A stretch of 35,774 nucleotides of DNA from Gammaproteobacteria bacterium (GTDB lineage: Bacteria > Pseudomonadota > Gammaproteobacteria > SZUA-140), in contig QIGV01000050.1 in the NCBI GenBank assembly GCA_003230085.1, positions 1-35,774 on the forward strand, in the 5' to 3' direction. The position numbers and the translations under genes are program-made. The notes beneath the pieces are model-generated. The model worked only from the letters and a program-made list of their open reading frames with translations. It had not been told where the DNA came from and searched no databases. Positions 1-35,774 of this stretch are shown piece by piece (within the stretch, counting starts at the first letter, position 1; each line of letters opens with the position of its first letter).

Positions 1-522
1 GTCGTGTCTGAATTCTTCCGGGACGAATTTCAGTAGTTTGTCTTCCACTTCCCGCACGTTTTTACCGGGAGCAATGCCGGTACGGTTGCTGACTCTGAAA
101 ATATGGGTGTCAACGGCGATAGTCGCCTGGCCGAATGCAGTGTTCAGGATAACGTTGGCAGTTTTGCGGCCCACGCCCGGGAGAGCTTCCAGGGACTCGC
201 GTTGTTCGGGTACTTTGCTGTTATGTTGCTGCACAAGGATATCGCAGGTCTTCATGATATTGTTGGCCTTGGTGTTATAGAGGCCAATGGTGCGAATATA
301 TTTTTTCAGGCCTTCTATACTTAGGCACAGGATGGCACCAGGTGTATTGGCTACCTTGTACAGTTCCCTGGTGGCCTTGTTGACACTCTTGTCAGTGGCC
401 TGGGCAGACAGGATGACGGCAATCAGTAATTCGAACGAGGTGGTGTAAATAAGTTCGGTTGTGGGTGTTGGGTTGGCATGCTTGAGTCGTGTAAAAATCT
501 CATGGCGCTTATCCTTGTTCAT
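1..522 (-). CDS. nth: Endonuclease III (partial, 3' end beyond left edge)
   Basis: DNA glycosylase/AP lyase that removes oxidised pyrimidines in base excision repair. The open frame reads from an ATG at 522-520 to the window edge without a stop, giving 174 residues of a family usually about 211 long. The N-terminus MNKDKRHEIFTRL, the helix-hairpin-helix LPGVGRKTANVIL with its catalytic Lys, and the following VDTHIFRV with the catalytic Asp are all present. The four C-terminal cysteines of the 4Fe-4S cluster lie outside the window. It is the last gene of the metG-rnf block, 26 bases after the rnfE stop, an arrangement seen in many gammaproteobacteria including the E. coli rsx operon. No clear Shine-Dalgarno precedes the start, so it may depend on coupling to rnfE. 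Confidence 0.95.
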   Translation of the reverse strand, partial: MNKDKRHEIFTRLKHANPTPTTELIYTTSFELLIAVILSAQATDKSVNKATRELYKVANTPGAILCLSIEGLKKYIRTIGLYNTKANNIMKTCDILVQQHNSKVPEQRESLEALPGVGRKTANVILNTAFGQATIAVDTHIFRVSNRTGIAPGKNVREVEDKLLKFVPEEFRHD

Positions 523-548
523 CAAACGGATCTGGTTAGAAGACGTGT

Positions 549-1244
549 CTAGGCAGCAGTCGCCTTGGCTTCTGTTGAAATAAGTGGCGCGGGTTGGCGA
601 CGTTTTTCCAGTCGGCTGTCAATGACATTTTTCAGCGCGATCAATATTCCCAGACCGATAAAGGCTCCGGGCGGCAAGACAGCCAGCAGAAAACCTCGGT
701 AGTCCTCAATGACCGTGATCTCGAATCCCAGTGCGATATCACCCAGTAGTAGATGGGCATTGGCGAACAATGTGCCTTGTCCCAGTACTTCACGCATCGA
801 GCCGAGTACTACCAGGACAGCGGCAAACCCTAATCCCATCATCAGGCCATCGAGAAAGGCAGGAAATACCGGATTTTTTGATGCAAAGGCTTCAGCGCGG
901 GCAATGATGGCGCAGTTGGTAACGATGAGCGGAATAAAGATGCCCAGGATAAGGTATAGCTCATGAAAATAGGCATGCATTGCCAGCTCGATGACAGTCA
1001 CGATAGAGGCGATAACCAAAACAAACACCGGGATACGGATTTCCGGTGAGACAAAATTCCTGATTAGAGATACTGTAACGTTGGACAAGACAAGGGTCAG
1101 CATAGTGGCAAGACCCAGTGCCAGCCCATTGATGACTGTGCTGGTGACGGCCAGCAGAGGGCATAGACCCAGTATCTGGACCAGGGCGGGGTTATTTTTC
1201 CAAAGTCCTTGCTGGGCAATAGCCGAGTATTCATTCTGCGCCAT
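549..1244 (-). CDS. rnfE: Rnf electron transport complex subunit E
   Basis: Integral membrane subunit of the Rnf ferredoxin:NAD+ oxidoreductase (Rsx in E. coli), which couples electron transfer to ion movement across the inner membrane. The protein is about 231 residues with six hydrophobic segments, including the paralogous [15 protein letters not shown] motif shared with RnfA and the Nqr subunits; its Cys is a proposed iron ligand. The open frame extends to an ATG at 1253. I prefer the ATG at 1244 ([10 protein letters not shown]) because an AAAGGA Shine-Dalgarno lies eight bases before it. The gene overlaps the end of rnfG by 14 bases, which implies translational coupling. The Ala/Lys-rich C-terminal tail is cytoplasmic by inference. 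Confidence 0.96.
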
Positions 1245-1884
1245 TTTGTTCATCCTTTGGAGAAGGTGAAGAGAGACTGAAAATTTTGTCTCTATGCTGC
1301 TGGTAGTATTTTAAACTGTTATAGACCGCTTTGACTACTGCTCTGGGAGATATAGTTGCACCGGTGAACTGATCAAAAATGCCACCGTCTTTTTCTACCC
1401 GCCAGCCCAGTTCATCCGGGTTAGCCAGAGAATGGCCGTTGAAGCTATCGATCCAGTCTGACTTGGCAATATCTATACCATCACCGAGGCCGGGAGTCTC
1501 AAGATGGGAGACCACCCGGACCCCCATGATTTCCCCCTCATAACGAATGGCTATTAGCAACTTGATATTACCACTATACCCATCAGGGGCAATGGGCGTC
1601 AATATGGCTGCTACGGGCTTACCGTCCTTACGAGCGCGGTAGATTTCAACCGGTTTCTTCGACCCCAGCAGGGTTGCTGATTCTACGGTAATAAGGTCTT
1701 CGTAGAGTACGTTATCGTACACGGAGGAGGGGACCAGAGCATTCAATGTGCGCAGAAAGTATTCGCGTTCGTTCTGCTCAATTCGTTCCTCAGTATTTTG
1801 AAAGGTCAGCGCGACTAAACCAGTCCCTAAGATAGCAAATATCCCCAGCAGCAGAGCGGTTATGAGCATATGCCGAATCAGCAC
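1231..1884 (-). CDS. rnfG: Rnf electron transport complex subunit G (covalent FMN)
   Basis: Periplasm-facing flavoprotein subunit of the Rnf complex. The 217-residue protein has one N-terminal membrane helix (about 7-28) followed by an FMN-binding domain. The motif TGATIS at 174-179 carries the Thr (T177) expected to bind FMN through a phosphoester bond, as in RnfG and NqrC. Translation from the GTG at 1884 is five bases after the rnfD stop. An internal ATG at 1869 (residue 6) is an alternative start. The 3' end overlaps rnfE. Family assignment is secure from the FMN motif, size and operon position. Confidence 0.95.
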
Positions 1885-1889
1885 TGCTG

Positions 1890-2966
1890 TTAGTCCCCGT
1901 GGCGCCCGAAGACTCGGGATTTGAAATAGTGATCGATGATTGGGACCGTCATGTTCATCAACAGTACGGCAAAAGCCACGCTGTCGGGATAGCCGCCCCA
2001 GGTGCGTATGATATACATTAGGATGCCAATCCCTACACCGTAGATTAATCGCCCACGATTGCTGGTAGCGGCCGTCACCGGGTCAGTGGCAATAAAAAAA
2101 GCTGCGAGCATGGTGGCACCGCTGAATAGGTGGAATACGGGTGAGGCATATAGGTCTGGATCAATGATGTAGAAAAGCACAGATATACTGACCAGTGAGC
2201 CTAGAAGGGCAGCAGGGATCTGCCAGCCGATGACTTTTTTGTAAATTAGCCACAGACCGCCCAGGAGAAACCCGCCATTGATCCACTCCCATCCCTTTCC
2301 ACCAATGGCGCCAAAGATCGGGATGACACTCAGCAGCCGACTGGTCGCCTCATCCAGGCCCAGCTGTGACTTGATTTCACTGACGGTATTTCCCAATCCC
2401 AGATTGGTCTTCAGGGTATCTAATGGGGTGGCCTCGGTTAATGCGTCAATAGCCAGCCCCGCAGGTAAATGGCCGGTAAAGATGAAAATTGCATTTTCTA
2501 CAAAGCTAAGTTCATAGGGTGAAAAGGAGAGTGTCGGGACCCAGCTTGTCATTTCCCGGGGAAAGGAAATCAATAGTACGACGTAACCCACCATGGCAGG
2601 GTTGAATGGGTTGTATCCCAGTCCGCCATAGAGCTGTTTGGCAACCACAATGGCAAAGATGATGCCGATGAAAGTGATCCACCAGGGTGCCAGCGGGGGG
2701 ATGGCGAAAGCAAGCAGAACTGCAGTAACGATCGCGCTACCATCAGTGAGAAAGGGTAGCAGAGGTCGTTTGCGGAGTTGTAGCATTATGGCTTCAGCCC
2801 CCAGGGCAACGAGTACTGCGAAGGCGATATTAATAGTGATGCCCCAGCCAAAGAACCAGATATAGGCAGCAAGTCCCGGGATCAGTGCAATGATTACACG
2901 TAGCATGACACGAGTGATCGATGCTGCTGCCAGTGTATGTGGAGAGGTCGGCGTTGGCGATGTCAT
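1890..2966 (-). CDS. rnfD: Rnf electron transport complex subunit D (covalent FMN)
   Basis: Polytopic membrane flavoprotein subunit of Rnf, homologous to NqrB, and part of the proposed ion path. It has 358 residues and many hydrophobic segments. The conserved YNPFNPAMVGY block is at 118-128. The EATPLDT segment contains the Thr (about T180) that aligns with the FMN-linked Thr of characterised RnfD proteins. A second conserved SGAT lies at 282-285, followed by the ATDPVTAA block. The gene begins a second half-operon (rnfD-G-E) after a 149-base gap from rnfC, whereas rnfA-B-C are tightly packed. No ApbE-type flavin transferase is visible in the window, so one must be encoded elsewhere to load FMN. 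Confidence 0.95.
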   Translation of the reverse strand: MTSPTPTSPHTLAAASITRVMLRVIIALIPGLAAYIWFFGWGITINIAFAVLVALGAEAIMLQLRKRPLLPFLTDGSAIVTAVLLAFAIPPLAPWWITFIGIIFAIVVAKQLYGGLGYNPFNPAMVGYVVLLISFPREMTSWVPTLSFSPYELSFVENAIFIFTGHLPAGLAIDALTEATPLDTLKTNLGLGNTVSEIKSQLGLDEATSRLLSVIPIFGAIGGKGWEWINGGFLLGGLWLIYKKVIGWQIPAALLGSLVSISVLFYIIDPDLYASPVFHLFSGATMLAAFFIATDPVTAATSNRGRLIYGVGIGILMYIIRTWGGYPDSVAFAVLLMNMTVPIIDHYFKSRVFGRHGD

Positions 2967-3115
2967 GATGTTCTGATTAAGCTCAATATGATATGAGAGA
3001 ATTTAAAAAAATCTTATCGGCACAAGAAAGCTTCCAGCAAATTTTTTGTGTTGCTCGATCCCGGCTTGCAAGATCATATGCACTAAGCTGCATTTAACTT
3101 AGAGTGCTCCATACA
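2967..3115. other. Intra-operon gap between rnfC and rnfD
   Basis: This 149-base AT-rich stretch separates rnfC from rnfD, while all the other rnf junctions overlap or are only a few bases apart. I find no gene, no convincing intrinsic terminator and no clear promoter. It could allow an internal promoter or RNA processing site, but nothing in the sequence proves that. Confidence 0.5.
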
Positions 3116-4774
3116 TTATTTTTGTTCGGTATCAGAAGAGTTTTCTGGCTGCTGTCCCGCATTGCCCGCAGTTGAGTGGTCTCTGGTTCGTCCTTGATAA
3201 GAACTGCGCCGCATTTCGGCATCCTTCATGGCGTCCTGTCGGCGTGTTTGGGTACGCTCGATAGCCGCCTGAATTTCCGCTTTTTTCTTGTCTCTTTCTG
3301 CAGCTGCAGTATCTGCCTTTAAGGCAGCTTTTTTTCTATTGCGTTTTGCCTGGCGCTCTTCCTTGTCCCTTGCCACTCTGAATTGATGGAATTCATGGCG
3401 GCGTCGCGCGATATCTGATTTTTCTTTTTCCCGTTCCTGGGTCCAGATGTCACCCTTGGCAAAGCGGAAATACTGGACCAATGGAATATTACTGGGACAG
3501 ACATAGGAGCAGCAGCCACATTCAATACAGTCAAACAGATTGAATTCCTGTACCTTGTCAAGATTCTGATGCTTGCTGTACCAGTAGAGTTGCTGGGGAA
3601 GCAGGTTGACAGGACAGGTGTCAGCACAGGCTCCACAGCGGATGCACGGCAGTTCAGGACGTTGAGGAGGTAAATCTTCTGCTGTTGCGGCCAGTATACA
3701 ATTTGTGGTCTTGATGACCGGCAGGTCGGGGCGGTGAAGTGCAAACCCCATCATGGGGCCACCCATGATGAGACGCTCGATCCGATCAAGATTGCCATCG
3801 CACTGTTCGATCAATTCACGCATAGGGGTACCCAGCAGGACATTCAGGTTGCGTGGTGACCCAATCGCACTTCCTGTGATGGTGACATTACGCGATATCA
3901 GTGGTTCTCCGCGATGAATAGCGTTGTGGACCGCGGCGGCTGTGCCGACGTTGGCGCATACAACACCAATATTCAGTGCTAAGCCATCTGCAGGTACTTC
4001 CTTGCCGGTCAGCACCTTAACCAATTGCTTCTCACTGCCTTGTGGGTAGAGTGTTGGTACTTGCACGACTTCAATATTGTCATAGTCTTCCGTTGCCTGC
4101 CTTAGCGCTACGAAAGCCTCTGGTTTGTTATCCTCAATCGCAACCAGGCATTCATGAGCCTGCAGGGCATGCTGGATGATCAGTAGACCGCTGAGAATGT
4201 CCTGCGGGCGCTCTCTCATCAATAAGTCGTCGCAGGTGATGTAGGGCTCGCACTCCACACCGTTCAGAATTAGAGTCTGGATCGCCTTTTGTTGTCCTGG
4301 GTTAAACTTGATATAGGATGGGAATCCTGCACCACCCAGGCCGACGATCCCTGCCTCCCGAATGAGGTTGCGAAGTTCACTGGGCGGAAGTCTGAAGTAG
4401 TCTTCTACCGCGTGATGTTCTATCCAGCGGTCATCGCCATCGGAATGAATAACCATGCAGGTAGCGCTCAGGCTGGAGGGATGAGGAACCGGATAATTAC
4501 CGATATCGATCACTGTGCCAGATGTGGGCGCATGTATCGGTGCGCTGACATAGCCTTGTGGCCGTGCAATCATTTGGCCTTTTAGTACCTTGTCTCCGAT
4601 ATTAACAATAGGCTCCGCAGGCTCACCGATATGCTGGTGAAGGGGCAGAACAAGTCGCTCAGGTAATTGTGCTGGACTAATTGGCGCTGATGTAGAGATA
4701 TTCTTTTGCTGAGGGGGATGGACGCCACCACGAAATTTCCATAGACGGCGTATGCGATTTACGGTTTGTCTCAT
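3116..4774 (-). CDS. rnfC: Rnf electron transport complex subunit C
   Basis: Peripheral Rnf subunit that handles NAD(H) and carries FMN and Fe-S centres. The open frame extends to 4810, but the ATG at 4774 overlaps the rnfB stop as ATGA and begins the family-like [17 protein letters not shown], so it is preferred (552 residues). A Gly-rich GLGGAGFPS loop lies at about 145-153. Two ferredoxin-type motifs follow: [12 protein letters not shown] (about 377-388) and [12 protein letters not shown] (about 416-427). The final 120 residues are highly charged (Lys/Arg/Glu) and likely helical or coiled-coil. This tail is shorter than in E. coli RsxC (about 740 residues), whose C-terminus carries long Ala/Lys-rich repeats. 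Confidence 0.96.
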
Positions 4775-5322
4775 GAAGCCTTCTCCAGCGATGTGTCTGG
4801 GTAAGGCCACTTCCAGGTTAGAATGTCCTGTGTGATAGGCACCATATCGATACAGTCAACTGGGCAAGGTTCAACACAGAGGTCACAGCCGGTACATTCA
4901 CGTGCGATGACGGTGTGCATTTGCTTTGCCGCCCCCAAAATGGCGTCCACTGGGCATGCCTGAATGCAGAGGGTGCATCCGATGCAGCGTGGTTCATCGA
5001 TGATAGCGACTGTTTTGGGTTTGATTTCACCGTTTTCAGGGTTGAGAGGTTTGGGGTCACGCTCCAGTAGATCTGCCAGGGCAATGATGGTGGTCTCCCC
5101 CCCTGGCGGACACTGGTTGATATCGGCTTCTCCCTTGGCAATAGCCTCGGCATAGGGTCGGCAACCCGGATAGCTGCACTGACCACACTGGGTTTGCGGC
5201 AGTTGCGCATCGATCTTTTCTACCAGTGGGTCACCTTCCACCTTGAATTTGATGGCCGAGAAACCCAGCAGCAGACCAAAGACGATGGCGAGTGCGCTTA
5301 AAGCGAGCAAGGCTGACAGCAT
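4771..5322 (-). CDS. rnfB: Rnf electron transport complex subunit B (ferredoxin-like)
   Basis: Fe-S subunit that accepts electrons at the entry point of the Rnf complex. It has 183 residues: an N-terminal membrane helix (about 3-24), a four-Cys cluster domain (C46, C49, C54, C71), and two ferredoxin motifs, [12 protein letters not shown] (113-124) and [12 protein letters not shown] (143-154). An AGAGGT Shine-Dalgarno lies seven bases before the ATG, and the rnfA stop is only four bases upstream. The stop codon overlaps the rnfC start by four bases. Length and motif order match the short gammaproteobacterial RnfB, not the multi-ferredoxin form of anaerobes. Confidence 0.97.
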
Positions 5323-5326
5323 ACTG

Positions 5327-5908
5327 TTAACCTCTAACCAGTCCAGAAAAGCCCATGAAGGCCAAAGACATTAGCCCGGCGGTAATCAGGGCAATGGCAG
5401 GTCCACGGAAAGCGACGGGCACATCGGCAACCATAATACGCTCACGCATGGCGGCAAACAGAATTAGCACCATGGAAAAACCCGCGGCTGCGCCAAAACC
5501 ATACAATGCCGCATAGATAAAACCGGTTTCCTGTTGAACGATCAACAGGGCAACGCCTAGTACGGCACAATTCGTAGTGATGAGGGGTAAAAAAATACCC
5601 AGTACCTGATAAAGCAACGGGCTGGTTTTATGAATCACCATTTCTGTAAACTGCACCACGGCAGCTATTACCAGGATAAAGGTAATGGTGCGCAGATACT
5701 CCAGTCCCAGAGGGGCCAGCAAATAGGTATTGGCAAGATAGCTTGCAACCGAGGACAGCGTCAGTACAAAAGTGGTGGCCAGCGCCATGCCGATGGCTGT
5801 CTCTAATTTGCGTGAAACGCCCATAAACGGACAAAGGCCAAGAAATTTTGTCAATACAAAATTGTTGACGAGAACGGTGCTGACCAGGACTAGTAGATAT
5901 TCTGTCAT
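5327..5908 (-). CDS. rnfA: Rnf electron transport complex subunit A
   Basis: Six-helix inner-membrane subunit, paralogous to RnfE and to NqrD/NqrE. The 193 residues begin [19 protein letters not shown]. They include the characteristic [14 protein letters not shown] with its conserved Cys and the later [16 protein letters not shown]; the two Cys probably ligate an Fe-S centre between RnfA and RnfE. The gene opens the rnf run, 103 bases downstream of the metG stop and four bases from rnfB. Whether it has its own promoter or is read from metG cannot be decided; I see no strong terminator in the gap. Confidence 0.97.
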
Positions 5909-6011
5909 AGGACCAAATTACCAGGCATCCCGTCTGCCATTATTAATATGAATGATTGCAACGCTGACTAATAACATAGTAGCCATTCCTGTTTTTTTCA
6001 GTTGATCAAAA

Positions 6012-8102
6012 TTATTTGACTTGCATGCCAGCCGTGGCGCCCTCATCCGGTTGCAGGAGCCACAATTCGGTGCCTCCCGGGCCGGCTGCCAGTACCATAC
6101 CTTCAGAGGTGCCGAAACGCATTTTTCGGGGCGCCAGATTAGCGACAACTACCGTATGACGGCCAAGTAGTTCGTCCGGCTTGTACTTGGACCTTATTCC
6201 AGCAAAAACATTCCGTGTTTCTCCACCTATATCCAGCGTCAGGCGTAATAATTTATCGGCGCCTTCGACATACTCTGCATTGAGAATACGGGCAATGCGC
6301 AGGTCAATTTTGGCGAAATCATCAATGGTGATGGTTTCTGCAATGGGAGGAGAGGTGTGTTGCTGAGTTTCAGCATGACGAGTTTGAGAGTGCGTTTCAG
6401 GTTCTTTCACTGATATGGATTCCCGGCTATCGGCAAGTAACGCGTCGATCTGTTGCTGTTCGATGCGCTTTGCCAGGTGCTTATAAGGTTTGATTTCATG
6501 GTTGACCAGAATCGTTTCCGCATCACGCCACTGGAGCGGGGGAATATTCAGAAAATCCTCTACCTGTTGGGCTAGCTGAGGCAGGATCGGTTTCAGAAAC
6601 AGGGTCAGTAACCGGAACAGATTGATGCCTGTTGAGCAAACCTGGTGAGTACGTTCCTGCTGCGTTGGGTCCTTAATGGTCTTCCAGGGTTCATGGTCAT
6701 TGATATAGGCATTGGCATGATCGGCCAGATCCATAATCAGGCGTATGCCCTCGCTGTAGCGACGACCCTCATAATGAAGCTGTATTGTGTTTGTGGCCTG
6801 TTGCAGTTTGTTGAGAATCATCTTGTCTTGATCATGACTAATATCCGCAAGCTGCCCGGAGAACGATTTTTTGATGAAGCCTGCCGTGCGGCTGGCGATA
6901 TTAATATATTTTCCGACCAGATCGCTGTTGACGCGGGCCGAAAAGTCTTCCAGATTGAGATCAAGATCCTCAATACGGTCATTCAGCTTGGCTGCGAAAT
7001 AATAGCGCAAATATTCGGGGTCCAGATGCTTGAGGTAAGTGCGGGCATTGATAAAGGTGCCGCGTGATTTAGACATTTTCTGGCCGTTTACAGTCAGGAA
7101 ACCATGTACGAAAATTTTATTCGGCGTGCGATAACCCGAAAAATGTAGTGTGGCGGGCCAGAACAGGGCGTGAAAATAGAGAATATCCTTGCCGATGAAG
7201 TGATACAGCTCAGTCGTGCTGTCCGGGTTCCAGTATTCATCAAAATCGATGCCCTGACGCTCACAAAGGTTTTTGAAACTGGCCATATAACCAATCGGTG
7301 CATCCAGCCAGACATAGAGGTATTTTCCGGGCGCATCGGGTATTTCGAAGCCAAAATAGGGGGCATCGCGGGAAATATCCCAGTCCCTGAGGCCAGCATC
7401 GAACCATTCGGCTAGCTTGTTCGCAGCTTCTTTCTGTAACGGCGAAGAATTGCTGTCAGCAGTCTCACTGTGAGGACGGGTCCATTGATCCAGGTATGCG
7501 CGGCATTGGCTGAGCTTGAAAAAATGATGGTCCGAATGTTTTTTAACAGGAGTGGCCCCGGAGATAGCAGAAACAGGGTTGATCAGGTCTGTCGGGCTGT
7601 AAGTTGCGCCGCACACTTCACAGGCGTCGCCATACTGATCACTGGCATGGCACTTTGGGCATTCGCCCTTGATATATCGATCCGATAAAAACATTTCCTT
7701 GACCGGATCAAAAAACTGTTCAATGGACCGGATGTCAATTAAGCCGTCTTTCTTCAGGCGCCGGTATATATCCTGGGCCAAATCACAGTTTTCTACTGAA
7801 TTAGTCGAATAGTAATTATCAAAGGCAATATAAAAGTCTGTAAAATCCTGCAGGTGTTCTTTATGCATGCGCTCAATCAGGGCCTCAGGCGTGATGCCTT
7901 CCTGCTCGGCGCGAAGCATGACGGGCGTGCCATGGGTGTCATCGGCACATATATAGTGGCATTCGTGTCCGCTCATTTTCTGGTGCCTTACCCAGATATC
8001 GGTTTGGATATATTCCACCAAATGCCCAATATGTATTGCCCCGTTTGCATAGGGCAGGGCGCTGGTGGCAAGAATTTTTCTTTTGGATTTTTCTGTAGAC
8101 AT
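6012..8102 (-). CDS. metG: Methionyl-tRNA synthetase
   Basis: Class I aminoacyl-tRNA synthetase that charges tRNA-Met in the cytoplasm. It has 696 residues. The HIGH signature is at 24-27, KMSKS at 342-346, and a zinc knuckle is formed by C148, C151, C161 and C164 (the single-knuckle form). A C-terminal EMAP-II-like tRNA-binding domain occupies about 595-696 ([13 protein letters not shown] onward) and usually mediates dimerisation. A linker of about 50 residues rich in Ser, Glu and His precedes it. Upstream on the opposite strand is apbC (mrp), the same divergent metG/mrp pairing as in E. coli. The rnf operon follows. Confidence 0.98.
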
Positions 8103-8476
8103 GCTTATATTCAGGCGGTTCTGTTAGTGTAATGCTTCACTTGATAAACTTTACTATTATAGCCTATTCGCTGTGTTCATGAATGCCCGAATATATCCGC
8201 ATTGTTAGACAGTTATACATTCGATTCCTATTTGTCCAAACGGCCAGGCTCATGATAGGCCGAAACTAGCGAAAATAATTTTATTGTCAGGCCTGCTCAT
8301 TGACTGCCAGGGTGCCTGTTCAGGAGGGTCATCATAGGTAACCCTATACAGTGACGGGTATTACTTGTGCTATTTAAAGGTTAAACTGGCCAGCCGCAGT
8401 ATTTTGGCTTATTAGCCTGTAAACGATATTCGCGAGACATGATAAAGTATGACCGATAGTTTTGAGGAAATTATTT
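8103..8476. other. Divergent intergenic region metG/apbC
   Basis: This 374-base stretch holds no recognisable gene. It contains the candidate metG promoter and a weak dyad CGGCC/GGCCG at 8241-8262. The apbC Shine-Dalgarno (GAGGAAA, about 8464-8470) is at its right end. No riboswitch or tRNA was recognised. Confidence 0.5.
8156..8183 (-). promoter_or_regulatory. Candidate sigma-70 promoter for metG
   Basis: On the minus strand a perfect TATAAT (8161-8156) is preceded, after a 16-base spacer, by TTCATG, a weak match to the -35 consensus. Transcription would begin about 45 bases before the metG ATG. This is inference from consensus only. Confidence 0.4.
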
Positions 8477-9568
8477 ATGGGAAAAGTATCGCGCGAACAA
8501 GTTGAAACCGTGTTGAAATCGTATCAGGATCCTTACCTTCATCAGGATCTGATATCAGCAGGTGCTGTTCAGGACTTGCAGATCGAAGATGGGCAGGTTT
8601 CCATCAGTGTGGTAATGGGGTATCCGGTCGGTGGTATAGCGTCCGAGTTGGAGGATAGTCTGAAGAAGGTGCTATCCACCGTCGAGGGCGTAGAAAAAAT
8701 TTCGATTACGGTGAGTCATGACGTGATTGCCCATGTCGTGCAAAAGGGCGTGAAGCCCTTACGCAATATCAAGAACATTATCGCGATCGCCTCGGGCAAG
8801 GGAGGCGTTGGCAAGTCCACCACAGCAGTCAATCTTGCTCTGGCCCTGTCAATGGAGGGCGCTCGGGTTGGTATTCTGGATGCGGATATCTATGGACCCA
8901 GCCAACCCCGCATGCTGGGGTGCCGGGACAAGCCTCAGTCCCTTGACGGTAAATCCGTGGAGCCCATTGTCTGTCATGGCCTGCAGTCTATGTCCATTGG
9001 ATATCTGATCGATGATGAGGCACCGATGATTTGGCGTGGCCCCATGGTGTCGACAGCACTGCAACAATTGCTGGGTGACACTAACTGGCAGGAAATGGAC
9101 TATCTGGTGATCGATCTTCCACCCGGTACAGGCGACACCCAGTTGACGCTTGCCCAGAAAATTCCAGTAAGCGGGGTTGTGATTGTAACGACACCCCAGG
9201 ATATTGCGCTGCTGGATGCTCGCAAGGCAGTCAAGATGTTTGAAAAGGTGGAGGTGCCGGTGCTGGGTGTGATCGAGAACATGAGCACACATATCTGTAC
9301 TCAATGTGGCCATGAGGAGCATATTTTCGGAGAAGGTGGGGGGCAGCGTATGGCCGAAGAATATGGAATCGAGTTGCTGGGTACATTGCCACTGGACTTG
9401 GCTATCAGGCGGGATGTAGACGAAGGGAATCCCTCTGTGGTTGCTGACCCGAAAAGCCCGGTGGCACAGTCCTACCGCGAAATTGCACGCAAGCTGGCAG
9501 CAAAATTATCCTTGCAAGCCAAGGATTACAGCGCGCGGTTTCCGGATATCGTAATACAGAATACCTGA
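8477..9568 (+). CDS. apbC: Mrp/ApbC family Fe-S cluster carrier ATPase
   Basis: P-loop ATPase that binds and transfers Fe-S clusters to apoproteins. A TTG at 8462 is in frame, but the ATG at 8477 is preferred: GAGGAAA sits about seven bases upstream and the N-terminus then matches the family. The resulting 363 residues comprise an N-terminal MIP18/DUF59 domain (about 1-90), the deviant Walker [10 protein letters not shown] at 107-115, the switch region [10 protein letters not shown], and a C274-x2-C277 pair expected to hold a shared Fe-S cluster at the dimer interface. It is transcribed away from metG and followed 46 bases later by dcd, as in Pseudomonas. Confidence 0.96.
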
Positions 9569-9614
9569 GCACGTCGCAGACCAATCTTTTTTACAATCTG
9601 ACCGGATAAGCATA

Positions 9615-10181
9615 ATGAGTATAAAATCAGACCGATGGATACGCCGTATGGCACAAGAGCATGGCATGATCGAACCCTTTCAGAGTAGCCAGATCAGAAG
9701 CCACGACGATGAGCGGGTTATTTCCTATGGTACGTCTAGTTATGGCTATGACGTTCGTTGTGCCGAGGATTTCAAGATATTCACCAATATCAATTCTGCC
9801 ATTGTTGATCCCAAGAATTTTGACGCAAACAGTTTTGTCGACGTCAAGTCCGATGTCTGCATTATCCCGCCCAATTCGTTTGCTCTGGCTCGCACGGTTG
9901 AATATTTTCGCATACCGCGGAATGTTCTGACGATATGCCTGGGGAAATCGACGTATGCCCGCTGCGGGATTATCGTCAATGTCACCCCGTTGGAGCCCGA
10001 GTGGGAAGGTCATGTCACCTTGGAATTTTCCAATACCTCGCCTTTACCTGCGAAGATTTATGCCAATGAGGGGGTTGCCCAAGTGCTATTTTTTGAAGCT
10101 GATGAAGTCTGCGAGACATCGTACAGGGATCGCGGTGGCAAATACCAGGGACAGCAGGGAGTAACGCTGCCCAAGGCATGA
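9615..10181 (+). CDS. dcd: dCTP deaminase
   Basis: Converts dCTP to dUTP, feeding dTMP synthesis through dUTPase. The 188 residues begin [14 protein letters not shown]. They show the family core [23 protein letters not shown] followed by [13 protein letters not shown], which contains the catalytic Glu and trimer-interface residues. The C-terminal [16 protein letters not shown] is the flexible tail that closes over the nucleotide. This is the longer form common outside enterics and is probably monofunctional. It follows apbC and converges on purN, with only nine bases between the two stop codons. Confidence 0.96.
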
Positions 10182-10190
10182 GCCTCTGTA

Positions 10191-10865
10191 TTACCGGGTT
10201 GCTTTTTTTATCGATGGATAATCGAGCGGGCCAGTCAGCGGTTTTCCATCAAATACTACACTGTCTTCTTGAATGTGGATCCGCCTTTCCGCAAACCAGC
10301 GGATGACCAGCGGATATATCCGGTGTTCAAGCTGCTTGATTTTTGCAGCTAGCGTCTCTGTAGAATCATCTCCTGAAACCGGGATGCGCGCCTGGATAAT
10401 AACCGGTCCGGCGTCCAGTTCTTCCGTGACGACATGAATGCTGGCCCCGTGTTCCTTGGCCCCGGCATCAATGGCCCGCTGGTGGGTATTGAGCCCGGTG
10501 AAGGCAGGTAGTAATGAGGGATGGACGTTCAGCAGGCGACCAGCGTAGTGAGATACAAAATTCGCACTTAACATTCGCATGAAGCCGGCAAGAACAATGA
10601 GGCCAGGTTGATAGTGATCTATACGTGTCTGCAGCGCGTGGTCATAGGTTTTCCGATCTAGATAATCCTCGTGCTTGAGTACTTCGGTTGGAATGCCGGC
10701 GGTAACAGCCCGCTGTAGCCCATAGGCATTTTGCCGGCTGCTGATCACTGCGCGAATCGTGGCAGGCAATTCACCATGATCGATTGCATCCATGATGGCC
10801 TGTAAATTACTGCCGTTGCCGGAGATTAGTATAACGATAGCCAGTTTTTGGTCGGATGCAGCCAT
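10191..10865 (-). CDS. purN: Phosphoribosylglycinamide formyltransferase
   Basis: Transfers formyl from 10-formyl-THF to GAR, the third step of purine synthesis. The substrate loop SGNGSNLQAIMDAI is near the N-terminus. LLNVHPSLLPAF contains the catalytic Asn and His, and HVVTEELDAGPVI the catalytic Asp. A GTG six bases upstream (10871) is an alternative start; the ATG at 10865 is preferred, though neither has a good Shine-Dalgarno. The gene lies about 30 bases after the purM stop in a purMN operon. Confidence 0.97.
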   Translation of the reverse strand: MAASDQKLAIVILISGNGSNLQAIMDAIDHGELPATIRAVISSRQNAYGLQRAVTAGIPTEVLKHEDYLDRKTYDHALQTRIDHYQPGLIVLAGFMRMLSANFVSHYAGRLLNVHPSLLPAFTGLNTHQRAIDAGAKEHGASIHVVTEELDAGPVIIQARIPVSGDDSTETLAAKIKQLEHRIYPLVIRWFAERRIHIQEDSVVFDGKPLTGPLDYPSIKKATR

Positions 10866-10896
10866 AGTCACATAAGTTGGAGGATCGGATGCATCA

Positions 10897-11967
10897 TCAA
10901 CAAATTTGCACTGGTGCCTCGCTGGCCATGCGCTGCTCTATGGTTCCGATTTCCCAGGCAGACTCCCCGGTTTGGGCAAGGATGTCCAGCGTTTCCCGGA
11001 TATCCTTGCGGTCGATACAGATGATCATTCCCACACCGCAATTAAAGGTACGCAACATTTCCTGCTCTGAGACGTTGCCTTGTGATTGTAGCCAGTCGAA
11101 GATGGCAGGTCGTTGCCACGACTCCAGAACAGCTTTGCTGTGCTGAGGTATGACTCGTGGCAGGTTCTCCAATAGTCCGCCCCCGGTGATATGGGCCAGC
11201 GCGTGGACTGAAACGCTGTTAAGCAGGGTTAGTATGGGGTTGACGTAGATGCGTGTAGGCGCCAGCAGCCAGTCCGCAAGCGTCTGATGATCCAGCTGCT
11301 GGCTTAAATCAGCTGCACTGATCTCTATGATCTTACGGACAAGTGAGTAACCGTTGGAATGAGGGCCCGAGGAGGCAATGGCTATGAGTGCATTCCCGGC
11401 TGAAACATTGCCGCCATCGATAATTTTGTCCTTTTCGACAACGCCGACACAAAATCCGGCAAGATCAAAATCTTCGCCCTGATACATGCCGGGCATTTCG
11501 GCTGTTTCGCCACCCACTAATGCTGTTCCTGCCATTTCACAACCCAGGCCGATGCCTTCGATGACCTGGCTGGCAATTTCAATATTAAGGTGGCCAGTGG
11601 AAAAATAGTCGAGAAAAAAAAGTGGTTCTGCGCCCTGTACAATCAGATCGTTCACGCACATTGCAACCAGATCAATGCCGATAGTATCGTACTTGCGCAA
11701 CTCTATAGCCAGTTTCAGCTTGGTGCCGACGCCGTCGGTTCCTGAAACCAGCACCGGCTGGTGGTAACGTCCAATTGGCAGTTCAAATAAGGCCCCAAAA
11801 CCGCCCAAACCCGACAGCACTTCTTTGCGCATGGTTTTTCTTGCTATGGGTTTGATTCTATCGACCAGCCTGTTGCCAGCGTCGATATCAACACCGGCAT
11901 CTTGATAACTGAGTGATGGTTTGCCAGGATTCGTTTTTTGATCTGTAGTCATCTTTGTTGAGATCGT
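10897..11967 (-). CDS. purM: Phosphoribosylformylglycinamidine cyclo-ligase (AIR synthetase)
   Basis: ATP-dependent closure of FGAM to AIR, the fifth step of purine synthesis. The frame opens at 11994, but an AAGGA Shine-Dalgarno six bases before the ATG at 11967 marks the likely start (356 residues against about 345 in E. coli). [14 protein letters not shown], the GVGTKLK loop, [11 protein letters not shown] and the [15 protein letters not shown] block are diagnostic. The N-terminal extension of about 15 residues (Thr/Lys-rich) is not conserved. The gene is divergent from the DUF2066 gene and followed by purN. Confidence 0.97.
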
Positions 11968-12100
11968 CATTTCCTGTCCTTCTTTAGAAGGCATGTTATG
12001 GGGCCGCTCATTTTAACGTAAATCCGATGTACTTACAGCCCTTTGTCAGGTTAAAGATCTGTAAAACCCAGCAAATCATCCCAGAAGGCGGTACAATTCG

Positions 12101-12128
12101 TTTACAGTAAATATGGCGATATTAATAT
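12101..12128 (+). promoter_or_regulatory. Candidate promoter for the DUF2066 gene
   Basis: TTTACA (12101-12106) and TAATAT (12123-12128) are separated by 16 bases. The predicted start would leave a leader of only about 10 bases before the ATG at 12144. This is consensus matching only. Confidence 0.35.
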
Positions 12129-12143
12129 GAAGTTAACAGAACT

Positions 12144-13286
12144 ATGAAACAGTTCAATCTGATTGAATTGTTCCGTTTAATGCTGTGTGCCTTGTGTATG
12201 GGCGTGGCATCTTCGCCATTATTTGCCACTGAAGTGACCACTTTGTATGAAGTGGCTGTCCCCGTGTCAGGACAGGATCGCAGCGAACGAAACCGCGCAA
12301 TACGCGAAGCGTTTGCCGACGTGCTGATTAAGGTGACAGGTGATCGTGGTACGCCAACGCAGCCAGAATTGAAAGATGCCTTAAATGATACTTTGAGCTA
12401 TGTCCAGCAATACCGTTATCACAAACAGAAGGGTGAAGATGCTGGTATAGATGCCGGGAAAGTAATTTTACCGGGTCTGGAATTAAGGGTCAGTTTTGAT
12501 TCCAGCGCTGTCAATCAGTTGCTGTTTGAAAGTGGTAAGCCCGTTTGGGGCCGCGCTCGCCCTGCCACACTGATATGGCTTGCTGTTCAGGATCAAGCTT
12601 CGCGCTACCTGGTGGGTTCCAATGTAGGACAGGAATTTCAGATCGAAATATCCCGTCAGGCGCAACGCCGGGGCATACCTCTCTTTTTTCCATTGCTGGA
12701 TATTGAAGATCAAGCTGCACTACGATTCACGGATGTATGGGGGAATTTTCAGGATGCCATCCAGGCAGCATCACTGCGTTATCAAAGTGAAGCAGTATTG
12801 GTGGGGCGACTCTATCGACGCCAGGATGGGGGGTGGGATGCGCGCTGGACATTAACTATTGATACCGAGTCAATGCATTGGTCATCAAGCGCTGTAGCAG
12901 TACATGATGTATTGGCGGCGGGCATTGATAACGCCGCTGACAGTCTGGCCTTGCGCTATGCACAAAAAGGTGGGGCAAATGCTGATCACGTTGCAGTCCT
13001 CGCAGTTTCTGCGGTCCAATCACTAGGTGACTATGCCCGGGTATTGAAATATCTTGAGTCAATCGACCTTGTTACAAATCTGAGAGTCAAGCGTATTGAA
13101 GGTTCGAACGTCATTTTCCAGCTAAGCATCAGGGGTGATGAGACTGGTTTAAAACAGACTATCGCCTTTGGAGGTACCCTGACGCCAGCCAATGATGACA
13201 TGGCCAGTTTACGTCATGGTGCAGTTAACTTTGCTAACCAGGACGATTACGTAGAAAAAATATCCTTTTACCGTTTGTTGCAGTGA
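12144..13286 (+). CDS. DUF2066 exported protein
   Basis: 380-residue protein of the DUF2066 family, common beside purM/hda in gammaproteobacteria; no biochemical role is established that I know of. Residues 1-29 look like a signal peptide (positive start, LMLCALCMGVASSPLFA then a cut near ATE), so it is expected in the periplasm or on an envelope surface. The segment RSERNRAIREAFADVLIKVTGD is the family's recognisable N-terminal block, and the middle contains a VWG..QDAIQAASLRYQSEAVLVGRLYR block. No catalytic motif is evident. Its stop overlaps the next gene's GTG start by four bases, which suggests co-translation with a membrane lipid enzyme. Confidence 0.85.
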   Translation: MKQFNLIELFRLMLCALCMGVASSPLFATEVTTLYEVAVPVSGQDRSERNRAIREAFADVLIKVTGDRGTPTQPELKDALNDTLSYVQQYRYHKQKGEDAGIDAGKVILPGLELRVSFDSSAVNQLLFESGKPVWGRARPATLIWLAVQDQASRYLVGSNVGQEFQIEISRQAQRRGIPLFFPLLDIEDQAALRFTDVWGNFQDAIQAASLRYQSEAVLVGRLYRRQDGGWDARWTLTIDTESMHWSSSAVAVHDVLAAGIDNAADSLALRYAQKGGANADHVAVLAVSAVQSLGDYARVLKYLESIDLVTNLRVKRIEGSNVIFQLSIRGDETGLKQTIAFGGTLTPANDDMASLRHGAVNFANQDDYVEKISFYRLLQ

Positions 13287-13843
13287 ATCGCGCTGATATA
13301 CCAAATATTATTACAGTCCTGCGCATTTTCCTGGTTGTGCCAATTGTGATGTTGCTGCTGCATAAAGAGTTTTCATATGCCTTGCTGCTCTATGCCGTTG
13401 CGGGAATATCCGACGGACTGGATGGCTACATTGCTAAACGTTATAACTGTGTTAGCCGGCTCGGCTCGGTGTTGGATCCGCTGGCCGATAAATTGTTACT
13501 GGTGAGTACTTATATCGCCCTGGCCTGGCTGGAACTACTGCCTGCATGGTTAGTTGTTGCTGTTATTTCAAGGGATCTGCTTATTGTTATCGGTGGTGCG
13601 GCATATCATCTGCTGATCGGTCAGTATGAAATGGCACCCAGTTTGATCAGTAAGGTGAATACCTTTTCCCAGATTGTGCTTGGTCTTGCGGTAGTATTGT
13701 CTGAGAGCCTTATAAGCTTGCCGCAGTGGTTGACAAGCTGGCTAATATTGCTGGTACTAGGGACTACAGTCGTAAGCGGTGTGGATTATGTCTGGACCTG
13801 GGGGCGCCGGGCCTATCAAGCACGTCGGAAAGGCAATGGCTAA
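13283..13843 (+). CDS. CDP-alcohol phosphatidyltransferase family membrane protein (PgsA-like)
   Basis: 186-residue polytopic membrane protein of the CDP-alcohol phosphatidyltransferase family. The signature at about 43-70 (SDGLDGYIAKR, then G and LDPLADK) supplies the Asp residues that bind metal and the CDP moiety. The canonical AR of the motif reads AK here. The family includes phosphatidylglycerophosphate synthase (PgsA), and length and layout fit that group. The position between DUF2066 and hda is not that of classical pgsA next to uvrC, so the acceptor alcohol is uncertain. It starts with GTG in a GTGA overlap with the DUF2066 stop. I leave the symbol blank because substrate specificity is not shown. 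Confidence 0.85.
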   Translation: MNRADIPNIITVLRIFLVVPIVMLLLHKEFSYALLLYAVAGISDGLDGYIAKRYNCVSRLGSVLDPLADKLLLVSTYIALAWLELLPAWLVVAVISRDLLIVIGGAAYHLLIGQYEMAPSLISKVNTFSQIVLGLAVVLSESLISLPQWLTSWLILLVLGTTVVSGVDYVWTWGRRAYQARRKGNG

Positions 13844-13862
13844 TGAAGGGAGGTCACCTATT

Positions 13863-13893
13863 GGGATTTATCACTACCTTTAGGGATAAACCC
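13863..13893 (+). repeat. Imperfect inverted repeat upstream of hda
   Basis: GGG-a-TTTATC and GATAAA-CCC form a nine-pair stem with one bulge and a loop of about 12 bases. It lies in the 103-base gap before hda. It is not followed by a T tract, so it is not an obvious terminator. A regulatory role is only a possibility. Confidence 0.35.
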
Positions 13894-13946
13894 GAGGTTC
13901 AAGTAAACGACAGGGTAACCAATAAATATTTTGTAGCGATATAATC

Positions 13947-14648
13947 ATGCAAATACCGTTAAATATACGCTTGCGAAATGGCGCTACATTTTCCAATTTT
14001 ATAGCCGACCCCAGTTTTGAAGCGCTGAATTATCTGCAAACAATTATTAGAGTGGCTGAACCTCAGAGTGTCTATTTGTGGGGGGCGGATAGCACAGGAA
14101 AATCACATCTTCTCCAGGGGGCTTGTCATGCGGTGTCGAAAATGGGAGGGATGACAGCCTATATTCCATTGGCTCAGACTGATGAAATCAGTCCTGAAAT
14201 GCTCGTCGGCATGGAAAATATGGCGCTGGTTTGCATTGACGATATTGATAAGGTTGTCGGTATCAATGATTGGGAAATTGCACTATTCCATCTATATAAT
14301 CGTATCCGCGAGAATGATGCACAATTGTTTGTCACCGCAAATGTTTCGCCTGGCGCAATCTCTATTAACATGCCTGATCTGCGCTCACGGCTTTCCTGGG
14401 GTATGGTGTTTCAGCTTTCTCAGCCGAGTGACGAGATCAAAGTGAAAATTTTGCAGCAGCGTGCGCGCGAACGTGGAATGGATATGCCGGAGGGGGTTGC
14501 TTGCTTTCTATTGCGCAATATTCCTCGTGATATGCACGCATTGCTTGCTGTGCTTGATCTCCTGGATTACGAATCACAGGTCGCGCAGCATAGATTGACT
14601 ATTCCATTTGTAAAAAAATATTTAGGGATACAGGGTAAAGCTAATTGA
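13947..14648 (+). CDS. hda: DnaA-homologue Hda, regulator of initiation (RIDA)
   Basis: Hda promotes hydrolysis of DnaA-bound ATP when attached to the DNA-loaded sliding clamp, preventing re-initiation. The 233 residues begin MQIPLNI, matching the N-terminal clamp-binding hexapeptide QxxLxL. Walker A is GADSTGKSH (about 46-54), Walker B is VCIDDID, and SRLSWG contains the expected Arg finger/sensor region. There is an AAA+ domain but no DnaA DNA-binding domain IV, which separates it from DnaA. No strong Shine-Dalgarno is visible. It is the last gene of a plus-strand group and converges on the sugar transferase with 16 bases between them. Confidence 0.93.
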   Translation: MQIPLNIRLRNGATFSNFIADPSFEALNYLQTIIRVAEPQSVYLWGADSTGKSHLLQGACHAVSKMGGMTAYIPLAQTDEISPEMLVGMENMALVCIDDIDKVVGINDWEIALFHLYNRIRENDAQLFVTANVSPGAISINMPDLRSRLSWGMVFQLSQPSDEIKVKILQQRARERGMDMPEGVACFLLRNIPRDMHALLAVLDLLDYESQVAQHRLTIPFVKKYLGIQGKAN

Positions 14649-14664
14649 ATTATCCCTGTTATGC

Positions 14665-15399
14665 CTACAGACCTTTCCCTTCCAGAAGAACAAACACTGC
14701 TTTCCACAGGATTTTAATATCCAGGAATAGCAGGCCGAATTGAGACAGGCCTAGATATTGTTCTATATAATCGTATTCTACTGCGGCATTACCCATTTCC
14801 GGCTTTCCCTTTAGGACATGCCCAGCGCCAACAATGCCGCCTTTCAATAGCTTTCTGGTTATATTTCCCTGTTGCAAATCTCTCTCATAGTGATGGGCAG
14901 CCAACGGGCGGGGCCCTACGATGCTCATGTCCCCTTTTAGAACACAATAGAATTGTGGTAGTTCATCCAGATAGAACTTCTTTACAAATCTACCGACATG
15001 AGTTCGACTATCTTTTGTCCATTCGGCTAAAAAGGCATGCCATTCACCCCGTTTGGCAGCTTCCTGGTCAATATATTTTGTTTTGATGAGTCGGATTTTA
15101 TATTTTTTAAATAATTTTCCACCACTAACGGCATAGTAATAAAAAATAAAAGGCCCCTTGTTTTCAGGGATCAGAAATCCTTCAATAAGGTTTGCCAAAT
15201 AGAGTCCGAAAATAACCGGTGATGCCAAAGTCAGCACTAAAATGGCAAAAAATTTATCGAAAATAACTTTTAGAGGTCTGGGTGGTAAAGGCTCTGTAAT
15301 TGAGAAAATATTTTTATATCTTTCTCTTGTGACATCATCGGGTGGTTGATAAAGAAAGGCTTCTTTGGGTTCAGATTTAACCGTCACAAAGTGCTCCAC
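14665..15399 (-). CDS. Bacterial sugar transferase (polyprenyl-phosphate sugar-1-phosphate transferase, PglC/WcaJ type)
   Basis: 244-residue member of the monotopic phosphoglycosyl transferase superfamily (PF02397). These enzymes move a sugar-1-phosphate from a nucleotide sugar to undecaprenyl phosphate to start exopolysaccharide, capsule or glycan synthesis. A hydrophobic segment lies at about 48-70. The catalytic block reads FYLDELPQ, with the Asp-Glu dyad, then VLKGDMSIVGPRPL. It lacks the long N-terminal domain of WcaJ/WbaP, and the usual KFRSM motif is diverged (KKYKIRLIK). The start is GTG, seven bases after the upstream PNPT gene stop, so the two form one transcript. AT content is higher than in the neighbours. 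The sugar is unknown. Confidence 0.88.
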   Translation of the reverse strand: MEHFVTVKSEPKEAFLYQPPDDVTRERYKNIFSITEPLPPRPLKVIFDKFFAILVLTLASPVIFGLYLANLIEGFLIPENKGPFIFYYYAVSGGKLFKKYKIRLIKTKYIDQEAAKRGEWHAFLAEWTKDSRTHVGRFVKKFYLDELPQFYCVLKGDMSIVGPRPLAAHHYERDLQQGNITRKLLKGGIVGAGHVLKGKPEMGNAAVEYDYIEQYLGLSQFGLLFLDIKILWKAVFVLLEGKGL

Positions 15400-15406
15400 A
15401 ATTCTC

Positions 15407-16678
15407 TTACTTAATCAGCTTGTTGGCTACTTTGGGTGAGCAGGGATCTTTCTGATTAAGGGTGACGCTATTTTGCATATTGCTAGATTCATGTTGTGCT
15501 GGCTGTCTTCTGCCATTGCTTCGGCGGTCACCAGAAAAACTGCGGCGCTCCAGATTTGAGTCTGCCCAATTTGCTGAGACAGTTTTCCGTCTGTCGTGAT
15601 GCATGCGCCGGTCAAGGCCAGCTCGCCTGCAAATGGAACGGTTCAGAAAACGCATGAATTTCCATGCTCGCATCATACCCCAGTAGTAGAGTCCAAATAA
15701 TGAGGCAAATAGAAACAGCATGACCATTTCGTGTACGCCGAGCGCTTCGCCCATCAAGCCAAATGCTGCGCCCAGGGTTGCCAGAAGGATAATGATGGCT
15801 ACTGATTGATTCACAGAAAAGCCAGCCAATAGTAAAACGTGGTGAAAATGTTCGCGGTCAGGCGTAAATGGTGAACGTCCACGTACAATTCGACGGATGA
15901 TGATGCCCAGAGAATCAAACAGCGGGAAAGCAAAGAACCACATTGCCGCGATGGGGGACAGAACCCTGTTCTCTCCTTGTGTCAGGCGGATAGCGAGCCA
16001 GAGCAGTGCAAAACCAATCAACATACTTCCTACGTCGCCCAGAAATACGAGACCGCGCTTACGCCAAGGGGTTCTGAAATTAAATACGAGGAACGCAATA
16101 ATTGCGCTCATTAAAATCAGGGTGAATTGTAATTCTTCCGTGTGCCCGGCGTTTATACTGGCGATGCTAAACCCCGCCAGGGCAATTAGCGCCAATGCGC
16201 CTAACAGGCCATCAATGCCGTCACACATATTGAATGAGTTGATCAGGCCGACAGAGAAGAAAATTGTAAAGGGTGCTGCCAGCATTCCCAGATAGAGGTA
16301 AGAACCGTCTATTGTCAGGATACCGATGTTTTCAATCATGTTCCCCAGTAGACACATCAGTATTATGGCAATGACCTGTGAGGCCAGGCGAATGGTATAG
16401 GTGAGCTCGCGTAAGTCGTCCCATAGACACACCGAAACGATCAGCATTGAGGGTATGAAGAAGCTCGCGAAATCGGAAAACTTGTGGCCGAGTGTCAGGA
16501 AACTGATGATGATGGCGAAATAAATTGCCAGCCCTCCGACTAGAGGCGTATCTGTTTCGTGTTTTTTCCGGGCGTTCGGTTTGTCAATCAGGCCCACCCG
16601 ATGTGCCAATGGCGTCAAAATACCGACGAGCACAACAGTAGAAAAAAAGGCTAATAAGTAGCTTATTGGATCACTCAT
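15407..16678 (-). CDS. WecA/MraY-family undecaprenyl-phosphate sugar-1-phosphate transferase
   Basis: Polytopic phosphoglycosyl transferase (PF00953) that loads a HexNAc-1-phosphate, probably GlcNAc-1-P, onto undecaprenyl phosphate. The ATG at 16678 (MSDPISYLLAFF) is preferred to the frame opening at 16735, giving 423 residues. Key motifs are KPNARKKH, the Asp-rich NSFNMCDGIDGL, FLGDVGSM and DREHFHH. About ten hydrophobic helices are evident. It is longer than E. coli WecA (367): a C-terminal tail of about 70 residues is Arg-rich, with DRR/ERR repeats (DRRMHHDRRK, ERRSFSGDRR). It is paired with a PglC-type transferase. There is no enterobacterial-antigen cluster nearby, so I do not assign wecA. 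Confidence 0.9.
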   Translation of the reverse strand: MSDPISYLLAFFSTVVLVGILTPLAHRVGLIDKPNARKKHETDTPLVGGLAIYFAIIISFLTLGHKFSDFASFFIPSMLIVSVCLWDDLRELTYTIRLASQVIAIILMCLLGNMIENIGILTIDGSYLYLGMLAAPFTIFFSVGLINSFNMCDGIDGLLGALALIALAGFSIASINAGHTEELQFTLILMSAIIAFLVFNFRTPWRKRGLVFLGDVGSMLIGFALLWLAIRLTQGENRVLSPIAAMWFFAFPLFDSLGIIIRRIVRGRSPFTPDREHFHHVLLLAGFSVNQSVAIIILLATLGAAFGLMGEALGVHEMVMLFLFASLFGLYYWGMMRAWKFMRFLNRSICRRAGLDRRMHHDRRKTVSANWADSNLERRSFSGDRRSNGRRQPAQHESSNMQNSVTLNQKDPCSPKVANKLIK

Positions 16679-17099
16679 TTTTAGTTTTATACAACAATTA
16701 TTAACTGCTATGCGTTCTAGACGCTGTGTCAGCAATTTTGTTGCCGGTTAATATGACTTTTTTACACAAAGTTATTATCTATATCTTCCCGTATTGGGAT
16801 ATTCTTTAACTATATTTGATTAATCTAATCTGCCTGCTAAGACCACACCAAATACTTGCTACAAGGCCGCCAATACGAATAATGACGCCTCTTTTTTTAC
16901 GAGAGGCACTAGCAACCTTTAATTATAAAGCTTTTCTGTTTTGATTTGTATACATATTTAGCAATGATGCCGATGTTTTTCCCTTCAGCAGGGGTGGGAA
17001 AAATCCTAGTTCCGGTGGTGGGTAGACCTGCTTTGCGCTGCCATTTCTCTCTGATTGCTGGCTGAATACCTGTCGCCCCGCTATTAGCCGCCAGAAGTT
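16679..17099. other. Long intergenic region between tesA and the WecA-like gene
   Basis: This 421-base AT-rich stretch lies upstream of the sugar transferase operon. It contains a GCCTCT/AGAGGC hairpin with a short T-rich loop near 16885-16907, possibly part of a terminator for tesA or an RNA leader. A minus-strand open frame (16909-17160) overlaps the tesA 3' end; I do not recognise its product and doubt it is a gene. Promoter signals for the operon must lie here but none stands out. Confidence 0.45.
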
Positions 17100-17735
17100 T
17101 CAATCTGTGTGGTTTAAACCCGGAACTGTGGGTTTTATCAATGGCAATAAGTAGGGCCATATATTTTCAAGGATCAAGGGTTGAGCGACTTCAGTAGGAT
17201 GAATCCCGTCGGCCTGGAAAAATACACGGTCATTTTTCATTCCACTAAGCAGAAATGGCACCAGGGCCAGTTTGTAACGTGTCGCCAGGGACTGATAGAC
17301 TGCTGAGAAGTGCCTAGTGTATATTGGGCCGAAATTGGGGGGAAGACGCATGCCAATCAGCAATATATCCGCATTTGTGTCTAATATTTTTTCAATAATC
17401 TCGGCCAGGTTCCTTTCCAGTGCACTCAGGTCCAGACCCCGCAGTCCGTCATTGCCGCCCAACTCGATGATCACAATATCAGGCTGATGATGATAAAGCT
17501 CATTCTCCAGACGAGCCAGCGCACCACTGCTGGTTTCCCCGCTGATACTTGCATTTTTAACGCGATATGATATGTCTTCAGTGTCCAGGCGTCGTTTTAA
17601 CAGGGTGACCCACCCATTTTTTTGATCCATACCATAAGCCGCGCTTAAACTATCTCCCAGCACCAGGATTAATGGGGTTGCGCAGACTGGTTGGAGAATC
17701 AGGAGTAATAACGTCGACAGGAGTAATCTTTTCAT
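17100..17735 (-). CDS. tesA: Multifunctional acyl-CoA thioesterase I / lysophospholipase L1 / arylesterase
   Basis: Periplasmic SGNH hydrolase acting on acyl-thioesters and lysophospholipids. The frame opens at 17771, but the ATG at 17735 begins a good signal peptide (MKRLLLSTLLLLILQPVCA, cut before TPL), so it is preferred (211 residues). The SGNH blocks are all present: GDSLSAAYG with the nucleophilic Ser, NASISGETSSG, ELGGNDGLRG, and the C-terminal DGIHP with catalytic Asp and His. As in E. coli, it is divergent from the ybbA-ybbP transporter pair; here only one base separates the two start codons. Confidence 0.95.
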   Translation of the reverse strand: MKRLLLSTLLLLILQPVCATPLILVLGDSLSAAYGMDQKNGWVTLLKRRLDTEDISYRVKNASISGETSSGALARLENELYHHQPDIVIIELGGNDGLRGLDLSALERNLAEIIEKILDTNADILLIGMRLPPNFGPIYTRHFSAVYQSLATRYKLALVPFLLSGMKNDRVFFQADGIHPTEVAQPLILENIWPYLLPLIKPTVPGLNHTD

Positions 17736-17736
17736 A

Positions 17737-18417
17737 ATGACGCAGTGTATCAATCCGATTGTCGAGGTCAAAGGCTTAGGTAAACAGGTTGTAACTCAGG
17801 GTGGTGAGCTGATATTGCTTAAGGATATCAATTTTAATATCCTTCCCGGAGAAGCCATTGCCATTTCCGGGGCCTCTGGTTCCGGGAAATCCACATTGTT
17901 GGGGATATTGGCGGGGCTGGATATTCCGTCAGAGGGGCAGGTCTATATTGGTGGAGAAGATATTTTTCTTCTCGATGAAGACGGACGTGCATTATTACGC
18001 CGGGATTCCATCGGTTTTGTCTTCCAGTCATTCCAGCTGCTTCCCAATCTAACAGCCCTGGAAAATGTGATGCTTCCGTTAGAGCTTGCGGATAACCGTG
18101 ATGCCCCTGGCCGGGCGAACGAGATATTAACACGGGTGGGTCTGCAGGCGCGTCTGTCTCATTATCCTCGCCACCTGTCGGGCGGTGAGCAACAGCGGGT
18201 GGCTATCGCCAGGGCATTTGTTTCTCAGCCTAAGCTTTTGTTTGCTGATGAACCGACAGGGAATCTGGACAGCGTTACCGGTAGACGCATTATTGACCTA
18301 TTGTTCGAAATCAATGAAGAGCATGGCGCTACACTGGTGATGGTCACTCATGATGAGAACCTGGCTCGCCGTTGTATACGAACGCTCCACCTGGATGCGG
18401 GTCGGATGACAGGGTGA
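17737..18417 (+). CDS. ybbA: ABC transporter ATP-binding protein, YbbA type
   Basis: ATPase of a MacB/LolD-like ABC system paired with the YbbP permease. The 226 residues show Walker A GASGSGKST (about 46-54), a Q-loop FVFQSF, signature LSGGEQQR, Walker B LLFADEPTGNLD and a switch His (VTHD). Its GTGA stop overlaps the ybbP start. The substrate is not established; the constant link with tesA suggests lipid or lysophospholipid handling, but that is inference. Confidence 0.93.
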   Translation: MTQCINPIVEVKGLGKQVVTQGGELILLKDINFNILPGEAIAISGASGSGKSTLLGILAGLDIPSEGQVYIGGEDIFLLDEDGRALLRRDSIGFVFQSFQLLPNLTALENVMLPLELADNRDAPGRANEILTRVGLQARLSHYPRHLSGGEQQRVAIARAFVSQPKLLFADEPTGNLDSVTGRRIIDLLFEINEEHGATLVMVTHDENLARRCIRTLHLDAGRMTG

Positions 18418-20909
18418 AAAAATTCCTGCTGGCGCTACGAATGTTGCGACGTGACTGGTTTGCCGGTGAACTACGGTTGCTAGCCTTTTCTCTCATCGTT
18501 GCAGTCGCCAGCGTGACGTCGGTCAGTTTTTTCACGGATCGCATTAGTCAGGCCTTAATTCTACAAGCAGGTGAGTTGCTGGGGGCGGACTTAAAGATCG
18601 TCTCATCGCGTCCGCTACAACCTGCTATCTTGCAACTGGCCCGGAAGTCAGCGCTCATGCAGGCTGAAAGTATTGAGTTTCCGTCCATGGTGATCGCTGG
18701 AAAAGCACATCAGCTCGCTGCGATTAAAGCAGTCAGTGAAGAATATCCGTTGCGTGGTGCCATCGTCATTGCCAATGAACCTGCAGGGTCTACCCATGTT
18801 GCGTTGAGTATGCCGCGCCCCGGGTCTGTTTGGCTGGAGCCGCGTTTGTTAGAAAATCTGCACCTTAATATTGGCGATGAACTGACTTTGGGCAATGCCC
18901 GTCTTCGAGTCACCGCTACTCTGGTGAGGGAGCCTTCACGTGCTTTGGGTGCCCTGTCCAATATAGCGCCGCGCCTGATGTTGTCGATGGCGGACCTGCC
19001 TGCAACCGGTCTTGTGCAGCCAGCCAGCCGCATATCATACAATGTATTATTCAGCGGCCCCCCCACAAAAATCAGCACATTCAGACGGGCCGCAGAAAAA
19101 ATAATCGATGCCGGGGCGCGTATCATCGGGGCAGAGGGTGCCCGACCGGAAATTCGTTCCGCCTTGGAACGCGGTGAAAAATTTCTAGGTCTTGCTGCGC
19201 TAGTGAGCGTAATGCTGTCTGGAATTGCGATTGCCATGGCATCAAGACGATTTGTAGCGAGGCGCCTGGATGGTTGCGCCATGATGCGCTGCTTTGGAGC
19301 TTCACAGTGGGATATCGTCACGATTATTTTCCTGGAGCTGCTCTTTCTGGCCTTCTTTGCGGGCCTGGTTGGTTGCATCATCGGGTATTTGGCCCAGCTG
19401 GGTTTGGTTGGGTTGTTGGGCTCACTGCTGGCGCTGGATCTTCCCGGGCCTTCTGCATTTCCTGTTGTAATTGGTATGCTGACAGGATTGATCACTGTAG
19501 TGGGTTTTGCCCTACCGATCTTACTGCATATACGCCATGTGCCTGCACTTAGGGTGCTACGTCGTGAATTGGGCGCATTGCCTGGGTCTAGCCTGTCTGT
19601 TTATGGCGCGGGCATTTTTGCATTTGGTGTGTTGATCATTTGGCAGACTGCAGACTGGGCGCTGAGTTTTTATATGCTGGCAGGGATGGCGGGTGTTTTA
19701 TTGATATTGATGGGAGTTGCAGCAGGCCTTATCCATTTGCTGCGACTGCTACAGAATCATATTGCAAGGCCATGGCGTATCGGCGTGAGGCACCTGACCC
19801 GTCGCACTGCGAGCAGCAGTATCCAAATCGCCGCGTTTGGTCTGGGTATGACCATGTTGCTGTTGTTGTCCATGGTGCGGGCAGATTTACTGCTTGCCTG
19901 GGAGGGCACCCTTCCAAAGGACACGCCGAACCGTTTTTTAATCAATATACAAGCGCACCAGGTCAGTGAACTCAGCCAGTACTTTACCGCTAATGACCTG
20001 GATGTGCCCGATATTTTCCCGATGGTCAGGGGGCGCCTGATTGAAATCAATGGCAATGAGATCACAACAGCAAGCTATGTAGATGAACGCGCGCGTCGAC
20101 TGGTTGCACGCGAGTTCAATCTGTCCTGGGCTGAAGAATTGCAGGCCGATAACGAGATCATGTCAGGGGCATGGTGGGTAAAGAGCGATGCAGGGCGTAA
20201 GGCGTTATCTGTGGAGGAAGGTATTGCTAAAACTCTGGAGATTCAACTGGGAGATTTGTTGAGCTTTGATGTGGCGGGCAGTGTTTTCAAGGCTCGTGTA
20301 AGCAGTCTCCGTAAGGTCGATTGGGGCAGTTTCAGGGTTAATTTCTTTGTTATCGCCTCCCCCGGCATGCTGGATGACTATCCAGTCAGCTACATCAGTA
20401 GTATCTATGTCCCTGCTGATAAGGATATTGTATTCAGTCAGATCTTGCAGGACTTCCCTAATATTACAGTGATTGATGTAGCTGCTATTATGAATTATGT
20501 GCGCCAGGTGATCGAAAGGGTCGTGCTAGCGGTAGACTATGTATTCATCTTTACGTTGCTGTCGGGGTTGTTGGTGCTCTATGCGACAATTCAGGCCACA
20601 CTTGACGAGCGTATTCAGGAAAATGCCATCATGCGAACACTTGGGGCTGGCCGCGCTCAATTGGTAACAGCATTGCTTATAGAATTTACCGGGATCGGTT
20701 TGCTGGCAGGTTTGGTTGCTTCCTGGGCAGCCTCTCTACTAGGCGTGGTCCTTGGAAAGCTGGTCTTTGATTTGCCCTATACTATCAATTATCCCATGAT
20801 AGCGCTGGGTACACTTACCGGGGGAGTGGGGGTCTGTATCGCTGGATATCTAGGTACCCGGCGAGTTCTGACGCGCCCACCGTTGCAATCTTTAATGGAA
20901 AGGGCATGA
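18414..20909 (+). CDS. ybbP: FtsX/MacB-like ABC transporter permease, YbbP type
   Basis: Large inner-membrane permease with two FtsX-like halves and periplasmic domains. From the GTG at 18414, which overlaps the ybbA stop as GTGA, it is 831 residues (E. coli YbbP about 804). A membrane helix lies near residues 20-45, followed by a periplasmic region. A first membrane cluster begins around 255. A second periplasmic stretch follows, and the final FtsX domain begins around residue 695 (VVLAVDYVFIFTLLSGLLVL) with the typical ENAIMRTLGAGRAQL coupling segment. Such proteins act as mechanotransmission or lipoprotein/lipid exporters. Only the YbbA ATPase is encoded nearby and no membrane-fusion partner is seen. 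Confidence 0.93.
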   Translation: MKKFLLALRMLRRDWFAGELRLLAFSLIVAVASVTSVSFFTDRISQALILQAGELLGADLKIVSSRPLQPAILQLARKSALMQAESIEFPSMVIAGKAHQLAAIKAVSEEYPLRGAIVIANEPAGSTHVALSMPRPGSVWLEPRLLENLHLNIGDELTLGNARLRVTATLVREPSRALGALSNIAPRLMLSMADLPATGLVQPASRISYNVLFSGPPTKISTFRRAAEKIIDAGARIIGAEGARPEIRSALERGEKFLGLAALVSVMLSGIAIAMASRRFVARRLDGCAMMRCFGASQWDIVTIIFLELLFLAFFAGLVGCIIGYLAQLGLVGLLGSLLALDLPGPSAFPVVIGMLTGLITVVGFALPILLHIRHVPALRVLRRELGALPGSSLSVYGAGIFAFGVLIIWQTADWALSFYMLAGMAGVLLILMGVAAGLIHLLRLLQNHIARPWRIGVRHLTRRTASSSIQIAAFGLGMTMLLLLSMVRADLLLAWEGTLPKDTPNRFLINIQAHQVSELSQYFTANDLDVPDIFPMVRGRLIEINGNEITTASYVDERARRLVAREFNLSWAEELQADNEIMSGAWWVKSDAGRKALSVEEGIAKTLEIQLGDLLSFDVAGSVFKARVSSLRKVDWGSFRVNFFVIASPGMLDDYPVSYISSIYVPADKDIVFSQILQDFPNITVIDVAAIMNYVRQVIERVVLAVDYVFIFTLLSGLLVLYATIQATLDERIQENAIMRTLGAGRAQLVTALLIEFTGIGLLAGLVASWAASLLGVVLGKLVFDLPYTINYPMIALGTLTGGVGVCIAGYLGTRRVLTRPPLQSLMERA

Positions 20910-20961
20910 AATGGCCAGTATGATGGTGTGAAAACGTGAGTGTAAATTTTATCCACTTCAG

Positions 20962-21018
20962 AGTATTTATGCCCCTTGAGGGTATTTATGCCCCTTGAGG
21001 GTATTTATGCCCCTTGAG
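20962..21018 (+). repeat. Three tandem 19-bp direct repeats upstream of the DLH-like gene
   Basis: Units at 20962-20980, 20981-20999 and 21000-21018 read GGTATTTATGCCCCTTGAG, with A replacing G as the first base of copy one. A further GGTA follows. Each junction forms the dyad CCCT-TG-AGGG. The array ends about 30 bases before the ATG of the next gene, so it could be an operator array or a slippage-prone tandem repeat. It has no spacers and is not CRISPR. Confidence 0.9.
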
Positions 21019-21047
21019 GGTACAATTTGGGCGGACAGTTTGTTGGT

Positions 21048-21734
21048 ATGAATAAGAATATGTGGCGATATCTGGCATTAATACTGGTGTTTTTCACTGG
21101 TATCTCATCTCTCCATGCCCAGGAAAGTGCGGCCCCGGCGGGCAAGATGGTCACCATGAAAACCGCTTATCACACCACATTCAGGGTTTATATGGCTGGT
21201 CCGGATGATGCGCAGTACGGGGCCTTGCTGGTACATGATCGTTGGGGGCTCAATAAACATGTCGTGCGCTGGGCAGACAAAATCGCAGCACAGGGGTACC
21301 GGGTCATTGCCATCGACTTTTTTGATGGCCGAACAGTTGATAACTACACCATGGCCAGGGAAATAATCAAATCAATTGATCCTGAATGGGTAGAGGCAGA
21401 TCTGCGCGCCGCTGTTGCGAACCTTGAGCGCCCTAGTCGAAAAATTGTCGGTGTGACATGGGGCAAGGGCGCTCACTATACCGCCACGCTGGCCAAGCAA
21501 ATGCCTGACGCATTCTCTGCGCTAATTACGTATCATCAGCGCTCTAGCGCTGGTCAGGGTGCTGCCCGGCGTTTGAACCTGCCTTTGCTGGAAGTCGTAT
21601 CAGAACGCAGTTTATTAAACCCTGAAGATTTTGAAGGGAGCGCCAAGGTCAGGGAGGATACGTGGGAGGCGACCGCCAAGTTTCTGGATGCCAATTTTGA
21701 ACATGCTGCCAATCAGGACATTCCCTCAAAATAA
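21048..21734 (+). CDS. Exported dienelactone hydrolase-like protein, catalytic residues lost
   Basis: Alpha/beta-hydrolase fold protein resembling dienelactone hydrolase (PF01738). From the ATG at 21048 it is 228 residues, with an N-terminal signal peptide (about 1-24, ending SLHA before QES), so it is expected in the periplasm. LLVHDRWGLNKH aligns with the DLH EIFG segment, and AIDFFDGR follows. The nucleophile elbow normally reads GxCxG but here is GVTWG (135-139), with Thr in place of Cys. I see no equivalent of the catalytic Asp and His towards the C-terminus. It may be a non-enzymatic or altered-function member. A TTG at 21027 and an ATG at 21060 are alternative starts. Confidence 0.75.
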   Translation: MNKNMWRYLALILVFFTGISSLHAQESAAPAGKMVTMKTAYHTTFRVYMAGPDDAQYGALLVHDRWGLNKHVVRWADKIAAQGYRVIAIDFFDGRTVDNYTMAREIIKSIDPEWVEADLRAAVANLERPSRKIVGVTWGKGAHYTATLAKQMPDAFSALITYHQRSSAGQGAARRLNLPLLEVVSERSLLNPEDFEGSAKVREDTWEATAKFLDANFEHAANQDIPSK

Positions 21735-21755
21735 CTCGAGCTATCCTGGTTTATC

Positions 21756-21881
21756 TTAGATGAACAGGGCCTTTTCAGGTTTCCCTAATTGCCTGGCGAC
21801 CTCCTGGGAAAGCTTTTTCATCAACGCTTGCTCAGTGTCCACTGAGGTCTCTGTATTAGTTTGCAGCTTTAGATAAGGCAT
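21756..21881 (-). pseudogene. Truncated MIF/tautomerase-family gene remnant
   Basis: A 41-codon minus-strand frame begins MPYLKLQTNT and runs through ALMKKLSQEVARQLGKPEK before ALFI and a TAA. The start (Pro1 after Met, beta strand, helix, then GKPE) matches the N-terminal third of the MIF/phenylpyruvate tautomerase-like family, normally about 115 residues. Similarity stops right after GKPEK, and the other frames downstream do not restore it. An AGGA Shine-Dalgarno is still present eight bases before the ATG, and TATAAT lies further upstream. The likely event is deletion of the 3' two-thirds, fusing the gene end to DNA 21 bases from the DLH-like stop. A functional micro-protein cannot be excluded. 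Confidence 0.65.
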
Positions 21882-22008
21882 ATCGATTCCTGGCAAGGTT
21901 ATAATTCTTAATTATAGTTTATGCGAGCTTTTCTGACAGTCGCAAAACCTGGCTGCTTTCCCCATTATGCCCTGAAGATTTTTGTGGAAATCCAGGCCAT
22001 CTATCCTA

Positions 22009-22030
22009 TTGATAACCTGTGTGCTATCAA
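22009..22030. promoter_or_regulatory. Palindrome upstream of ilvB (candidate operator)
   Basis: TTGATA and TATCAA form perfect 6-bp arms separated by 10 bases, about 130 bases before the ilvB start. Spacing does not fit an FNR box (which has four bases between TTGAT and ATCAA). A LysR-type or other dimeric regulator site is possible. Confidence 0.35.
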
Positions 22031-22105
22031 ATATTGCCGCTGATATTATACCGTAGGGTGATTGATCTATCTTTTGGAGTAATATCTAATTACAATGTTA
22101 TGTTT

Positions 22106-22119
22106 TGCATTAGTATGCA
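22106..22119. promoter_or_regulatory. Second palindrome upstream of ilvB
   Basis: TGCAT-TAGT-ATGCA, perfect 5-bp arms, lies about 40 bases before ilvB in the untranslated leader or promoter. No attenuator-type hairpin with a T tract was found between 21882 and 22161, unlike the leuA leader. Significance is uncertain at this arm length. Confidence 0.25.
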
Positions 22120-22161
22120 GATATTCCAACATTAGTTCATTGATTATAGAGGTAATTACGC

Positions 22162-23856
22162 TTGGAATTAACAGGCGCTGAAATTCTAGTCCGGTTCTTG
22201 AAGGATGAGGGCGTCAAACATATATTTGGCTATCCTGGTGGTGCGGTGCTGCATATTTATGATGCGTTGTACCAACAAGAGGACGTCGAACATATCCTGG
22301 TACGCCATGAGCAGGGCGCCACCCACGCGGCAGATGGCTATGCGCGCGCTACCGGTAAACCAGGCGTGGCACTGGTGACATCCGGGCCAGGGGCAACCAA
22401 TGCCGTGACCGGTATTGCAACCGCCTATATGGATTCAATCCCTTTAGTTGTTATTACCGGGCAGGTGCCTACCAACATGATTGGAAATGATGCCTTTCAG
22501 GAAGTGGACTCCGTCGGCATTACCCGGCCCTGCGTGAAGCACAATTTTCTCGTCAAGCATGTCGATGATTTGGCGATAACGCTGAAAAGGGCTTTTTATA
22601 TTGCTACAACTGGGCGGCCTGGTCCTGTGGTTGTCGATGTGCCAAAGGATGTGACCGCGGCGAAAGCAGATTATGTCTTTCCCCGCAAGGTACAAATGCG
22701 TTCGTATAATCCGGTTACCAAGGGACATATCGGCCAGATCAAGCGGGCGGTAAAGCTCATGCTGAGCGCCAAACGTCCTATGCTCTATACGGGTGGGGGC
22801 GTGATTCTCGGGGGCGGAAGCAAACTGCTCACAGAGATGACACAATTGCTCGGTTTTCCTATCACCAACACCTTGATGGGGCTGGGCGCTTACCCCGGTA
22901 CAGACAGGCAATTTCTGGGCATGCTGGGCATGCATGGCACCTATGAAGCCAATATGGCTATGCATCATTGTGATGTGCTGATCGCCATCGGTGCGCGCTT
23001 TGATGACCGCGTAACCGGAAATATAGAAAAATTCTGCACCAAGGCCAAAATCATCCATGTCGATATTGATCCTTCGTCCATATCCAAGAATGTAAGGGTA
23101 GATATCCCTATCGTAGGCACTGTGGATCAGGTCCTCCAGGATATGCTCGATGTTCTTAAAGCGAAGACGCTTAAACCGGATCAGGATGGACTCAAGAACT
23201 GGTGGCAGCAGATTGAAGAGTGGCGCAAGACTGACTGCCTGAAATACGAAAATAGCAAGAAAATTATCAAGCCACAATATGTACTGGAAAACCTGTACAA
23301 GGTGACACGCGGCAATGCTTATGTCACCTCGGATGTGGGACAGCACCAAATGTGGACAGCGCAGTTTTATAAGTTTTCAAAGCCCTATCGCTGGATCAAT
23401 TCAGGCGGTCTGGGGACCATGGGTTTTGGATTGCCTGCCGCTATGGGCGCACAGATTGCCCACCCCCGTTCAACAGTCGTATGTGTTACCGGGGAAGGCA
23501 GTATTCAAATGTGCATACAAGAGCTGGCGACTTGCCTCCAGTATGGCTTGCCTATCAAGATTATCACCCTGAATAATCATTGTTTGGGCATGGTCAGGCA
23601 GTGGCAGGAATTTTTTTACGGGGGACGTTACGCCATGTCCTATATGGATTCACTGCCTGACTTTGTGAAGCTGGCGGAAAGCTATGGCCATGTCGGGATG
23701 CGCATTGAAGACCCCGCCGATGTGGCATCTGCCTTGAAAGAAGCTATGAGTATGAAAAACAAATTAGTTTTTATGGACTTTATTACCGACCAGACAGAAA
23801 ATGTCTACCCCATGATACCGGCTGGTGCCGGTCTGAATGAAATGATTTTAATCTGA
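22162..23856 (+). CDS. ilvB: Acetolactate synthase large (catalytic) subunit
   Basis: ThDP-dependent condensation of pyruvate with pyruvate or 2-ketobutyrate, the first common step of Val/Leu/Ile synthesis. The 564 residues begin MELTGAEILVRFLKDEGV from a TTG codon, supported by GAGGT eight bases upstream and by match to the family start. The catalytic Glu is E50 (VRHEQGATHAADGYAR). The central FAD-type domain follows, and the ThDP/Mg motif GEGS...NN lies at about 444-472. The next gene, the regulatory subunit, starts two bases after the stop. The symbol could equally be ilvI or ilvG; ilvB is used for the catalytic subunit generally. Confidence 0.96.
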   Translation: MELTGAEILVRFLKDEGVKHIFGYPGGAVLHIYDALYQQEDVEHILVRHEQGATHAADGYARATGKPGVALVTSGPGATNAVTGIATAYMDSIPLVVITGQVPTNMIGNDAFQEVDSVGITRPCVKHNFLVKHVDDLAITLKRAFYIATTGRPGPVVVDVPKDVTAAKADYVFPRKVQMRSYNPVTKGHIGQIKRAVKLMLSAKRPMLYTGGGVILGGGSKLLTEMTQLLGFPITNTLMGLGAYPGTDRQFLGMLGMHGTYEANMAMHHCDVLIAIGARFDDRVTGNIEKFCTKAKIIHVDIDPSSISKNVRVDIPIVGTVDQVLQDMLDVLKAKTLKPDQDGLKNWWQQIEEWRKTDCLKYENSKKIIKPQYVLENLYKVTRGNAYVTSDVGQHQMWTAQFYKFSKPYRWINSGGLGTMGFGLPAAMGAQIAHPRSTVVCVTGEGSIQMCIQELATCLQYGLPIKIITLNNHCLGMVRQWQEFFYGGRYAMSYMDSLPDFVKLAESYGHVGMRIEDPADVASALKEAMSMKNKLVFMDFITDQTENVYPMIPAGAGLNEMILI

Positions 23857-23858
23857 TT

Positions 23859-24350
23859 ATGCGGCATATTATATCCATATTAATGGAAAACGAGGCGGGG
23901 GCATTGTCACGTGTGGCTGGCTTGTTCAGTGCGCGCGGATACAATATCGAGTCACTGACTGTGGCGCCAACTGAAGATGCTTCCATGTCGCGCTTGACAC
24001 TGGTAACTCGCGGGTCCGAAGAAATTATTGAACAAATTACCAAGCAGCTCAATAAACTTATTGATGTAATTAAATTGCAGGACCTGTCAGAAGGAACGCA
24101 CATAGAGCGGGAAATTCTGTTAATTAAGGTCAAGGCTATGGATAATGGTCGTGAAGAGATGATGCGTCTCACTGATATCTTTCGAGGCAGCATTATCGAT
24201 GTGACTGAGCAGGCATTCACCGTTGAAGTTACCGGTACTGGCGAAAAACTGGATGCCTTTATAGAAGCCGTAGATAAACAGCTGATTATTGAAACAGTTC
24301 GTTCAGGGGTGACAGGCATTGCCCGTGGCGATAAGTGTCTGCGGGTCTGA
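23859..24350 (+). CDS. ilvH: Acetolactate synthase small (regulatory) subunit
   Basis: Regulatory partner of IlvB that confers valine feedback inhibition and stimulates catalysis. It has 163 residues. An N-terminal ACT domain (about 4-75: ISILMENEAGALSRVAGLFSARGYN) contains the Gly/Asn-lined effector site. The C-terminal ALS_ss_C domain begins near 85 (HIEREILLIKV). The length matches IlvH rather than the short IlvM or IlvN types. It lies two bases after ilvB and 78 bases before ilvC, so the three are probably co-transcribed. Confidence 0.96.
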   Translation: MRHIISILMENEAGALSRVAGLFSARGYNIESLTVAPTEDASMSRLTLVTRGSEEIIEQITKQLNKLIDVIKLQDLSEGTHIEREILLIKVKAMDNGREEMMRLTDIFRGSIIDVTEQAFTVEVTGTGEKLDAFIEAVDKQLIIETVRSGVTGIARGDKCLRV

Positions 24351-24398
24351 AATACAGTTTAACAGGCTGTTGAGAGAGTATTGCAGGAAATGTTCTAG

Positions 24399-25445
<1,047 letters not shown>

Positions 25446-25499
25446 GGGCCTGTCGGAGATAGAGGGCTATAGAGATTCTTATTTAACAGGGGGAGTGGG

Positions 25500-25516
25500 T
25501 TACCAGCCTGTGGTAA
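25500..25516. promoter_or_regulatory. Short inverted repeat between ilvC and the Psd-like gene
   Basis: TTACCA-gcctg-TGGTAA has perfect 6-bp arms with a 5-base loop in the 116-base gap after ilvC. No T tract follows, so it is not a standard terminator. An operator or RNA processing hairpin is possible. Confidence 0.3.
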
Positions 25517-25561
25517 GATAGGCGTAATAATCTTGCGTCTATAAAAAATCTGAAACCTGTC

Positions 25562-26209
25562 ATGTCTGCGGAGTACCCCTACATCGCGCGCCAGGGATGG
25601 CCTCTCATTCTTGTGATTGTTGTCATTGCCCTGATTGCACAGGTAACCGGTGGCATCGCCTGGTCGATTGTCCCGTGGCTGCTCACTGGGTTTCTGATTT
25701 ATCTCTTCCGCGACCCGAAGCGTAGCATACCACCAGCTCCACTGGGGATTGTCAGTCCTGTGGATGGTGAAGTGACGGCCGTCACCGAGACCCATGACCC
25801 CTATCTAGATCGTGAAGCAATCAGAATCAGGCTGCGTATGAGTATCATGGGCAGCTACTCAATCCGTATTCCGACCGAAGGTAAGGTGATGAAGGTATGG
25901 TCGCAGCAGATTCAGGAGAAGGAAGCACAGGACAAGACCGAGAGCGGAGCACCGGTCGACCGCTATGCAATCTGGGTGCAGACCGACGAGGAGGATGACG
26001 CCGTTGTGGTGATCAGGCGATTTAGAAGATTGATTCGCCCCCAGTGTTACATTTATATCGGTCAGCGCATCGGTCAGGGACAGCGTTGTGGGATGGTCAG
26101 TTTCGGCGGAGGCATTGATGTCTATATCCCCACCAATTCACGAATTCAGGTCCATAAGGGTGACAAGGTCTGTGCAGGCTCGGATATCATCGCTACGTTC
26201 ACTCATTAA
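25562..26209 (+). CDS. Phosphatidylserine decarboxylase-like protein lacking the pyruvoyl serine (putative pseudoenzyme)
   Basis: 215-residue homologue of the short bacterial Psd proenzyme, in the usual position between ilvC and pssA. The N-terminus YIARQGWPLI, two membrane segments (about 14-48), FRDPKR, SPVDGEV with the catalytic-type Asp (D68), and DPYLDREA are all family-like. The self-cleavage site, normally FGSR followed by VDVYLP, reads FGGGIDVYIP (181-190), so the Ser that becomes the pyruvoyl group is Gly183. The NVHSNR block with the catalytic His reads GSYSIR (97-102), with Tyr99 in its place. The LENERN block is also lost. The frame is intact, which argues for a retained non-decarboxylase role. 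A true Psd must be encoded elsewhere. Confidence 0.8.
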   Translation: MSAEYPYIARQGWPLILVIVVIALIAQVTGGIAWSIVPWLLTGFLIYLFRDPKRSIPPAPLGIVSPVDGEVTAVTETHDPYLDREAIRIRLRMSIMGSYSIRIPTEGKVMKVWSQQIQEKEAQDKTESGAPVDRYAIWVQTDEEDDAVVVIRRFRRLIRPQCYIYIGQRIGQGQRCGMVSFGGGIDVYIPTNSRIQVHKGDKVCAGSDIIATFTH

Positions 26210-26233
26210 TTTAGAAACAGGGCATAAAAACCG

Positions 26234-27013
26234 GTGACAGAAGAGATCAAGGAACCAAAGCGGCGCAGAGGGATTTACTTGCTGCCTAACTTGTTTACGA
26301 CAGCTGCATTGTTTGCCGGATTCTACGCCATCGTAGCGTCTATCGGTGGTCGCTTTGAAGCGGCAGGAATAGCCATTTTTGTCGCCATGTTTATGGATGG
26401 TGCCGATGGCCGCATTGCTCGCCTGACCAACACTCAAAGTGACTTTGGCGTCGAATACGACAGTCTTTCTGATATGGTGGCCTTTGGTTTGGCGCCGGCG
26501 CTGGTGGTCTATATCTGGTCACTATCGTCACTAGGGAAACTCGGTTGGCTGGCAGCCTTTATCTATACGGCCGCGGCTGCATTACGTCTGGCGCGTTTCA
26601 ATACTCAGTCAGAAAGCAGTGACAAGGCTTATTTTCAGGGTCTGCCATCACCTCCTGCAGCTGCCCTGATTGCCGCATTGGTTTGGCTCGGTAGTGATTA
26701 TGGCGTTAAGGGTGAAGACATCGCCTACCTGACGTTCATACTGACCCTGGGGGCAGGCCTGCTGATGGTCAGTAATGTCCGTTACTACAGCTTCAAGGAC
26801 ATTGACCTCAAAGGTAAAGTACCCTTTGTGGCACTCTTGCTACTGGTGTTAATTATTGTGTTTGTGTCTATCGATCCGCCTATCATCCTGTTTACCATGG
26901 CGGTTACCTACGCATTATCTGGATTTCTAATCACTCTTTTTCAGCTGCGTAAAAGACGTGCTGAGAGAAAAACGGCGCTTAAAGGAGGGGATGGGCCGGA
27001 CAAAAACACATAA
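26234..27013 (+). CDS. pssA: CDP-diacylglycerol-serine O-phosphatidyltransferase (PssA, CDP-alcohol type)
   Basis: Makes phosphatidylserine from CDP-diacylglycerol and serine in the inner membrane. The 259 residues start at GTG. The signature DGADGRIARLTNTQSDFG..YDSLSDM (about 56-80) matches DxxDGxxARxxxxxxxxGxxxDxxxD exactly. Several hydrophobic helices follow. This is the Bacillus-type integral membrane enzyme, unrelated to the phospholipase-D-like PssA of E. coli. It lies 24 bases after the Psd-like gene. Since that gene appears catalytically dead, the pathway from PS to PE presumably uses another decarboxylase. Confidence 0.93.
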   Translation: MTEEIKEPKRRRGIYLLPNLFTTAALFAGFYAIVASIGGRFEAAGIAIFVAMFMDGADGRIARLTNTQSDFGVEYDSLSDMVAFGLAPALVVYIWSLSSLGKLGWLAAFIYTAAAALRLARFNTQSESSDKAYFQGLPSPPAAALIAALVWLGSDYGVKGEDIAYLTFILTLGAGLLMVSNVRYYSFKDIDLKGKVPFVALLLLVLIIVFVSIDPPIILFTMAVTYALSGFLITLFQLRKRRAERKTALKGGDGPDKNT

Positions 27014-27069
27014 TATCCTCATCATATGTAATGCTTGGCTTTTCCTGACGGGTGGTTTATATTCAAACT

Positions 27070-27186
27070 ATGTTCAACGATATCGCAATATCCACAGAAG
27101 CAGCATGCCATGCATGTACCCAAGGCAGCGTTGCCGCTGACCTGTTAAATTCCAGTGTTCTCCCACTGTGCCTGCTGCTGCCGTAA
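27070..27186 (+). CDS. leuL: Putative leucine leader peptide of leuA (attenuation)
   Basis: A 38-codon frame starts at ATG 27070 and ends VLPLCLLLP at a TAA at 27184. Six of its 38 residues are Leu, three of them consecutive CTG codons three codons before the stop. A GCTGCC/GGCAGC hairpin (27177-27192) overlaps the Leu codons and the stop, and a terminator-like hairpin with T6 follows at 27228-27268. The layout matches ribosome-mediated attenuation of leucine operons: stalling at Leu codons would favour an alternative RNA structure and allow leuA transcription. Weak points are a poor Shine-Dalgarno (GGGTGG is 14 bases away) and no clearly identified antiterminator pairing. Confidence 0.55.
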   Translation: MFNDIAISTEAACHACTQGSVAADLLNSSVLPLCLLLP

Positions 27187-27192
27187 GGCAGC
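27177..27192 (+). promoter_or_regulatory. Leader hairpin overlapping Leu codons and stop
   Basis: GCTGCC-GTAA-GGCAGC gives a perfect 6-bp stem with a GNRA-type tetraloop. It includes the last Leu codon and the stop of the putative leader peptide. It could be the pause hairpin of the attenuator. Confidence 0.5.
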
Positions 27193-27227
27193 CTACTTAT
27201 TCATATCCCTCATTCTCAAATTTGATA

Positions 27228-27268
27228 CTGCATTGCAGACCGCTCAGGCGGGGCAATCAGGATTTTTT
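27228..27268 (+). terminator. Intrinsic terminator (attenuator) upstream of leuA
   Basis: Outer CTG-c-ATTGC pairs with GCAAT-CAG, and inner CCGC pairs with GCGG around a TCAG loop, with small internal bulges. GA and then six T residues follow (27263-27268). Being between pssA/the leader peptide and leuA, it can either end the pssA transcript or act as the leucine attenuator. Confidence 0.65.
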
Positions 27269-27289
27269 GTAACCGGATACCTCGGTTAC
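27269..27289. promoter_or_regulatory. Palindrome between attenuator and leuA
   Basis: GTAACCG and CGGTTAC are perfect 7-bp arms with a 7-base spacer, placed immediately after the T tract and 25 bases before the leuA ATG. It could be an operator, or a hairpin in the leuA 5' UTR just ahead of the GGAG ribosome-binding site. Confidence 0.45.
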
Positions 27290-27314
27290 ACTGTAGACTG
27301 TTTGGAGCCACGTT

Positions 27315-28874
27315 ATGAATAGCAAAGAAAAACTCATTATTTTTGATACAACCTTGCGGGACGGGGAACAAAGTCCTGGAGCCTCGATGACGCGGGATGA
27401 AAAGGTTCGCATCGCCAGGATGTTGGAGCGCATGCGGGTCGACGTGATCGAGGCCGGTTTTCCCATCGCCAGCACTGGAGATTTTGATGCTGTACAGGCT
27501 GTAGCAAGAGCCGTCCGTGACAGTACGGTATGTGGCCTGGCACGGGCCCTGAAAAATGATATTGACCGCGTTGGTGAAGCATTAAAGGATGCTGCATCCG
27601 CCAGAATTCATACCTTTATAGCCACGTCACCGATTCACATGCAAATGAAATTACGCATGACGCCCGAGCAGGTGCTAGAGCAGGCGGTGGATGCTGTCAG
27701 GCATGCCCGCCAATATACAGATGACGTAGAATTTTCACCTGAAGATGCGGGACGGTCTGATGTCGATTTCCTCTGCCAGATAATTGAGGCTGTTATTAAT
27801 GCTGGTGCCAGGACAGTCAATATTCCTGATACGGTAGGTTATAATATACCGCAGCAATTTGGCGATCTCATCCGTAATTTGATTGAACGTGTACCGAACT
27901 CTGATCAGGCTGTTTTCTCTGTTCATTGCCACAATGATCTGGGGTTGGCGGTTGCCAATTCATTAGCGGCAGTCATGTGTGGCGCCCGTCAGGTGGAGTG
28001 CACCATCAACGGATTGGGTGAAAGGGCGGGCAATGCTGCGTTGGAAGAAACAGTGATGACCGTACGGACGCGCCAGGATGTTTTCCCCTGCGAGACGGGT
28101 ATTGATACGACTCTGATCGTGCCTGCTAGTCGGCTAGTAGCAGGAATAACCGGGTTTGCAGTACAGCCGAACAAGGCCATAGTGGGTGCCAACGCCTTTG
28201 CCCATGAATCCGGCATTCATCAGGATGGTGTTTTGAAGAGCCGTGAAACCTATGAAATCATGCGGGCGCAGGATGTAGGCTGGAATGCCAATCGTATGGT
28301 GCTGGGCAAACATTCCGGTCGTAATGCTTTTCGAACTCGTTTGAAGGAATTGGATATCGAGTTTGATTCAGAAAATGAATTGAACGAAGCATTTACACGT
28401 TTCAAGGATCTGGCTGACAAGAAACATGAAATCTATGATGAAGATCTGCAGGCGCTAGTGACAGATGCTGGCCTTGCTGCTGAAAATGAACGGATTAAAT
28501 TGGTGGCGCTAAAGGCTTGTTCAGAAACCGGCGAAAAACCACAGGCTGAGGTAAAACTGTGGTTTGACGGGCAGGAAACACAGGTCATGGCAATCGGCAG
28601 CGGTCCAGTGGACGCTACTTTTCGAGCCATCGATTCCATCATCAAAAGCGAGACGGAATTACAACTCTATTCAGTCAATGCGATTACCAGCGGCACTGAC
28701 TCGCAGGGAGAAGTCACGGTACGTTTGGAAAGGGCGGGACACATTGTCAACGGGCAGGGTGCAGATACCGATATTGTGATTGCCTCGGCCAAGGCCTATA
28801 TCAATGCCCTGAATAAAATAATAGAACCGGCTGATCGAGCACATACCCTCAGGGGTACAGGTCCTCAGGTTTAA
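27315..28874 (+). CDS. leuA: 2-isopropylmalate synthase
   Basis: First committed enzyme of leucine synthesis, condensing acetyl-CoA with 2-ketoisovalerate. The 519 residues match the proteobacterial short form. The N-terminal TIM barrel carries [15 protein letters not shown] (11-25), the metal-binding [12 protein letters not shown], and [25 protein letters not shown] lies in the linker. The C-terminal LeuA allosteric domain (about 390-519) provides leucine feedback. A GGAG Shine-Dalgarno is seven bases before the ATG. Upstream lies a putative Leu leader peptide and attenuator, so control is probably both allosteric and transcriptional. Confidence 0.97.
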
Positions 28875-28891
28875 TTATTGGCATTAAAGCG

Positions 28892-29575
28892 ATGAGTGTC
28901 ACTGAGCAGCAAAGACGCTATCTGGATGCCATGGGGATACCCGTTTGGCTGTCCCGTGACAATGCTATTTTATCTGATGCTGATGATCCAGACAGCGGTG
29001 TAGCAGTGCTGCAGGACGATTCGATGCTGGGCTGGGAAATCCTGCAACCACAGGTTACTTCCTGTACCCGTTGTGACTTGCATAAGACCCGTACCCAGAC
29101 AGTATTCGGCACAGGTAGCCACAATGCTCATTTACTGGTGATCGGAGAGGCTCCGGGCGCGGATGAGGATCGCCAGGGGGAGCCTTTTGTCGGGCGCGCG
29201 GGAAAACTGCTCAATGAAATGCTGCGCGCTATCGGATTGCAGCGGGAGACGGTATATATAGCTAATATTCTCAAATGCCGGCCACCCGATAACCGTGATC
29301 CCCGCCCGGATGAGGTCATATGCTGCGAGCCCTGGTTACGGCAGCAAATCGCCCTGTTGCAACCCAAAGTCATTCTGGCGGTGGGTAGAATTGCTGCCCA
29401 GAACCTTCTGAAATCCGATGTCCGTATTGGCGCCATGCGTGGGCAACGCTACAGTTACGGTGAAAATCAGATTCCCGTAGTGGTGACCTATCATCCGGCC
29501 TATTTGTTGCGCTCTCCCAAGGAAAAGCGCAAGGCATGGGAAGATTTAAAATTGGTGCTTCAGTATCTTGCTTAA
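28892..29575 (+). CDS. Uracil-DNA glycosylase, family 4 (Fe-S)
   Basis: Removes uracil from DNA, the first step of base excision repair. It has 227 residues, with the 4Fe-4S ligands C58-x2-C61, C129 and C145 in the family spacing. Motif 1 is GEAPGADEDRQGEPFVGRAG and motif 2 is HPAYLLR (201-207). An N-terminal extension of about 55 residues precedes the core and is poorly conserved. It begins 17 bases after leuA and is followed by rimI, a frequent pairing in gammaproteobacteria. Confidence 0.92.
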   Translation: MSVTEQQRRYLDAMGIPVWLSRDNAILSDADDPDSGVAVLQDDSMLGWEILQPQVTSCTRCDLHKTRTQTVFGTGSHNAHLLVIGEAPGADEDRQGEPFVGRAGKLLNEMLRAIGLQRETVYIANILKCRPPDNRDPRPDEVICCEPWLRQQIALLQPKVILAVGRIAAQNLLKSDVRIGAMRGQRYSYGENQIPVVVTYHPAYLLRSPKEKRKAWEDLKLVLQYLA

Positions 29576-29593
29576 TGTCGGAATACTAGCCAC

Positions 29594-30070
29594 ATGGGCG
29601 GAGAAAATACTTTAAGCAATAGACCTGCGTGCATGATTCGAGACATGCAGGATGCTGATCTGCCAGCGGTATTGGCTATTGAAAGACAGGCCTATGAGTT
29701 TCCCTGGGCTGAGGGCATATTCAGGGACTGTATGCGTGCCGGATACTATTGTTATGTGGCGGAGCATCTGGGGAAACTCGTTGGTTATGGGATTATATCC
29801 GTAGGTGCGGGCGAGTCCCATGTGCTGAACCTATGCATTCATCCCGATGTCCGGCGTCAGGGTTGTGGTTCTGCCATGCTCAAATTCCTGATGGAGCAGG
29901 CCCGTAAGGTAGGCGCAGGGTGTCTTTTGCTAGAGGTGCGAGCCTCCAACAACAACGCAATCAACCTGTATCAGAAATTCGGCTTCAATGAAATCAGCTT
30001 GCGCAGTGCTTACTATCCTGCAGCTGGGGGGCGTGAAGACGGGTTAGTCTTTGCCTATGACTTTTTATGA
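29594..30070 (+). CDS. rimI: Ribosomal protein S18 alanine N-acetyltransferase
   Basis: GNAT-family acetyltransferase that modifies the N-terminal Ala of ribosomal protein S18. It has 158 residues. The GNAT acetyl-CoA loop reads RRQGCGSAML (about 89-98), followed by the RimI-typical LEVRASNNNAINLYQKFGF and YYPAAGGREDGLVF. The start used is ATG 29594, 18 bases after the glycosylase stop. A second in-frame ATG 12 codons in is an alternative, since E. coli RimI (148) begins close to there. Confidence 0.93.
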   Translation: MGGENTLSNRPACMIRDMQDADLPAVLAIERQAYEFPWAEGIFRDCMRAGYYCYVAEHLGKLVGYGIISVGAGESHVLNLCIHPDVRRQGCGSAMLKFLMEQARKVGAGCLLLEVRASNNNAINLYQKFGFNEISLRSAYYPAAGGREDGLVFAYDFL

Positions 30071-30117
30071 GAACTTGAAAAACAAGTTAAACCACACTGA
30101 TTTTCTTTGCTCACGCT

Positions 30118-31782
30118 TTAGCCGAGCTTCTTGTATTTGATACGCCGGGGCTGATCGGCATCGGTGCCCAGGCGGCGGTGCCTGTCAGCCTCATAGTCGG
30201 CATAGTTGCCAGCAAACCACTCGATATGGCTGTCGCCTTCGAAGGCCAGAATGTGGGTCGCAATGCGATCCAGGAACCAGCGGTCGTGGGAAATGACCAC
30301 AGCACAGCCCGGGAAGGCCAGTAAGGCCTCTTCGAGCGCACGCAGCGTTTCCACATCAAGGTCATTGGTTGGTTCATCCAGCAGCAGAACATTGCCGCCG
30401 CTTCTCAGCAGTTTGGCCAGATGGACGCGATTGCGTTCACCGCCTGACAGATCACCGATGCGTTTTTGCTGGTCGTTTCCTTTGAAATTAAAACGGCCAC
30501 AGTAGGCGCGTGAAGGTGTCTCGTATTTCCCGATGGTGATAATATCCTGGCCTTCCGAGATTTCCTCCCACACCGTTTTGCTGTTATTTAGAGTGTCACG
30601 GCTTTGATCGACACAAGCGATCTGCACGGTTTCCCCGATTATAATTTCGCCGCTGTCGGGTTGTTCCTGACCGGTGAGCATGCGGAACAGGGTGGTTTTA
30701 CCGGCACCGTTGGGCCCGATGATCCCGACAATGCCACCGGGAGGCAGACTGAAATCAAGTTGATCGATCAACAGGCGTTCTCCGAACCCCTTGCACAGGT
30801 TTTTTGCTTCAATGACCTGATCGCCCAGACGTGGTCCGGGTGGGATATAAATTTCCCGGGTTTCATTGCGCTTCTGAAATTCCTGGTTGCTGAGTTCCTC
30901 AAAACGGGCCAGTCTTGCCTTGCCTTTACTGTGTCTGCCTTTAGCACTGCTGCGTACCCACTCCAGCTCTGCTTTGATGGCGCGCTGGCGGGCACTTTCC
31001 TGACGTTCCTCGGTTTTCAGACGATTTTCCTTTTGCTCTAACCAGGAAGAGTAATTGCCTTCCCAGGGAATGCCCTGGCCACGATCCAGTTCCAGAATCC
31101 AGCCAGCGACATTATCGAGAAAATATCGGTCATGAGTGATGGCCACAACGGTGCCAGTGAAATCGTGGAGAAAGCGTTCCAGCCAGGCGACAGACTCAGC
31201 ATCCAGATGATTGGTCGGTTCATCCAGCAATAACATGTCGGGGCCAGACAGGAGCAGCTTGCACAAGGCCACGCGTCGGCGCTCGCCGCCCGAGAGCTTA
31301 GTCACGTCTGCATCCCATGGTGGCAGGCGCAGGGCATCGGCCGCCACTTCCAGTTTATGATCAAGGTTATGGGCGTCTGCGGCCTGGATGATATTCTCCA
31401 GCCGCGCTTGCTCGGCGGCAAGCGCATCAAAATCGGCATCAGGTTCCGCATAGGCAGCATAGACTTCCTCCAGCTTGCTTTGTGCCTCGGTAATTTCAGA
31501 GACGCCTTCCTCTACGTTGCCCCGCACGTCTTTGGTGGGATCCAGTTGGGGTTCCTGGGGCAGGTAGCCGATGCGGATGCCGGACTGCGCGCGTGCCTCA
31601 CCTTCGATTTCAGTATCGATGCCGGCCATAATGCGCAGCAAGGTGGATTTTCCCGAGCCGTTCAGACCCAGTACGCCGATTTTGGCGCCATGAAAAAATG
31701 ACAGGTAAATGTCTTTGAGAATAGTGCGTTTGGGAGGGACGATTTTCCCTACGCCGTTCATGGAGTAGATATATTGGGCCAT
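30118..31782 (-). CDS. ettA: Energy-dependent translational throttle protein EttA (ABC-F)
   Basis: Soluble ABC-F ATPase that binds the ribosomal E site and gates entry into elongation according to the ATP/ADP ratio. The 554 residues (E. coli 555) carry two ABC domains. The first has Walker [10 protein letters not shown] (about 41-49), signature LSGGERRR and Walker [12 protein letters not shown]. The second has [17 protein letters not shown] and [11 protein letters not shown]. The linker between them contains the charged P-site tRNA-interaction motif and the [27 protein letters not shown] segment. It has no membrane segments. It converges on rimI and is divergent from prmB. Confidence 0.97.
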
Positions 31783-31872
31783 AGCTATTTGTTATAAATA
31801 TGCTGATTTTTGGATAGGACCTGAAGAATAGCATATTCCAGCCTGTATGCTGTAAACAGAGGAAAGCACTTT

Positions 31873-32817
31873 ATGGAAAGTGTAAACTGTACATTCGATT
31901 GCATAAATAGATTCAGGAGTTCAGTGACACACGAAACAGAGAAGCTGTGCACGGTGGGGGATAGTATTCGCTGGGCCGCGCAGCAGTTTGAGCACTCAGA
32001 CGCTTTCTTCGGACACGGGACAGATAATGCCCTGGATGAGGCGGCATATCTGGTCAGCTATGCCTTACGCTTGTCTCATAAGGCGTTGCAGGATTCCCTG
32101 GAGTCGGCGTTGGGTGAGGAACAGCGCCAGGTGGTTCGAGAGATTGTCGATCAGCGTATTAAGACGCGTATTCCTGCAGCCTACATCACCCGCGAGGCCT
32201 GGTTTTGCGGCCTGAAATTCTATGTGGATGAACGGGTGCTCGTACCACGATCTCCCATTGCAGAACTGATCGAACAGCGTTTCAGCCCCTGGATCAGGCA
32301 TGAGCAGGACGTCCATCACATCTTGGATATTGGCACCGGCAGTGCCTGTATCGCTATTGCCTGTGCCTATGCATTCCCCCAGGCTTCAGTAGACGCAGTC
32401 GATATTTCAACAGATGCCCTGGCGGTCGCCAGCACCAATATCAAGGATCATGCCCTGGGCCAGCGTGTCCACGCAATTGAATCAGATTTGTTTGCCAGTG
32501 TGCCGCAGCGCCGCTATGACATCATCGTCAGTAACCCACCTTATGTGCCGGCTGAGGAGATGGAGACATTACCGGATGAGTATCACCATGAACCGGAGAG
32601 TGGGCTGGTGGCCGAAGAGGAGGGATTGAAGTTCGTGGCGGCTATACTGGCGCAGGCAGCCGATTACCTGAGTAGCGAAGGGATACTGGTGGTGGAAGTA
32701 GGTAACAGCCAGACCGCTCTGGAGCGGCGCTTCCCACGCGTGCCTTTTATGTGGCTGGAGTTTGAGCGTGGTGGCGGGGGTGTTTTCCTTCTGACCCGTG
32801 CACAACTGGAACAGTAA
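31873..32817 (+). CDS. prmB: Ribosomal protein L3 N5-glutamine methyltransferase
   Basis: SAM-dependent methyltransferase acting on a Gln of ribosomal protein L3. It has 314 residues from ATG 31873 (GAGGA nine bases upstream). A GTG at 31924 with AGGAG four bases before it gives a 297-residue product whose length before the conserved SIRW fits E. coli better, so the true start is open. [34 protein letters not shown], the SAM loop [12 protein letters not shown] (about 152-163) and the catalytic NPPY (221-224) are diagnostic of PrmB rather than PrmC. In E. coli prmB adjoins aroC; here hemN lies between them. Confidence 0.95.
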
Positions 32818-32847
32818 TGGCCATTCGCCGTGGTGTGAAAAACACTC

Positions 32848-32853
32848 TATAAT
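32848..32853 (+). promoter_or_regulatory. Candidate -10 element of hemN
   Basis: A perfect TATAAT lies 28 bases before the hemN ATG in the 64-base gap after prmB. No good -35 is seen at 16-18 bases upstream (TTCGCC at best), so an activator-dependent promoter is possible. No convincing FNR box was found. Confidence 0.35.
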
Positions 32854-32881
32854 AGGCCGATATAGTTAAAGGTAATACAAT

Positions 32882-34270
32882 ATGGACCAATCCCTGGTAT
32901 TTGATATCGATCTGATCCGCCGCTACGACAAGAGCGGCCCCCGTTATACCTCTTATCCTACGGCAGTACAGTTCCATGAGGGATTTGGTGAGGCTGAATA
33001 TCGCGCCTGTGTTGATGCTACCAATCATGAGGCAGCTCTGCGACCCTTGTCATTGTATTTTCATATCCCGTTCTGCGATACCCTGTGTTTCTATTGCGCC
33101 TGCAACAAGATCGCCACCAAAAACCGCGCCCATGCTGTTCCCTATCTGGAAAATATTCATCGTGAGATCGCTATGCAGGGTGATTTATTTGACCGCAGCC
33201 GGGTGGTGGATCAACTGCATTGGGGGGGTGGAACGCCCACCTTTATCAGTCACGAACAAATGGCGGATCTGATGGCGAAAACCCGTCAGCATTTCAAGCT
33301 GCATGACGATGACAGCGGTGAATATTCCATTGAAATCGATCCTCGCGAGGTTCAGGCCGATACCATCTGCTTTCTCCGCGATTTGGGATTTAATCGTATG
33401 AGCATGGGGGTTCAGGATTTTGACGAACGCGTGCAGAAGGCTGTCAATCGTATTCAGAGCGAAGATCAGACTTTTAAGGTATTGGAGCAGGCGCGAGACC
33501 AGGGTTTTAAATCTGTCAGCGTTGACCTGATTTATGGTCTGCCTTTCCAGACAGTGGAAAGCTTTGCGCGCACCGTAGATAAGATCATTGGGGCAGGCGC
33601 TGACCGCCTGTCAGTTTTTAACTATGCCCATCTGCCAGAGTTGTTTAAGCCCCAAAAACGCATCAGTGAAGCTGATCTGCCCTGCGCGACCGAAAAGCTG
33701 GAAATCTTGCAGATGACCATTGAGAAACTGGGCCAGGCCGGGTATGTCTATATCGGTATGGATCACTTCGCCAAACCACAAGATGAACTGGCGGTTGCCC
33801 AGCGGGAAGGTAGTCTGTATCGCAATTTTCAGGGGTACTCAACGCATTCGGAATGTGACTTGATTGGCCTGGGCGTGACTTCGATCAGTATGGTGGGTAA
33901 CAGTTACAGCCAGAATGTTAAACAACTCGAGGATTATCAGCGCCTACTGGATGAGGGGAAACTGCCAGTCTATCGTGGTATCCAGCTGAACGATGATGAT
34001 TTGCTGCGCTGTACGATCATTACCCAACTGATCTGCCAGTTTGAGCTGGAATTTGCAGCCATAGAACAGCGTTTTGGCATCAATTTTTCAGATTATTTTT
34101 CAACTGAACTTGAAGAGATTGCCACAATGCACGGTGATGGTTTACTGCAGTTGGATGCCCACTCAATCAGGGTCTATCCCGCAGGTCGGTTCTTGATACG
34201 GAATATCTGCATGGTGTTCGATCAATATCTACGCCATAAATCCACGCAGCGCTATTCGAAGGTAATTTAA
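32882..34270 (+). CDS. hemN: Oxygen-independent coproporphyrinogen III oxidase
   Basis: Radical SAM enzyme that decarboxylates coproporphyrinogen III to protoporphyrinogen IX without oxygen, allowing heme synthesis under anoxia. It has 462 residues. The motif HIPFCDTLCFYCAC gives C65-x3-C69-x2-C72 for the 4Fe-4S cluster and an extra Cys74. GGGTP and the later ..YIGMDHFAKP.D.L and RNFQGYST blocks are characteristic of true HemN rather than HemW. The C-terminal substrate lid is complete. It is consistent with a facultatively anaerobic or microaerobic lifestyle. The gene ends at the left arm of a long inverted repeat. Confidence 0.96.
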   Translation: MDQSLVFDIDLIRRYDKSGPRYTSYPTAVQFHEGFGEAEYRACVDATNHEAALRPLSLYFHIPFCDTLCFYCACNKIATKNRAHAVPYLENIHREIAMQGDLFDRSRVVDQLHWGGGTPTFISHEQMADLMAKTRQHFKLHDDDSGEYSIEIDPREVQADTICFLRDLGFNRMSMGVQDFDERVQKAVNRIQSEDQTFKVLEQARDQGFKSVSVDLIYGLPFQTVESFARTVDKIIGAGADRLSVFNYAHLPELFKPQKRISEADLPCATEKLEILQMTIEKLGQAGYVYIGMDHFAKPQDELAVAQREGSLYRNFQGYSTHSECDLIGLGVTSISMVGNSYSQNVKQLEDYQRLLDEGKLPVYRGIQLNDDDLLRCTIITQLICQFELEFAAIEQRFGINFSDYFSTELEEIATMHGDGLLQLDAHSIRVYPAGRFLIRNICMVFDQYLRHKSTQRYSKVI

Positions 34271-34366
34271 AGGCAGAGGAAAGAGTAAAGATAAAAGTAA
34301 AGGACCTGTTAGGGTCCTTTTCAGTAGCTTTCCTCTTTTATCTTTACTCTTTCCTCTGCCTTTAAA
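34266..34366. repeat. Perfect 32-bp inverted repeat enclosing a terminator (hemN-aroC)
   Basis: The arms at 34266-34297 and 34335-34366 are exact reverse complements over 32 bases, separated by 37 bases. The arms are strongly purine/pyrimidine biased and consist of 7-base units: GAGGAAA, GAGTAAA, GATAAAA on the left, their complements on the right. The left arm starts inside the hemN stop codon (TAA). The right arm ends 14 bases before the aroC ATG, so an extended hairpin would form in the RNA leading into aroC. Confidence 0.95.
34299..34321 (+). terminator. Intrinsic terminator inside the inverted repeat
   Basis: AAAGGACC and GGTCCTTT form a perfect 8-bp stem with a TGTTAG loop, ending in TTTT. 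It would end the hemN transcript between the arms of the larger repeat. Confidence 0.65.
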
Positions 34367-34380
34367 GTACAATATCTCCC

Positions 34381-35493
34381 ATGTCAGGTAACAGTTTCGG
34401 TAAGCTTTTCACAGTTACGTCCTTCGGCGAGAGTCATGGGCCTGCGCTGGGCTGCATTGTGGATGGCTGCCCTCCGGGGCTGGACCTGAAAGAGTCAGAT
34501 TTGCAGCATGATCTTGATCGCCGCAAGCCAGGGAAATCACGCCATACCACACAGCGTCGCGAAACTGATGAGGTGCAGATTCTGTCGGGGGTGTTCGAGG
34601 GGAAAACCACCGGGACCCCCATCGGTTTACTGATACAGAATGTCGATCAGCGTTCCAAGGATTACTCGGACATCAAGGATAGCTTCAGGCCCGGTCATGC
34701 CGACTATACCTATCAGCAAAAATACGGCTTTCGGGATTATCGTGGTGCGGGACGCGCCTCCGCGCGCGAAACCGCGACGCGTGTTGCCGCGGGCGCTATT
34801 GCAAAGAAATATCTACAGACCTCCTATGGAATAACGGTGCGGGGTTATCTGGCGCAGCTGGGTCCCATCAAGGCTGAAGCATTTGACTGGGATGAGGTGG
34901 AGAATAACCCGTTTTTCTGTCCTGATAGCGCCAAAGTAACCGAGATAGAAGTTTATATGGATGCCTTACGCAAGGAAGGTAATTCTATCGGGGCTCGGAT
35001 CAATGTGATTGCCAGTGGCTTGTTCCCGGGCTTGGGCGAACCAATTTTTGACCGCCTGGATGCAGAGATCGCCCATGCGTTGATGAGCATTAATGCGGTC
35101 AAGGGTGTCGAGATCGGCGCGGGATTTTCCTGTGTCGAACAAAAGGGCACGGAACACCGCGATGAAATCACCCCGGCCGGTTTTCTCAGTAATCATGCGG
35201 GCGGGGTGCTGGGCGGAATCTCCAGCGGACAGGATATCGTTGCCAGTATTGCGCTGAAACCCACTTCCAGCCTCAGATTACCTTGCCGCTCCATCAACCT
35301 TCAGGGGGAAGCGCAGGAGGTCATTACCAAGGGTCGCCATGATCCCTGTGTGGGAATACGTGCCACACCCATTGCTGAAGCTATGCTGGCTATCGTATTG
35401 ATGGATCACGCCCTGCGCCACCGAGCACAGAACCAGGACGTTCAATCAGAAACCCCAGTCGTTCCTGCTTCGGTAATACTGCGTAAAGAATAA
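34381..35493 (+). CDS. aroC: Chorismate synthase
   Basis: Final enzyme of the shikimate pathway, converting EPSP to chorismate with reduced FMN. The 370 residues open with [33 protein letters not shown], the family's first signature. [15 protein letters not shown] and the [24 protein letters not shown]-like block (second signature) follow. [19 protein letters not shown] and the KGRHDPC.GIRATP region (third signature, catalytic Asp/His) are complete. No Shine-Dalgarno is obvious before the ATG; the upstream sequence is the right arm of the inverted repeat. On both sides the gene is flanked by related heptad repeats. Confidence 0.97.
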
Positions 35494-35499
35494 AGGTTT

Positions 35500-35550
35500 A
35501 AAGAGAAACGTTTTTTACTTTCCTCTTTACTCTTTACTCTTTACTCTGCC
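35500..35550. repeat. Heptad repeat element between aroC and the MFS gene
   Basis: TCTTTAC occurs three times in tandem (35524-35530, 35531-35537, 35538-35544), preceded by CTTTCC and followed by TCTGCC. This is the same 5'-CTTTCCTC...CTCTGCC-3' framework as the right arm of the hemN-aroC repeat. A shorter dyad AAAGAG (35500-35505) / CTCTTT (35523-35528) gives a weak hairpin including a T6 run that may end aroC transcription. Confidence 0.8.
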
Positions 35551-35553
35551 CTT

Positions 35554-35774
35554 ATGTACTACCGCCTGTCCGGATTCTACCTGTTCTATTTCGCTGCCAT
35601 AGGCGCCTTGGTGCCCTACTGGAGTGTGTACCTGAAATCGCTCGGCTACAGGGCGGAGCAGATCGGTGCATTGATTGCGATTATCATGGTCACCAAGATC
35701 GTCGCGCCATACATTTGGGGATGGATCGCTGATCATACCGGTCGCCGCATCGGCATCGTACGCCTGGCATCGTT
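35554..35774 (+). CDS. MFS transporter (partial, right edge)
   Basis: Starts at ATG 35554 and continues in frame to the window edge, 73 full codons. MYYRLSGFYLFYFAAIGALVPYW resembles the first membrane helix of the MFS_1-like/HcaT-type permease family. A second hydrophobic stretch (IGALIAIIMVTKIVAPYIWGW) is followed by the classic loop IADHTGRRIGI between helices 2 and 3. The substrate cannot be told from this part. The start lies four bases after the heptad repeat, so no ordinary ribosome-binding site is present. Confidence 0.85.
   Translation, partial: MYYRLSGFYLFYFAAIGALVPYWSVYLKSLGYRAEQIGALIAIIMVTKIVAPYIWGWIADHTGRRIGIVRLAS

Follow-up and report, generated by a model that had tools for sequence, protein, structure and literature searches.

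Within the analyzed window, a stretch of 35,774 nucleotides, a gene encoding a short-form Psd homologue of 215 amino acids is located at positions 25562..26209 of the plus strand. The gene, designated psdL, was characterized by its open reading frame, a PF02666 match and an AlphaFold2 (AF2) model, and is interpreted as encoding a catalytically dead family member. It starts with ATG, terminates with TAA and has zero internal stops in the ORF check of the window; coordinates, length and the frame without stops or shifts had been given correctly in a first-pass annotation of this DNA. The genes ilvB (22162-23856), ilvN (23859-24350) and ilvC (24429..25445, plus strand) are located upstream, the latter being the neighbour of psdL. 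The pssA gene (26234..27013, plus strand), encoding a type-II CDP-diacylglycerol-serine O-phosphatidyltransferase (TIGR00473, 117 bits, cut-off 107), follows 24 bp downstream, and leuA (27315..28874, plus strand) is the next gene within this conserved neighbourhood. Between pssA and leuA, a terminator-like hairpin was noticed at 27174-27192, which is a consensus match only, the number of such matches being close to the shuffled expectation.

By descent, psdL belongs to the Psd superfamily. Its product matched PF02666 over the whole catalytic domain (E=1.2e-15, 58.2 bits, cut-off 22). The best NCBIfam Psd equivalog, NF003680, yielded 164.7 bits vs. a cut-off of 262, and scores for all ten other NCBIfam Psd equivalogs were likewise below their cut-offs. 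As a control, the genuine short Psd L079, encoded in the same gene slot, scored 318 against the equivalog cut-off of 262. A phmmer search of the psdL product against PDB sequences returned no useful match.

Loss of decarboxylase chemistry, already proposed in the first-pass annotation, was evident from the alignment with true short-form Psds (all features of psdL specified in the following are located on the plus strand). The residues FGGG (181-184; 26102..26113) align column by column with FGSR of the true enzymes, placing Gly183 at the position of the pyruvoyl serine. Moreover, GSYSIR (97-102; 25850..25867) replaces NVHSNR, with Tyr99 in the column of the catalytic histidine (E. coli His144). 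The aspartate of the PxDG motif was indeed found to be kept (Asp68; 25763..25765; E. coli Asp90) and is conserved in 92% of the dead clade described below. The equivalences of His144 to position 99 and of Asp90 to Asp68 are those of our own motif alignment. A third loss, overlooked previously, concerns the substrate loop GRFFNA...DKAS.ENERN, which is degenerate or deleted in psdL, with a remnant at about residues 117-133 (25910..25960) in the alignment and the AF2 models. E. coli Psd represents an active enzyme of the long LGST form featuring D90/D142-H144-S254, whereas PsdL is short and appears to be dead. For the E. coli enzyme, it was reported that His144 mutants make no PE, decarboxylation being abolished, and that the S254A proenzyme remains uncleaved (PMC7952604).

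Sequencing error or chance can be ruled out as the cause of these replacements, since the same catalytic residues are missing from the nearest relatives of psdL (60%, 56% and 54% identity) and the His+Ser pair is absent in every one of the approximately 106 dead-clade homologues collected. Position 183 is occupied by G (32), A (25), R (23), S (15), C (4) and others in the dead clade, and His at position 99 is changed to Tyr or Phe in 45 of 52 families. An alternative pyruvoyl serine within AGS at residues 205-207, which the first-pass annotation had named as an example of what would refute its reading, was rejected, Ser207 being present in just 52% of the dead clade; furthermore, an alignment-wide check of the clade revealed no conserved alternative serine column above 78%. 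Based on these sequence comparisons, psdL almost certainly encodes a pseudoenzyme and is a member of an ancient, selectively maintained clade. Since the serine, the histidine, the loop and the model cut-off that define the family's enzymes are all missed, the gene should not be called phosphatidylserine decarboxylase on sequence grounds. In 15 members of the dead clade (L013, L015, L065, L067, L073, L075 and others), serine is found at the pyruvoyl position together with a missing catalytic histidine; for these proteins, self-cleavage without decarboxylation is possible.

Two motifs were gained in psdL. The acidic motif TDEEDD (141-146; 25982..25999) belongs to a TDExDD signature, and GQRIGQGQRCG (167-177; 26060..26092), which is situated shortly before the former cleavage site, to a GERxGQGQRCG signature. 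The AF2 model, computed with 105 relatives, reached a pLDDT of 91 and comprises an N-terminal helical hairpin followed by a beta-rich barrel. The hairpin consists of two hydrophobic helices (residues 10-30 and 32-48; 25589..25705), is predicted to anchor the protein in the membrane and is the same in the model of an active short Psd, in line with the earlier statement that membrane segments and overall length were retained. The active control shows the same order of elements; its ENERN region additionally forms a helix (125-131), which is missing from the psdL model. TDExDD is predicted to form a turn between strands 134-140 and 146-152. Among solved structures, the best PSD-fold matches of the psdL model were PsiD (Foldseek probability 1.00, TM 0.46) and E. 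coli PSD (7CNX/7CNZ; 0.95, TM 0.43); the scores are weak, although the match to the latter is specific. The active short-form control matched E. coli PSD better (E=1e-4).

In order to describe the distribution of psdL, a profile of the gene product and its relatives was applied to 369 sampled genomes of the class and matched in 125 of them; about 120 loci were collected and classified as dead or genuine. The dead form is represented by 106 distinct sequences from 107 genomes, 72 genera and 52 families, with open frames throughout the collected loci, and is carried by about 100 of the 369 sampled genomes (27%). Genuine short Psds featuring NVHxNR and FGSR account for 19 distinct sequences from 11 numbered families and one named MAG. 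No family of the collected set holds both kinds. The 18 best matches outside the class, as read, were all genuine (NVHVNR or SVHVNR, and FGSR), and a single-protein search of genome contigs recovered one genuine short Psd, originating from an Acidiferrobacteraceae MAG.

A separate long-form Psd with a strong PF02666 match was detected in 99 of the 107 dead-form genomes vs. none of the 19 genomes harbouring a genuine short Psd (Fisher p about 3e-17). Among the sampled genomes, an intact short Psd thus occurs exactly where no other Psd is present. Many genomes possess a long-form Psd without psdL, and three (G119, G185 and G318) encode two long-form Psds each besides the dead short form. The first-pass annotation had reasoned that a second, genuine Psd is needed for PE synthesis, which agrees with 99 of the 107 dead-form genomes; in the source genome itself (G000; 81% complete, 241 contigs), a search of the assembly did not find a long-form Psd. 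Within the family to which psdL's host belongs, the long psd gene resides between epmA and cinA. The G000 assembly lacks both flanks; in the congener G001, epmA lies at a contig end (20022 of 20024) and cinA starts 105 bases into another contig, and in G012, epmA is near a contig end. True absence of a second Psd from these three genomes was therefore not accepted, the epmA-psd-cinA region being unassembled or located at contig ends. Since both flanks are missing from G000 and the region falls between two contigs in G001, an assembly gap is the simplest reading for the source genome.

The origin of the dead clade was addressed by means of a tree of genuine and dead sequences built without the active-site columns. 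One branch (SH-aLRT 100) separates the 19 genuine sequences from the dead ones, the distant outlier L170 being set aside. The serine column (183) requires at least 38 changes on this tree, as expected where a site is no longer needed. According to these sequence data, the dead clade has a single origin from a short-form Psd in the ilvC-psd-pssA slot. Values of dN/dS (NG86) were mostly 0.11-0.28 for close pairs of dead forms, 0.04 for one further pair with saturated dS, and 0.04-0.07 for pairs of genuine short Psds. Counting one sequence per family (52 families), 11 positions gained near-invariance in the dead clade (P57, P60, L61, E106, D142, E143, D145, R169, G171, Q172 and H215), D142 and E143 being 100% conserved, and 31 positions fixed in genuine Psds became free to vary. 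TDExDD is already present in some genuine sequences (L022 and L105), so that some of this motif may be older than the loss of catalysis.

The gene order around psdL is retained, as first noted: ilvC and pssA directly flank the gene at 101 of 108 dead-form loci, compared with 16 of 21 genuine short Psd loci. Selection on a non-decarboxylase function, as suggested in the first-pass annotation, is borne out by the dN/dS values, the newly invariant residues and this conserved synteny, and maintenance of psdL for a function other than decarboxylation is well supported. Three genomes retain psdL without an adjacent pssA. In G093 (L108) and G220 (L101), pssA has been relocated elsewhere and psdL still follows ilvC; the genes after psdL resemble those for a SPOR-domain (DedD-type) protein and CvpA at both loci. 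In G185 (L146, G185:C10:99500-102500), psdL is located beside udg and rimI, and ilvC, pssA and leuA are gone from the spot; besides its two long-form Psds, this genome encodes only a distant PssA (35% identity). PssA, in turn, is not strictly dependent on psdL, since ilvC and pssA abut in relatives of the same family that have no psdL. Apparent IlvC-PsdL fusions (570-aa frames at L115, L116 and L125) were rejected, their upstream part representing an out-of-frame open stretch.

Residual distance correlations were computed for 42 genomes, mostly of different families, with the neighbours leuA, udg and rimI as well as the long Psd serving as controls. The correlation between psdL and pssA (r=0.33, p=0.004) is not specific, since leuA (0.41), udg (0.35) and rimI (0.30) gave comparable values; the known complex IlvB-IlvN reached 0.85 in the same test. 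An initial mirror-tree with IlvC as the sole control had yielded a correlation of psdL and pssA (r=0.46, p=0.001), the specificity of which disappeared upon addition of leuA, udg, rimI and the long Psd. No residual correlation was observed between psdL and the long-form Psd (r=0.08, p=0.25). PssA and the long-form Psd, encoded by unlinked genes of one pathway, showed a value of 0.42 (p=0.002).

Based on these results, a selected pseudoenzyme clade with an accessory role in the PS/PE pathway is proposed as the best overall explanation, with a probability of roughly 0.5. The clade would have arisen in lineages where a long-form Psd encoded elsewhere makes PE, PsdL remaining as a membrane-anchored factor of the pathway. 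The gained acidic turn and the GERxGQGQRCG loop may bind a partner, for which the type-II PS synthase PssA is the most plausible candidate, possibly with co-binding of an anionic lipid headgroup, and PsdL would tune or localize PS production instead of decarboxylating PS. Taken by itself, the accessory role is put forward tentatively, at close to even odds. Sensing of the headgroup by the old pocket is doubtful, since the PS-binding loop is lost. Of the functional proposal in the first-pass annotation, selection for a non-decarboxylase role thus stands; its more specific version, a scaffold or a regulator that binds PS or PssA, did not receive a PssA-specific co-evolution signal. A further view, held to be less likely than not, is that the Psd-derived barrel was rebuilt to serve a new purpose, as a novel ligand site or as a regulator dedicated to bacterial PS synthase, with E106, TDExDD and GERxGQGQRCG as its signature in at least 52 families.

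A serious rival, although unlikely overall, assumes that the fold came to bind a new ligand or to catalyse a reaction other than PS decarboxylation, involving E106, TDExDD, R169/Q172/R175, Cys176 and His215. In true Psds, these polar or charged residues are missing or vary; across the 52 families, they are about 87-100% conserved, and invariant charged side chains fit a ligand or metal site better than a loose scaffold; the replacement of His99 by Tyr or Phe in 45 of the families points in the same direction. However, no family match indicates any chemistry or ligand, and the modelled beta-turn bearing TDExDD could equally serve as a docking surface. Less probable still is that PsdL acts as an allosteric partner of the long-form Psd, comparable to the dead AdoMetDC paralogue of trypanosomes. 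Activation of a pyruvoyl-dependent decarboxylase by a dead paralogue is known for this AdoMetDC prozyme (PMC5201418), and psdL occurs together with a long-form Psd in nearly all dead-form genomes. This co-occurrence, however, is already accounted for by the need of some Psd; moreover, the long form often occurs without psdL, the genes lie at distant genomic sites, and the residual distance correlation described above is absent for this pair.

Decay of a gene held temporarily by its operon position is very improbable and contradicted by the conservation pattern. psdL evolves fast, with about 60% identity to its counterpart in the congener (G001) vs. 90% for IlvC and 86% for PssA, and is missing from some lineages; nevertheless, dN/dS is well under 1, frames are open throughout, the new positions are almost fully conserved across the 52 families, and the gene is kept outside the operon in G185. 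Retained decarboxylase activity with a pyruvoyl group from another residue is strongly disfavoured and the least probable reading. Asp68, fold and operon position are retained and Ser183 persists in 15 clade members, but His99 and the ENERN loop are gone in the clade, no alternative serine is conserved, and cells with the dead form keep another Psd.

PsdL shares fold, length and N-terminal hairpin with short-form Psds (PRK05305 group/NF003680; archaetidylserine decarboxylase TIGR00164) as well as the RDP linker, Asp68 and the position between ilvC and pssA, at roughly 25-43% identity to the genuine enzymes. It differs by lacking the pyruvoyl Ser, the catalytic His and the ENERN loop, by its score below the family cut-off and by the gain of TDExDD and GERxGQGQRCG. 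Like the trypanosomatid AdoMetDC prozyme, it appears to be a selectively maintained, catalytically dead paralogue of a decarboxylase that depends on a pyruvoyl group; the prozyme, however, forms a heterodimer with its active paralogue, which it thereby activates, and belongs to a different sequence family, and no such link was detected for psdL. If PsdL is a regulator, it may by analogy work like such dead paralogues. PssA (TIGR00473), a conserved neighbour, is an unrelated protein and a candidate partner.

A published description of a dead Psd family was not found in the open-access literature; new here is the family-wide picture of 52 families, one origin and a distribution complementary to the long Psd. 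The replacement of a genuine short Psd by dead psdL wherever a long Psd exists represents a well-replicated natural conversion of an enzyme into a pseudoenzyme. psdL is filed as Psd by Pfam and NCBI models, and automatic annotation by PF02666 would assign Psd to this locus in dead-form genomes; in draft genomes missing the long form, metabolic models would wrongly route PE synthesis via a dead protein. For type-II PssA, little is understood of how PS synthase is balanced with PS decarboxylation. The dead Psd that about one in four sampled genomes of the class have next to pssA provides a concrete gene for probing this balance.

Further Psd-like proteins were noticed in a few dead-form genomes. 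The outlier L170 (G374:C1:2312893-2313375) is a third Psd-like protein featuring DVHVQR and GST, a very long branch and a different context; its host G374 also possesses the dead form and a long Psd. Moreover, in addition to the dead form and the long-form Psd, extra PF02666 homologues are encoded by frames measuring about 355-470 aa (G174:C30:39528-40151, G284:C38:44979-45623 and G296:C56:110387-111001); these could be PsiD-like, non-PS decarboxylases.

Follow-up and report, generated by a model that had tools for sequence, protein, structure and literature searches.

A leucine-rich leader peptide upstream of leuA in Gammaproteobacteria, with a predicted leaderless start and a candidate Rho-dependent output

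Leader-peptide systems resembling the leuA locus

The usual account of amino-acid attenuation comes from enteric operons, in which a Shine-Dalgarno-led leader peptide is combined with an antiterminator and an intrinsic terminator. We examined the region upstream of leuA in a 35,774-nucleotide stretch of gammaproteobacterial DNA (the window) and compared it with this and other described systems. Like the enteric leu leader (E. coli leuL; Rfam Leu_leader), the window has a leader peptide with Leu codons before leuA, as well as a terminator hairpin with a U-tract. Unlike E. coli leuL, its leader has 38 rather than 28 codons and a run of CTG rather than CTA, is predicted to have no 5′ UTR, and shows neither a detectable antiterminator nor an Rfam match. 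It differs further from the enteric leu arrangement in that the terminator is not conserved in relatives and a second, putative promoter lies behind it. The Rho-dependent leader-peptide attenuators of the tnaC and topAI uORF type offer a second comparison, since there too a short ORF is followed by a C-rich unstructured stretch and output is plausibly set by the position of the ribosome relative to the Rho-loading site; the leuA leader, in contrast, would sense charged tRNA-Leu through its Leu run rather than a ligand or antibiotic, and the role of Rho here is a predicted one. The sensor may resemble that of an amino-acid attenuator and the output that of a Rho-dependent leader.

The actinobacterial LEU element, also upstream of leuA, is defined by a pseudoknot and by pairing between the Leu run and the Shine-Dalgarno region (PMC1262725). 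Our locus shares with it a leader with a Leu run before leuA and the lack of an obvious classical attenuator (PMC1262725), whereas pairing of the Leu run with the Shine-Dalgarno region was not specific here under strict controls and had no effect in the window. Leaderless leader peptides are known from the trpL gene of S. meliloti (PMC7298713) and the ilvB leader of C. diphtheriae (PMC5784534), in which, as predicted here, the leader ORF lies at the 5′ end of the transcript. Those are trp and ilvB leaders of Alphaproteobacteria and Actinobacteria, unlike the present leader of leuA in Gammaproteobacteria, whose leaderless start is predicted from promoter spacing only.

In the window, leuA is the last branched-chain gene of a run ilvB-ilvN-ilvC-psd-pssA-leuA, with all genes in the same direction. 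We did not find a convincing Leu/Ile/Val-rich leader ORF in the long intergenic region upstream of ilvB (21735-22160). The closest named relatives of the window genome are uncultured Gammaproteobacteria (L031-L033), and the genome encodes a rho gene. The features considered below are as follows.

27035-27063, + strand: promoter P1, TTGGCT-N17-TATATT, with a predicted start site at 27070; spacing common to relatives
27070-27186, + strand: Leu-rich leader peptide ORF of 38 codons, predicted leaderless; from Leu enrichment in this frame only and homologous leaders (74-75 of 100-103 upstream regions)
27177-27192, + strand: hairpin 1, GCTGCC-GTAA-GGCAGC, which spans the final Leu/Pro codons and carries the stop codon in a GNRA-type loop
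27193-27227, + strand: C-rich, G-poor, unstructured stretch, candidate Rho-loading (rut) site, from composition and folding
27228-27268, + strand: intrinsic terminator-like hairpin and T6, -14.7 kcal/mol, rare in relatives
27269-27289, + strand: inverted repeat GTAACCGGATACCTCGGTTAC, -10.9 kcal/mol, retained with changed sequence in the sister genome L002
27287-27292, + strand: predicted P2 -10 element TACACT, from hexamer enrichment in relatives
27304-27307, + strand: leuA Shine-Dalgarno sequence GGAG
27315-28874, + strand: leuA (2-isopropylmalate synthase), with Pfam HMGL-like and LeuA_dimer domains

The leader ORF, its relatives and its predicted start

The leader ORF runs from an ATG at 27070 to a TAA at 27184-27186, encodes the peptide MFNDIAISTEAACHACTQGSVAADLLNSSVLPLCLLLP and ends with CTG CTG CTG CCG TAA. 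An earlier note, made from the letters of the window, had described this Leu-rich 38-codon frame with its three CTG codons, the GCTGCC/GGCAGC hairpin and a T6 hairpin before leuA; coordinates, folding and shuffles all agree with that description, and the leader ORF, the stop hairpin and the T6 hairpin are present beyond chance. Dinucleotide shuffling of 27014-27314 produced a Leu-rich ATG ORF in 0.37% of cases, and one combined with a stop-overlapping hairpin in 0.03%. The arms of hairpin 1 (27177-27182 and 27187-27192, around the GTAA loop at 27183-27186) pair perfectly, and the structure folds with -11.8 kcal/mol (z -2.83). Its TGCC/GGCA core is invariant in 20 aligned relatives, and because the arms do not vary, no covariation was found in that alignment. 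We also considered whether the 3′ arm of the hairpin pairs with RNA further downstream, and rejected this because swapped partners paired at least as well. In many relatives hairpin 1 is followed by a second conserved element, CCTGGCGAGG-N3-AACGCA, consisting of a small hairpin and a tail (L055, L058, L034, L037, L048, L086, L105, L096, L084 and others). This element occurs in the Thiohalobacter and Ectothiorhodospira groups, other groups having a different hairpin at that place; it is absent from the window and has no Rfam match.

For comparison with related genomes we took the leuA upstream sequence of 110 loci, to a maximum of 450 bases each, giving 100 distinct regions, and kept 74 leader-bearing loci for family statistics; these sequences are related and not statistically independent, and all counts across relatives should be taken in that light. 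A Leu-rich ORF, defined by a fixed score, was present in 75 of the 100 distinct regions, compared with 2.6% of shuffles. Most of the relatives' peptides have 28-41 codons, with ..L(R)LLP-stop as the typical ending. The comparison that the earlier note had proposed, for conserved Leu codons, was borne out: in the leader frame, 43.6% of the final 14 codons are Leu, as against 7-8% in the two other frames. All six Leu codons are used in these leaders while the rest of the peptide varies, and this, together with the enrichment being confined to the reading frame, argues for translation of the leader. The same note's remark that the codon choice is CTG and not the rare-Leu type is true of the window; in the relatives, CTA makes up 8% near the leader end versus 0.9% in leuA, and CGA 38 of 104 Arg codons versus 3.9% in leuA. 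These rare Arg and Leu codons are enriched inside the Leu run, the pattern expected under selection for slow decoding.

R1, a covariance model built on the leader end, matched the window with E 5.7e-8, a score that is not independent since the window sequence belongs to the seed, and had no other significant match in that genome. R1 matched 53 of 229 Gammaproteobacteria genomes, with one match per genome, and 28 of the 29 best matches examined outside the window lie directly upstream of leuA. Searches of the window and 12 relatives against Rfam, at both the gathering and a permissive threshold, returned no match, Leu_leader included. The leader is absent upstream of leuA in L005-L010, which form one genus of the window's own family, so by this comparison it is dispensable in some lineages; several of these retain only a P2-like block, CGGTTAAACTG, near leuA. 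On the evidence of these alignments, many Gammaproteobacteria have a Leu leader peptide before leuA whose position, frame and Leu content are conserved, and it very likely senses leucine supply. This gammaproteobacterial element was not found in the open-access literature searched; the work of Vitreschak et al. 2004 (cited in PMC1262725), reportedly the main comparative study of proteobacterial attenuators, lies outside that literature, and an earlier description is possible. The leader is widespread and apparently uncatalogued.

P1 is the only sigma-70-like site within 26950-27330, and its -10 element ends at 27063, which puts the predicted start near 27070, on the A of the leader's start codon. 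The consensus promoter of the relatives is TTGGCA-N17-TATA(G/T)T. Choosing the leader ATG by ORF length alone, and so blind to the -10, we found a TATAAT-like hexamer ending 6-7 nt before it in 25 of 74 loci, compared with 0.9 expected (P about 3e-29). Leaderless spacing (a gap of 5-8) was also seen in 11 of 27 loci of a class survey, a set that partly overlaps the first. A second group of relatives has a gap near 28 nt, i.e. a short 5′ UTR, and leaderless translation, judged by these gaps, is not universal among them. The leader ORF of the window is probably leaderless, with its transcript starting on the ATG, a prediction drawn from promoter spacing alone. The earlier note was correct that the leader's ribosome-binding site is weak, and we attribute this to the predicted start of the transcript on the leader ATG, the promoter spacing indicating that the transcript probably lacks a 5′ UTR altogether.

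Terminators, the C-rich stretch and a second promoter

The terminator hairpin of the window (27228-27260) is followed by GA and then by T6 at 27263-27268, and has a folding z of -3.03. L002, a sister genome, retains the T6, while its hairpin ends about 9 bases upstream and no longer abuts it. Together with the Leu leader and a pause-type hairpin 1, the well-formed terminator of the window would fit classical ribosome-mediated attenuation of the enteric leu type, in which a stalled ribosome shifts folding from the T6 terminator towards an antiterminator. We addressed this with a folding test in which the transcript was cut before the 3′ arm of the terminator, using E. coli leuL as the positive control. 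Sequestration of the 5′ arm of the leuL terminator was 0.03 with no ribosome, rose to 0.46 when one sat on the Leu codons, and was 0.00 once it had just passed them. The window values were 0.06-0.10 for a ribosome at the CTG run and 0.01 for one at the stop. The search for mutually exclusive antiterminator and terminator structures that the earlier note had called for therefore gave no antiterminator in the window, by a test that does detect the one of E. coli leuL. An untruncated version of the test, set aside as uninformative, gave the window terminator a probability of 0.95-0.99 at any ribosome position, which would also count against classical attenuation were E. coli leuL not equally flat. 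Moreover, an intrinsic terminator-like structure lies between leader and leuA in only 11 of 74 relatives. Classical attenuation in this form is, in our estimate, unlikely, and we did not place the locus among enteric-type attenuators, since the test for an antiterminator came out negative and Rfam gave no match. Of the earlier note's proposal that leuA is controlled as in enteric leu operons, then, the conserved Leu leader peptide stands, and the antiterminator and a conserved terminator do not. The same note had held that relatives lacking either Leu codons or the terminator would speak against it, and here the relatives divide: the Leu codons are kept, the terminator is mostly missing, and L005-L010 have no leader.

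What the relatives do share behind the leader is a bias in composition. Just past the leader stop, C minus G averages +6.5 per 50 nt, compared with -0.6 (sd 5.2) in controls, which were intergenic windows upstream of other genes from the same loci and the window; 50 nt further downstream it is back to background. In the window itself, the 50 nt directly behind the leader have a C minus G of +9, which ranks at the 99th percentile for this locus, and 27187-27236 is no more stably folded than shuffled sequence (z +1.07). The C-rich stretch after the leader stop suggests Rho-dependent attenuation, although a high C content does not prove that a rut site is present and the Rho reading is an argument from composition only. 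Given the plausible intrinsic terminator of the window, Rho may not be required in this particular genome.

In relatives, including those without a leader, TATAAT-like hexamers are also enriched at a distance of 21-26 nt before the start codon of leuA, and in the window the T6 tract occupies the expected -35 position relative to such a -10. On these two grounds, leuA is probably served by a promoter of its own, P2, located past the terminator. The inverted repeat GTAACCGGATACCTCGGTTAC overlaps the P2 -10 (its version in L002 is GTAATCCC...GGGTTAC) and could be an operator or an RNA hairpin. The sequence GGAGCAG was considered as a special leuA Shine-Dalgarno sequence and discarded, being not clearly enriched over loci without the leader.

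Translational attenuation, in which the Leu-codon run pairs with the Shine-Dalgarno region of leuA and stalling frees the latter, as proposed for the LEU element, drew some initial support. Across the family, masking the Leu run lifted predicted accessibility of the Shine-Dalgarno sequence from 0.25 to 0.36, a larger rise than other masked segments gave; the Shine-Dalgarno flanks paired with the Leu run better than shuffled flanks (mean z -0.66), and long pairings were seen in single loci (L096, L024, L109). However, the signal was lost with synonymous-codon shuffles (z -0.16 ± 0.11) and with GC-matched swaps (-0.12 ± 0.12), and in the window accessibility was unaffected (0.58 to 0.57). Since the strict controls removed it, we read the pairing as generic for CT-rich and GA-rich RNA, and consider this mechanism improbable. 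We think it similarly improbable that P1 makes a separate small RNA or peptide always ending at T6, with P2 driving leuA and the leader acting in trans or as a vestige: the terminator of the window does sit between P1 and P2, and the S. meliloti trpL attenuator does yield a leaderless trans-acting RNA (PMC7298713), but most relatives have no terminator between leader and leuA, the leader goes with leuA in 28 of 29 matches, and the conserved Leu codons indicate leucine sensing.

A proposed mechanism and its meaning

We give roughly even credence to a leucine-responsive leaderless leader that controls the leuA transcript from P1, with output by Rho (and, in this genome, also by T6) and basal expression from P2. 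The proposal builds on what was computed, namely the conserved leader, its Leu codons, the hairpin, the promoter spacing, the C-rich stretch and the P2 -10 enrichment; from these we infer the start site itself, translation, leucine sensing and the Rho output. The P1 transcript would start on the leader AUG and so be loaded with a ribosome immediately, by leaderless translation. With ample leucine, the ribosome would pass the Leu codons and be released at the stop inside hairpin 1, exposing the C-rich unstructured RNA, and transcription would end before leuA by the action of Rho, in the window genome also at the T6 terminator. When charged tRNA-Leu is scarce, the ribosome would stall on the Leu run and cover the C-rich stretch and hairpin 1; a stall upstream of the C-rich stretch would in this way block Rho, and polymerase would reach leuA. 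P2 would provide a basal supply of leuA that bypasses the switch.

More tentatively, this may be a widespread gammaproteobacterial leuA element in which a leaderless leader reads leucine and gates Rho without an antiterminator, intrinsic terminators being lineage-specific additions. Compared with the enteric arrangement, the leuA leader appears to retain the Leu-codon sensor while dispensing with a 5′ UTR, an antiterminator and, for the most part, a terminator. If this is true, the sensing ORF would be the stable part of such a system and the output its replaceable part, and the leuA leader would offer a clean system for the coupling of leaderless translation to transcription and Rho.
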